From positions 4,212,438 to 4,276,437 of the forward strand of contig OX381716.1 in the NCBI GenBank assembly GCA_947462335.1: a stretch of 64,000 bases of DNA. Reading direction: 5' to 3'. The notes beneath the pieces were generated by a model. That model had not been told where the DNA came from. It was given only the letters and a program-made list of their open reading frames with translations, and searched no databases. Both the position numbers and the translations under genes were made by a program. The stretch's first letter is position 1. Each line of letters opens with the position of its first letter. Below, piece after piece: positions 1 to 64,000 of the stretch. This DNA is from Harmothoe impar (lineage: Eukaryota; Annelida; Polychaeta; Phyllodocida; Polynoidae).

Positions 1-1890
1 CGCAAATGGGGCCTGGAAGAACCAGAATTAAATGCATTTATCAGAATCACACATGCATTAATCCAGCAACTGTCATTTCTAGGGATTTTCCCATCACTGT
101 CCCCGATACTAAATGTGTGTTTCAACACTCATTCAGCCTCATTCCTAAACATACATGTGTAATGCCTTATCATCCTGAATGACATGTTGAATAAAACTCC
201 TAGCTGAATAGGGATCTTTATATGCACATATATATTCCTATTAAAGAGTACTGGTGATGCAGGAGAGTGATACTTATCTGAAGCCGTGTCAACAAGGGAG
301 CGATATAAAACTGCACTTCAACCTCTCTGGTGTTATTTACATATTATTGTACATCTGATAGTGGTGCCTTGGCACAACCTACAGAGGACATCAACCGAAG
401 GAGGATATTATCTGCACAGAGCTGTTGTGTGGCCTTTTGTGCTTAAATATTGCTACCAGGAAACCTTTGACCTACACGTTATACCCTACATGGTGTGTCA
501 TCCGATTGATGATGGACAGGGCATAAAATGTTTATCAATATGAATTTAGCAAGCAGATCTATGTCAGGCTAGCCTCAGGGGTAAAGCTGAATATAGGCTA
601 GATGCCATGTTTAGCTTGCTCAAATCAAGACAATAGCTCCCGAGGGAACTGAAAGGGAGCAGTAGACACGCATAGTTAGCTACAAAAAGAGATAGATGAA
701 TCAGAATCAGCTGTAGTGTTGTTTCAAGAAAACATGTGTTTGTGGGCAGTCATACTGATTAAATCTGCAACGCTCAGGAAAAAACAGAACGCTGGCTTCC
801 CATTAGAGTGCATCCAACCAGAATACAACCTGTGCCTCTCATCAGCTCATTCCGCACTTGTACCTCTGACAGAGCAGCAAATGTCACCCAAGCTGACCTG
901 AATATTAACTAGCTCTGTAAGCCACACTGTGCACCACAGCCTTTACATAGACTCACCAGTGGAAAACAGACTCAACTCATGGACACTGAAGGCGCCACTT
1001 AACCCTTTCAAGGAGAAATAGTTCTTTCGCACATTATGTTAATTTGAAAACATAATGCATCAACTGTACAGTGCTGCATTGAGCCATGATACCTACAATA
1101 AGGGTCATAAACCAGGGCAGGGCTGTATGACTGTATCATGAGTGCATTGCAACACCATATCATCCTTGAAGAAGAACCCCTGGTCAAATAGCCTTCAATG
1201 GCAGGTACAGACAGCAGCATATTGCCTTAAGTTAAACATCAAAGATAGCTGCTAGACAGTGTTTTCTAGTCATATTGCATTGAGCAAGACACATGATTGC
1301 TGAATTAGATTGCACAGGAATAAGCTAAGCAACATTATTACCAGCCAATAGTGTAGGTGTGGCACCTTGCAACATTACTAGCAGCAAAAAAAGAGTGTGG
1401 GTGTGGCACCTAGAACATAGTATTCCACTGACTCAGTAGGAGGCCTCCCCATCAACCCCCTAGTGCACATCATCATTTTAGTTTCAACCCAGTTACCTTC
1501 CATAAACTAAATTGAAAGCAGCATGCAGCAAATGGTGTGTTGGTAGTGCACTAATGTAGAGGTCTGCTGCAGGCATGCTACAGTAATAGGAACATGATTA
1601 GGGCATGTTGTGCTGGCATGTTAACGTGTAGGTTTATGTGTGAGTAGTTTAGCAAATAGGGGTTGCTGCCTCATGCCTTCAACTAGGAACACACTACCTG
1701 GAATTACAGCACATACCAGATCATGCATTGAGGGTGTTTGAAAATACATGCTTATTTCAGCAAATTCAGGGATCCTACTTTTGAATAGTCTGCTCAGACG
1801 GAAATCTTTCTAAAATACATAGATGACCTTTCTACACAACGTTTTGTGCAGGGACCTGATAGCAAACTGCTCTCGGCTGTGCTACATGAG
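1..1890. other. non-coding stretch, no gene seen
   Basis: Only short chance open frames occur here and none looks like a known protein. The one local structure noticed is a weak two-copy duplication near 1351-1415, where a phrase reading GTGTGGCACCT recurs about 55 bases apart. No RNA gene or splice-bounded exon was recognised. Confidence 0.5.
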
Positions 1891-1896
1891 CTACCA

Positions 1897-2060
1897 TACA
1901 AGAAGGCTTAATTAATCACGCCTGCTACGTACAGCTGTAGGGATGTAGAGTTACTGTACAAGAAGGCTTAATTAATCACCCCTGCTACGTATGGCTGTAG
2001 GGATGTAGAGTTACTGTACAAGAAGGCTTAATCACCCCTACTACATACTGCTGCAGGGAT
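1897..2060. repeat. 60-bp tandem repeat, about 2.7 copies
   Basis: The phrase ACAAGAAGGCTTAAT recurs at about 1899, 1959 and 2019, giving a 60-bp period. Each unit also holds GCTGTAGGGATGTAGAG. The third copy lacks the TTAA duplication and is truncated. A related, more diverged duplication follows: 2080-2240 resembles 2375-2490, both with CTCATTACTGT, GAGAGGTA and GGGGCTTATCCATCA-like phrases. Confidence 0.7.
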
Positions 2061-2499
2061 GTAGACCTAAGGCAGAGAGTCCGCTCACTCATTACTGTCA
2101 CTAAATATGACCCCCACCAGCTACACACTGCAGCAGAGAGGTAGATGCCCTCAGTTATTGCTTCAATCACATCTGACCTAAACACAGAGGTGCTACATCA
2201 CCTGGAGTGTGGGGCTTATCCATCACACAACATTCTCTGGGACACACAACGAGGGCAGTATACATACATTAATTAGGTGGTAAATAGCGATGGATTACCG
2301 CCTGTGGCGTCAGCCCTGACAACTACAACTGTGATCTGCATCTGTATATACACACATACTGAATATGGCAGCAGGGATTCCCCTCTCTCATTACTGTAAC
2401 CCCCAGCACCTAGACAGAGAGAGGTACTACATCACTCTACACTGGGGGTGTGAGGCTTATCCATCATACAAGGTCCTCATTAGGCAGGGGTTGGTAACT

Positions 2500-5440
2500 G
2501 GGGTAGTATACATGCATGATCTAGGTGCTGAATGATGGTTTCTATCACTACAATCACTGCCTGCAATATATGCCCCAAGGTGTGACTCTGGGGGCAAACA
2601 CTATTGAAGGAATTGGAGTCTAAAATTGACAAATAAACGCTTAACTGCAGAAAAAGCTAGGCTTGCCCCTGCGCCCCAATCTAAATCTATCACTGGAGTA
2701 CATACTTTTTCTTGCTTTATAGCTTAAGGCTCATACTCTTTATTGGTACTTGAAGCAAGAATCAGGTTAACTTGGTTCAACAAAAATTCCCAAAAGAATC
2801 TGATTAATGCTTCAGGTCGGAACTTAAATTATAACAACATGAGGCAGGAGGGTTATGCAACATGCATTTCTGTTCAAATTTGTAAAAAACTGCTACATAC
2901 ACACAGTGACAAGTGGGGATCTATTTTATTGGAACTGTGCCTTTTGAAGGAGACATGTAAATTACCTTGATACTAAATTTGATAAATATTGGACGATAAA
3001 ACATGAATGCGGCAAAGACGCCGGGGAAAAGATTGTTAGCATAACTTAGTCCTGCTTAGAATACCAAATCCACTTGTCGCCAATGTATTTTTGCAATAGG
3101 CAACACAGTATGAAAACTGATGGTAGACAATTAAACTGTCACGAGCTGTCTCTATGGTAAATGCCCCCCTAAGGAGCATGTATACAAATTGCCTACCTAA
3201 CGGGCTAGTAATGATATAGCTGGGGAACAGTGGTGCAGGAGACCCTAGACCCTACACAGCCATAGACAATACACCAACAGGGTGTCCCTCACTGGTAGTA
3301 CATACAGCAAATAGTTCCTCCAGGTACACTGATAGTCTTAAGGCTGCATAACTTAGTCAGTACTGGCCAACACATCAGTTAATACATGTAGTTCCTAACC
3401 TAGTTGGTCTTTTTCTGGATTCCTATATGACCAACTAAGGCCAGATATTAAACTGACAGGGTGGTCGGTACTGACCAACATACCTTAGCTTTCTCCATTC
3501 AATGAGTTTCAGTTATTTTGTGTAAGGCATTAGTCATATGTTATGTTGTCATTTTTGATTTGCACTTGCCTGATCAATGACCCTAACCTGGGATAGCCAC
3601 TTCAGACTAAGGGCCGAGGCATTTAGATTTTCTGTGTATGGAGCAATATACAATAAAACAGCATGCTGTCTGTCAGTGGTAGTACCTAGAAGTTCCTCAG
3701 GGTAGGAGCTGCTGGGGGTGAGGGGGGGGGGGTTAAATGTTATAGTAAGAGCTGTCATGCATAAGATGACAGTCTCTCCAAACAGCACACAGTGCATAGT
3801 AGCCTTTCAGCACATTGATAATTATTTCTCACTTTGAGGGGCATTATAGTTTTTTTTTAGTGCCATCCCTAAAAGTTTAAAGACTGCAAATGAAAGCAAA
3901 AAAAGCCCATGGAACCTAGGTAGGTTGGATTATATATTATTAAGCTTCCATTTTGCTTAGGACTCCCCAAAATTGAATCAACTGCTGTAGTAAAAGGAGT
4001 ACCGTGCCCTCCCTAACGGCGGAGAGATGCCTCACCTTACTGGTTGGAGATAGGAGAGCACTGATTGAGGTAATGGCTGTCCTGGTATAGGTAGGCAGGC
4101 TGGTGTGTAAAAGATTCATGGCCTGTCACCTCAGATGATGCCTGTCTGGATGATAGCACCCAGCCCCCATCATAATTCACTTTCCTCATCCCATAAAACA
4201 ACAAGTTTATTATGAAGGCTACAATAATATGGATTGTTTGTTGTCATAATGTATAAATGCAGGCCTGGCCAGTAACTAACCAATGTTGCATTCAAGCATC
4301 ATGCTGACCCTAAGGGGTTGAGATACATTTGAAGGGTTGGCCTGATGCACCAATACAGCACCGGCAATTTACTGACTGGGGCTGCATTGGTGCCCATAAT
4401 GACCCATCATTGATCATCAGGTTAAATTGCCATTTTACTTCTAACATTCTCTGCATACTTTCTGCCTAGAATTTGTACCAGGTGATACTAGCACCAGACT
4501 TGGATATTGTACGATCAGGACCATTTCCACACAGTGTGCATGCACTGAGTGTGGGTTGGACTCCCTTGTACGTTATATGTTGAGGGTTTATGCTATGCTT
4601 CAATGCTATATAATGTTGTTGTGGTTCTTTCTCTGGCTGTGTGTGTGGATGGAGATTGGTGATATAGCAGTGTCATGTCCCTGATGGATTGGATGGAATT
4701 GGAACTGAACCCAGAGGTTCAGATGTATTGTGAAACTTTTACAACTGGGTCCTCCTCATCAATAACTCACTGCCAGAGCACCATGCCCTCTGGTTTAACA
4801 CCTGCCAACCCCTCAACGATGGCATGTTGCTAAAATATGGCTTTTTTATCTCACCAGTGCTGCATTAATGCATCACCCCGACACGTCAGAAGTGCCTCAA
4901 CCCTGTAGGGTTTGATAGCAGCCCTGTTGAGTAACTTGCCAGGGGAATATTGTATCAATGTTTAATGTTTTATGATGTTTGAATGCAGTTATGGAGAGTC
5001 ACACACCAGTGACACATTTATGCATCAGGAGGGACCTTTGGGAGTGTATGAACTTTAGATGGTACACAATAGGCATGCCTGAAGCCCTAGCAAGGGGTGC
5101 AGTTATGCATCATCACAAAACACAATACAGTAAAGCACTATTCATACACCAACATGGTTTACTTCTGTGCATGCCTATTTTTATATTGGGTGTAGAGATT
5201 TATAGAAGTAAGGTGCAAAGACAAACACTGTCAATGTGTGGGTGGTGTTCTGTACATTTTATAGCTATTCTGATGCCTAACATTAGGCAAACCATGTTCA
5301 ACCAGTTTTCATTATTTGTTTTCCCCCCATGGACCTTGAGCTATCTTGCACTCTTAACATTCATGAGAAACTGAAAAAATGGCCACTGGGGTTGTGACAG
5401 GTTGCAGGCAGAAGCATGCAGAAACCCCCTGTTGCTGTGT
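2500..5440. other. non-coding stretch with weak dispersed repeats
   Basis: The longest open frame (4979-5374) begins at a non-ATG codon and resembles nothing known, so it is not called. Around 4235-4400 and 4810-4940 lie members of a dispersed repeat (see 60235-60345) with the phrases TGCATTCAAGCATCATGCTGA and CAGCCCTG..GAGTAAC. An imperfect GTTGGTC/GACCAAC inverted repeat sits at about 3401-3433. No further feature was recognised. Confidence 0.4.
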
Positions 5441-5454
5441 TGACAAGGGACCAC

Positions 5455-5625
5455 CTGAGGTGGGATGAAACCACATCACCCCACACCCAGGCCCCCTCCC
5501 CCACCATGGCACACAGGGGAGCACCGCAGGCTGTCTGAAACCACATCAACCCACCATCTCCTCCTCCACCCTCCCCCACCATGACACACAGGGGAGCACC
5601 ACAGGCTGTCTGAGACCACATCACC
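5455..5625. repeat. 76-bp tandem repeat, about 2.3 copies
   Basis: The phrase CACACAGGGGAGCACC recurs at about 5510 and 5586 and is followed each time by GCAGGCTGTCTGA-type sequence and ACCACATCA. The minus-strand open frame over this region is a by-product of the repeat. Confidence 0.6.
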
Positions 5626-5639
5626 CCCTGGTGTAAGAG

Positions 5640-6660
5640 CACTGCTTGTCTGACCTCAGAAAGAGGCTCTCTGTATTCATAGAATCAGAGTGAGGTTATA
5701 TCATGTCACATGACCCTGTGTGTGGCCCCTGTTTGTCACGTCATGTGGTGGTTGTTATAACCTGGTGTATCTGCCTTATTGTCCCTTAGCTTGCCTGATG
5801 TTGCGTTAAGTCTAGACTGGGGCACAGCCTTCCTGTTATTGGAACTTGATGAAGAAAAAATTATGGATATTCAATGGAAGAGTAAGTTGCAGGTTTTTCT
5901 TGCTTGAAGTAATCACACTGCCATATTTCATGTTTGAAAACAGTGTGAAATAGTGTCAAGCAGCACTAACAGCACTTTTGAGTTTTCATATTTACCGCAG
6001 CACCAATAAAAAGAATCTGGAATTTGTAAAGGGTAAAAAAAGTTCATTCATCAGAAAAAGTATTGTCAATGGGCATTACTTTTGTTGTTTGTAGTTCAGG
6101 TACCACTGCAGTCTAACTGTTCTAGCAGTAAACACATGTGATATGACAGTTGTTGATGTTTAGGTCAGACAGGTGATTAGTCACTGAGACACAGACTCTT
6201 GTTACTTGTATACAAACAGTGTTGTGTACCTCACCCTGTCATTGTGTACACATACATCACCCACCAACTGGACTGGTTTACGTTTGTAGTAGGCAGACAC
6301 ATTGGACAGTTAGCAGGGGTGACACTGGCTTACATAAAAATAGGATAGGACACTGGCTGACATAGGATGACGCAGGGCTGTAAATGTCATTGAATATTTT
6401 AGATCAGAATAACACCTAATGGCTACTGCACCTTTGGCCTGCATGTATTACTGTTACTGACATTCAGGTGTTAAGGACCAGGCATCAAACATTGGGCCTA
6501 AGTGTACACCTCATACTATACATGTAAGAACTACTGTAACTACACACTCTGAGAACTGCCACATCAGACTGTCCTTAGAGGGTTAACTCTAATAATTGCT
6601 ACATCATGTTGTCTTTAAACGGTTAAATCTACTCTTCTCCTGACTCTAGTTCCCCCCACG
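5640..6660. other. non-coding stretch; holds one copy of a two-copy dispersed repeat
   Basis: Bases 6243-6312 match 57000-57070 closely, sharing ACACATACATCACCCACC, ACTGGACTGGTTTAC and GCAGACACATTGGACAGT. This shows a dispersed repeat of at least 70 bp in the same orientation. No open frame of note is present. Confidence 0.45.
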
Positions 6661-6670
6661 ACTCTTTTTT

Positions 6671-6747
6671 AAAGTGAGAGCCACTGGGCTTTGGCCAGTG
6701 TGAGCCCAAGCAGTTGGCTCACACTGGGCAAAGCCCATTCTCACTTT
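6671..6747 (+). other. 77-nt hairpin, pre-miRNA-sized
   Basis: The two halves fold back on each other. AAAGTGAGA at the start pairs with TCTCACTTT at the end, and GGGCTTTG...CCAGTGTGAGCC pairs with GGCTCACACTGG...CAAAGCCC. The loop is 9 nt (6707-6715), and the stem carries one small bulge and one or two mismatches. The size fits a microRNA precursor, but a miniature fold-back element would look the same. There is no conserved family I can name. Confidence 0.4.
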
Positions 6748-7065
6748 ATGCAGTGGTCAGAATTTATGGAGGGTTTGCAGCATTCAATTGACAAGTTCAA
6801 TGATTCCCAAGACGTTCATGAATATTAATCCTTAATATAATGAGAGATAATCTGTGAATATGAAGATCTATCACTCACCTGAAGATGGATTGAAAGATAA
6901 ATCGATCTATCATCATCAAATGCTGTACAATGCTGTAAAATCGTTGAGAGTTGACAAAATGGCCGACCTTGTGCCTATTTTCACATTCTGGAAACACATT
7001 CCAATTCATCAGTTGGTGTTTAATGCAACTCGACTAAACCTCTGGATGGAGAGTGCCACAATCAG

Positions 7066-7160
7066 TGACGTCATGATACCAGTGACGTCACTCTATAAGC
7101 TACAACGCTATGTCACAAAGCAACGTTACTACGTCACATAGCAACGTCGCTACGTCACCT
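7066..7160. promoter_or_regulatory. cluster of CRE-type sites
   Basis: Two perfect palindromes TGACGTCA lie at 7066-7073 and 7083-7090. They are followed by three TACGTCAC or TATGTCAC half-sites in 24-bp tandem units (about 7112-7160, with phrases AGCAACGT and CTACGTCAC). TGACGTCA is the binding site of CREB/ATF bZIP factors. No promoter or gene start is evident nearby, so function is unproven. Confidence 0.4.
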
Positions 7161-7206
7161 AGCATTGTCACTCCATGTTGTTTTGATTTTGTTGCTTTTT
7201 GAAGTA

Positions 7207-7303
7207 CAGTTTGCCGTGATCATTGACCACAGTTTGCGGTGATCATTGACCACAGTGTGCGATGATCATTGACCACAGTTTGCTGTGATCTTTGAACACA
7301 CTC
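7207..7303. repeat. 24-bp tandem repeat, 4 copies
   Basis: Four successive units carry the core TGATCATTGACCACAGT with small changes (CCG, CGG, GCGA and CTG variants between cores). The last unit has TGATCTTTGAACACA. Confidence 0.75.
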
Positions 7304-9228
7304 ACAATGTTCCCCCAGTAGACCGTTTACTGCCACCTTCATGGTCGGACAATCTATCTCACTTATTGCTCAGGTCTGTGGGCCCCAACTGCCAAATGGT
7401 AGTTGTGTGACAAGGCCACAGAACCAATCTGCACATGCATATATTCAGAACCTCCTGTCAGGACAGCTTAAGTAAAGGTCCTGGGAACACCGTTGCTATT
7501 CTCAGTTGAAGTACTTGTCTAGCATGACAGGATCGCCTGTACTAACAGGTAGAGCAGGCTAGGGCACAGGCTTTCACACTTTCTCCATGCTCTGCTACAT
7601 GTATGTGACAATAGAAAATAAACTCTGATTTAAGTAGGTACCACGGGTAGTTTGAAGAAACCCTTCCCTGAACAAAATTGTTATACTGGTTTGAAAGCTG
7701 ATAAAGAATGCTGAAGAATGATGGTAACTATGTTAAGATACGTTCAGTAGTTAATTTTATATGAATTTTCGAAAAATAAAAGTTTCAGCCATTTAGCATT
7801 TTCTCATTTTCAAACTTCCAATTTCAGAGTGATATTACACTTATTTTGATGACAATTAGCAGTTGAAAAATAATATTTCCCAATCAACTATATATGTACA
7901 CTGCATAAATATCTTCAGAATATGTTCAGACATATTTGTATTGAAATATTGTACCCTCTAACATGGCAGAAATACCAATCCCTTACCACTGAAAGTGGTA
8001 ATTCTGCCATTTTGACCCCATACCTAGTTCAAGGAATACATACTTGAGGACTTTGCTATTACATGTAATGTATCTACATGTTACATAGAGCATGAATAAT
8101 TTTTCTCAGATCATTTCCTATGGGTATCTTTTGAGTCATTCCCCTATATATAAAACGGCACTATTTGGTCGCTGGTACCCACCCCATTGATTCAGCCTCT
8201 AGGTGCTTGACAGGACCAGATGAACCAAAAGAGGCTACCTAGAAATATGTACTAAATGCCCAGCTAACTCGATTTTTTAATCAGATCATGTTACTTTAAT
8301 TTTTTACAGGTCCTTGCTTCCATAAAACTCTAGAACCTATGAACGTAGTCAAGTTATAAACAGTCAATTATAAAATATGATGAAAAGAAACTTGGAAATC
8401 ATTCCATAGCCTCATAAGTCCCTATCAACATCAAAACTGACTTTAAGTCATATTGCCACCATCTTTTCCCGAAAATACAAACAGCACATACAAGTAATTA
8501 TGAGTGGTTACAAAAAAAATTATTCCACAAAAACCCAAAATGTGTCCTATATATTGAACCCTTCAAGTATCTATCTAAACTATGTAGTGTTATCTGGGTC
8601 ATCTAAATGTGAAATTCTTGATCGAGAGGACGCCGAAACAACAGGGCGACACCCATTTCTTTGTTTACACACGTGACATTTTCCTGCATTCTTATTGGCT
8701 GATGCAGATTTTCTGCCAAAATCAAACACTTACTTGCTTTCAGATCATCTTTTCTGCTATTCCTGATGATGTCTGCTCCCAAAAATTGCTGTCAACCATT
8801 TTCCATCATTATGTTATTGTTCTGGCAGTCTATTTTGCCTATTTGGTCTCTTATTGATCCTGTACCAATTGGTTTAAGTCGACACGTTGGGGCCATCAAG
8901 ACAACATGGCCTTTGCGGCATGAAACTTCCTTGGGTGAAAACCCCTGCATTTGTTGTCTTAGTCTAAGTAATTCAGACATTGTCTTGAGATAACTTCCTG
9001 GTACCGATGCAACTGATGTATCCCTTTTGTGGTTATAATCAATCCATGGGCTTTATATCACTAATTTTGATGTAAATCCATCATGTTTACAATCCTCCAT
9101 GCGAAGCCGTGTCCAAATTTTCACCCGTGAACGATGCCGCAACCCCAACTCAATACCCAGTGACAGGTGCGACTTGCCAATTGCTAAATGCACACTCAAG
9201 CCCTAAACTCGTCAATTTTTCAAAAATT
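7304..9228. other. non-coding, AT-rich stretch with one dispersed repeat copy
   Basis: Bases 8143-8275 are one of three copies of a ~130-bp dispersed repeat (others at 12428-12560 and, inverted, 13945-14080). The repeat starts CCCCTATATATAAAACGGCA and contains GACAGGACCAGATGAACC, AAAAGAGGCTACCTAGAAAT and ACTCGATTTT. The open frames at 8609-8993 overlap on both strands and show no protein-like features. Confidence 0.45.
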
Positions 9229-10605
9229 TAAAGGGGGTATTCCAATGTACTAGACTTATGCATGGCATAACAGGGTTACTGTCCTAAATTCTTGGACAAT
9301 TCCATGCAGTAGTTTCCGAGAAATCAATGATAGCACTAATTTTGGTCCCATAGGCCCAACCTTGAAAAATTGACTTTTTCCTAAAAATTCAAGGGGGTAT
9401 TTCAGTGCACTACGACTTTTCCATAGCATATCAGGGTTGCTGTCCTAAATTCTTGGACAATTCCATGCAGTAGTTTCCGAGAAATCAATGATAGCGCTAA
9501 TTTTGGTCCCATAGGCCCAACCTTGAAAAATCGAGTTTCCCCAAAAAAATCAAGGGGGTATTCCAGTGAACTACGACTTTTCCATAGCAAATCAGGGTTG
9601 CTGTCCTAAATTCTTCGACAATTCCATGCAGTAGTTTCAGAGAAATCAATGATAGCGCTAGTTTTGGTCCCATAGGCTCAAGCTTGAAAAATTGACTTTT
9701 TCCAAAAAAATTAAGGGGGTATTCCAGTGGACTACGACTTTTCCATAGCATATCAGGGTTGCTGTCCTAAATTCTTGGACAATTCCATGCAGTAGTTTCC
9801 GAGAAATCAATGATGGCGCTAATTTTGGTCCCATAGGCTCAAGCTTGAAAGATTGACTTTTTCCAAAAAAATCAAGGGGGTATTCCAGTGCATTACGACT
9901 TTTCCATAGCATATCAGGGTTGCTGTCCTAAATTCTTGGACAATTCCATGCAGTAGTTTCCGAGAAATCAATGATAGCGCTAATTTTGGTCCCATAGGCC
10001 CAACCTTGAAAAATTGACTTTTTCCTAAAAATTCAAGGGGGTATTTCAATGCACTGCGACTTTTCCATAGCATATCAGGGTTGCTGTCCTAAATTCTTGG
10101 ACAATTCCATGCAGTAGTTTCCGAGAAATCAATGATAGCGCTAATTTTGGTCCCATAGGCCCAACCTTGAAAAATCGAGTTTCCCCCAAAAAATTAAGGG
10201 GGTATTCCAGTGCACTACGACTTTTCCATAGCATATCAGGGTTGCTGTCCTAAATTCTTGGACAATTCCATGCAGTAGTTTCAGAGAAATCAATGATAGC
10301 GCTAATTTTAGTCCCATAGGCCCAACCTTGAAAAATTGACTTTTTCCAAAAAAATCAAGGGGGTATTCCAGTGCACTACGACTTTTCCATAGCATATCAG
10401 GGTTGCTGTCCTAAATTCTTGGACAATTCCATGCAGTAGTTTCTGAGAAATCAATGTTAACGCTAATTTTGGTCCCATGGCATAGACTCAAGCCCAAAAA
10501 ATGGGTTATTCCAAAATAAATTAAGGGGGTATTCCAATGCACTTCAACTATTCCATGGCATACTAGGGTTGCTGAGTTAAATTCTTGGCCAATTCGGTTC
10601 AGTAG
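9229..10605. repeat. 161-bp satellite array, about 8.5 copies
   Basis: Units begin AAGGGGGTATTCCAGTG at about 9231, 9391, 9552, 9713, 9874, 10035, 10196, 10357 and 10521, so the period is 160-164 bp. Shared internal phrases are CAGGGTTGCTGTCCTAAATT, ATTCCATGCAGTAGTTTC and TTTTGGTCCCATAGGC. The first and last units are the most diverged, as expected at array edges. The period is not a multiple of three, so the stepped minus-strand open frames are artefacts. Confidence 0.95.
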
Positions 10606-10630
10606 CCCCCCCCCCCCCCCCCCCCCCCCC
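10606..10630. repeat. poly-C run of 25
   Basis: An uninterrupted run of 25 C ends the 161-bp array and is followed directly by ACAGCTTTCC. On the minus strand this is a G run able to form G-quadruplex structure. The exact length in the genome may differ because such runs are hard to sequence. Confidence 0.9.
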
Positions 10631-11145
10631 ACAGCTTTCCCCAATAAAGGACTACGAATTCAGCAATCAGCAACTCTCATGTCGTACCAGCCTGCCACCA
10701 TCATCCGGGACAGCTGCTGTCAACATCCGGGTCAGCTTAGAGACGCACCAAGCAGCAAACAGTGGTTCAGGTAGGTTGTTTCATGCTTCACGGTGTCAAA
10801 CTTTCTTTATTTATCAATGCTATTGACAGTATATTACTGTACGTGACATGTCATTTACTAATGAAACCATATAGATCAAGGTAGGCCACAAAAAATTAAC
10901 TGTTTAGTCGTATATTTGTCCACTGCAGTGGATTTGTCTGACCGGACCTTCAATTCCCTAGGTCGGGCTAGTCTCAAGCCTTCTCAAGTTGGGGGTGCCG
11001 AGTCGCTCCACATAGGCTACGTACGTAGACGTCGTAGTGTTGAGCAGACAGTCTCAAGCCGTGACTAGTATAAATCTTAATACAATGATTGGCCGTGTGC
11101 CGCAGGTACTGGAGGACTGCCTACATGATCTCAATTCCGACTGAA
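10631..11145. other. non-coding spacer, nothing recognised
   Basis: No open frame, RNA or repeat of note was seen, apart from two nearby ACATCCGGG/CATCCGGGA-like phrases near 10700-10730. Confidence 0.4.
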
Positions 11146-11147
11146 AG

Positions 11148-11435
11148 TCATGAGGTATGTAGGGGCACCTGGAGGAGTCTCTACACGATGTGTGTGCTGC
11201 AGGGTACACACAGGTAGGTAGGGGCACCTGGAGGAGTCTCTACACGATGTGTGTGCTGCAGGGTACATACAGGTATGTAGGGGCACCTGGAGGAGTCTCT
11301 ACACGATGTGTGTGCTGCAGGGTACACACAGGCATGTAGGGGCACCTGGAGGAGGCTCTACACGATGTGTGTGGAGCAGGGTACATACAGGTATGTAGGG
11401 GCACCTGGAGGAGTCTCTACACGATGTGTGAGGTG
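11148..11435. repeat. 60-bp minisatellite, array 1 (about 5 copies)
   Basis: Units read GGTAGGTAGGGGCACCTGGA, then GGAGTCTCTACACGATGTGT, then a variable GTGCTGCAGGGTACACACA linker. Copies start about every 60 bases from 11154. The same family recurs at 12215-12285 (one diverged unit), 14529-15600, 15695-15785 and 16205-16325. Confidence 0.9.
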
Positions 11436-11439
11436 GCGG

Positions 11440-11935
11440 GTAGGGCCCGGGGGGGCCACTCCCTATATGATCTATAGTAACCAAGTGCGTACACAAAATC
11501 CCGGGAAAGGGGTGCCTTTTGGGCCCCACTGGCGGGTCCGGCCGGACCCGCCATTAGGGGTCCTTTTTGGGCCATTTTGGGGCAAAAGGGGTATGTTTTT
11601 AGGCCAAGAATATCCAACCAAAAAGTCTAAAAGTTCCTGTTAAAAGGGGTATATTTTTCTTGGAATTTGGCCCAAATTTAGGGTGGTATCCCGCCAAAAG
11701 GGGTCCAATTTTTGCCCAATTTATGTGGGTATCCCGCTAAAAGGGTTCCAATTTTGGCCATTTTAGAGTATCCCGTAAAAAGGGGGTCGGTTTTGGCCAA
11801 TTCAGGGTGGTGTCCCACTACAAGGGGGCTGTTTTTTTTCACATTTTAGGGGGTAATCCCGCCAAAAGGGGGGTGTTAAGGGGGATTTTTGTCCCGGTAA
11901 AAGGGGTCCTAATTCAGGGTGATGTACGCACATGG
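11440..11935. repeat. degenerate ~40-bp repeats with a 22-bp GC palindrome
   Basis: Bases 11531-11552 form a perfect 22-bp palindrome (GGCGGGTCCGG and its complement). From about 11640 the sequence repeats CCCGCCAAAAGGGG and TTTTGGCCAATT-like phrases every 35-50 bases with strong drift. No coding content is supported. Confidence 0.6.
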
Positions 11936-12890
11936 TATACATAAATACGAGAGTGGCCCCCCCGGGGGGTAGGGACACATACAGGGACAGGTACACAGCA
12001 TCTGGACATGACTAAAAGTATAAACGTTTGAGAATATTTTGGTCATATTGAGTAAACTACCCGGTAGTTTGATAAGACACCTGGAGCAGTCTGTACATGG
12101 GACTATGAGTATCTGTGTGAAAAGTACAAATACCAAACTCATCTTTCATTCTGGTAGAAGTTGGAAAATGTTTTGGTCATATTCTGTGTAAACTACCCGG
12201 TAGTGCTGGGTGTTACATATGGGAGCCTGGAGGGGTAGATACATCATGTGTGTGTTGGCTGGTATATACAGGTAGGTAGGGGAACCACCCAGAATCGATA
12301 CACGGATATTCAAACCAAATGTTTGATCGTTTTCATTGTGTATTTTATCTATATGATAACCAGTAATTAGACTACAAATCTAGAATTTTGAATTTAATGT
12401 GTTACCAGTGCCTTCGGCAGCTGGTTATTCCCCTATATATAAAACGGCATTATTTGGGTGGGTACCAGCGAACCATTGAATTAGCCTTGAGGTACTTGAC
12501 AGGACCAGATGAACCAAAAGAGGCTACCTAGAAATATGTACTTAATGCTAAGGTAACTCGATTTTGTTTTCAATTCCACTCAAATTAATATTTAGAGGAG
12601 TTCACATGAAACAAGTTGTCTACCTTTAAAAGAAATTCTCAAAATCAGTTATATTTCTAAAGAAAATAGTAGATAATACACATAATCCCGCAGAGTGCTT
12701 GGCAACCATAGCCAAAAGAAATCACTAGAATCCGCCATTGTATAGCATTCTTTGTATACCACTAAAATAAGATAGGTATTCAATTATGGGTATCAAATAC
12801 AAAGAAATCCTGAAGTAGATATGCTTGCCACGTTCCCCTTTAAATAGGCTATTAATCATAATGATAATTAGTGAGATATATCATCCAAAA
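11936..12890. other. non-coding stretch with repeat fragments
   Basis: It contains one diverged unit of the 60-bp minisatellite near 12215-12285. The second copy of the ~130-bp dispersed repeat is at 12428-12560. A short direct duplication of TTTTGGTCATATT and AAACTACCCGGTAGT phrases lies at about 12038-12075 and 12170-12205. Nothing else was recognised. Confidence 0.45.
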
Positions 12891-12894
12891 CCTC

Positions 12895-13600
12895 CGAATC
12901 ACGCCCCTCCTACACTGACAAACAGCGGCGAGTCAAATGCGGGACTTGAGATCGCCGCTCCGGGAGTGTGCGCCCCTCCGAGAGAATATGCTTGGAGAGT
13001 GAGGTGCGGGAGCCATGCAGTAGTCAGGGACTCTTCGCTATGGTGATGTAACTACCCCGGTAGGTCGATCTGGGGCAGTGGGACGCAGCTCTGTCCCGAC
13101 GCCCGCCCTGTCAACTTCCCGCTCGTCCCAGTGCGTTCGTCCCTGCCTCAGGTTGCCGTGTTGGAGGGGGGGGGGGGGGGGTCAAACATGGGTGGGGTGG
13201 GGTTTAAACATGGGTGGGGGGGTTCAAACGTGGGGGGAGGGACCATAGCTAGGTCTATTTTGCCGTGTCAATAGCTCACCCCACCACCATCCCAGACCCC
13301 GAAGGTTATTACCTTTTAAATACAGTTTAGACCTATGGTCCGTGAGAGTACCCCCCCCCCCCAAGTTAGGGACCCCTATCAGTACTGCCGTGATGGGGGG
13401 GGGGGGGGTCCTGACTGGAGGCTTCAGTCAGGACACCCCCCCCCCCCCCCACCCTGCCATCCACACTCACACACCTACGCGCGAAGCAGAGCGGCAAACT
13501 GCAGGAAGATGCGGCGCCTCTGCCCCAGATAGTGCCTAGAGATATCGTCATGGCAACGGCGCGTCCTTATCTACCCCACTCTCCAAGCAGATTCTTACGC
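12895..13600. other. GC-rich block with long G and C homopolymers
   Basis: Local CpG density is higher than in the surroundings. Long G runs lie at about 13157-13178, with further runs to 13250, and C or G runs at about 13351-13362, 13395-13408 and 13436-13450. A ~23-bp inverted repeat (TGCTTGGAGAGTG) brackets the block at about 12982-13005 and 13572-13596. It could be a small element or a CpG island, but no gene start is visible. Confidence 0.45.
13395..13450. other. G14-stem-C15 giant hairpin
   Basis: A run of 14 G (13395-13408) is followed by TCCTGACTG, a 7-nt loop, CAGTCAGGAC, one A, and 15 C (13436-13450). GTCCTGACTG pairs perfectly with CAGTCAGGAC, and the G and C runs extend the stem to about 23 bp. 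Confidence 0.8.
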
Positions 13601-13944
13601 AGCGCCGATTGGAAAGTTTCAGCCTAGATATCTTTATCATTTGCAATTATTTTAATGTGGCATTAAATGGGACTGACAATTAAGTTATATACTATGCTTA
13701 TACGTTTCATTTGACAACTCTTTTACTGGGAATTTGTTATTTGGATATGTTACTTGAGTTGAAAACAATGGCGGATAAATCTTAATTATTCTCTTCTAGT
13801 TGTCAAGTACTGTGCGAGAGTAGGCCTATGTGTATTAAAATGCCTTTATTCTACTATATGAAGTGGTAAAACAGGAATTAATCGAGTCAGGGAAAGACTA
13901 ACTGCATAAAAAACCCTCAAAATAATAAATAGATAAAATTCATG

Positions 13945-14080
13945 GCAAAAATCGAGTTAACTTTGAAAAAAGTACATATTTCTATATAGCCTCTTTTGGT
14001 TTATCTGTTCCCAGTGAGCCCTCAATGCTATTTCAATGGGGTGTTTCGCTGGTGCCAACAAATGCCGTTTTATATATAGG
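13945..14080 (-). repeat. third copy of the ~130-bp dispersed repeat, inverted
   Basis: Read on the minus strand this matches 8143-8275 and 12428-12560: TATATATAAAACGGCA at one end, CCAAAAGAGGCTATATAGAA in the middle and ACTCGATTTT at the other. The three copies are diverged and one is inverted, so this is a dispersed element rather than a tandem array. Confidence 0.75.
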
Positions 14081-14129
14081 GGAATTACAGAGTGATACAT
14101 ATGTGTCCAGGTATGCATTCCACATTAAT

Positions 14130-14385
14130 CCCTGTGTCCAATGGCCACACAGTACCGGTACAGGCTGTCCCCAGGTACATGTAACACCCCTGGGCCACAC
14201 AGTACCGGTACAGGCTGTCCCCAGGTACATGTAACACCCCTGGGCCACCCAGTACCGGTACAGGCTGTCCCCAGGTACATGTAACACCCCTGGGCCACAC
14301 AGTACCGGTACAGGCTGTCCCCAGGTACATGTAACACCCCTGGGCCACACAGTACCGGTACAGGCTGTCCCCAGGTACATGGCTG
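14130..14385. repeat. 50-bp tandem array with ACCGGT palindromes, 5 copies
   Basis: The phrase CAGGCTGTCCCCAGGTACAT recurs every 50 bases from 14161. Each unit holds the palindrome GTACCGGTAC and CACCCCTGGGCCAC. The units are almost identical, which suggests recent expansion. The 208-aa minus-strand open frame across it is an artefact. Confidence 0.95.
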
Positions 14386-14524
14386 CCACTCTATACATGT
14401 CTGATACCTGTTTCATAATGCAAAACGAGGTATTAAGCCTACACATGGTAAGAACGACATTTACATGTTTAGGCTGGTGGTTAAATGTGTAGGCTGGCTG
14501 GTAGGTGTCCCTACTCCTACTGGG

Positions 14525-15600
14525 TTGTGCAGGGTACACACAGGTAGGTAGGGGCACCTGGAGCAGTCTGTACACGATGTGTGTGCTGCAGGGTACACAC
14601 AGGTAGGTAGGGGCACCTAGAGGGATCTCTACACGATGTGTGTGAGGCTGTTTACACACAGGTAGGTAGGGGCACCTGGAGGGATCTCTACACGATGTGT
14701 GTGAGGCTGTTTACACACAGGTAGGTAGGGGCACCTGGAGGGGTCTCTACACGATGTGTGTGAGGCTGTGTACATACAGGTAGGTAGGGGCACCTGGAGG
14801 GGTCTCTACACGATGTGTGTGAGGCTGTTTACACACAGGTAGGTAGGGGCACCTGGAGGGGTCTCTACACGATGTGTGTGAGGCTGTTTACACACAGGTA
14901 GGTAGGGGCACCTGGAGGGGTCTCTACACGATGTGTGTGAGGCTGTGTGTGTGAGGCTGTTTACACACAGGTAGGTAGGGGCACCTGGAGGGGTCTCTAC
15001 ACGATGTGTGTGAGGCTGTGTACATACAGGTAGGTAGGGGCACCTGGAGGAGTCTCTACACGATGTGTGTGAGGCTGGGTACATACAGGTAGGTAGGGGC
15101 GCCTGGAGGAGTCTCTACACGATGTGTGTGAGGCTGGGTACATACAGGTAGGTAGGGGCGCCTGGAGGAGTCTCTACACGATGTGTGTGAGGCTGGGTAC
15201 ATACAGGTAGGTAGGGGCACCTGGAGGAGTCTCTACACGATGTGTGTGAGGCTGGGTACATACAGGTAGGTAGGGGCACCTGGAGGGGTCTCTACACGAT
15301 GTGTGTGAGGCTGGGTACATACAGGTAGGTAGGGGCACCTGGAGGAGTCTCTACACGATGTGTGTGAGGCTGGGTACATACAGGTAGGTAGGGGCACCTG
15401 GAGGGGTCTCTACACGATGTGTGTGAGGCTGGGTACATACAGGTAGGTAGGGGCACCTGGAGGAGTCTCTACACGATGTGTGTGAGGCTGGGTACATACA
15501 GGTAGGTAGGGGCACCTGGAGGGGTCTCTACACGATGTGTGTGAGGCTGTGTACATACAGGTAGGTAGGGGCACCTGGAGGGGCAGGTGGACGATGCCAG
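14525..15600. repeat. 60-bp minisatellite, array 2 (about 18 copies)
   Basis: Units read AGGTAGGTAGGGGCACCTGG, AGGAGTCTCTACACGATGTG and TGTGAGGCTGGGTACATAC. The first part carries a TGTTTACACACAGG linker and the second a GGGTACATACAGG linker, so there are two sub-blocks. A small local duplication (GTGTGTGAGGCTGT) breaks the register at about 14940. High similarity points to recent homogenisation. Confidence 0.95.
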
Positions 15601-16330
15601 GTAGTGCTAGGGTGCTGCGTGTAACTGGGACTCCCTGTACCGGTACAGCACATGTGCCAGACCAGCACTATACACCTGTACCGGTACAGGGTTTTTACAG
15701 GTAGGTAGAGGTACCTGGAGGAGTCTACACGATGTGTGTGAGGCTGTGTACACACAGGTAAAAAGGGGCACCTGGAGGGGCAGGTGAATGATCCCAGCCA
15801 GTTTATGGTGGTTATTTTTAGTTTGTTATTTACTTAGGTTTTGAATTTTGTAGAAATGCTGAATACATACCCGACATAAACAAACCATAATTCCTTTTGC
15901 CAGTGCCCCCACCCCCACCTCCACTGGGGTGTGTGGGCCAGAGGGCCGTTTACTTAACATACTATATAAAGTATTGATGCATGAATGAAATGGACAATGG
16001 GGTCTCGAATTTATCTCATCATGTGACGTGAAAAAGAGTCTTTCAATTATGAAGATGTAAATGTTTTTGTCATATTAAGTGTAGTGCTGGGCAGCTACAT
16101 GTAACTTGGACACCCTGTACGGGTACTGTGTGTTGTTATATTTTATAGAGGCACATCCATCATGATCTGGGAATTATTACTGGTACTCATAGACCAGAGA
16201 ATGGTACAGGTATGTAGATGTGCGTAGGGCACTGTATACACAACCTGTGTGGTGCTATCTAGGTATAGGTAGGTAGGGGCAGCTGGAGAAGTGTGTACAC
16301 GATGTGTGTGCTGTAGGCTGTGTCTCACAA
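15601..16330. repeat. minisatellite fringe with ACCGGT palindromes
   Basis: Diverged 60-bp units lie at 15695-15785 and 16205-16325. Between them, 15636-15690 holds two palindromes of the type CTGTACCGGTACAG, linking this fringe to the 50-bp array. The rest (15786-16200) shows nothing recognisable. A 19-bp triplet repeat of TCTGACCGGGTGCCG follows at 16350-16397. Confidence 0.6.
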
Positions 16331-16748
16331 CCTTGGGACAATGTTTTTGTCTCTGACCGGGTGCCGTCTCTGACCAGGTGCCGTCTGTGACCGGGTTTCA
16401 TGGCTATTCATATATCTATGTCACAGTGGGAAAACATGGCCATAGAATACAGTGTTGTCGACATTTTTTTATCCACACAGGCCAACTACTGTAAATGCCT
16501 GCGTATAACCCCCCCCCCCGACTTTGGGAGAATCATATAGCCTACACCTGGGGTCTGAAAATTGTCATTTTAGTACTGTACTATACTGCCAAAACCCCTC
16601 GCATTACCCGCACCTACACTGTGGGAATATTCTATCACCCGCACTTGACGGGAATTGACAATTAAGATGGATATATGACCTTAGCAGTCGGTTCTAGGTG
16701 AGGCTTCCCTCTCTTATTAATATTTTGATATCTTTTCTTCTATTACAG

Positions 16749-17273
16749 ATCATGCTTTCACTCCAAGAATTGGCTGTCATGGCCATAGCAAATCATGAGT
16801 TGGTCCCTGCTCACATTCTCTTTCCTCTTCTATCATTTGTTCATCCAGATAATGTAGATATGTTGTCTGTTCAGTTCTTTCAGGTTACCAATGGTTTTGA
16901 TTTAGTTGTCCCCGAAGAAGTTGGGACACTCATTCCCATAGCATACGGTATCGGATATTATTTGGAATACAATGGCCTTCAGATTGTTTTGTCAGGTTCC
17001 CCAGACCTAAATAGTAGGAACATCACGGTATTCTCTATAGATGTTTATTTCCCATCTTCAAACCCTCAACCTGATATTGATTTACAGTTTCTTGGTATTC
17101 CGCAATCTTTAGTTGTCATTAAAGAAACCATCTCATCTTTTCAGTTGACCTTCTCTGTTGTACATTTAATCAGAACCCCAACTGGGGCATTTATTTCAGT
17201 TTCTGAAGACCTGGATATGGTCAGTGAGCTGTTGCACAGCACACTGAATGAATGTGATGACTTTGGTTATTAA
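16749..17273 (+). CDS. unidentified ORF, 173-191 aa
   Basis: I do not recognise this protein. The open frame runs from 16698, but a good splice acceptor (TTTTCTTCTATTACAG) ends at 16748 and an ATG follows at 16752, so the protein is probably about 173 aa. The product is acidic, has few lysines, and is rich in aliphatic and aromatic residues in alternating patterns that suggest a beta-rich fold. It has no obvious signal peptide after the internal start. Its N-terminus (LQELAVMAIANH) resembles a short amphipathic helix. A stop at 17271-17273 ends it, and the next exon cannot continue the frame. It lies just upstream of the NADAR exon on the same strand. Its codon pattern and clean 525-base frame make coding likely, but it may be a terminal exon of a larger gene. 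Confidence 0.5.
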   Translation: MMLSLQELAVMAIANHELVPAHILFPLLSFVHPDNVDMLSVQFFQVTNGFDLVVPEEVGTLIPIAYGIGYYLEYNGLQIVLSGSPDLNSRNITVFSIDVYFPSSNPQPDIDLQFLGIPQSLVVIKETISSFQLTFSVVHLIRTPTGAFISVSEDLDMVSELLHSTLNECDDFGY

Positions 17274-17514
17274 TTGGTGGTGTTTCAGGAAACATCGGAT
17301 GGGTAGACAACTGCGTTTTGTATTTTTAATGTGTAATTTGATAGTCACTCCTCCAAAGCATGAATCTAACTTATGATTTTAGGCTACATTCCTGTCATTT
17401 CTTTGTTTGTGTGATGTATTGCCAATTGACACTGCCAGTATAGTGGTACATGAAGATTTAAGGTTCCCACGTGCACCATGTCGTTATCTTTTATCATTTT
17501 CTTTTTCTTTCCAG

Positions 17515-17999
17515 ATACTTACAAATTAGCTCAGTGAAAGCCAAAAATTGAAAGATGGCAGGTAAAGGGGACATTGAAGTGAAGGGCGCTCAGAATGTGC
17601 TGAGCAACTTTTGGCCTTGCCCGAACAAAATTCTTTTTAGGGCAAAACTTTTCAAGAGCACAGAGCATGCCTACCAGTACCATAAGGCATTGCACTATGA
17701 CAATGAGCCCCTAGCAGATCGGATCAGAGACACTAAGGCTGCTAATATAGCTAAGAGTATTGCGGGGGGGCTACCAAAGAAAGGTTCGTGGGAGATGGAG
17801 AGAGTCCAGCTGATGAGGGAGCTTCTGTCCATCAAGTACGAGGACGTCCCAGAGTTCAAGGAGAGGCTTCATGAAACAGAAGGGCATAATCTAACTCACC
17901 CAGTGAGAGGGGATACATTTTGGGGAAGGTTTGAAGGCAAAGGGCAAGATATGTTCGCTAAGCTCCTCATGGAACTCCGGGACGGGAAGGTTAGAACAG
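17515..17999 (+). CDS. NADAR-domain exon of a NADAR-TatD fusion gene
   Basis: An exon starts after a polypyrimidine tract and CAG at 17514. A TGA at 17549-17551 lies in frame just before the ATG at 17555, which fixes the start. The 148 residues to 17999 form a NADAR (YbiA-like) domain: LSNFWP near residue 16, STEHAYQYHKAL near 35-46, a GLPKKGSWE loop, MRELLSIKY, and the C-terminal DTFWGRFEGKGQDMFAKLL. Known NADAR proteins are glycosidases acting on ADP-ribosylated guanine or NAD-related compounds. The family pattern E-x5-D-x2-WG has His in place of Glu here (THPVRGDTFWG). The exon ends in a strong donor (ACAG|GTAAGT), phase 1, matching the phase of the TatD exon at 23805. Read-through gives 27 extra residues and a stop at 18082, with AATAAA at 18068. 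Confidence 0.85.
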
Positions 18000-18067
18000 G
18001 TAAGTCTACATGTCATGACACATTAAAAGATTTTCTTGGTTTCAGAGTGGTGATGCTGTGCTGCATG

Positions 18068-18073
18068 AATAAA
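18068..18073 (+). promoter_or_regulatory. possible intronic polyadenylation signal
   Basis: AATAAA lies 68 bases after the donor of the NADAR exon and just before the read-through stop at 18080-18082. Use of this site would give a NADAR-only protein. A lone hexamer is weak evidence. Confidence 0.3.
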
Positions 18074-18130
18074 TCTCTATAATATATAAATTCATTTTGC
18101 TGACTTCATCAAAATAAATATTTTCTACAG

Positions 18131-21100
18131 ATGGCTGAACATTTTAAGGTACCCCCTCTAGATGTGCTCAGAGGGCTTCCATTTGCAACTTTGGTGAAGT
18201 TACCTCAAGATGTTAGTGCTCCTGTTGATGTTGAGGTTCCAGTTGGTAGACCAATTCCATGTGCTAATTGTTGTGTTTGTGCAAAGTTGTTGTTAGAACA
18301 TCAGGTGAAATGGATGCCAAACTTGCGTGAGGAGTTGTGGTCTGCGAGGGAAGTCCTCCAGGAATCCAATCCAACAGGCATAAAGACTAAGACTTTTCCA
18401 CGTAAAGGACTTTGTGTCTCGATATGTGGTATATGTTGGGTAAAGGTCAAGTCAGGCAAAATTAATGAATTTTCAAATACATGTGTGACAAGCGAGGACT
18501 CTAACATTACAATAGTACAAAAGTACTTTGATCTGGTTACAGATACCATAGAAGATTTGAAAACAGTCAAACCAAGCGCTGTATGCTGTCTCTGTGCAAG
18601 GATCATGTATCCTCATGAAATACACTGGGTTGCTAAATTTGATGAAAGCTCATGGCGTGCAAAACCCATCATTCCTGAGGGTAGCCCAGTCACTATTGAG
18701 ACAAAAGTTTTTGAAAAGAAAGGTTTGTGTGTCTCTACATGTTCCCTGTGTGAAATCAAAATCAAAAAGGGCTATAGCTATGTGAACAATTTTGATTTCT
18801 TGGACAACTTCGGTCATTTGCCTGACTGTTTCAAATCATTAAGTTCCTATGCTCAGTTCAGAAAGCTTTCCATAGCCAATCTTTTTTGTTCGACATACAA
18901 AAACTCTGGGTATTCATACCTCCATGCCAGGGGAGATGTTTCATTCAGTCTGAATAAGCCAGATACATTGAAAGGGATGATAGGCATGTTGCATGATGGG
19001 AATGAAGTCCCATTAGAAACAAGCAACTCTCTGCTGAAGAAATGCTTGCTGTGGTTAAAGGAAAACAACTCTTTGTACAAAAAGTTCCTTTCAGCTCTTG
19101 AGACTCTTCACGGTTATGTTCAACCAAAAACATCAGGTAGTTTATTTTGTGGGCTGCCCGTTCGCACACCTGACATGCACATTGTTGATGATGGTCCCAT
19201 ACCAGCAGCAGACTTAGAGAACCAATCAGGGTTAATCTTCCCAACCAATCTTCCTAAACTGTCCAAAGATGAAATGGATGCTTTGCGTAAAGCAGCAGTT
19301 GGCAAGCAAGTGACAAAAACTGACAAAACTGACTCAGTGAATCACCCATATGCTCATATTGAAAATGTTTCATGTGCTGATCCTTTACTGGAAGCGAAAA
19401 TATTTCCACATCTATTTCCCTATGGACTTGGATCATGGCAGCAACCAGATAGAGAACGTCGTAGCTTCACTATTGGTGCATATCACAGGCATAGGCTACT
19501 GCATGCAGACAGAAGGTGGGCAAATGACAGATGCTATCCCTTCTTTGCATTTGATCGGAACATCAAGGCCCGCCTTTCCTACATTAACGGTTCTCTTGCA
19601 ACAAACAAGGATAGGGAGAAAAATCTGGATGCAGCTACTGTCAGTAAGAACTACTACCAGTATGGTACTGTGGTCAACAGTACTATTCCAGGCAGTAAAG
19701 CATATTGGCAAAAGCACTATCTTGATTTGGTAGCGAGGGTTAGTGTACATGGTCCAGGAGACATTTTCTTCACAGTAACTCTAAATGAATCATGGGAGGA
19801 ACTGAAAGAAATTCTCTCACAGTACAAATGCAAGGCAAGTGTCCAACACCCGGTTGAGCCAACTGTTTACTTTTTTGAAAGGTACAATGCTGTAAAGCAT
19901 TTGATAGAAGGTAAGAACAGCGTCTTTGGGGAAGTACAGCATGTCTGGCACAGAGTTGAATCCCAAAATAGAGGGGCCCTTCATATTCATGGCATACTTT
20001 GGCTGAAGGATGGCACATTCATACCTGACAGCATTATAGCAGAGATGCCACGGGGGGAGGACAAGATCACAAAAGATTTGAGGGTGTTAGTATCCAAATT
20101 CCAGGTACATTCTTGCCGTCCTAACAGGTGCCTTCGCACAAGTAAGGGGAAACCCATGGAAAAATGCAAGTATGGTTTTCCATTTTCACAGAGAAAGTCT
20201 GACGGCTATGAGGATGGGGGCGTGAAGTATGAGTACAAGCGCTCAGAGAAAGAAGATTCTAATGTTGTACCATACAATCCTCTCTTGCTCATGGCATGGC
20301 GTGGACATCTCAATGTGCAAAGGATAACAAATACAGGGCTAGAAAGGTACTTAGTTAAGTATGTGTCAAAGGATGAACCATCATTCAATGTAGAGGTAGA
20401 AAAAGAATCTGCAGTCTCTAAGTATTTGCAGTCTCGCCTTATTGGGGCTCCTGAAGCTGTTGCGATGCTTCTATCATATGCAATGGTTGATTCAGATTCA
20501 AAAGTTATCTTCCTGGACACAAACCTATCTGATCAGCGTGTCAGGTCTCTTAGGCCCAAGCATGTTGTCGATGCTGATGCAGGAGACAGTACTGATGTGT
20601 TCACTGATGGATTGAGAGAACATTATGTACATCGTCCTAAATCTGCAGAGTTTGAGGACATGACTTACCCCCACTATTCATGTAACTATAGACTAGACAA
20701 AGCACAACCCAAGAAAAAAACAGTTCCAGTAGATATGGATGGCATCTTTATTTGCCAACGTTCTCCTATGGTCCCAAGGTATAGGTTTCTCACAGCAACA
20801 GATGGTGAGCCTTTCTACTTCCAGCACCTACTCCTACATGTTTCATTCAGAGATGAAAGGGATTTGATCAGTGTAGACAATGAAAGTAAAACATACCAAG
20901 AGGAGTGTTATATTCGTGAGCTATTCATGGTAGAAGATGAGCTTGATGTCAGTTTTCATGAAATGAAAAAACGCAACTTTGACCCGCGACACATCTCTAA
21001 GGTAGCAAAGAAAATGCTGAGCAAAGATCTTGCAAGCTCTGATGCAATCTCAAAGAAGATAGCTGATTTAGAATATGGGGAGGCTATTCCATTTGAGGCA

Positions 21101-23545
21101 GAAAACCTTGAACCCTTTGAAAGTGTGCCTCTAGGAGAAGATGACTCTGATGAAACACCTGAGATTCAAAAACTTCTGAGCACGAACATCAGTAAGCTTC
21201 GTCAGGAACGTAAAGATCTCTCCGCTTTGTATGATCAGTTAACAGTTTGTCAAAAGCAGGTCTATGATTACATAAGTCAGCATCATGACAAACAGATTCT
21301 GTCCTTCATAACAGGACCTGGAGGTACCGGAAAAAGTTTCCTGTTGCATACTCTGCAATCACACTTAGAACTATCGGCCAATATCGTTGAGGTCCTAGCA
21401 ACTTCTGGGAATGCAGCTCAGCTAATTGGGGGTCAAACTATCCACAGCTTTTTCAAGTTAGGGCCAGATTTAGACAGGCACTTTTCATATTGTGATATGA
21501 CTTGGTCAGCCATAGCTGCAACAGATGTCATCATAATTGATGAGATAAGCATGATGACTGGAGAAATGCTCGAAGTCTTTGATAACATCTGTTGTGAAAC
21601 AGCAGGAGAAGAAAGTGGGAGAAAACCATTTGGTGGGAAAACAGTTCTACTCTTTGGGGATTTGTACCAGCTCCCAGCAGTAGTTTCAGACAATTTCCGA
21701 AGGCAGATTTACCAAAGTCCTCTATGGTCAAAATTCAAACCATTTTTTCTTGATACAAACTGTCGCCAAAAAAATGACCCAACTTTTCAAGTGCTCCTCA
21801 ATAATATTCGGGAAGGGAAGCAAACCGATGGAGACATTGAAACTCTCAAAACTAGGGTATGTGGGGAAGGACATGAAATTACAGAACTGTGCATGAACCA
21901 TGACAGACAGTCATTCACACTATGTTCTCTACATGTCCTGAGAAAAGAGGTCAATGAAAACATTCAGGAAACAACATTATTAGATCAACAAATGCATCAT
22001 CTAGATGCTCGGGATTGTGATGCCTCAGGAAATCGTCTGTCAAATGACCATTCTAAAAATCTAGACAAAGAGAAGGGTATTATGCCAAGGCGAATTACGA
22101 TCCGTATAAATGCTAGAGTCATGATAACGAGAAACATAGATGTGGTTGGTGGTGTTGTCAATGGTACTGCAGGGATTGTGCGTAAAGTGCATGAAAATTT
22201 CCTTACAGTTGAGATGTTGGATGGAAGTCGCAAGATTAAAGTGCAAAAAGTTAAGCAAAAGACTACTCTACCTGGTACATGTTTGCCTGTGTATCGGGTA
22301 CAGTACCCAATCACATTGGCTTGGGCATGCACAGTGCATCGAATGCAAGGGTTAACAGTTGAAAAAGCCCACATGAAACTAGACAACAGTTTTTTTGCCC
22401 CAGGACAGGCATATGTTGCATTGAGTCGTGTTAAAAGTCTCAAGGACATCCACTTAACATCTTTCAATTCAATATGCTTTCGGAAGAACACTGTCATTAA
22501 TGACCTTATGGCCAATGCCAGAGAAACAGGCACATTGAAGGCTATCCTAAGGCCTATTTCTCAGCCCTGTGCCCAAAATGATGTGCTTCAGAAAGAAACT
22601 ACTAATGTAGTTAAGGAAGAACCTATGTGTTCTGCTCCAACACTACCTGAAAAAGTCAATCTCCAAAAGCGAAAAAGTCAGTCCCCAAAAGCTAAAGCAG
22701 CTGTAGAAGCAAAGAAAAAGAAAAATTTCTCTTCGCCCAATGAAATTGTAGAACGTGGTTCAGCTCAGGAAATTCGCCAGCAGACATTCCGTCTGCGCAC
22801 TGAGCTCAATTATAGTTTCTTTAATCCAGTAGTCCAAGCACAAAAAATCAGTGACTGTCTAGATAATTTTAGACCAATGTTCAGAAAATTTGAACACTTT
22901 GTTCAAAGATCCCCACTTTCAATTACATCTGAAACCAGTGAAATTTCTGCCAATGTGGGTTCCAAATTACATCCAGCAATGTTGTCTGAGTATTCTCCCA
23001 TCTTAACAACAGGAGATGGCAATTGCCTATGGAACTCTGTGTCAATTTGCATCTGCGGAGATGAATCCATAAGTCTCACTTTGCGATTCCTGACGGTTGC
23101 AATGATGTGGAAACATAGAGAGTACTTCCTTCAAAAAATCCTTAATGATACCATTAGAGATGGAGGTACATGCGAAGAGAGATATGATCAGTATCTTAGA
23201 GAAGCCAGAAATGATAGGGAATGGGGAAGTGAAATACATGTCCTTGCTTTATCGATAGCACTTCAAAGAGACATATTCTGCTTCTCAGTTTTTTCATCTG
23301 ACAAGGGCACTTGGTCTATTTCAAAGAAAGCTACCCCACAGATGTTAGCTACAGCATTTGAAAACAGAAGTAGAGGTACTGGACTACACTTACTGTACTG
23401 TACACCCACACATTTGAAAGGTCCAACCTACAATGCACTACCAATCTCTATTCATTATGATGCAACAGGTCTACACTATACAGCTATACTGCCCAATAGA
23501 CCTGATGCAGTTTTGTTTCGCCCATACACAAATCTGTTTACATGA
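18131..23545 (+). CDS. Helitron Rep-helicase with C-terminal OTU domain (1,804 aa)
   Basis: This is the replication initiator and helicase of a rolling-circle Helitron transposon, uninterrupted over 5.4 kb. In order it shows two ~105-residue-spaced Cys modules (C47xxC50..C95x3C99xxC102 and C153..C200x3C204xxC207). A Helitron-like N domain follows, with the HUH motif H618-I-H620 (RGALHIHGILW) and catalytic tyrosines Y740 and Y744 (YLVKYVSK). A PIF1-type helicase has Walker A GPGGTGKS 1062-1069, Walker B IIDEIS 1135-1140 and a late AYVALSRVKS motif. A basic linker of about 150 residues leads to an OTU cysteine-protease domain with DGNC1632 and H1782 (LHYTAI). All expected catalytic residues are present, so the protein may be active. 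The ATG follows directly on a splice acceptor (TTTTCTACAG|ATGG). It lies in the same orientation as, and inside the intron of, the NADAR-TatD gene. Confidence 0.95.
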   Translation: MAEHFKVPPLDVLRGLPFATLVKLPQDVSAPVDVEVPVGRPIPCANCCVCAKLLLEHQVKWMPNLREELWSAREVLQESNPTGIKTKTFPRKGLCVSICGICWVKVKSGKINEFSNTCVTSEDSNITIVQKYFDLVTDTIEDLKTVKPSAVCCLCARIMYPHEIHWVAKFDESSWRAKPIIPEGSPVTIETKVFEKKGLCVSTCSLCEIKIKKGYSYVNNFDFLDNFGHLPDCFKSLSSYAQFRKLSIANLFCSTYKNSGYSYLHARGDVSFSLNKPDTLKGMIGMLHDGNEVPLETSNSLLKKCLLWLKENNSLYKKFLSALETLHGYVQPKTSGSLFCGLPVRTPDMHIVDDGPIPAADLENQSGLIFPTNLPKLSKDEMDALRKAAVGKQVTKTDKTDSVNHPYAHIENVSCADPLLEAKIFPHLFPYGLGSWQQPDRERRSFTIGAYHRHRLLHADRRWANDRCYPFFAFDRNIKARLSYINGSLATNKDREKNLDAATVSKNYYQYGTVVNSTIPGSKAYWQKHYLDLVARVSVHGPGDIFFTVTLNESWEELKEILSQYKCKASVQHPVEPTVYFFERYNAVKHLIEGKNSVFGEVQHVWHRVESQNRGALHIHGILWLKDGTFIPDSIIAEMPRGEDKITKDLRVLVSKFQVHSCRPNRCLRTSKGKPMEKCKYGFPFSQRKSDGYEDGGVKYEYKRSEKEDSNVVPYNPLLLMAWRGHLNVQRITNTGLERYLVKYVSKDEPSFNVEVEKESAVSKYLQSRLIGAPEAVAMLLSYAMVDSDSKVIFLDTNLSDQRVRSLRPKHVVDADAGDSTDVFTDGLREHYVHRPKSAEFEDMTYPHYSCNYRLDKAQPKKKTVPVDMDGIFICQRSPMVPRYRFLTATDGEPFYFQHLLLHVSFRDERDLISVDNESKTYQEECYIRELFMVEDELDVSFHEMKKRNFDPRHISKVAKKMLSKDLASSDAISKKIADLEYGEAIPFEAENLEPFESVPLGEDDSDETPEIQKLLSTNISKLRQERKDLSALYDQLTVCQKQVYDYISQHHDKQILSFITGPGGTGKSFLLHTLQSHLELSANIVEVLATSGNAAQLIGGQTIHSFFKLGPDLDRHFSYCDMTWSAIAATDVIIIDEISMMTGEMLEVFDNICCETAGEESGRKPFGGKTVLLFGDLYQLPAVVSDNFRRQIYQSPLWSKFKPFFLDTNCRQKNDPTFQVLLNNIREGKQTDGDIETLKTRVCGEGHEITELCMNHDRQSFTLCSLHVLRKEVNENIQETTLLDQQMHHLDARDCDASGNRLSNDHSKNLDKEKGIMPRRITIRINARVMITRNIDVVGGVVNGTAGIVRKVHENFLTVEMLDGSRKIKVQKVKQKTTLPGTCLPVYRVQYPITLAWACTVHRMQGLTVEKAHMKLDNSFFAPGQAYVALSRVKSLKDIHLTSFNSICFRKNTVINDLMANARETGTLKAILRPISQPCAQNDVLQKETTNVVKEEPMCSAPTLPEKVNLQKRKSQSPKAKAAVEAKKKKNFSSPNEIVERGSAQEIRQQTFRLRTELNYSFFNPVVQAQKISDCLDNFRPMFRKFEHFVQRSPLSITSETSEISANVGSKLHPAMLSEYSPILTTGDGNCLWNSVSICICGDESISLTLRFLTVAMMWKHREYFLQKILNDTIRDGGTCEERYDQYLREARNDREWGSEIHVLALSIALQRDIFCFSVFSSDKGTWSISKKATPQMLATAFENRSRGTGLHLLYCTPTHLKGPTYNALPISIHYDATGLHYTAILPNRPDAVLFRPYTNLFT
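18131..23545 (+). mobile_element. Helitron (autonomous type), ends not found
   Basis: The Rep-helicase-OTU gene defines the element. The surrounding intron leaves only about 130 bp on the left and 259 bp on the right. In these I could not find a convincing 5'-TC end, a 3'-CTRR end, or a terminal hairpin. Either the ends are diverged, or the element is larger and includes neighbouring exons. The coordinates given are those of the gene, not of the element. Confidence 0.7.
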
Positions 23546-23804
23546 AGCAGCTGCGATTCACTGTGTTTATTTTCCTACCTGTATGTGTTTCATCTAGGTC
23601 AGCCAGCATCACCACCCTAATTTTTCGAGCTTGTAGAATATATTAGAATATATCACCCTCACTTGAATTCTCATCATGGATTTTGATGATTTATAAGCAT
23701 TATGTATGATATACTGAACTCAAATTTCTTTTTAATTCATATATTTCCGTAACTTTACAAATTAAACACCTTTCTATTTAATGTATCATTTCCACTTCCT
23801 ACAG
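23546..23804 (+). other. intron remainder between Helitron gene and TatD exon
   Basis: AT-rich sequence ends in a polypyrimidine tract and CAG (acceptor at 23801-23804). A short direct duplication of AGAATATATTAGAATATAT lies at about 23635-23655. No Helitron 3' terminus was identified. Confidence 0.5.
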
Positions 23805-24672
23805 GCGACAAGTTTCAAGTGCACTGCCGTGGACTGTGCAGTGATTACCTGTACACAGGGAAATGCCAGACGACGAACTGTCCGTCAGCAGAGATCCCAG
23901 CAAAGTACAAGTACTTTGACAGCCACTGCCACCTTGACATCCTGAGAGATTGGGTTAGGTTCGATATCGATCAGGTTCGAGGTCCACCAAACTACGGCGG
24001 TTGTGTGGCAAACTTTGTCTTCCCCAATAACCACCATCTGATAAATGAGTTGACCGGCCCCACCATACATCCTACTCTTGGAGTTCACCCATCAGCTGCT
24101 CATCTGCTTGATGCCAATTTGAAAGTGGAGTTGACAGCACGGGCATCGCTCCATGATGTTGTGGCTATTGGTGAGGCAGGACTTGACTCAAAGTGGAAAA
24201 CACAAGGAGTCAAGACACCTGTCCAAGTCAAGGCCTTTACTTCCAGGTCCAATTGGCTGCACGACTGGAAAAGCCTTTGGTTGTGCACTGCAGGGACTTT
24301 AGCACAGACTGTTTGGCTCTGTGTAAGCAGTACCTACCACACACCAGTAAAATCCATCTGCACTGCTTCACTGGTAACACCCAAGAAGCTGACCAGTGGA
24401 TGGGGTACTTTCCCAATCTGAGAATTGGAGTTACTGGTAAGGTGTTTCATGAAGAAGTTGTTCAGGACCTCGTCAAGTTTCTTCCTTTGGAGAAGTTGGT
24501 CCTGGAAACAGATGCCCCGTTTTTCCCACCACCTTCATCAGACTTTAGGTTTTCCTATCCCCAGTGTGCAGTAGCAATAGGACAGAAGGTGGCACTGTTG
24601 AAGAAGACTTCTCCCCGGAGAGTATTGAGCAGTACCACCAACAACACGCTGGTTCTTTACAATCTTATGTAA
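23805..24672 (+). CDS. TatD/TATDN2-like nuclease exon of the NADAR-TatD fusion (one frameshift)
   Basis: The exon starts after CTTCCTACAG at 23804 in phase 1, so it joins the NADAR exon as RTG|DKFQVHCRGL. A Cys-rich link (CSDYLYTGKCQTTNC) resembles a partial CCCH or knuckle motif. The TatD barrel follows with all metal ligands of the family: DSHCHLD, GEAGLD, VVHCRD, LHCFTG and ETDAPFF. Sequence style is closest to human TATDN2. TatD enzymes are Mg-dependent 3'-exonucleases or endonucleases, and TATDN2 acts on RNA or DNA:RNA structures. The frame shifts by one base near 24236-24243 (GCCTTTAC), between QVKAF and YFQVQ. One extra T would restore it, so this is either a sequencing or allelic indel or a disabling mutation. 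Everything downstream is intact to the TAA at 24670-24672. Confidence 0.85.
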
Positions 24673-25128
24673 TATATTTTTGATCAGACTAAATACAACT
24701 GTTGGTCTTATCTCTTCCTATTTTGTTTCCTTCTGGCGTTTCCACCTTAAGAAATACAGGAAAATACATCAACCAAAAGTGAGAGAAAATTAAGTAATAT
24801 CTCATATAACCGTCACATGCAATTTTTGGCCTTCAGTATATCTTATAAGATAATATCAAATATAGACAGATCAACTAACCTTTTACCTCAATGAATTAAA
24901 AGTCGCCCCTGAGCACCCATTAGTACTAATTCGACTACATAAATTACGAACCATTACATAGCAAAAACTAAAATGTGAGTATTTTAAACTGATGCTACCT
25001 GAAGAGATGGACCAACAATTTTATTTGGTGTTAAATTTGCAAGCTGTAAAATGTAGGAAATCTGTAATTACCAATGCCACAGAGTTTATTTCGCACAATA
25101 TAATCATTGATGGAATTTTTTGGGATCA
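24673..25128. other. downstream non-coding stretch
   Basis: This follows the TatD stop. No canonical AATAAA is evident close to the stop, and no other feature was recognised. Confidence 0.4.
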
Positions 25129-25129
25129 G

Positions 25130-25960
25130 ATCCTAGGTTCCACCTCGACCACTGTTGGACTTAGTATGTTCGGCGTGGTGTGGTGATAGAGGGTTGTAGA
25201 GTTTGGGTTGGATTGTAGGTTCCACCTCGACCACAGTTGGACTTAGTATGTTCGGCTTGGTGTGGTGATAGAGGGTCGTAGGGTTTGGGTTAGATTGTAC
25301 ATAGGTTTCGCCTCGACCACTGTTGGACTTAGTATGTTCGGCGTGCTGTGGTGATAGAGGGTTGTAGAGTTTGGGTTAGATTGTAGGTTCCGCCTCGACC
25401 ACAGTTGGACTTAGTATGTTCGGCGTGGTGTGGTGATAGAGGGTTGTAGAGTTTGGGTTAGATTGTAGGTTCCGCCTCGACCACGGTTGGACTTAGTATG
25501 TTCGGCGTGGTGTGGTGATAGAGAGTTGTAGAGTTTGAGTTAGATTGTAGGTTCCGCCTCGACCACAGTTGGACTTAATATGTTCGGCTTGGTGTGGTGA
25601 TAGAGGGTTGTAGGGTTTGGGTTAGATTGTACATAGGTTTCACCTCGGCCACTGTTGGACTTAGTATGTTCGGCGTGGTGTGGTGATAGAGGGTTGTAGA
25701 GTTTGGGTTAGATTGTAGGTTCCGCCTCGACCACAGTTGGACTTAGTATGTTCGGCTTGGTGTGGTGATAGAGGGTTGTAGGGTTTGGGCTAGATTGTAC
25801 ATAGGTTTCGCCTCGACCACTGTTGGACTTAGTATGTTCGGCGTGGTGTGGTGATAGAAGGTTGTAGGGTTTGGGTTAGATTGTACATAGGATTCGCCTC
25901 GACCACTGTTGGACTTAGTTTGTTCGGCGTGGTGCGGTGATGAGGGTTGTAGGGCTTGGG
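25130..25960. repeat. 82/85-bp tandem array, 10 units of two alternating types
   Basis: Units contain CCTCGACCAC, GTTGGACTTAGTATGTTCGG and GTGGTGATAGAGGGTTGTAG, and start at about 25134, 25217, 25302, 25384, 25466, 25547, 25632, 25714, 25799 and 25884. Type A begins GTAGGTTCCGCC (82 bp). Type B begins ACATAGGTTTCGCC (85 bp). The order is A A B A A A B A B B, which suggests unequal exchange among mixed units. Confidence 0.95.
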
Positions 25961-28145
25961 TCTACCTTCACTGTACTGAGGAGGTGAGGTCATATCTAGT
26001 ATAACCAGATAATGGTGTGCCTAGCTATCTGGACCACTGTCAGGTTAGGGCTGCTTGGTGTATTGTTCTACTGACCAAGGTTTTCACACATTTTGGAATT
26101 ATCTATTCATCAAATAGTTTGTTTCTTTTTTTCTTACAACACATTTGATCCATTTCTGTATTCTCTTTGGTCAGAGATAGGTTTCTTGGATGTACTTTCT
26201 GTATGCAGGGTACATTACATTAAATACTTTTGCATGATGCAGGTAGTTGATCCAATCGGGAAATTATCTTACTAGCTGTGATATTTGGAAATATTACAAT
26301 TCAAGTAATTACCATCCCATTATTCCTTCAAAATCTAATTTAAGAATTGATAAGAAAAAAGCAAGCTTAGATGAAAAGTAATCGCAATGTAAACATTTTT
26401 CGATGTTATTATGTGTACTATATCAGTAAAAGGGAATCGTTAGAGGACATCTTCCATTTGCAGAATATCATAGTTCAGTGATTACCCTGGTAGTGTCATG
26501 ACATTGGTTTAGATATGCTAATTGTGGTTGAAATTTTATAACACAACTTAATCTGAGTGGACTTAATTTCCTGCATCATGCCAGTACATTTTTGTAATGG
26601 ATATTAAATATACCCTGCATACTATAGGACTCATACTTCGTGGCTTTTGTATGAGACCTTACATAGATTAAATTCTTAGATGAAAGGAAAAAGTTTAAGA
26701 TGCTATCTGAAATATATTGCCAGGTGTCCTTAAAGAGTATTAACAGAACATCAATCAAATTATTAGTCTCTTGAATTTTTGAAGAATACTTAAACCAATT
26801 TTGACAAAGTCTTTTACATTTTAGTCCCCCACCGTATTGTACTTAAAATGTTTGTAATTTTCAAATATCCCAATCTCATATTCAGATTATAAATATTAAC
26901 TGTATAATTGTAGCTTCTGAAAGTAATGCTGAAGTAGAAGACTCATTTAAATATGCATTCAATAATTCCACATAATATATGTTTATCTTCTACATAAGGT
27001 CTATATATGACATTTATAACTGGAATCGACAGAAGCCACTTATAGCCGTAATAGACTAAATTAAACAGGTATACTGGCAATATGTTTCAGGGTGCTGACT
27101 ATTGATTGTTTCTTATGTTAAAAAGCCACAAGCAGTGTTGATGTATATTTAATTTAATCAGTTGAGTATAGGAGCATGAGTACTGCTTAAGGTCTGTTCT
27201 CTGATAATCTATTTTGTAACTGAAAGGTTGACTGTGTAAGTAGCAGGATAGCATTTGCATACTTATAAACATGAAACTAACTACAATCATTACCAAAAAT
27301 ATAACTTTATTCCAAAAAATAAGTGTCATAGGACAGACTGCTAGGGCCCGATTGTCCAATCGGATGATTGAATCCTCCAATAAAAGGGGAGGACTTGCTT
27401 CCAGTTGTTAAAGTAAAATGCCAAGTTATTCATAACACTTTTAAACATCATGCATCTTTCCACAGCTAAAATCTGCCTGTAATATGAACAAGGATGACAT
27501 GAACACCAAGACAGATCCATGCTACTGCAGTTACTGAAGGATGGCCGTAGTTGATCCAAGCTGTTGCAGTCATCAAGTCTTGCCTTCCAAGTATTCAACC
27601 CAACTTAGTGATTTGTGAGTACCAGCTTTTCAGTTTCTCACTTAACAGTGAACCTTGCCATGCCAGCTGCCCACGCCATGAAAGGACTGCCACACCCCTC
27701 TATCCAGGTGCTGAAGGATGACCCAACCGCATCAAAGGCATTGCAGTCCTCATCATTAAAGCCAACTTAATTATTTGTGAGTACCCGCCTTCATATTTCT
27801 CAGTGAAAATTACCCCCCTCCGCGCTCCAGTCACCGAAGGCGCTGGTATTCATTTAAAAATGGCAAGATCACTAATATGTATGTTTGTCACAAATGCTAT
27901 ACTGCAAATGGTGCCATAGATTGTTAACTAGCAGTCCAATCCTCTTGTAATTCGAAACACATACTACCCATGACATGTCAACATCAATACCATTATACAA
28001 TTTTTTGGAAATTGGCTTTATTTTTTTTAAGCTTACCAGTATGCTATATGGGATTTGTATAGAAACATAACTATGATTTAATTTTGCCACTGCACCATCC
28101 ATAGGATTGCTTAGCTCTCTTTATATGGTTGTAATAATTATTTTT
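25961..28145. other. non-coding, AT-rich stretch
   Basis: Nothing protein-like is present. A diverged ~165-bp duplication lies at 27530-27650 and 27700-27810, sharing CTGAAGGATG, TTGCAGTC, GCCAACTTA and ATTTGTGAGTACC. No other structure was recognised. Confidence 0.4.
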
Positions 28146-28148
28146 AAC

Positions 28149-28278
28149 TTCAGTGTGAGGGGCGGGACGAACATTTTTTTTCAATAATAATATGTTTTTT
28201 GAACCTAATATTTTCTATTAAATGCTACAAAAGTAATAATTTTTATTAAGTTTTGTTCGTCCCGGGGACCACAGTGAA
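28149..28278. mobile_element. 130-bp fold-back, MITE-like element
   Basis: Imperfect 27-bp inverted ends begin CTTCAGTGTG on the left and CACAGTGAAG on the right. Inside them CGGGACGAACA (28163-28173) pairs exactly with TGTTCGTCCCG (28254-28264). The middle is an A/T-rich loop. No clear target duplication was seen, so transposon origin is likely but unproven. Confidence 0.5.
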
Positions 28279-28279
28279 G

Positions 28280-31200
28280 CCTGATGTGTATCCTAATCAA
28301 TGGTGCTGGTATATTTCATGTGCAATGTATGGTGCAATGGAAAATACAGTTTATATGACAGAGAGTCAAATCAGCAGCAGGAAAACAGGTGACAAAACCT
28401 GTAATTTGACCCAAAGTGACCCATAGTGACCCATTTGCACATGTATAGCAAGTACAACCTACTTAATACCAATGATATTTCAAACTAGCAGATCCATAAC
28501 TTTCTATTGAGGGGTTTGAGATTTCTGTGCATTAATTTTCCTTGTCTCTGGAGGCTTGTAAAGATTGACATTTTTCCTCTGAGGATCTGCGATTTCGCAG
28601 CTATGACTCGCTTATGCGGGGTACCTAATTTAAGGTCTTAATAAAAGGTTTTCTTGGCACTGCTGATGTTCATCATGAGGATAAATATACCTCATGCCTG
28701 TTAGCCACAAAACTGTCCCTAAAGGGTTTTCTAAGAAACCTGCTACATTAGGTTGTCCTCAAAGGGTCAACTCTGAGAGCTGCAAGTCTAGACGGCCTCA
28801 GCTAAGGGCCATAAAGGGCCTCCAGGACTCCCTTAATGACCTCAGCACCAAAAGGGCATCATCCCGCAGCCAAGTTCTACTACCTTTGCCCCTGGGAGTG
28901 TTCTTCTATTGAACTACGGCTGCGATAATCAATAGCGACCGTGCTAGTGGTGAAGTGGCAAAAACAAGGAGAGGAAAAACTGTATGGCCAGGATTTCTTA
29001 TCACTAACTTGCCAATTGCATCAACAATCAATCCAAAATATCCTAAGGGTACTTTTAATGTGGGGCGTGGTGAAGGTTGTCATAGGCTTAGTTTGTTCAG
29101 AGGTAAGGCAAAAAGTAAAGCTGGCCAAATGCATTTCCATTGTTTTTATTAGTACTTCCATTGGTATTGAGTGGCTGTTTTACTAAGAACTCACTGCTGA
29201 ATTGATATGAGTGTGCAACCAGGACCCTCTTAGCTAGCTTTAGAGCACTTAATCTTTGTTTAAGCAAGTACACATATCGAATTTCTGTGTGCAAAGATAT
29301 TTTTGTGAGGTGACACATACTCCAATAGGGAGGTGGTTGAGAACAGCCTATCCATCACTCCTCTTACATTGCAGTCTTCACAGGGATGCTACAAGGAGGT
29401 TGTAAAGAACACAGCCTATCCATCACTCCTCTTAAACAGCGATGCTATGTACAGGGACTGGATTATTCATTAACCCATTGAGGATGACATGATGCCTTAA
29501 TGCATCATGCCCTTGGTCATAATGATATATGAGTGCAGCCCTGGCAAGTAACCCACCAGTTCTGCATTTAAGCATCATGCTGTTAGAGGTGTGAGAGCTG
29601 ACATGAAGTGACAGACCCAGAGTTGGTTGTTTAATGCAGGTCTGTTGTCACAGTCTTATGCTGTATACACTGGGTGTATGTGACATGATATGACACACCC
29701 TGAGTGGGTTGTATGATGCAGGTCTGTTGTTATAGCCCTATGCCTTATACACTGGGTGTATGTGAGGTGTCTATACAGTGTGATCGTGGATGTCAACTGT
29801 CGGAGGCTGAGGGACAATAATGCAGAAATGACAGCTTGCATTATTCAGAGGTGCTCTCCATGCTCACAGCTGAACATAACAGTAGGTGCCAGAACGGAGT
29901 GCCTTAATGTCTCTGACTTTGGACATGTCTGTATACATCTCACCCTGGTAGCTGTAAGGTGTCTATACATGGTGGATGTCAGATGTCAGAGGTCGAGGTA
30001 CAATAATGCAGAAACAGCAGTCTATATACGGCTTGCATTATTCAGAACTGTTATTCAGAGCTACAGTCCATGTCCAGTGACAGTGGCAGCTGAGTGCTAG
30101 GTAGAGGGATTCTATGTGGCAGGTTGGATAATGCAGACATAGTCAATGTGTATGTGCTGGATGCTGGGCAAAGAGGCTGATGTAGGAACAAAAAACCTTG
30201 ACAAGGGCTGCCTCAGACACTATTGACATCACCTTTGGATTCACATTGTATGGTTTTTAATTCATAATCAATCTACAATCCACATCCACAATCTAACTAT
30301 CTTATAATGAGCTAGATTGTATTGCCTCAGAAGTAGTACCACACATAGTTAAATTAAGACAAATAAGACAATTGAGGAAAAATTTGACAATCATAATCTT
30401 CAAAAAATCCTACAGCAATATTGAAAGAAACAAAGATTATGATGGTGTGGATTTTGTATTGCATAAAAGCCAGATACACCAGTGACCTTAAAGGGACGGT
30501 CATCCTGCCGTAGATCCAAACCTCTAGGCCAGCCTTGTTAAGTTTATATAACACCTAAGTTATATTCAGAATCCCCCAAACAGAAACCTCAAACATGCAG
30601 GCATATCCTAGCCCTGTGAGCCTGTATTCCCCAGCACCAGTACCCCATGAATAAAGGATCAGGCAACCAGCAAATGGTTTGCTGGTTGTTCCCTCCCAGC
30701 AATGCTCTGGCCTAGATAAGTTGCACTGGTGTTACCAGCAGTTGCACTCTGCCAGTGGTATAGTATTGAGTAGTAGTGATACCCATCAGTGTACTGACTG
30801 CCACCAGTGTGCCCACAGAAAACGGTATACTCCCCCTTAAATAGGCCACATGCTATTATTTTGGGTAAAAGAAGAACATCTATACACAATGGTACCATTA
30901 CACAATGTCTATACCTAGAAGCCAATGTGTAATCATCAAATCTAATAGGGTGCTATAGTTTCATTATGCTTTTATAGACTATTTAATTCCAAGGAAAGCC
31001 TGATTCATGGTCCCCCTACTGAAGTCACTTGGCCAGGACAGCATGATTACCTGGTCCCACTGCTCACTGCACCCTTCACCCATACACTGTAAAAAATGTG
31101 AATATAATTTAAACACTTTCACCCAAACATGTTGATGGCAAGCTTTTTTCTAACTTTGTGTAGGGATATGGCCGTCAGTGAGGGGTGAGCTACAACAATG

Positions 31201-32990
31201 AAAAACCGTGGGAGAGGGCAGTTTAACTAGCCCACTGGTATTATTCTCCTATTCCTTGTTGAGGCTTTTGCCCATGTACAGGCTCTCCTTAGTCAAATAA
31301 AGTACCCATTGTATTGGTTGACACCAATGACAATTTAGATAATGTCAACAATAATAAGTACATAGTGCTGTCCAAAATATTCCAGTGGGCCAGCCAAACT
31401 GGCCTTGTCCACTAATATTTCACTTTTGTAGGCTCAACCACCAGCAGCATCCATATCCCTGCACCTGCTGACAGAAGAAAGTGCTGAGATTCTGAGATTC
31501 AGTGACAGTGTCCAACTTTAGTATGTTTGGGCAAATGTGTTTAAAAATTAGAAACACTTTTTTACAGTGTATGTTTGAAGGCTGTCAGCACACTCAAGAC
31601 TGACTGCAGTCTACCAAGTGGCCTTTGGTGGCTTGGGGCCTTGTTTACGGACACATCTGAAAGGTCACTTGGTAATATGAACGACATGCTCTACTCTAAG
31701 CTGTTGGATCTACGGCATGAGAACCGCCCCTTTAAGTTATATAAATGTGGCCAATAAAATAACTTTAGACAGTGGATGTACAATTCTAGTTGAATTGCGT
31801 AGCCTTGCACTAACTGGGTGTACACAACAATAAGCAACTAAGTCAATACAACCATTGCCTAGATAAGTTTGCTTCAGGCCACCACCAACAAATTTAGCCC
31901 ACAGTCTGTGCGCTTACATAGTGCACTGCAGCTGTAAACCTAGGTAGGGGACAGCACTATTCCTTGCCACTGTTTGACTGTTTCTTCCATCTGCAGTCAA
32001 TTTTGTTCACAGCTGTATTTGTACCACAACTTTGAATTTGACTCTGAAGTGGCCAAATGTATCAATACAGATATATTAAAGAAATTCATCCTCTTCTAAG
32101 GGAGAACTTCACAAGTGGACATTACCCTTACATCTTACCTCATGCTTTCTGATAGAGAACACATTTTTACAGAAGCCCTCATTTTATGTCTCTGTCATCA
32201 TTACAGAAATAATGGCACTGAATCTCAAGCAGATTTTTTTTTCAGTAGGTTCTTATCCTGATTGTTGGTATTGATAAGAAGTGGTCAGAAGCAGATGTCA
32301 TGAAGGTATTTATCACAAGTGTAGGCGTTGGCACATGCCGTGTGGACCGGGGAAGCTGAGAGTGAGATGTAAACATTCTCATGGTTTCTGGGTACTGCAG
32401 GCCAGATGTACAAACAAACACACATAGTGGTATCTTCCTCCCCCCCCCCAGCAATAACAGGTGAGGTGTTGCCATGCACTGCTTTTTCTTCTCATTTTTC
32501 TGCTTCTGCTCTACATATTAGCAACATCAATATATTTCCATTTTGACTAAGCATCAGATGATGGATACCTGTCCTTGTGTTGTTGAGAAGCAGATTTGGG
32601 GAAGTTCTTTGTCATAATGAGCCTCAGGTGATGTTAGGTTGGTATGTAGTGTTGAGAGGAACAGGACACACACTCATAACAAGCCTCAGCTTTTTTGCAT
32701 GGCTTTGACCATGGGAGACAATGACATGTAAGAATTTGCACAAATGCTAGGCATGGCATGTATAGTTACCCTCCTGTATAGATTGAGAGGTGTATGTTTT
32801 TTTTTTCCTAAAACAAAACCAGCTGCTTGGCTGCCAAGAACCATGCTTCTTTTTCATATTTTTCTGCTTCTTGGCCATATATCAGAAACACCTTTATTGC
32901 TACATTGACCAAAACCTTTTCTAAAATGACCTTCCCAGTAAATGTCAAACTAAAGCTTCTGACGGCATGTTAATGAATACTCTCTACGTT
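28280..32990. other. non-coding stretch with local duplications
   Basis: A ~70-bp duplication around 29335-29445 shares CAGCCTATCCATCACTCCTC. A ~85-bp tandem pair at 29590-29770 shares ATGCAGGTCTGTTGT and TATACACTGGGTGTATG. A further pair at 29780-29850 and 29960-30040 shares ACAATAATGCAGAAA. A member of the dispersed ATGCATCATG family lies at 29480-29600. No gene was recognised. Confidence 0.4.
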
Positions 32991-33345
32991 CTGTATATTC
33001 TCCCCCCTCCTATCAATCATAATAAAGTACAGCATAGCTTTGAATGTCTTTCCTCCCACAGTTACCTTTAACTCACCCTCCCCTGTACAATACACATCCC
33101 AGGTCCAGCCGTCAACCTGCCTGTGTACACTGTTACTATGGAGCAGTTTACAGGTTGCCATGGTAACCTGGCCTCACCTGTGGCCCACCTGGTCATCCGA
33201 CAGTAACTTGACCGGTTTCCATGCCACCCGTTGTCATGGTAAATTAGGAGTGGGTGGATGTATTTGTTTACCAGCCGCACAACCAGTTTTCATGTGGCTA
33301 ACAAATGGGGCAGGTGGCTGTGGGAACAGGTTTCTCAGGCCATAG
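32990..33345. repeat. dispersed repeat, copy 1, with RFX-type X-box
   Basis: This segment matches 58590-58910 at roughly 90 percent by eye, starting near AATCATAATAAAGTACAGCA. Similarity continues more weakly to the left, where a TTTTCTGCTTCTGC phrase near 32490-32510 matches one near 58150. Minus-strand open frames occur in both copies, but substitutions do not favour silent sites and one frame is stopped in copy 2. Coding is therefore not claimed. Confidence 0.75.
33154..33167. promoter_or_regulatory. RFX-type X-box GTTGCCATGGTAAC
   Basis: The 14-mer matches the RFX transcription-factor X-box consensus on both half-sites. A second, weaker version (GTTGTCATGGTAAA) lies at about 33229-33242. 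RFX sites drive ciliary genes in animals, but no target gene is visible here. Confidence 0.5.
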
Positions 33346-33359
33346 GTGTCGCAGTGTGG

Positions 33360-34960
33360 GGATTATACAGATGAGATGTTTAATTTACAGCATGAAATAG
33401 CCAGCTAATGGACCTCTCTATCAGTAAATCATAGAAAAAATTAGTAATCAGAGGTCTACATCAATGAGGAGATACTCTAAAGGAAATTGTATATATTCAA
33501 TGTAAGTCTCCTGGTGACCACACATTGGGCTGATTTTTAGACATTAGATTGCCGAAGATATCAATATTGACCACATTAAACTACTACAGAGGTGTTCATA
33601 ATAATTTGTTGAAGCACACTGGGCACCAATAACATCAAAGACGGTAGTTAGATTGACAATGTAGGAAGCATCAAGCAGAACAGGCTACCTGTATATCTAT
33701 ACTTAACAAACCAAAGACATGGCACATTAATTCACCTTAATCTATACTTAACAATTCACCTAAAAACAGGGTGATGTTTTTGGGTGTTTTTCATATAGTA
33801 AGGATATGACTGCTGAGTGACTCTTGGTGAAGCGGCAAAGTATCACACTGAAGGTTATCCTAGTTTTACACAACTTTTTTTCAAATCTATCCATTGATCA
33901 TTATCACACCTCACCCATGCCTGCACATATAATTGGTTGCTGTCACTGTAATGATGAATGACCTCTCACAGGGAGTAAATTCTGACAACTTGATTTGAAG
34001 CCCATAAAAAAGGGCAAGCTAAATCAAATTTAAATTTATTCAAGTCATCACATATTTGTTACACTTTTCACACACTGCTTCAATTGCTCATGAATTTATA
34101 AATAAGCTCTTGTCTCTAGATGATGAATTACCCTGGCTTCATAGCAGCAACAACTAAATAACATGTATACATATTTCTATTATAGACACGACTAGAATGA
34201 CAAGACATTGTTTTGAATAGCTTTTTGGTCTACCATGTTAGATTACAATGATCATGAACGTTTTGGCAGATGTAGGTGCCTTCATCAGGTGAATAGAGCA
34301 CAACCTGAGTTTTAGCATCATCCAATGACCTGAATACCAGCTTTCCAAATACATGCTCGCATATTCTAGATAGCGTTAGTATTTTGACACTAACGGATGC
34401 CACTTAGATACCATACACCTATGTTTTACAAACACCTATTAAAAAGAAAACAAAAACAAAAAGACATAAAAGGCATAAAATACTTCCATTATGGCTCTGC
34501 AGAATAGGGTTCACCTTTAAGAGACATCTCTGTTTTAATGTGATTCAATGCTTTTTGCCAACATCATGAATGCATCAGAATGCAGCTCTGGCAAGTGCCT
34601 CCATACTCACTGTCCATTCTGCCAACCCTATGGGGTTGCTACATTCTTAAAAGGGGTGGCATGAAGCATCAATGAAGTGTGACTAGTTTACTCGCTGGCA
34701 CTGTTGCATCATTACAACAGATACTGCTGTAATGCAGCAAGCCCTCCTTAAAGCTTTGATACATGGGTCAGACTTTTTATGCTGAAGTGGTGGCGTAGCC
34801 ACCTGGTGGTGCCGCCAGGCACCACCAAAACTAGGTATATGATGTTTGCACATTGCCAGAAGTCAGAACGGGCGCCGCCATCTTGGATTGTGCCGCCATC
34901 TTGGATTAAGGTGTCACAACACAAATTTATGCTATGTGATAACAATAATATAAATCAACC
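33360..34960. other. non-coding stretch
   Basis: A member of the dispersed ATGCATCAT family lies at 34545-34700. A CGCCGCCATCTTGGATT / TGCCGCCATCTTGGATT direct pair is at 34870-34905; GCCGCCATCTTGG matches the YY1 motif. Nothing else was recognised. Confidence 0.4.
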
Positions 34961-34969
34961 TTTGATAGT

Positions 34970-37026
34970 TCCTGAGGTTGATTATAATCATACCTACCCC
35001 CCCTAATATGGACCCAAGGAATTTAATGGTTCTGTTGGTTTGTTACTAATACTGCTGGTTGCCTAGCAACGGCTATTCTAATTGTTTATCTGCCTAGCAA
35101 CACACATTTCCATGGTGCTTAGGTTGATTATAATCATACCTACCCCCCTAATATGGACGCAAGGAATTCAATGGTTCTATTGGATTGTTGCTTATACAGC
35201 TGGTTGCCTAGCCACGGCTATTCTAATTGTTTATCTGCCTAGCAACACACATTTCCATGGTCCTAAGTTTGATTATAATCATACCTACCCCCCTAATATG
35301 GACCCAAGGAATTTAATGGTTCTGTTGGTTTGTTGCTAATACTGCTGGTTGCCTAGCAACGGCTATTCTAATTGTTTATCTGCCTAGCAACACACATTTC
35401 AATGGTGCTGAGGTTGATTATAATCATACCTACCCCCCCTAATATGGACCCAAGGAATTCAATGGTTCTGTTGGTTTGTTGCTTATACAGCTGGTTGCCT
35501 AGCAACGGCTATTCAAATTGTTTATCTGCATAGCAACACACATTTCCATGGTGCTTAGGTTGATTATAATCATACCTACCCCCCCTAATATGGACGCAAG
35601 GAATTCAATGGTTCTATTGGATTGTTGCTTATACAGCTGGTTGCCTAGCAACGGCTATTCTAATTGTTTATCTGCCTAGCAACACACATTTCCATGGTCC
35701 TAAGTTTGATTATAATCATACCTACTCCCCCGAATATGGACAAAAGGAATTCAATGGTTCTGTTGGTTTGTTGCTAATACAGCTGGTTGCCTAGCAATGG
35801 CTATTCTAATTGTTTATCTGCCTAGCAACACACATTTCCATGGTCCTAAGTTTAATTATAATCATACCTACCCCCCCTAATATGGACCCAAGGAATTTAA
35901 TGGTTCTGTTGGTTTGTTGCTAATACTGCTGGTTGCCTAGCAACGGCTATTCTTATTGTTTATCTGCCTAGCAACACACATTTCAATGGTGCTGAGGTTG
36001 ATTATAATCATACCTACCCCCCTAATATGGACCCAAGGAATGCAATGGTTCTATGGGTTTGTTGTTTATACAGCTGGTTGCCTAGCAACGGCTATTCTTC
36101 TTGTTTATCTGCCTAGCAACACACATTTCCATGGTGCTTAGGTTGATTATAATCATACCTACCCCCCTAATATGGACCCAAGGAATTCAATGGTTCTATC
36201 GGTTTGTTGCTAATACAGCTGGTTGCCTAGCAACAGCTATTCTAATTGTTTATCTGCCTAGCAAGACACATTTCTATGGTCCTAAGGTTGATTATAATCA
36301 TACCCACTCCCCCGAATATGGACACAAGGAATTCAATGGTTCTGTTGGTTTGTTGCTGATACAGCTGGTTGCCTAGCAACGGCTATTCTAATTGTTTATC
36401 TGCCTAGCAACACACATTTCCATGGTGCTTAGGTTGATTATAATCATACCTACACCCCCTAATATGGACCCAAGGAATTCAATGGTTCTATTGGTTTGTT
36501 GCTTATACAGCTGGTTGCCTAGCAATGGCTATTCTAATTGTTTATCTGCCTAGCAACACACATTTCCATGGTCCTAAGTTTGATTATAATCATACCTACC
36601 CCCCCTAATATGGACGCAAGGAATTCAATGGTTCTATCGGTTTGTTGCTAATACAGCTGGTTGCCTAGCAACGGTTATTCTAATTGTTTATCTGCCTAGC
36701 AACACACATTTCCATGGTGCTGAGGTTGATTATAATCATACCTACCCCCCTAATATGGACGCAAGGAATTCAATGGTTCTATCCGTTTGTTGCTTATACA
36801 GCTGGTTGCCTAGCAACGGCTATTCTAATTGTTTATCTGCCTAGCAACACACATTTCCATGGTGCTGAGGTTGATTATAATCATACCTACCCCCCTAATA
36901 TGGACGCAAGGAATTCAATGGTTCTATCGGTTTGTTGCTTATACAGCTGGTTGCCTAGTAACAGCTATTCTAATTGTTTATCTGCCTAGCAACACACATT
37001 TCTATGGTCCTAAGGTTGATCATAAT
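34970..37026. repeat. 145-bp satellite with X-box palindrome, about 14 copies
   Basis: Units begin GGTTGATTATAATCATACC at about 34976, 35122 and 35267, then every 145-146 bases. Each holds TAATATGGACCCAAGG, TTCAATGGTTCTATTGG, GGTTGCCTAGCAACGGCTAT and TGCCTAGCAACACACATTTC. GTTGCCTAGCAAC is a palindromic RFX X-box variant and is kept in nearly all units; one at about 35203 reads GCCTAGCCAC. The array resumes at 39132 after the LINE. The recurring plus-strand open frames are artefacts of the unit. Confidence 0.95.
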
Positions 37027-39131
37027 TTTTTAAGGTTTGAAATGTCTTTATTTGCCAAATCACAAGTTACAAACGTGTGTTATATTTTATGACAAATAAA
37101 ATGAAGAATCCTTGTCAATTCGTTGAATTACATCATTATAAGCAGATAGGATGATATAAAAATGAAATATACAGATGATATAAAGATGGAAATGCAGTGA
37201 AAACATTATGTACAGATAGATACAAAAAGGTCTACCACGACTGAATATTATTACTGGACCACTTTAGATGAATAGAGCACAAATGGATTACAGCTTAGCG
37301 TATCTCAATATACATTTAGAAATGCATCCTAGGGTATTACCTAGCACAGTCAATAAGTTGAAATAAAGCACTTAGCCTTTACATCCTTATTAAGGTACAA
37401 CTGTTTACAATTCAATTTGTTATAGAGTTACATTTAAGAGAACAGCATTACGGGAGGACAACACGAGAAAGTAGGTAACAGAGCACTGCCTAGACTATAT
37501 AAGATGCATAGTATGTTTCTGTAATTTCTATTGAACGTAAGTTATGCAAGATATGTGTAAGATCTGTGTAACCTGTTGCAAGGGTACCATGAAGTCACTA
37601 CAACTTCCCAGCATTGATCCATGTGCCTGCAATGAAGTTATTACAACTTCCTATTCAACACATCAGACCAAACTGAATCTATGAGGTGAAATGAAGTCAC
37701 TACAACTTCCTATCACAACACAAATCCAGCCCCAAAACAGCAATAGTGGTCACATTCAAAACCTTGCAGAGATGGCATAATCATCCACCACAATTACCAA
37801 GTATATCAAATGACCCCTCCTCAGTCATCATTAGGCATAGCGTTTTTCGGGTTGGGAGTTTTAGTAGTCAAATCCGAGATAGTGGCCAGCCTTAACTTGA
37901 AGGTTGGCTTATCCTTGCTTTTCTGATACCAATCACCAAGATTATCCCAGAGTTGAGCCCCTCTACAGAGAGGTGCCTTTGTATATCCTCTGCTTCTAAC
38001 CCTAGGAACTTTAAATTTTATCTTTCCCTCCGATCTCAGACCTTGCCTATTGACTGTATGGTCAACCCAGCAGTCCCGTTTTGATAGTTTGTACATGTAA
38101 CTTAGGAGTAGATCCTGTCTCCTCCTTGGCAGTCTAGGAACCATGGACTTGCCATATAACTGGTCCTCAGAGTAATCTTTACCCCTATAACAGATCTTAA
38201 GACCCCTGAGCTGAAGGCGATCCAATTTCTTGAGGCTGCCTCCATTGGCCCCATCATGAGCAAAACTTGCATAATCAAAAAGACTAAGGATCGTTGACTT
38301 GTACACCCCCACACTTACATTTTCAGTCATGAGACTACGATAACCTCCCATTCTAAACAACTTGTGATTAACCTTAATATTAAGATCTTTCAGTGCTGGT
38401 TCAAAGCTTAGAGGGCTATCTATCTTTAAACCCAAATAGGTGTATGCATCAACAACTTCCACATTTTGTCCTCGCAACTTAAAGACAATTCCCTTTGCCC
38501 TTGGGAGTTTGCGGGTTGAGCCATACCACACAACCTTGGTCTTGTCTATATTAACAGTTAGGCGTTTATCCAGGCACCATTGGGCAATATTGTCCATAGT
38601 AGCTTGGAGTCGTGCTGTAATTAGATCTATGCGGTTGGCAGAGCTATAGACAACAAGGTCATCAGCATACAAACTGAATTTGCACTCACCCATTCTATCT
38701 ACAACGTCATTGATGTAGATTATAAACAATAAAGGTCCCAAAACTGATCCCTGAGGGACACCAAAACCAACATTTGCCCTATCTGAGTAAGTAGATCCAA
38801 TTTTTGTATACTGTGATCTTCCAGTCAAGTAGCTCATTAGCCAATTTAGCACTGTGTCATGCAGACCTAGCTGCCCCAGGATTTCAAACAAATAGGTGTA
38901 GTGTACAGAGTCAAACGCCTTTTTCAAGTCCAAGAAGCAAGCACCAGTCAAATGTCCCCGAGATCTATTCTCATAGACATCATTAAGAAATGCAAATATA
39001 GCATCCCCTGTGCCCCTGCCAGGTCTGTAACCATACTGCTGTTCATTAAGAAATTCACTGTCAGATAAAACATTCATCAGATGAATATGCATCAGGCGCT
39101 CACCAACTTTAGATGGAATAGGTAGCAATGA
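37027..39131 (-). mobile_element. 5'-truncated non-LTR retrotransposon in the satellite
   Basis: The element lies on the minus strand between two halves of the 145-bp satellite. Its 3' end is at the left, with AATAAA at 37052-37047 followed by a run of A (T6 at 37026-37031 on the plus strand). It is cut off at the right inside the reverse transcriptase region, typical of incomplete target-primed reverse transcription. The satellite phrase ATCATA is found on both sides, a possible short target duplication. About 790 bp of 3' UTR follow the stop. Confidence 0.85.
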
Positions 39132-39137
39132 AATCAT
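37821..39137 (-). CDS. reverse transcriptase of a LINE (N-terminally truncated)
   Basis: The 438-residue open frame carries the reverse transcriptase core. Motif A is FLDLKKAFDSV (aspartates at about 70 and 76), motif B is VPQGSVLGPLLF (128-131) and motif C is YADD (157-160). Upstream it has the GYRPGRGTGDAI block. The endonuclease domain and the start of the RT are missing. The apparent ATG at 39135-39137 is donated by the flanking satellite, so this is not a true start. The lack of stops or shifts suggests a young insertion. Style is of the CR1/L2/Jockey superfamily, but I cannot assign the clade. RT copies the element RNA at a nicked target; this copy cannot be autonomous. Confidence 0.9.
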   Translation of the reverse strand: MISLLPIPSKVGERLMHIHLMNVLSDSEFLNEQQYGYRPGRGTGDAIFAFLNDVYENRSRGHLTGACFLDLKKAFDSVHYTYLFEILGQLGLHDTVLNWLMSYLTGRSQYTKIGSTYSDRANVGFGVPQGSVLGPLLFIIYINDVVDRMGECKFSLYADDLVVYSSANRIDLITARLQATMDNIAQWCLDKRLTVNIDKTKVVWYGSTRKLPRAKGIVFKLRGQNVEVVDAYTYLGLKIDSPLSFEPALKDLNIKVNHKLFRMGGYRSLMTENVSVGVYKSTILSLFDYASFAHDGANGGSLKKLDRLQLRGLKICYRGKDYSEDQLYGKSMVPRLPRRRQDLLLSYMYKLSKRDCWVDHTVNRQGLRSEGKIKFKVPRVRSRGYTKAPLCRGAQLWDNLGDWYQKSKDKPTFKLRLATISDLTTKTPNPKNAMPNDD

Positions 39138-39425
39138 ACCTACCCCCCCTAATATGGACCCAAGGAATTTAATGGTTCTGTTGGTTTGTTGCTAATACTG
39201 CTGGTTGCCTAGCAACGGCTATTCTAATTGTTTATCTGCCTAGCAAGGCACATTTCCATGGTCCTAAGGTTGATAATAATCAAACCTACCCCACTAATAT
39301 GGACCCAAGGAATTCAATGGTCCTGTAAGTTTGTTGCTTATTCAGCTGGTTGCCTAGCAACATCTATTGTAATTGTTTATCTGCCTAGCAACACACATTT
39401 CCTTACCCCTAACATGGACCCAAAG
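39132..39425. repeat. 145-bp satellite, resumed (about 2 copies)
   Basis: The array continues directly after the LINE with AATCATACCTACCCCCC and two GTTGCCTAGCAAC sites (the second followed by ATCTAT). The last unit is more diverged and breaks off at ACCCCTAACATGGACCC. Confidence 0.9.
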
Positions 39426-39542
39426 AATTCATAGGAAATGCCATATTTGAAGTAATATCATCCTTCCCCTGATAACCCCTTCCCAGCCCTGCTCTTTTGG
39501 TGTCTTGAGTGGGTAATGAGGACATGTTACATGACATTCCAA

Positions 39543-39785
39543 GCCGATCATGTACGTCATGTGACGTACATTATCTCTTACACATTGAGCCCCCCCCCTC
39601 CGGCCCCTATAAATATTTTGGGAGGTTTTTTTTTCTAATAAACTCCCCAAAGATACATTACAGCCTGTAGGTATGGTTGGGAGAGTTAAATATCGTAGTG
39701 CAGGGGGTAAAAGATGGATTTTGTACTCTGCCGATCATGTACGTCTGCCGATCATGTACGTCCGCCGATCATGTACATCACTTTT
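39543..39785. repeat. GCCGATCATGTACGTC cluster with 22-bp palindrome
   Basis: A perfect palindrome of 10-bp arms (ATGTACGTCA, centre TG, TGACGTACAT) lies at 39550-39571. At 39729-39780 the phrase GCCGATCATGTACGTC repeats three times with a 17-base period. The same phrase overlaps the palindrome, so four copies are present in 240 bases. The arms contain CRE-like TACGTCA. Confidence 0.7.
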
Positions 39786-42110
39786 TTAGTTGCACTGATT
39801 TGGTGAGAGTGAGCCAAAAGTGTTGGCAGTTACCAGGTGCTGGCAACTCCTGAAAATGACCATGCCAGCGACTTTTGAACCTGCAGTCATTTTTCACCCT
39901 GGCTCATGAAGCCATTGTGGAAAATGACCCTGCTCTTAAATCATAGTAAATGCCTTTTTGTAATGGATATTTCAGACATTTGCCTTCACTTTTCAATTGT
40001 GAAATCATCATAAATGGAAGGAGAACTATATGTATTAGCAATTTAGTATTTCAAAACATCTCCCAATGCTTTTTCTAAGTAGTATACTAATTACTTGCAC
40101 CAGACATGGTAGAGAGTAGCTCTCTATTCTCAGAAGAATGCAAATGTGACTGGTGTGCCAGATTTGTGACAGAAAAAAAGCACCCCATCAGTAGAACCAC
40201 AACATAATCAAGTAAAATCCGAAAGAACTTTGGTACCAGAAGTATAGCAGCTGAGAAAACTGAATTTTAAATTAGATATGTATGTGTATTCTTAACTAAC
40301 ACACCAGAAAGGCCTAGGGGGAGGTGTATTCAATGGGATTACATAACAAGAAGAGGGGTAAGGCAGCCCCAAAAATGAACCTGCCTTGAGCATTCACACC
40401 TTGGAAGGTGGGAGGGGTGGGGGGGTATGTGGAGGGAAGCATTGAGAGAAATGGCCCCGGCTTCATAAGTCTTTGCAGGGTCATTTCCTGGTCATTGCTT
40501 AGACCTGGTTACGGGACTCACTATCACTTGGCTAAACCCCTGCTACACATCTCAAACACCTCCTATGGCTTTCTATCTTACATGTACTTGTACAGAACAG
40601 GTTGGACAGTTGTTTTAACACTTTAAACCATCGGTCATTACACAGTTTGACTGTGCAAGGTCACTCCGAAGATAAAAATACATCAATTTTTTTTACCTTT
40701 CGCACAATAAAATGTCCCAAAATAATAAAAAATCAGCACAAAAGCACCTCTCTACCCTTATTCAATAAGGCAAACATGTCTTCTATAACTTTAAACACTA
40801 ATAAGAACCATCAAATACACATCAGTGCCATGGTACAGCTTGCACATGATGATGTTCCCAGCTGGGGCTTGGCAGGCGCTACTCACATCATAATGAGTTC
40901 TGACCCTAAAACCCGATCCACTCATTGCAAAAAAGAATTGGCACAAATTGCACATCCTCTGCAATAAGAGCTGAGCTTAAAAAGAAAAATACCGAAACAA
41001 CAGTGAAAAACCTCTGCACTCTTCCTGGCACGAACAACATGGTTCTGTTTATTCACACTCCTGCCTCCAATTGCAGCCGTCAAATACTGATATCCATTAG
41101 GTCGAACAGCACAATCACCATGTTTTTTTTCAGAAGTATCTTTTTCCTCCACATTTCCTGAGATGAGGGCACTTATGACTGACAGGGGGTTGTGCCACCT
41201 ATAGGTGGTCACGTGACTATAAGATACCTACTGGTCTGACTGGGACTTTCGAAAAAGACCCTGATGGTACCATTTATATTTTGTCACCTATGCTGATCCT
41301 CTCTAAAGCCCTTTGATGAGGGCAAAGTATCATACCCACACTATACAGATATGAATGTGCAACAATGTGCAAGGTAACTGTGAAGGTAGCGGAACATGTT
41401 TTGGAAGTACTTGGTACAAAATCTGGGGCTTGCTTGACACTTGCAAGTGGGCATTCTACAACTGAGCTACACCTGAATGCCCAATATTGACTGCTATTTC
41501 AGGCTACTGGACTTGTTCCATGAAGGCTGCGTGGATAGTGTTTAGTGTTAAGTATACTTGTGCCTCACACTACTGGGTCAGTTTGGTGCATGGAAGGGAG
41601 TTGTGAGACAGGAACCACATCCCTTACACTTGTAACAACAGAGAGTAGACTGACATAACCAAATGGCAGTCGTGGCACTCAGTCCTATAAACATAAAGCA
41701 GTAGCTTACTCTAGTCCATGAATGGCTTCTAGGTTTAACACAACAAACAGCAGCAGCAGTCAGGGCCCATGTGGGCAACACGTGTGTGTCAGCATGCATG
41801 GCACCTATAAAACAATTATAACTATTACCGACTCATTGGTCGTGTGGGCCCTAGATTGCACCATCACCTTCTTGTACGATATCTGACTAAAAGTGACTGC
41901 AGTCAACCCTATGTAAAGTACTCGTTGACTTTTCTCAGCCAAATTAGTCTAGGTATGTTTTCAGAAAAAAACTGACCTTGTGAATAGTTCATTACACTTA
42001 ACATAATCACAGGTCTTAATTCAACACAAGGAATTACAGATACCTGGATGCTATATGAGGGAGTGCATTACACAAGCAGCTACAATGAAAAATACAGATT
42101 ATCACACATT
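39786..42110. other. non-coding stretch
   Basis: A minus-strand open frame near 40922-41212 has some protein-like character (NGYQYLTAAIGGRS) but no family I recognise and no splice context. Nothing else was found. Confidence 0.35.
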
Positions 42111-42112
42111 CC

Positions 42113-42366
42113 ATGTGCATGCACGAGTTGTATACCTTGTCCTTACTGGACCTGGCAGTATGTGCTGTGGTATGCATGCACGAGTTGTATACCTTGTCCT
42201 TACTGGACGTGGCAGTATGTGGTGTGGTATGCATGCTGGAGTTGTATACCTTGTCCTTACTGGACGTGGCAGTATGTGGTGTGGTATGCATGCTGGAGTT
42301 GTGTACATTGTCCTTACAGGGTGTGGCAGTATGTGGTGTGGTATGCATGCTGGAGTTGTATACATA
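42113..42366. repeat. ~60-bp minisatellite, left block (4 copies)
   Basis: Units read GCATGCTGGAGTTGTATACC, TTGTCCTTACTGGACGTGGC and AGTATGTGGTGTGGTAT. The same array, in the same orientation, resumes at 46524 beyond the Crypton-like element. Long open frames on both strands are artefacts. Confidence 0.95.
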
Positions 42367-42843
42367 TAAAGGCAGATGTCCCTCGGGCTGGTACGTCCCA
42401 TACGTCAACCAACCATACAATACTTTATTACACAAGACCGAAGACATTATCACTAAAATAAGTCAATAAACGCCATTTTACTTTTTTTTGCTGTCGTCGT
42501 CTTCTTCGATTCTACCTCCGTGCGGCCATTTTGAACCAGAGCGCCTCCCCGCTACCATAATCCTCATGCGCCCAAAAAGTAGTCCCTTGTAATTTCTGTA
42601 TATTGCTTTCATTTTACCTCCCATCATAGAAAAATCTTCATTTATTCCATATATAGTAGTCAATAAAGCCATAACAGTTATTAATTTGAACGGAACACTT
42701 ATATTTTATTGAGAAAAGCGACATTTTGTAACGTGTTTGTGGACGCTGCTTAGTAACTGAAACATGGGGTAGTGTTCGATATATATGTATGGTAAGGCAC
42801 TATTTATGGCCATACGGTATCATTAATTCCTTCTTAATTCAAT

Positions 42844-44014
42844 TTATTGCAAAGACTGAGAGTTATTAATTTGGGTATTTTGGCTTCCACCAGCCACATG
42901 GTAGGTGATACTGTTGATGTGGAAGTGTACGTCACCGTGAATGACAGCCCCACCCAGGATTTGCGATTCTAGGCGCTGGAGACTTGCTCTCACTGTGGTT
43001 GGTACCGGAGGACTCGAACGCGACAGGTTGTTGGCTCCCTGGGTGCAAGCTGGCACCTCCACCGCTCTCGCTGGGGTAGGACATGGAGATTGCCGTGGTC
43101 CACGTGCTGAGACCGGGCGGCAAGCTGGAACCTCGACGGCTCTTGGTGGAGGGGAGGCGGCCAACGCTAGCGGAGCCGCACAGGCTGAGGACTGCCTGAC
43201 ACGCAGCTCTTCGCTGTAGTTTGTGATCCCTTCATCGTTCATTATATCTGAGAGGAGCTGCTGCTGAGGCATGGAGGTTGTTACATAGTTAACCACACTG
43301 TTCACATTCTTGTGGCCTGAAGCCTGGCATATCATCGTATCTGGCACACCAGCGTGGTACAGCCGAGACATCATGGTTTTTCTGATTGTGTGCCCTGCTA
43401 TCCGCCCTGACAGCTCACCGTCCGCAGCTATGTCGCCCATCAAGTTGCCGAGGGAGTTCTTTCCCATTTGCTGTACCATGTAGCAGACATCGTCATCTAG
43501 TGAACACTTTGGCTTTACTACAAGGAACAATGGAGAATACTCTTTACACATATCTACGGGTCGTTTAGCCAAATAGAGCTCCCATAACTTCAGTATGCAT
43601 CTTTCTGTGCCAGTCACCCACACCTTGGGAGGATATTGACGAGGCTCGTTGTCACCGTCCCTGGTCTTAGTCACCTTCTCATTCCACTCGATGTACCTGC
43701 GGCCGTCATCTCCTGTGAGTATTTCCAAGTCGCCAAGAAGGCATTGACGAGCCTCATGGCGAGCCCTCCAGCCATACGTTGTTCCCATAATGTAAAATAT
43801 GGTTCTCTGAAGAATGCAAGGGGTGGAGGCTCCGAGGGCTCCATTCCCCCAGCACTTCTGCAACTTGACGCTGTCCATTGGGATGCAGCGGTTAGGCTTA
43901 TTCCCCATGCCTTTCCCCTTCAATACTCCTTTTCTGGTCTTGAGCACACCTTTTGTGGACTGGAATTCAGTATGCTTCATGATGTCCCAAGGATAGCCTT
44001 CATCTCGGAGATGC
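42844..44014 (-). CDS. tyrosine recombinase, catalytic exon (DUF3504/Crypton type)
   Basis: The 3' exon begins after TTCCTTTTCAG (acceptor next to 44014) and runs to TAA at 42844-42846. It reads on from the previous exon as AIAR|HLRDEGYPW. The catalytic set of tyrosine recombinases is visible: Arg in TTYGWRARHEA (near 43765), a Lys in WNEKVTK, H-x-x-R in GHTIRKTMMSRLYHAG (43390-43382), His in ASGHKNVNS (43312) and Tyr in VVNYVT (43285). A Ser/Pro/Ala-rich tail and a final VIHGDVHFHINS segment follow. These enzymes cut and rejoin DNA through a 3'-phosphotyrosine. The family is also domesticated in animals (KIAA1958, ZMYM and QRICH1 relatives), so a host gene is possible, but the setting inside a minisatellite favours an element. 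Confidence 0.85.
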
Positions 44015-44439
44015 CTGAAAAGGAACAAAAATGGTGAATATTAACATGCAGTCAATAGCCATCAACATGGAGTTCCACAGACGTGACACCCCACCACACA
44101 GGCCTGAAGCTATAGGCGTCAACTCCGCCAGCCCGCGCTGTCACCGTCCCGCTGTCATAACTTCATCAAAACACTTGAGTACTACATATTATACAGGTTT
44201 CCACTGTTCCCATATTAAAATATAGCGAAAAAAATCATTTCCAACCCAAGCCCGGTAAGAAATAATTAATTTTACACTGAAATCGAGCCTTTGTGACTTT
44301 GGGCCGAATCAAAACAAACCCGTGTCAGCGTCCATGTATCATCTGGGAAACTATGTATTTCAACCATTTTTACACCATATTAATCAATGGGAATAAGAAA
44401 TCCAGGTGTAAAACACAATAGGCAGCAATAAAATATTAG

Positions 44440-45145
44440 GTTTGGGGCCAGGCACCCCCCCGGAAGTATTTTACAGAATTTTTTCTAAGATGCTTTTTCA
44501 CTCCCAGCTCGCCCGGCGACCTATTTCTGTGCCAGCCATCCAAAAAGTCCCCTTACTGCACACTGCACTCCTAAATTTGACCAGAACTAAAGTGCCCATT
44601 TCGGGGGGTTAGGCCTATTTCTCAGATATGACACTTGCACAGAATCTAATATAGACCTTGAAATTATAGAAAAAAATATTTCCAGGAAAATGGGTCAATT
44701 TTTTTACTTCAGGGGGGGCGTTGGGGAATTTTGAATTCTGAGCACAACTTAAACTACACAGTACCGGTATGGACTCACAGACCAATATGACCAAAACTCA
44801 AGTGCCCATTTCGGGGGGTTAGGCCTATTTCTCAAATATGACACTTGCACACAATATAATATAGACCTTGAAATTATAGAAAAAAATATTTCCAGGAAAA
44901 TGGGTCAATTTTTTGCTTCAGGGGGGGTGTTGGGGAATTTTGAAATCTGAGCACAACTTAAACTACACAGTACCTGGCATGAACTCACAGACCAATATGA
45001 CCAAAACTCAAGTGCCCATTTCGGGGGGTTAGGCCTATTTCTCAAATATGACACTTGCACACAATCTAATATAGACCTTGAAATTATAGAAAAAAATATT
45101 TCCAGGAAAATGGGTCAATTTTTTACTTCAGGGGGGTGGGTGGTG
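44440..45145. repeat. ~210-bp tandem repeat in the recombinase intron, about 3 copies
   Basis: AGTGCCCATTTCGGGGGGTT recurs at about 44590, 44800 and 45011 (period 209-211). It is followed by AGGCCTATTTCTCA, TATAGACCTTGAAATTATAG and TTTCCAGGAAAATGGGTCAA. The units lie wholly within the intron between the exons at 44014 and 45173. Confidence 0.9.
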
Positions 45146-45172
45146 AATTTCACAAGATTCATTCATTTTTAC

Positions 45173-45387
45173 CTGGCTATTGCCCTATGATACGATGTCA
45201 ACGTATCAGGCTGGTATTCCACCTGCTCTTTGGGCAGTGTTGTAGGATCCACTCCTGGAGGAAGTTTCTTCTTTAGGGTCAGCAAAAAGTTCCCTATGTA
45301 GAAGTTCAATTTCTGGGGTGGTATGGTCTGTACATCTCTGGTTTCTTCGTATTTTTCTATCAGAAACTTCTTGAATCGTCTCATAAT
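45173..45387 (-). CDS. tyrosine recombinase, N-terminal DNA-binding exon
   Basis: A 215-base exon lies between the acceptor ATTTCATTTCAG (ends at 45388) and the donor GCCAG|GTAAAA (exon end 45173). It enters in phase 0 and leaves in phase 2, both matching its neighbours. It encodes MRRFKKFLIEKYEE...PDTLTSYHRAIAR, the helical core-binding region that precedes the catalytic domain in this recombinase family. Confidence 0.85.
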
Positions 45388-45551
45388 CTGAAATGAAATA
45401 AAGAATATAATGTTGGATATTATTATTTCAATATTTTTAATTAATATTCGTATAATATTTCAATATGATATTTTGATATTGTCTTGATATAACACTTTCT
45501 TAGTCTTTTGTGTACATATTCACATGCTTTTACTTATAATCAAATACTCAC

Positions 45552-46268
45552 CTGCTCAGTTTTTATCTTGGTATTTTTGTTCATGTGGTCTTTCTTGTAT
45601 TGCCTTAGGGACTCGTCGTTGACATCCATATCTCCAGGCAGCACTATGATTTGGTTGGTGACTGAGCTCCTCCCCTCTACCTGAGCTGCTGGAGCAGGTG
45701 GACAATCAACCTCCATAGGAACTTCAATACCAACATTTTCTGACGTTTCAACAAGTTGGTTTACAACAGGATTATCATTTCCTGACGTTTCTGCAAAAAT
45801 TGATGCCCCTGCTACGCCCTCAGGACCAAAATCAATGTCAGGGAACAAATTAAACTCGTCAGGCACTGACTCAGGCTCGTCAGGCACTGACTCAGGCTCG
45901 TCAGGCACTGACTCAAGCTCGGCAGGCACTGACTCAGGCTCGGCAGGCACAGACTTAGGATCGGCAGGCACTGACTCAGGCTCGTCAGGCACTGACTCAG
46001 GCTCGTCAGGCACTGACTCAGGCTCGTCAGGCACTGACTCAGGTTCGGCAGGCACTGACTCAGGCACTTCTTAGCTCATAAACGGCTCTAGATCATCACC
46101 AAGCAGCAACTCCATTAGACTCTCCTGATACTGCTCCTCGAGCAACTCTCCAAATATGCTCTCTGCTGCATCATGAATTCCTTCTGTGATGACTCCCGCA
46201 AGTATCACGATGTCCATCGGTATGTCTCTTTTACTTTTATCTTTCTTTTTCCCGTCAGAACTCGCCAT
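45552..46268 (-). CDS. tyrosine recombinase, first exon with 7-aa repeats and an in-frame stop
   Basis: From the ATG at 46268-46266 the frame reads MASSDGKKKDKSKRD, then an acidic segment ending EPFMS, then TAA at 46073-46071. The same frame continues at once with about ten copies of the heptad E-S-V-P-D-E-P (21-bp DNA repeats, 45850-46067), an acidic linker, and ends ...KIKTEQ at a perfect donor (CAG|GTGAGT, 45552). No splice site pair that would remove the stop is evident. The stop probably disables this copy, or translation starts later, for example at the Met opening the next exon. Confidence 0.65.
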
Positions 46269-46435
46269 TTTCACTAGCAAATCACTAGCAGCTTACTAGC
46301 AGACGACGATGTGCCGGAACTACGTTTGTTTACGTTTTTGTTTACGTCTTTTTGTTCATGTATTACTGCGCCCTCACCTCATTGGTCAGTTGAAACACGT
46401 GATCAAATGCTGCCTTCTGATTTGTCTAGAGCACC

Positions 46436-46471
46436 AAAAAACGTACCACACACCGGGGTGGTACGTTTTTT
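46436..46471. promoter_or_regulatory. 14-8-14 inverted repeat upstream of the recombinase
   Basis: AAAAAACGTACCAC (46436-46449) and GTGGTACGTTTTTT (46458-46471) are perfect inverted arms around an 8-bp spacer, ACACCGGG. Arms of 13-14 bp around an asymmetric 8-bp core is the layout of crossover sites used by some tyrosine recombinases (loxP, FRT). It sits ~165 bp upstream of the recombinase start and near the element end. GGTACGT also occurs near the left end at 42389. Function is inferred only. Confidence 0.5.
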
Positions 46472-46523
46472 AATGCTTAAACAAATAGAGGATCGTACTT
46501 ATAACGTTAGGTCTTGTAATAAA

Positions 46524-47115
46524 TTGTCCTTACTGGACGTGGCAGTATGTGGTGTGGTATGTGGTGTGGTATGCAGGCTGGAGTTGTGTACATTGTCCTT
46601 ACTGGGTGTGGCAGTATGTGGTGTGGTATGTATGCTGGAGTTGTGTACATTGTCCTTACTGCAGTATGTGGTGTGGTATGTATGCTGGAGTTGTGTACAT
46701 TGTCCTTACTGCAGTATGTGGTGTGGAATGCAGGCTGGAGTTGTGTACATTGTCCTTACTGGGTGTCGCAGTATGTTGTGTGGTATGTATGCTGGAGTTG
46801 TACACATTGTCCTTACTGGGTGTGGCAGTACGTGGTGTGGAATGCAGGCTGGAGTTGTATACATTGTCCTTACTGGGTGTGGCAGTATGTGGTGTGGTAT
46901 GTAGGCTGGAGTTGTATAGATTGTCTGGGTGTGGCAGTATGTGGTGTGGTATGCATGCTGGAGTTGTATACCTTGTCGTTATTGGGTGTGGCAGTATGTG
47001 GTGTGGTATGCATGCTGGAGTTGTATACATTGTCCTTACTGGGTGTGGCAGTATGTGGTGTGGTATGCAGGCTGGAGTTGTGTACATTGTCCTTACTGGA
47101 CGTGGCAGTATTTGG
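46524..47115. repeat. ~60-bp minisatellite, right block (about 10 copies)
   Basis: Same family and orientation as 42113-42366. It has deletion variants: some units lose the GGGTGTGG between ACTG and CAGTATGTGG, and one carries a GTGTGGTATGTG duplication. The array ends in a unit reading CAGTATTTGGGG. The open frames of 193-223 residues over it are artefacts. Confidence 0.95.
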
Positions 47116-47219
47116 GGTAGACCACCTTAAGGTGAGGCTTCTGGACAGCGTCTCAGGATATTGGAAACATGCGCTGCATCAGAACCGGCTCACTGAGCAG
47201 ACACATGTGCCTCTATAGG

Positions 47220-48190
47220 GATGTCACTGACGCCATTCTGTCCAACAGATGGCGCCATCTCTCATTGCAGAGATGAAGCAAATATGCAGCTTTATGACTT
47301 TGAGGATATTATGCTGGATGTTTTATTTAATACGTATACAGAATTTGTTTAAGCTCTGTATTTCCCCGACAGATTGAAATCGAAAGGCCCTGTATTTCGT
47401 TGAAACCCTTTTTAAATGTATTTGTCACATATTACAGGAGGAAAAGACAATTTATTAACCTGCATCGTCCCCCCTCACGTCCCAACACCGCCATGACACC
47501 TTGCTCGACTTCACTTCCGGTCTCTGCGCGCGCGTAATTTGGTTTCGCGAAAATATAGTCCCCCCCTGTTATGCACTATATAGTGGTTTTGGTGCAAATT
47601 AGGCCTAATTTACGATAAAAAATCATTAATTTATTAAAAAAGAAGACGATCAAATGATTATCCTCAACAAATTATTAAAAAGTAGGCTCGTTCACACCGT
47701 TCGATTTACGATCAAAAATTCCGCTAGGACCCGATATTGGCGCTACTGTTTCTCTATGGGAATTTTTTACGATCCAATTTTTCGCCGATCTATCAACTTA
47801 GAGAGGCTCAACCAAATGTTCTGGGGGGGTAGGGCCTAATTCAGCTATTGTACGTGTAAACATGGGATGTTTTGTAGTGCTTAGGCTTTGTTTCCATTGA
47901 AAATAATGTATTTTAACCCCCAAACGAAGCCGATGAAAAAAAAGTGTCATCGTCTCAATCGTAATATAGGTCACCGATCAGCTGATCGGGGCTAAATCTA
48001 AATCGCCGTAACGATACATTTTTTCGCCGATCCATCAAGTTAATAAGTCTCAACCAAATATTCTGGGGGGTTTTAGCCTAATTTATATATCGTACATCCA
48101 AATATGGGATCTGTTGTAGTGCTTAGGCGTTGTCTCAAGCTAAAATAATGTATTTTAACCCTCAAACGAACTCAATGGAAAAAAAAAGAT
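47220..48190. repeat. diverged ~270-bp tandem duplication and flanks
   Basis: Bases about 47780-47960 and 48020-48190 share CTCAACCAAAT..TCTGGGGGG, TTGTAGTGCTTAGGC and AATAATGTATTTTAACCC. A separate pair, 47218-47250 and 48775-48805, shares GGGATGTCA and GCCATTCTGT..CAACAGATG. No gene was found. Confidence 0.6.
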
Positions 48191-48412
48191 ATCGTCCATG
48201 ATCAACTTGCCAGCGGTTCAGCTCGGTGGTCTTGAACTTAAACTTGACCTAATTCTGGTGCTCTCCACGCAGATACTATGTATAGCTATACATAGATATA
48301 ATACTAAACCTCTGGTGGGAGAGTGGCGAAAGCGACGACCAGCCGATCTCGGCCACATTTTGATACACGTATTATGGGTGTTATGCGGATTATTCAAAAG
48401 CAACCAAAACGT

Positions 48413-48487
48413 CGTGCACGCTCCGGGAATCGAACCCGGGCCGCACACGCAAGAGGCGCGCTCGCTAACCACTTGACCATCTCGGAC
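48413..48487 (-). mobile_element. tRNA-like SINE head (Lys-CTT-like)
   Basis: On the minus strand the sequence has a Pol III A box (TGGTCAAGTGGTTAGCG) and B box (GGTTCGATTCC), and a perfect T-stem, CCGGG/CCCGG. An anticodon arm with loop CTCTTGC reads anticodon CTT. The acceptor stem pairs poorly, so this is not a functional tRNA. The tRNA-like part runs on into unrelated sequence down to about 48215, as in a tRNA-derived SINE. Confidence 0.6.
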
Positions 48488-48559
48488 AGGCCTGAAATGT
48501 GCAAGACAGTAGGGAGATTTCAACAGTGCCCTTTGACTTGCCGACCTTTGACCTTTTGA

Positions 48560-51500
48560 GAATCCCTACGCAATACCGGAAGTGAAGTTTTTGCGAAATA
48601 CGGAGGTTTGAGGAAATACGGGGGCTGGTTATTCACCTTTGAGGAAATCTGAGGCTCAGTACTGTACTCTACCCGACTTCATATTCAGCATTTCCATTTA
48701 AAAATAAAAATTGTTATCCACACAGTGGAGGGTAAAAGTCTTGTTTGCTAACTTATGCAGCTGACTATCTAATGGGATGTCATCAATGCCATTCTGTAGC
48801 AACAGATGACGCTACACCCCAACGTCAATGACTACTGTCTATGGCTAAAGCAATTATTATGGTATTACCAGTCAGACAGGAACATATAAAAGGGTGTGGT
48901 GGTCAATAGGGGTTGAGCATAACTGTACAGCTTCATGTTCTTAAGCATATTATTGCTGGATGTATTCTGTGATAAAATTCTTCAATTGTTATCCACCTAT
49001 ATGTATTTTAACTTATGCAGTTAAATCTGAGTCAGGACAAAAGCCAGCTAGGAGATTGATTACTCTGCCAGGGAACCCTCCACTTTCCCCAATATCACAG
49101 ACAGAACCAAAGTTACTGAAGTGGAAGCATGCTGAGTGTGTATGAGATGTGTATGGGATGCTCATGGAACCCCCTCCTTGGAATATTGGTGCTCTGCAAT
49201 ATAGGATATTAGATGTATATAAACTGCTTACTTATTAATTTTAGTCACAATATAAACTAGCTAAGGCAGTTCCTCTGCTGGAAACCCCATCACCCAGAAA
49301 GGCCTCCTAATCAAAATCTCTGCTGAAGAATGAGCAATATCAAGGACAGCACCAGAGGCGCTGAAGTAGAAGCATGCTGAGTGTGTATGGCACAACCCCT
49401 TTTCGGGATATTGCTGCCCTGCAATATAGGATATGTACTTAAAAATTGTTTCTTTCTTCAAATAGTATTCTCCCTTCATGTTAGGTAACAAATTTACAAT
49501 AATTTCAAGGGAAAGATATATATCCATAAGGAAAAAGCCTATAGGTATATTCCTTACTTTCCACAAAAATCAGACCCCTTTGGTTTTCCTTATTTCATTT
49601 GTTTCAGTGATAATCAAAGGGTTGGACACTTTGCAGTCCCTTACCACACATATCTGCTGTTGACTGTTAGGCACATTGGGAGGCAGTAGACTTTCTAATC
49701 CTGTAAGTTGATCATGCTCATCAGCTGCACTTGTTTACATAACAGGGCAGTAAAGGCAGGATTGTGTAAGGACCAGGGCCCAGGAGTGTATTAGTGTCTC
49801 TGTGTTAGCTCTATGTTAGCTGCTACAGAGGGTCCCAGGAGAGCTCTATATCAACTGGTACAGAGAGGTACCCCATGAAGCTCAACTTTCCCCTCAGCAG
49901 AAGTACACCCAGCAGGAGGCTTCTAACAAGCTGTCCAATCACTCTGAACCAGTGGCAGTGATACCCCATTAGTAACACAGAGGGCCTATTGTAGTTTGTC
50001 CGAAATCAAGAGGGTATTTATCCTGGAGCCTCAAGATGTATCATTTACACCTGAATATTCTCATTTCTTTGAGTAGAAATAGCAGAGAAGAGAGTCAGAA
50101 ATTATCCCAAGGAAATATTGCTCAGTACCTAGCTTATGCATGGAAACTTACAGAAGACACCACTGACTACATCTCACATGCTCAATGACAATCTTTCCCA
50201 CTGCATGGGTCTATACACCTGCAATGACCTACCAGGCATGTCAGAGTTCCGTGAAACCCTGATTCCAGCTTAACACTTACAGATTACGGGTCCACATACC
50301 TATAACAGAACAATGACTTTCTAGGTATGTCTTAGTTACTTAATACCAGCTAGAGAATATCAGTGAGAAGGTATGCCGCATAGTTGGGGGGAAGGGCCTC
50401 CACTCTGAGTGAGTGCCTAGAACCCCAAGGACAGGGAATGTACCACATGCCCTGGAATCCTAGAAGGCCATGAGTCAAGTAGCAGCGGTCGGGGATCCTT
50501 ACAACAATAACCATTAGTCAGGTCTGCAGCTGTCCCTGCCACGTGAGTACACTGGGTGTAGCCTGGTCATGGATAGTACAACACAACCATATTGTACTGG
50601 GTGTAGCCTTGTCATGAATAGTACAACACAACCATATTGCACTTGGCTCTATACTGTATTATATGCCTGATACAGCCCTGTCCGTGTATGTATGCCTTTG
50701 CACTCTATGGGTGTATAATGTGTAAAAGTAGCTGAAACATTCAGATTTATAATATTTAGATTATAAACCATTTTATTAAAAAAAACACTGAACATGATAC
50801 GTTTGCATTGGTCTCTGGATTCTTGGTCTAAGTAAACTTGATGCCAAGGTCCAACTTGCTAGTGCCAATTTATCACTATATCAATTAGGAATCACTGGCT
50901 AAAGAGATCATACCACCAAATAAAGCCAAAGAATCAAATGCAGCCTTTTCTTTTGCTGAATATGGATAAGATATCTCTGACCCGCCCCTCTAGCTCAACA
51001 TGATGGACCTGCAAGCTGCTCCCCCTTACTCTCCAAGGACATGCGCCTTAACACTGTCCATGGAGATATATCACCCAAGCCTCTGCTGGGAGAGCAGAAA
51101 GCTAATTCACTGGGCATGAGGATAGCAAGCAGACCTAGTATATATATGTCTCAGTTAGCTCTGGGCATTAGTTCCCAGGCAACAGGAACAGTGGCACCCA
51201 AGAGACCTCTTGTAATGAAACTTGGTTCTCTGTTTTTCTTAGACTACACTTATGTAGTAAATTATGATGTAACATGCAACTTGAGGTCCCCTGCTATTGT
51301 ATAGACATGTATACTGAAAAATGCTGTGTTGGACAATAATGGATGACAATGAGGAGGTACAGTTTTCCTCAATACATGTTAGTCTACGAGTAATGACCCC
51401 TGGCTGCCATGTTTAAAGGAATTCTACTGAATTTTGGTCGGGCTGCAGAAATTGTGGGCAACTTCTTTGATTGAAAATTGTTTCTCGCATAATTTTAAAA

Positions 51501-51620
51501 GGAGTTGTAATAAAAGCTGCCATAAGAAAATCATGAGACATCTTGGTGGTATTACAAATTAGGGATTGTTACATGTCCCACCTGTGAAGTGAAGTCACTA
51601 TCAATAATCAAGGGAATGAG
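48560..51620. other. non-coding stretch
   Basis: Small duplications only. AAGCATGCTGAGTGTGTATG occurs at 49126 and 49370. At 50551-50640, GGGTGTAGCC and AGTACAACACAACCATATT repeat about 50 bases apart. Nothing protein-like was seen. Confidence 0.4.
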
Positions 51621-51622
51621 GG

Positions 51623-51780
51623 GATTGATTGATTGATTGATTGATTATTCCTTTATTTATCCTGTCAAACAGTGGAGCCAGGCCCCGTTAGCGAATGGCA
51701 GTTCATGTTGTAGCATATAGAATATGTTACATATAGTTGCCTTAAAGGCTAGTTATACATTTACATTTCTTATAATAATA
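51623..51780 (-). mobile_element. LINE 3'-tail fragment with (AATC)n end
   Basis: The plus strand shows (GATT)6 at 51623-51646, followed by ATTCCTTTATTTATCCTGTC. On the minus strand this reads AATAAAGGAAT followed by (AATC)n, the usual 3' end of CR1/L2-type LINE copies. A similar end (GATTGATTTTATTTTATTTA) lies at about 60623-60645. No RT sequence remains. Confidence 0.45.
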
Positions 51781-51789
51781 TAATATGGT

Positions 51790-54700
51790 ATTTTGAGGAC
51801 CCATACCCACGTTAGTGGGATTTGAGCCCCGAATACACCATTCTCCCATGATGTTATATGGGGAAAAAATAGAGATCATTTCTCTATAATACAAGCAGAA
51901 TAATTATCTAGTTAGGCTGATGTTATATGCCTATAGGATGATGTTATTTCCTTTGTTGGATGATGTTATTTCCAAACGATGTGGGATGATGGTATTTCCC
52001 ACGGACTGATGGTATTGTCCAATTTTGAGTATGAACTTTTTATGAGAAATTTCTTCCTAAGCTTAGATGATGGGGTAGGGGGTGTGAGTGAAGAGAAACA
52101 AAATAACATTTTACAGTTTTATGGGGGGGGGGCCCAAACGATCCTTGAACCTTTTCTTGACATGATTAAAAACAAAACATGTAAGAAGCATTGTTTAAAA
52201 AACTTCCTAAGAGAATCAATGTGTGGCTAGTTCTAATATGCCCACATCTGTAAGAAATGACTAGAGCATTTAAGTAAATATTGACACTGGGGTTTACAGA
52301 TTGTGAGTTGTCCTTTTCTGGCTGCTCTGACTACTGCCAATATAAATTGTCAGTAAATCACATAACCAAGGCCCTGAACCTTGGCCCTCACCAGACTGCA
52401 GTGAACTCATGACCCCAGGCACCACAGCCTCCTTCTGATAAACTGTCGCTGGCCACACCTCATAGTGATAAAGTGGGTTGTGCTGAATAAATAGTGTAGA
52501 GTGGTCGGCAGGATATGAGCTGTAGGGGAGTGGTCATTGAGTGGTCAATGAAATTGATTACAACCTGCCTGCCAAAGCCCCTAAAAATGGTCCACCTCTC
52601 CTCTCTAGTGTAGCAGTATTTACAGTGGTCTAATTATTTTTTGTATATAATTATCACCATGATTAAATAATTATAAAGGTACCAGTACTAAAGGTTAGAC
52701 TAAAGGTTTCATACTAATTCATTTCTGCCTGCTAGCTGTGACTCAGGCCAAGGTCAAGGTTGGTCTAATTCACCAGACCATAACATCCATCATTGTTAGA
52801 ACCATACCCTGAACTTTTCATATTGTTTACGGCACTCCCCCTGCCCATGATAGATGACCACTATAACCCATGTATCCAAAAACCATAACACAAATTATTA
52901 TTTTGATTGCCTTCAGCAGATCCCTCTGGGCCAGCTTAGAGTCAGTTCTGCAGACTTTATCAGACTGGGGTTTGTGCCCTGGTGGTGTTAAGGAGAACTG
53001 TGATGGATGGAGCCTCATTGATTCCTCGTTTTCAGGGTGAGAGAAAAAGGGGCCACTTTCATAGTAGTATATAGACTGACGGTATTAAATCATGGGGTAA
53101 GCAACTCTTAACCTCACTTAGGTATGAGCCATTGCAATCTATCAACTGTACATGGCCTTCAGCTCGTATGACATCATACGAGATTATAGGGTGAAGGTCA
53201 TCACTCATGGTTTCTAATACATTGATTTACATATCAACCTGCTATAAAGATGGTGTACAATCTCTTTAATGTTGTCATTTATAAGCAATTAAAAAAAATT
53301 GCATAATTCTCTCATCTCTTCATATCTCTTTCATTTTTCCTGTAACAATGTATGAGCTAATATAAATACATTGTTTATCAACCTGATGAAATCACAAAAA
53401 TAAGCCTGATATTAAAATCATTTATACATCAGAAGGTGTTTGTCATGATACGAATCCACAAAACGATCATCAAAACCAGAAGTGATAGAATGTCTGCTTG
53501 GAGAGTGAAGTAGCTATGTCAGCATAGTTTATCAAAAATTTATCACATTTACATTAAAATGTTGTGGTGTTATATAGCTCTATTACAAAGGTTTAATACT
53601 CAGAGGTATCATGATGGATGGAGTCGCTTCTTCTATAAACTGTATGTAATGGTGCAGCCTTAAGGTGTAAATCTCTGTGTGAAATGGCACTTAGTGTAGA
53701 TTTATGAATGTAATAAACCTGGCCTCCCCTCTCTGCTAACTATGATGCCTCAATGGAGATCTGACAGTACTGGTTGATAGAAATAGAATCACCCCTTAGA
53801 CAAATCATCAGTCATCTGGGAGGTGCTTACATGGAAGCCACCCTTATATGTGGTAAGACAACTGACCCCTGGACAAAATAACATTAAGCAATCAAAGCCA
53901 GTATGTGGGGAAACTAATAACCTTGTAATTGGTGTTGATAAAATACACAGACTTGATGTATAGATCCATACATTAATAGGCAGATGGCACCTAACTCACA
54001 TGATTGCACCGATAAACGTTTAAAGTGAGTCTTAATGAAATCTTACTGAAGTCTTTCTTATTTTGTGATTTTACCCTTAGGGAAGCAAAGAACTTTGATA
54101 CATTAATGCCATTTGTCCTAAAAAAGTCAGCCCTTTTGATGCATCATACTGACATTACAGGAGAAAATCAGCCACATGTATGCATCTTTTGTTCTGTCAG
54201 CTCTAGATCAATTCTCCAATTAATTGGGGTTTACCTCTTACCAATAGATTACTTTGTTTTTCTGAGTAGCACCGTCTAATTTACTTCTTTCAATTCATTA
54301 AGACTCAATCAGCTGTATCGTGGGAGAAAATTTAGCTAATTAATTTCCATCCTTCACATCAAAGTGACATGGTAAGGCCTACATCATCTAGGGTTGTGAC
54401 AGTGCTGTTTTAATTGCGAGGTTCAATCTTGACATAAATTACGGATAGTTTAACAGGACCAGTATGATTAAGCCTAAAGCGCTCTCATGGACTGCTCATT
54501 AAATATCAAATCAGGTTTGCCATTACCAGCTCATGGCGATCACAATTTGAGTGTATTGTCCAGATTTAAATAGTCAATCAGAGGGATGATTATCTTTGTT
54601 GGCTCCTAGGTTTGAATTTCAAATCCCATTTCAATTTTGCATCACATGTTGAAATAACTAACGAGATATTGTATCAGCCAATGCAGGGTTTAGTACCATA

Positions 54701-56150
54701 ATGCTCTATTAATGATAACCGTATTCAACCTTATAAGCCCTACCCCTATAAAGCGTCCCCACTTTCAAAATTTGTTCTTAATGTTCCTCCAACTTTTGCT
54801 GCTCTTTTCACACCGTATGTAAGATGGAGGACTTTAGATGTATGCAGGCGTTAAGATGAAGCCAAGTGTGAAGTGTGAAATAATTTTCCCTATTGAACTA
54901 ATTCTATCACATTTAGTATTGGAATCCTATTTTGAAATGATTGTCTTCTACTAAACCAGAACAAAACAGAATAAATGTCCTAAGTGTTTTAGCTGTTGAC
55001 ATGAAGAGGCAACACTTTAGGGAAACTGTGATGACCACTTTTAATTTCAAGAATTCAGTTTAAAAAAATCCTGCCCATTTTGTGACTTTAACATGTTTTT
55101 ATAGTGACTATTTGAACATCCAAACATAAAAACTAGGGAAATGACGTTGCCTTTTACATCACAGCATTTTAAAGAACAATGTTTAAGGTATGTCCACATT
55201 CCAATACAAATACTGATGTCTCAACTCCAATGTCATTTCATTGTAACTGCATTCAATTGCAGCCATTTTTGTAAGACACTGTTAATGCCCCACTTAAATA
55301 TCCATTATTGTAAAATCCTTTTGAGATGAGAAAAACAACTTCCCAACATGAATAATAACAGGCCTCTGTGAGGCAGCTTGCTCCCTTTAACCTTCTAAGT
55401 GCCGCACAATGCTTCAATCACAACCTTCAGAGAATGTCTCTGTACAAGCATAGAATATTACAAAGGACAGAATACTTATTTACATTGTCATCACAATACA
55501 TTCATACATCATGCCTATCTTGCTGCTTCCATCCATCATGCCACTGTGTTGGCTTGATGTGCCTTTGCAGAATCACAGTGCAGCTTTCCAAATATTTTTT
55601 TCTGATTCTTATGACTATTTAAGCCTCAAAATATACAGTGATAATAACCATGTAATACAGAATTCAAACAGTTCATTCATAAATGTCATATTCTATCATC
55701 CTACAGCTATTTCATATAATGTGACTCCTCATAATTATATGTCCTAATCTCCTAAATCAGATTATCTATCCTTCTGTCATGTTACCATCCTCCCATTATC
55801 TGATTATTACTATAAATTCAAGCCATGGCTTATATGCTAGTCAGACCTAGCGTTAGTTGATGCTAAATGTTGTATTTAGGCAGTGGCTTTTACGAGGGCT
55901 TTCATGATTAATGGAGAATTTTCAGTAAGGGGCGGAACTTATATGTAAAGTAGGAATCCACATGAAGACATATTGTAAGTGTATTGTACATATGTTCACC
56001 ACTTACTAGGTTATGTAAGACACAACTAGGCCTACAATGAGGTGCCAGATATGTTGATATTCGCTCAGACTCTTTTGCATCAAGTGAAATCTGGCATATG
56101 GTTGAATTACCATTTCACTTCGGTCCAGTAAGTTTGAAATTTAACACACC
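51790..56150. other. non-coding, AT-rich stretch
   Basis: A short repeat, GGATGATGTTATTTCC, occurs in about four drifting copies at 51937-52015. A compound palindrome lies at 53153-53203: CTCGTATGA-CA-TCATACGAG at 53163-53182, inside CCTTCA/TGAAGG arms. No open frame looks genuine. Confidence 0.4.
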
Positions 56151-56154
56151 TACA

Positions 56155-56600
56155 ATAGAAAACAGATAATTAATAATCGGTATCAAAATAATTTAAGTGG
56201 TTTACATGTAAAACACTTATTTACACCATTTTTGAAAGTAAAGTGGCATCTCATTTGATCCAAAAATTCACCTTCTAAAGGAATTGTCTAGTTCAAGGCC
56301 AGAGTATAAGATACTGGCTTGCTTTATTCACCATTTGAGACACAACCGATACAGAACGATAACATGTATGTACCAGCATAAAAACACAGGCAGACAGGAC
56401 ATATGTTTCCTGTCTGCCTGTATTAAAATGCTTTTACAGTCGCAGGTTTGCCCAGCACAAAGACAAACGCCATTCAGATTAGAGCATATTATATTGACTC
56501 AACTACGAGAGAAAACAAATAATTAATAATGGGTATCAACTGAATTTATACATCTATAACACATATTGACACCATTTTTGAAAGTAAACTGGCATATTCA
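56155..56600. repeat. direct repeat pair flanking a perfect hairpin
   Basis: Bases 56160-56250 and 56513-56600 share ATAATTAATAAT, GGTATCAA and ACACCATTTTTGAAAGTAAA. Between them ACAGGCAGACAGGA (56386-56399) and TCCTGTCTGCCTGT (56408-56421) are perfect 14-bp arms with an 8-nt loop. Confidence 0.7.
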
Positions 56601-56604
56601 CCAT

Positions 56605-58560
56605 GCATCAGTTAGAACGCTTCCATTGCCTCCTTCCCCAATGGCTGGGGTAGGTAACCTACCTCCGGGCTGCTGGCATTATTGACATCCACCTCCCATA
56701 CATGGAACAGAGTCTCAGGCTGACAAGTAATCAGCAGAAACAATGAGCTGGCAGCCAGCATAAAGTATATCATTATAGGGTGATAGTGTCCCTGATTGTA
56801 TCTCAGTGTATGTCATTATGCAGACTGATAATATTTCTACTCATTCTGATATCATGGAGTGGTCACTTATTCTAAAAGCAGCGGGTATAATGGGTTTTCA
56901 TGTTTTTTTATTAATCGCAGTGGACCTCTTCAAGCTATAGTAAATGGCAAGCTTTTCAACTCAACAGGGGTGAAATTATTTTTGTCATCCCCTCAAAAGG
57001 GATACACATACATCACCCACCTACTGGACTGGTTTACATTTGTAGTGGGCAGACACATTGGACAGTAAGCAATTTTGGCACTGAATGACATGACAAATCC
57101 CATCAGGCATGATTACATAGAACACACAGGATGAAGCTGATTTTGTAGGATTCATTGATAAGTGCAGATCTGCCCAACCTTACATGTCACTGCACCTGAG
57201 TGACTGACATAAGGCCATCTAATACCAGATCTCAAAACAGATGTATGTAGTAGATAGAGTACAAGTGTGTTGCTTTAATAGCCAAGGCTACTTTTCCAAG
57301 GTGCCAGCCAAGAATAATTACAATTGTCCAAGGCTTATAACACTTCTGCAGCCACTTATTCATACTTATACCTCACATATACCCAGTGATTGGTCTGTGA
57401 TTGCTTTGTGATTGGTGTGGGTCTATTGCACGCATACGGCCTCCTTGAGGATGCACATATTCATCATGTTGCTTTTATATCTGTATATGGCTGATTAAAC
57501 CATGCAGTTATAAAAACATGTCAGCTGAGGAGAGGGAACTGGAGGGAGATGAAAGAGACTTTTGGTATTGGATAGCACATCAATCAGTGGGGTCCATAAC
57601 AAGAAGCCACTGAGTCAATACAATTGTCCCCTCCATGTTTGCTTCTGTCTACAACCACCAGGTGGTACCACCAGGAGGCACCACCAGTCTGCTGTCTGCT
57701 TCTCCCACAATGCACTGCAACTGTTCAAACCTCAGCTGGGTTTAGTACAGAACAGTGCCAATGTTTGGCCATTCAGATTTTCCCTAAGCTGGGTCTGGCA
57801 TAAACAGTGCCTATGTTTGGACATTTAGATTTTGCCATTCTGCAGATCACTATGTAAATCGTTCAGAGCTGTTTTTCTACCTCAACTTTGATTAGAAAAT
57901 ACACCAGCTAACTTTCAGTTTGACATATAAGTAACTAAATATTTGAGTACATATTCATCAGGGTTAAAGTGGTAAAAGGGAGACCCTTCTTCAAAGAGAA
58001 ATTTGTGACAGTGAAGATCATATCTCTCCTTATCTCAGGCTTTAGGATAGGGTTTATAATTAATGCTCATCTTATGTATCTGTCACCACAACAGAAACAA
58101 AATGTCATGGAAACTCCTACTCTTGTAAATTGTTCTTCTTTTTTTCTAACTCTATTTTTCTGTTTCTGCTGTACATAATAGCAGCATTAATATTGCTACT
58201 TCAACCAACAGTTCTTCATAGGTTGTCCTCATTTTATTGGGATGCAGATGTCATGAAAGTATTTGTCATACCAGTCTTCAGCCTTTCCATTGTGTCTATA
58301 GTCAAATGTAAACATTTTTGAAGTGTTTTTTTTTATAATGAATGCCAGGCATGCATTGTTGTTATCCATCAACACTTTTTCTCCACAACCACAACAGTTG
58401 GACAGAGTGCCAAGTACCATGTTTCCATTCCCCATTTTTGTGCCTCTGCTTAACATATCAGCAACATCAATATTGCTACTTTAACCTTTTCCTGATATTG
58501 ACATTCACAGGAAATGTCAAACTAGAGCCTCTGACAGCATGATGGTAAATACTTTCTATA
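56605..58560. other. non-coding stretch
   Basis: Bases 57000-57070 are the second copy of the repeat at 6243-6312. A local pair at 57735-57830 shares CAGTGCC..ATGTTTGG and CATTNAGATTTT. From about 58000 weak similarity to the region left of 32990 begins. No gene was recognised. Confidence 0.4.
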
Positions 58561-58589
58561 TCACACTTATTTTTTCTTCCTCATATCAA

Positions 58590-58910
58590 TCATAATAAAG
58601 TACAGCATTGTTTTGAATGTCTTTCCTCCCACAGTGACCTTTAACTCACCATTGACTGTACAATACACACCACAGGTCCAGCCTTCTACCTGCCTGTGTA
58701 TACCGTTACTATGGAGCAGTTTACTGGTTGCCATGGCAACCTGGCCTCACCTTTGGCCCACCTGGTCATCCCACAGTAACTTGACCAGTTTCCATGCCAC
58801 GCGTTGTCATGGTAAATTAGGAGGGGGTGGATGTATTTGTTTACCAGCTGTGTGTGTCATTGACAAGCCGCACAAACAGCTTTCATGCGGCTAACAAATG
58901 GGGCAGGTGG
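58590..58910. repeat. dispersed repeat, copy 2, with perfect X-box
   Basis: Matches 32990-33345 and includes the perfect palindrome GTTGCCATGGCAAC at 58727-58740. A GTTGTCATGGTAAA site follows about 75 bases later, as in copy 1. Confidence 0.75.
58727..58740. promoter_or_regulatory. RFX X-box GTTGCCATGGCAAC
   Basis: A perfect 14-bp palindrome identical to the idealised RFX-family X-box. It lies within a dispersed repeat and no nearby gene start is visible. Confidence 0.5.
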
Positions 58911-59094
58911 CTGAGGGAACATGTGTGCCTGGGGTTGGGAGGTAACCAATGGGGCAGGTGTCTGAGGGGACAGGTGTGCCAAGGACACAGACTCTGTCTT
59001 CTCTCTCTACTTTGTTTCCTCAATACATCTGTTTAATGTGCTGGTGCAGAGGGCTACAGACCGAACCTTTGTCTTGCAGTCTGTGGTGGCAGTA

Positions 59095-59895
59095 AGACTT
59101 GGATACATAGTACACCAATCCCAACCCATCTGGCAGGACTGGGATATGTATGTACACAAGCGAGTTCAATGGGTTGAACCTTTTCCCAATCAAACTGCAA
59201 AAAGAAAAGCACAAATCACACAAATTTAGTATTAAGAGCTGACCAACATGGAATTCCATGTTCTTCAAGATCTAGGAGGAAAAATGTAGAGACATGCTCA
59301 AGACAGAACAACTGGAAGGATCCATTTTGCTTTTTGGTGGCAATTTGATTCCCTTATTGAAATTATACATTATAGAAATCCTGTTCTAATGGAAAAAAAT
59401 AGACAGGTTTACAGACATGCTGGAAGGAAAAATAGAAGGAAATGACTGTGAGACTGTGGTCGGCAGTGGCAGTGAGACCGTGGTCGGCAGTGGCAGTGAG
59501 ACCGTGGTCGGCAGTGGCAGTGAGACCGTGGTCGGCAGTGGCAGTGAGACCGTGGTCGGCAGTGGCAGTGAGACCGTGGTCGGCAGTGGCAGTGAGACCG
59601 TGGTCGGCAGTGGCAGTGAGACCGTGGTCGGCAGTGGCAGTGAGACCGTGGTCGGCAGTGGCAGTGAGACTGGTCAGCAGTGATGTCACATTCCACCCAC
59701 CTGTACTTGGATACACAAATCTCCAATCCCAACCCATCTGGCAGGACTGGGATATGCATGTAGGCAAGCAAGTTCAAAGGGTTGAACCTTTTTCCAATCA
59801 AACTGCAAAAAGAGAAAGCACAAATCACACATTCTTTGTAAATAAAAGCTGACAAACATCGAATTCCATGTTGTTGAAGATCTAGGAGTAAAAGA
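59095..59895. repeat. ~190-bp direct repeat pair around a 24-bp minisatellite
   Basis: Copies at 59095-59285 and 59700-59895 share CCCAACCCATCTGGCAGGAC, GGTTGAACCTTTT and CCAATCAAACTGCAAAAAGA. Between them at 59448-59672 is a tandem array of GTGAGACCGTGGTCGGCAGT-GGCA (24 bp), about 9-10 nearly identical copies. Because 24 is divisible by three, several frames stay open over it, but these are artefacts. Confidence 0.9.
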
Positions 59896-59899
59896 TGCA

Positions 59900-61110
59900 G
59901 AAGGATGTGACCTATTTCCACTCTTTATTTGTGGAAAGATGTTTTTTACTTCAGTGTCATTTGAGCAGCTACCTATAGGAAATGCTCAGGCCTTTTCTGA
60001 TTTCAAGGCTCCAGTGTCAATTTCCTGTGTCTGCCACTTCCCTGTAAGGGAGTTTTGTAGTAGTGGTTGGTGGATGTTTACACTAGTCTGATAAAATATG
60101 AGTGACCAAATACCATTTGAGAAGGGTGTGATTTTCTTAGTTACCCACAAGTGTTTAAAACTATCAAAACCACAACAAGCCACCTCCAACCCTACCCTGC
60201 AGACTTGGTTTACCCTTTAAAGGTTGGATGTCACAAGAAGATGACATTTGTTGTCATGATGCCCCAATGCAGCCCTGAGGAGTAACTCCCAGGTTCATCA
60301 TGCCGAACCTATGGGAATGTTTCAACCCCGTAGGGTTGGCATGATACATATAATGGTATATCTATGTATGGATATTCACATGGAAAGGGTTCCCAGTAAG
60401 CCTTTGACCCAGGACAGGACAGAGTAGTGTCATTTACATGCAATTGGACATTTGTTTCTAGCACTATTTCATATGTCAAACAGGGCATAGTATGAGAAGC
60501 TACCAATGGCTCATCTTGCCAGTTCTTGTTCTGTCAATTTCATGATACATCCATCCCTTAATTAGAAATCTGAGTGAAGGCTCTGTTATTGTATACTACA
60601 ATATGTAAGTGGAATACGATACTGATTGATTTTATTTTATTTATACAGGATATATATAGGCGAACAGTGTGCCTGTATTTAGTTCATTTCCAGTGAAGAA
60701 AAAAAAATGCAAATGTGAGATTGTAATGTAGATTAAAAACAAATTCAATATTTGGTATTTTTCTTTCAAAATATTGACTTAATTCCTCAAAACATCGATG
60801 AATATGGGCTCAGGCTCTTATGAATATTTTCTCCATTGATGATTCAATGTAGTTCAGCTGAGTGAAGGAATACATAAAAACATCATCACAGACCATCAGT
60901 GATGGATGTGAGGAAAAACACCACCGATAGTCTAAACATTTTGAGGGCTAATAACCAAAAGGTCTTATCTCACTTTTTAGTTATTCTGAGTAAATCAAGA
61001 AAAACTTTTTTATTTTAAGATTAGCCTTTCTTTTCAAGGGAAACTATCTCAATATTGTTTTTTGTTAGGCAGGTGGATATCTTAAAGAATCCTGTCAAAG
61101 AATAAACAGC
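59900..61110. other. non-coding stretch
   Basis: Contains the best member of the dispersed ATGCATCATG family at 60235-60345 (CCAATGCAGCCCTG, GAGTAACTCCCAGG, CATCATGCCGAACC). A LINE-tail-like GATTGATTTTATTTTATTTA lies near 60623. Nothing else was recognised. Confidence 0.4.
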
Positions 61111-61114
61111 GGTT

Positions 61115-61605
61115 GGTCTCAAATAACAGAATGTTTAATATAGAACCATTTGGCACTGATTTATGTGTCATAATGAAGAATCTACTAGTGCCAAGACATC
61201 TCATCTTAAAATACACCATTTTGGTTCATACAATATCTTACATAATAGCTCATTATTTCACTAACAAAAGGTCTTATCTTGATATAGGACCTTTTGGCCT
61301 TAGACCCCTAGCACGAAATGCTGGACACCTTTCCTGCCAAAAGGCTCTATCTTGACATAGGGCCTTTTGCTTTCAAATACATTGCATGAAATGCTTGGTC
61401 CCTTTTGTGCCAAGAGGTCATATATTGATATAGGATCTTTTGGCTTCATACATGTGTAAAAAAATGCTTGACACTGTTCCTGGTAAAAGGCTCTATCTGG
61501 ACATAGCACCTTTTGGTTACAGGCAAATGGCATACATTACTAGGCATTTATCCTGTCAAACAGCTCTATCTTGCCATACAACCTTTTGGTTCTAAACTTT
61601 TTCCA
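61115..61605. repeat. 73-bp tandem array with a hairpin in each unit
   Basis: Hairpins start at 61266, 61339, 61412, 61485 and 61558, exactly 73 bases apart, and two more diverged units precede them. Unit 1 arms are AAAAGGTCTTAT and ATAGGACCTTTT. Unit 2 arms are AAAAGGCTCTAT and ATAGGGCCTTTT. Both have a CTTGA(T/C) loop. Later units pair less well. Confidence 0.8.
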
Positions 61606-61609
61606 AAAG

Positions 61610-62400
61610 AATGTCCAAGTTATCTTTCCAGAAAGCTGTATATTATGTTTTTCAATGAAAAAAGATTCCCTATATTCCTGACACACTAGACATTCCATCT
61701 TCTAACATTTGTATCATAAGGCCGCTACATTTGGAAACTGTTTCACAGAAACAAACACCAGTTCCTGATCAGAATAGTGTAAAACTAGTCAGAGAGAACT
61801 GTTTTGGTAAAGACCAAGACCCCAATAAGAGATGAGAGGACCCTTGGAGTACTATGGATCCCTGCAAAGGTTGGCAGAGGGTATACAGGTGTGAGGTGGA
61901 ATGCAGTTGCAGACCATACACAAAGAGTTGGAGACTAGAATGATAGATGAGAGTTCCCATACTGATTGCTAAAAGGGGCCAAGAGCTCAGAAAGTGGGAT
62001 GATAATCCCAACTTGGAGGGGAGAGGGTCATGCCTATGAATGAGGATTGAACTGCACAAACAAAGGGTGTATGAACCTTGATGGGTCTGAAAATCTAGAA
62101 TACCAACAAAGAGGGTTTGAGATCAGATAGGGAAAGATAATCTTGAGTAGGCAATGTACCTTGAGTCAACCACTTTGCCCTCTTCTAAGTGGCACGTTCC
62201 AGCTATAAAAAGCTGTTGAATTGGTATTTATCATATTTTCCCTGGCAGAATAGAGGGAGATTCAGCTTACTGCTACTTAAGAATATTGGGGATTTAATTC
62301 TTCCTCCCTCTAGCAGATGATTAATCTACCATGTATCACCTTTTCAACCAATGGTGGGTGGATTCCAAGCCAATCCCCCAAATTAGGGCTTTCTGCTCAA
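61610..62400. other. non-coding stretch
   Basis: No recognisable gene or clear repeat was seen. The sequence is purine-rich on the plus strand from about 61790. Confidence 0.35.
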
Positions 62401-62408
62401 TGACTACA

Positions 62409-62720
62409 GGTGTCCATGGCTGGTATGATGTTCTTTGGTAGGAAATGTGTATATTTTAGATTGCTATGTTAACATGAAAAACAAAATAAAATTTTAAAGA
62501 TTTTACGCGTGATTATGCATTCTAGTAACCCGCTGAATGGGGTGTGCCATTGTGCCAAGGTGATTGACTCAAGGTACCAAAGTGGTTGAGTCATGGTACT
62601 GATGCTGACAGATTTGATAAGTTTTTTTTTTTTAAATTTCATTTTGTTTTTCATGTTAACATAGCAATCTAAAATATACACATTTCCTACCAAAGAACAT
62701 CATACCAGCCATGGACACCT
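62409..62720. repeat. long inverted repeat, ~88-bp arms
   Basis: The left arm from AGGTGTCCATGGCTGGTATG (62409) through TTAGATTGCTATGTTAACAT to about 62496 is repeated in reverse complement at about 62633-62720, with only a few differences. The loop is about 135 bp. It could be a fold-back element or a recent inverted duplication. Confidence 0.9.
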
Positions 62721-62724
62721 CACA

Positions 62725-64000
62725 GGTGAAACACAGGGCCAAGTGGCAGACTCATGGACACTTTACCCTAAAAGAGGGGGAAAAAATATGGCCAAGTGAG
62801 CCCATTCAAGATGCCAAATGTCCAGAAAGGTTATGGCAAACACACAATGGCAGAATTTTGAACAGACTAGATGATGACGTATGAGGGTCCCCAGTGAGTT
62901 TTGCAAAGGTCTTATAAGGTTCAAAAACTCTAGAGGGTTGGGTAGCCTATACAGGGGGACAGAGACCACCAAAAGGGGTGGTTGAGTCAAAAATCCCCAG
63001 AAAGCCAGACATCCCCAGAAGCAGTAACTACATCAAGAGCATAAGGCCATATAAGATAGCAGAAGGCTTAGGCAAGCATTTAGGCCAGCAGAAAGGTTGA
63101 ATGAGCATCCAAAGACTCAAGTCAGAAGGATTGGCTGAAGCGCTTCTACAGTAGGAACGAGGAATGTTGTGTCCTCTTTTGACCATAACTACAAGAATCC
63201 GTGAAGCCGTACTAAGAAGAGGGTGAGCCAATTTGAGAGATTAAAGACCCCCAAAAAGTTTGGATTAGCTCTTACAAGGGCACCAAAACCTTTCTCGATC
63301 CTGCTATGGGTCTGTCCAATGTTTCATCTAACCCAAGATGGGTACGGTGAGGCTATGTAAGCCTTTCAGTCAGCTTGTGTAAGCCCACGCAAGACCACTA
63401 AAAGAGTTAACTAACAGTATAGAAGGGTTCAAAGGCCCCTTGGGGGATAGGTGCCTTTATAAAAGGGGCAATTATTTGGGCCTCTCCATACAAGTACTGA
63501 ATGACCAGAGCTGTTTGACAACCCCAAGAAGGACTATGACAAAGACTGCGAAAAGGTTGTTTGCAGCCATACAAGCCAATATGATATGTCCCAGAAGAGC
63601 TCATTGTGCCTTCATGTCCAAACAACCCAAATAGGGTGAGGCAAGCCAATATGAAGTCAAAACACCTCATGATAGATCGGGTTGGTACATGCAGCTGGAT
63701 AAAGAGCCAAAATAAGGACGTAGAAGGGAGCAAATACCTCCACAATAACCGGGTGAGCCCATAAATGAAGCATCTGGTTTGAAATGGGAGATACATGTGA
63801 TAATGAACCTTCTGGTGGTCTCTGGACCCCCAAAAGGGTGTCCTTTGTTGCTTATACAGCAACCCTTCTAGAGATTTATCATTCTCAAATTGGCTCGGCT
63901 AGAGATTGTGAGTCTTTTGCCTCATATAGGACATATACCAACCCTTCTGCAGATTTCTGGCCTCTGATTCAGGCTTGTTGAAAGTATTTTGGGATTTCCG
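62725..64000. other. non-coding, degenerate stretch
   Basis: Phrases such as CCCCAAAAGG, CAAGCCAATATGA and AACCCTTCT recur in drifted form, suggesting an old decayed repeat. The longest frame (63407-63862, minus) has no protein-like features. Confidence 0.35.

What the first reader, a model, noticed from the sequence alone, without database searches (positions are those of the whole stretch)
17555..24672. NADAR and TatD domains fused in one animal gene
Seen: a NADAR exon ends in phase 1 at a strong donor (17999) and a TatD exon opens in phase 1 at a strong acceptor (23805), same strand, with no better partner exon nearby. Known: characterised NADAR enzymes remove ADP-ribose from guanine in DNA (reversal of DarT2-type modification), and TatD proteins are metal nucleases linked to DNA or RNA clean-up. 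Inference: the fusion could remove ADP-ribose from nucleic acid and trim the strand. Some shellfish carry pierisin-like enzymes that ADP-ribosylate guanine, so a self-protection or repair role is plausible.
Basis: partly seen in the sequence, partly recalled or inferred. Interest (0 to 1): 0.85.

Follow-up and report, generated by a model that had tools for sequence, protein, structure and literature searches.

The report
Transposon gene fusing NADAR and TatD
An apparent animal gene joining an ADP-ribose-removing domain to a nuclease turns out to be carried by a rolling-circle jumping gene, whose own copying enzyme lies inside that gene's intron, which hints that the element may carry its own tool against a DNA-marking host defence.

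Summary
NADAR and CCCH-TatD homologues lie in the same order and strand at five other places in this genome, with replicase sequence beside both exons. The phase-1 donor and acceptor are kept in lineages 40-51% identical in protein. In the window and the C5-type copies the TatD frame has no ATG before the domain. Synonymous sites are near saturation, nonsynonymous ones are not.

So this is an accessory protein of a Helitron-like transposon, apparently made by splicing around the replicase gene, not a host repair gene. The window copy looks decayed (frameshift in TatD, lost zinc-finger histidine). Its function is inferred; I favour removal of ADP-ribose from the element's own nucleic acid, with TatD trimming. 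No transcript was available.

The parts
16752..17273 (+). Upstream ORF of the element, 173 aa, no Pfam match; its ATG follows an acceptor-like AG by three bases
   Evidence: 0 Pfam families; homologues at 83-85% identity in L010, L014, L015 and a 70% piece in L011/L031, all loci brought in by NADAR matches.
17515..17999 (+). First coding exon: strong acceptor at 17515, 5' UTR, ATG 17555, NADAR domain, ends in phase 1
   Evidence: PF08719 E 5.6e-18; acceptor score 10.8. Catalytic-type Glu and Lys kept; His in place of the YbiA Glu.
18000..23804 (+). Proposed intron joining NADAR to TatD, phase 1 on both sides, containing the replicase gene
   Evidence: donor rank 1/3901, acceptor rank 19/3997; same phase in the other lineages.
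18131..23545 (+). Intact RepHel-OTU ORF (1,804 aa): Helitron_like_N 19481-19999, PIF1 helicase 21236-21826, OTU 23012-23323
   Evidence: Pfam; HUH (ALHIHG), two-tyrosine RYLVKY, Walker A GPGGTGKS, OTU DGNC and HYTAI all present.
23805..24672 (+). Second coding exon: CCCH-like knuckle (23837-23893, last His replaced by Glu here) and TatD nuclease domain; broken by a frameshift near 24,240
   Evidence: metal-ligand-type columns conserved in alignment A1.
25134..25964 (+). 82/86-bp tandem repeats in the 3' part of the element
   Evidence: shared with internally deleted copies L012 and L013.
27820..27847 (+). Probable 3' terminus, ending CCGAAGGCGCTGGT; same ending as the C5 and C7 copies
   Evidence: Hairpin strong in the C5 copy (8-bp stem, 2 of 200 shuffles as stable), not remarkable in the window (83 of 200).

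Best explanation
The window holds a copy of a Helitron-like rolling-circle transposon whose known coding part runs from about 16,660 to a 3' end at about 27,847. It has two nested genes on one strand. The inner, intronless gene makes the replicase (Rep + PIF1 helicase + OTU). The outer gene is spliced around it and makes one protein: NADAR, a CCCH-like zinc knuckle, TatD nuclease. Shown: domains, gene order, conserved splice sites and phase, and selection to keep the reading frames in related copies. Inferred: the splice is used in the animal. Inferred, and my favoured function: the protein acts on the element's own single-stranded DNA or RNA. NADAR takes off ADP-ribose that the host puts on it (as clam CARP-1 does to guanine), and TatD trims damaged or displaced ends. 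Splicing would decide whether replicase or accessory enzyme is made. The window copy itself probably no longer makes a working TatD.
For: Replicase in the intron. Same NADAR/TatD order and strand at five other places (NADAR E 2.9e-26 to 4.9e-24; TatD E 8.7e-67 to 6.0e-59); three copies read in full each have an open RepHel frame of 1855-1877 codons between the exons, and the other two, read only at their ends, have RepHel sequence beside NADAR and beside TatD. Phase-1 donor G|GT and phase-1 acceptor AG|G; donor ranks 1/3901 (window), 1/564 (L069), 8/561 (L070), 2/565 (L071); acceptor ranks 19/3997, 3/769, 1/765, 4/756. Protein similarity stops at the donor and starts at the acceptor. In the window and L071 the TatD open frame has no ATG before the domain; an in-frame stop lies 8 codons (L071, L043, L045) or 14 codons (L070) before the split codon. 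Between the four lineages: NADAR pS 0.66-0.81, pN 0.32-0.41; TatD pS 0.78-0.86, pN 0.33-0.47 (window 5' part only); RepHel pS 0.78-0.81, pN 0.23-0.36. Close pairs: NADAR L071/L022 dN/dS 0.24, TatD L071/L043 0.11. NADAR Glu, Lys and His, and six TatD metal-type residues, are invariant in the four. CARP-1 proposed as shellfish innate immunity (PMC8053099 passage).
Against: No transcript seen. None of the listed database proteins carries both domains by the precomputed Pfam column (120 of 405, 1 of 1 and 120 of 1252 listed), though most appear to be unspliced predictions. TatD could start on its own in some lineages: L070 has an in-frame ATG 8 codons before the acceptor, L069 a Met just past it, and relatives P0001 and P0122 have a Met right where the exon starts. 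The window copy is broken (frameshift, lost zinc ligand) and so is the C4 copy (NADAR frameshift; TAG in TatD); L010, the nearest NADAR copy (89%), has a stop and dN/dS 0.53 to the window. The NADAR tree does not unite the window copy with the other three (8% of 200 bootstrap trees). No activity or substrate was tested; four requests about a guanine ADP-ribosyltransferase family in this genome did not complete. The 5' end of the element is not settled.
Confidence: 0.72

Rival explanations
1. A host NADAR-TatD repair gene into whose intron a Helitron happened to jump.
For: The window alone would look exactly like this; strong host-like splice sites.
Against: 5 of 5 other full-length CCCH-TatD matches in the genome also have NADAR upstream and replicase sequence beside both exons, on four contigs. 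The only NADAR/TatD neighbours seen without replicase are two apparently internally deleted copies, L012 and L013, which keep fragments of both.
Confidence: 0.04
2. Transposon cargo, but NADAR and TatD are two separate proteins that are never spliced together.
For: No RNA evidence; the NADAR ORF is open past the donor to 176 codons; possible TatD starts in L069 and L070 and in relatives P0001 and P0122.
Against: High-ranked donors and acceptors in matching phase in four lineages; no ATG in the TatD frame before the domain in the window and L071; sequence past the donor is not conserved between lineages.
Confidence: 0.15
3. The ORFs each get a leader by trans-splicing or from a shared 5' exon; NADAR-TatD is one of several products of one pre-mRNA, and splicing is the switch between replicase and accessory enzyme.
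For: An acceptor-like AG lies directly before the NADAR ATG in L069, L070, L071, L022 and L025, directly before the coiled-coil ORF ATG in L069 and L070, and directly before the replicase ATG in the window (one base off in L069 and L070).
Against: The acceptor before the replicase ATG is weak in the window (top 7.5%) and absent in L071 and L022; no leader was identified.
Confidence: 0.35
4. The fused protein is a processing enzyme of transposition rather than a counter-defence: TatD cleaves or resolves DNA intermediates, as the AP-type endonuclease may do in Helentrons, and NADAR has a minor or different role.
For: RepHel here has no endonuclease domain, while Helentrons carry one (PMC4067079 passages); TatD is a metal nuclease fold with conserved ligand-type residues.
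Against: NADAR keeps its catalytic-type residues and is under purifying selection, so it is not a bystander.
Confidence: 0.3
5. Passenger gene fragments captured by a Helitron, without function for it.
For: Helitrons are known to capture host gene fragments (PMC6431247 passages).
Against: Complete domains, conserved splice sites and low nonsynonymous change across strongly diverged copies.
Confidence: 0.05

Closest known systems
Helentron / Helitron2 / proto-Helentron rolling-circle transposons
   Same: RepHel with HUH, two tyrosines and PIF1 helicase; OTU-type protease; extra accessory genes; a palindrome at the 3' end (descriptions from PMC4067079 passages).
   Different: No AP endonuclease domain; accessory protein is NADAR-CCCH-TatD from a spliced gene that encloses the replicase; 5' end not established. 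I made no RepHel phylogeny.
NADAR-bearing retrotransposons (Gypsy of Ectocarpus; Tx1 LINE ORF1 of Pacific oyster)
   Same: A NADAR domain carried by a transposable element (PMC12477816 passages); LINE-like elements with NADAR in ORF1 are present in this genome.
   Different: Those are retroelements (the LINE copies here have Glu at the YbiA position); this is a rolling-circle DNA element with His at that position.
DarT1-associated and phage NADAR hydrolases
   Same: Glu and Lys seven residues apart; His at the third catalytic position as reported for phage NADARs (PMC11125620, PMC11543638 passages; alignment).
   Different: No toxin partner seen; eukaryotic; joined to a nuclease.
TATDN-type animal TatD proteins
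   Same: TatD domain with conserved metal-type residues; sequence match to 1yix, 1xwy, 2y1h and others.
   Different: N-terminal CCCH-like knuckle and NADAR; encoded by a transposon.

Membership tests
Helitron-like rolling-circle transposons | RepHel protein: HUH + two-Tyr Rep and PIF1-type helicase | tested here: met
   Pfam Helitron_like_N and PIF1 in window and L071 (L069 and L070 not scanned); motifs in 4 of 4 copies.
Canonical Helitron | 3' end CTRR after a hairpin (recalled) | tested here: not met
   Shared 3' end is ..GGCGCTGGT, with the hairpin of the C5 copy at the very end.
Helentron | AP-type endonuclease domain on RepHel (PMC4067079 passages) | tested here: not met
   No Exo_endo match in the RepHel of window or L071.
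Helitron2 | Inverted terminal repeats and palindromes at both ends; single ORF (PMC4067079 passages) | tested here: inconclusive
   3' palindrome in the C5 copy. Inverted copy of the 3' end found upstream in 4 of 10 stretches (C5, C4, C7: 0 of 200 shuffles; window: 1 of 200; the six without it were short), but at 12,404 in the window it looks like the end of a separate insertion. More than one ORF.
NADAR | Pfam NADAR profile over cut-off | tested here: met
   66.2 bits in window; 55.3, 65.3, 57.1 in L071, L069, L070.
NADAR | Catalytic Glu and Lys (E88, K95 of E. coli C7 NADAR) | tested here: met
   E38 and K45 invariant in 4 of 4, same spacing of 7; role from PMC11543638 passages.
YbiA-type NADAR | Glu in the last strand | tested here: not met
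   His in 11 of 11 rows of the Helitron-TatD and SGNH groups; Glu in 3 of 3 LINE and 4 of 4 YbiA-type rows; the motif was not picked up in L035 and L036.
NADAR | Removes ADP-ribose from guanine | not testable with these tools
   Needs an enzyme assay.
TatD nuclease | Pfam TatD and metal ligands HxH, E, H, H, D (ligands recalled) | tested here: met
   135-147 bits in three copies; H190, H192, E273, H308, H333, D385 invariant in the four-row alignment, where the window row is read through its frameshift with X.
CCCH zinc finger | C-x7-9-C-x4-5-C-x3-H (recalled) | tested here: inconclusive
   Pattern present by eye in L070, L071, P0001 and P0122; the window has Glu and L069 has Arg in place of the His; no Pfam zinc-finger match was reported.

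The most novel reading that the evidence does not exclude
A eukaryotic DNA transposon encodes its own anti-ADP-ribosylation enzyme. The spliced NADAR-CCCH-TatD protein strips guanine ADP-ribose that the host (CARP-1-like or PARP enzymes) places on the element's single-stranded intermediate and trims the damaged strand, and alternative splicing around the nested replicase gene switches the element between copying itself and defending itself. This would extend the ADP-ribosylation arms race described for phages and RNA viruses to transposons, and would explain why NADAR has been captured by more than one transposon class in this one genome.
Probability: 0.25. Interest if true: 0.9.

Novelty: new variant of a known kind. 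Interest (0 to 1): 0.72.

Why it matters
A conserved enzyme pair that acts on nucleic acid, made from a gene wrapped around the replicase, is a concrete and testable accessory module for rolling-circle transposons. If the NADAR half works on the element's DNA, it would point to nucleic-acid ADP-ribosylation as a defence against transposons in animals. It also warns that animal 'NADAR-TatD' gene models may be transposon genes.

Tried and rejected
Host-gene reading: rejected after the whole-genome searches. NADAR spliced to the replicase: rejected by phase (donor phase 1; joining to the acceptor at 18131 gives a stop at the third codon; read). 5' terminus at 12,404: proposed from an inverted copy of the 3' end, then withdrawn, because the left flank 12150-12404 occurs elsewhere (C10 95%, C20 89%) and stops there, while a different multicopy repeat begins at about 12419-12428. 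In one search one joined upstream stretch (C7) overlapped itself by 127 bases; the place was recomputed. One search stopped with an error before its TatD part, which was redone. In one search the window's 3' TatD half was read in the wrong frame; that part is not used. The L025 row of the NADAR table is frameshifted and is not used. Viral contigs: 59 pattern matches, 2 loci with TatD only, 26-27% identity. Prokaryote genomes: 79 pattern matches, 5 loci, single domains. Neither shows a fusion. The upstream minisatellite (14.7-15.8 kb) is spread over many places and did not help to find the 5' end.

Papers, by search listing unless said: NADAR + TatD, 3 papers, unrelated by title; Helitron + NADAR, 15 papers, of which I read passages of one, PMC12477816, and did not open the other 14; Helitron + TatD, 0; TatD + transposable element, 27 papers, 20 listed, none opened; NADAR domain + retrotransposon and NADAR domain + transposable element, 1 paper each, the same one. 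I therefore found no Helitron with NADAR or TatD in print in these searches of an open-access library; subscription journals and Repbase were not searched. Passages only were read of PMC11125620, PMC11543638, PMC9503650, PMC12477816, PMC4067079, PMC6431247 and PMC8053099. The search on mollusc TatD expansion led nowhere.

Full report
The observation. The window is part of a 1.51-Gb genome held in 736 contigs (G000:C14:4212438-4276437). The NADAR exon (17555-17999) matches PF08719 at E 5.6e-18. The donor at 18000 is the best of 3901 GT sites in the window by a simple weight matrix, and the acceptor at 23805 is 19th of 3997. The first exon starts with its own ATG, preceded by an in-frame stop and by a strong acceptor at 17515.

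The 5.8-kb intron is nearly filled by one ORF of 1,804 aa with Helitron_like_N, PIF1 helicase and OTU domains, and with the HUH, two-tyrosine, Walker A and OTU motifs. This is a Helitron-type replicase.

Not a chance insertion. I searched the whole genome with each exon. NADAR and CCCH-TatD homologues sit on one strand, in the same order, about 6 kb apart at five other places: C8:31.96 Mb, C7:14.08 Mb, C7:63.77 Mb, C5:71.12 Mb and C4:30.15 Mb. These are 5 of the 5 matches outside the window that span the CCCH-TatD exon from end to end; the other rows (63 rows in all, two of them the window) are fragments or other TatD types. Three of the five were read in full, and each has an open RepHel frame of 1855-1877 codons between the exons. 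The other two (C7:63.77, C4:30.15) were read only at their ends and have RepHel sequence beside NADAR and beside TatD. The C4 copy is broken (NADAR frameshift; TAG in TatD), as is the window copy. Two further places on C7 (L012, L013) have fragments of NADAR and TatD side by side without replicase; they also share the window's tandem repeats and look like internally deleted copies.

The splice. The NADAR donors are G|GTAAGT (window, L010, L011), G|GTATGT (L069), G|GTATGA (L070) and G|GTAGGT (L071, L022, L025). The TatD acceptors are CTACAG|G (window, L069) and TTCCAG|G (L070, L071, L043, L045). All these are phase 1; the NADAR fragment of L012 has no donor at that place. Ranks within each locus are 1/3901, 1/564, 8/561 and 2/565 for donors and 19/3997, 3/769, 1/765 and 4/756 for acceptors in window, L069, L070 and L071. 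Protein similarity ends at the donor and starts at the acceptor. In the window and in L071 the open TatD frame has no ATG before the domain. An in-frame stop lies 8 codons (L071, L043, L045) or 14 codons (L070) before the split codon. Against this, L070 has an in-frame ATG 8 codons before the acceptor, L069 has a Met just past it, and relatives P0001 and P0122 begin with Met just where the exon begins, so a separate TatD protein is possible in some lineages. Splicing from NADAR to the replicase is out of phase. I conclude that the two exons are most likely joined, but no RNA was available to show it, and no listed database protein has both domains.

Selection. Between the window, L069, L070 and L071, synonymous differences are at or near saturation (pS 0.66-0.86), while nonsynonymous ones are much lower: NADAR 0.32-0.41, TatD 0.33-0.47 (window 5' part only), RepHel 0.23-0.36. 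Close pairs give dN/dS 0.24 for NADAR (L071/L022; 9 synonymous, 8 nonsynonymous changes) and 0.11 for TatD (L071/L043; 5 and 2). The pair window/L010, where L010 has a stop, gives 0.53. In the four-sequence alignment the NADAR residues E38, K45 and H116 and the TatD-type ligands H190, H192, E273, H308, H333 and D385 are invariant. E38 and K45 match by spacing the E88 and K95 reported as catalytic and largely conserved (PMC11543638 passages). His at the third position is reported for phage NADARs, Glu for the YbiA family (PMC11125620 passages). Of the NADAR rows compared, 11 of 11 in the Helitron-TatD and SGNH groups have His, and 3 of 3 LINE and 4 of 4 YbiA-type rows have Glu. The NADAR tree does not put the window copy in one clade with the other three (8% of 200 bootstrap trees), so a single capture is not shown.

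Ends and class. The C5, C7 and window copies share a 3' end..CGAAGGCGCTGGT, 3.6 kb past TatD in C5 and 3.2 kb in the window, and their flanks differ beyond it; the C4 copy diverges a few bases earlier, inside the hairpin. Two copies on C15 (97% and 95% identical) stop at 27841, and a different high-copy repeat starts at 27847. In C5 this end folds into an 8-bp stem (2 of 200 shuffles as stable); in the window it does not stand out (83 of 200). RepHel lacks an endonuclease domain. That is unlike a canonical Helitron 3' end (recalled) and unlike a Helentron as described in PMC4067079 (passages). It is nearest Helitron2, but the 5' end is not settled: an inverted copy of the 3' end at 12,404 looked like a terminus, but is better explained as the end of another insertion.

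What it does. Shown: a conserved, selected, transposon-encoded pair of a NADAR and a TatD domain. Inferred: they form one protein that works on the element's own nucleic acid. NADAR enzymes remove ADP-ribose from guanine (PMC11543638, PMC11125620 passages). DNA ADP-ribosylation is known in shellfish, and the clam enzyme CARP-1 has been proposed to act in innate immunity against DNA viruses (PMC8053099 passage). A rolling-circle element passes through single-stranded DNA (general knowledge), so an enzyme that cleans that strand would pay. TatD could trim damaged ends, or could stand in for the endonuclease of Helentrons. I put about 0.25 on the counter-defence reading, and more on the architecture. 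Whether this genome has a CARP-1-like enzyme was asked but not answered.

Novelty. NADAR in Gypsy elements and in oyster Tx1 LINEs is in print (PMC12477816 passages). No paper in the held library joins the words Helitron and TatD, and none that I could identify joins Helitron elements with NADAR (14 of 15 papers not opened). CCCH-TatD relatives at 39-55% identity occur in other sources (P0121-P0125), so the nuclease part is not confined to this genome. I rate it a new variant of a known kind.

Noticed in passing
L005-L008 (G000 C1, C2, C18, C13): LINE-like elements whose ORF1 (427-471 aa in L005-L007; broken in L008) ends in a NADAR domain of Glu type, followed by an AP-endonuclease-like ORF (Pfam tested in L005 only). 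The NADAR search gave 3484 first-look candidates in this genome, 150 scored, all over the cut-off. Oyster Tx1 elements of this kind are in print.
   Followed up: partly
L014, L016, L018, L019; proteins P0050, P0178: A second NADAR-bearing arrangement: NADAR ORF (about 300 aa in L014, L016, L018) followed by an ORF that looks SGNH-like by eye (the L016 one has no Pfam match). A piece of Helitron helicase lies 1.2-1.3 kb upstream of NADAR in L016, L017, L018, L020. P0050 from another source carries NADAR and a GDSL match below cut-off in one 673-aa protein.
   Followed up: partly
L036; same ORF length at L037, L038 and further places: 333-aa ORF with a GDSL domain first and NADAR second (Pfam tested in L036), at several places with near-equal scores.
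   Followed up: no
L055-L066, also L053, L054, L067: A 629-aa ORF with a C-terminal TatD domain (Pfam tested in L055); 12 places give the same score and ORF length on different contigs, so probably another mobile element that carries TatD.
   Followed up: no
L069 8962-9411, L070 9014-9406: A small charged, coiled-coil-looking ORF downstream of TatD, each starting directly after an acceptor-like AG; no Pfam match (L069 ORF tested); 83-85% relatives of the L070 one in L047 and L048; not found in the window.
   Followed up: partly
L012, L013 (G000 C7:82.35 and 82.71 Mb): Apparently internally deleted copies: a NADAR fragment beside a TatD end fragment and the same 82/86-bp tandem repeats.
   Followed up: partly
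C18:67-68 Mb and C3:74-91 Mb of G000: Clusters of fragments: 7 NADAR rows on C18 (6 with a stop) and 22 TatD rows on C3 (14 with a stop), apparent graveyards of the two exons.
   Followed up: no
window 14700-15780: A minisatellite-like stretch upstream of the element with matches at many places, also near other NADAR loci on C14 and C5 (98 rows, 40 of 3405 candidates scored).
   Followed up: no
window 37824-39191 (-) and 42847-44040 (-): A reverse transcriptase ORF (RVT_1) and an ORF with DUF3504 and phage-integrase-like domains, i.e. further mobile elements in the window.
   Followed up: no
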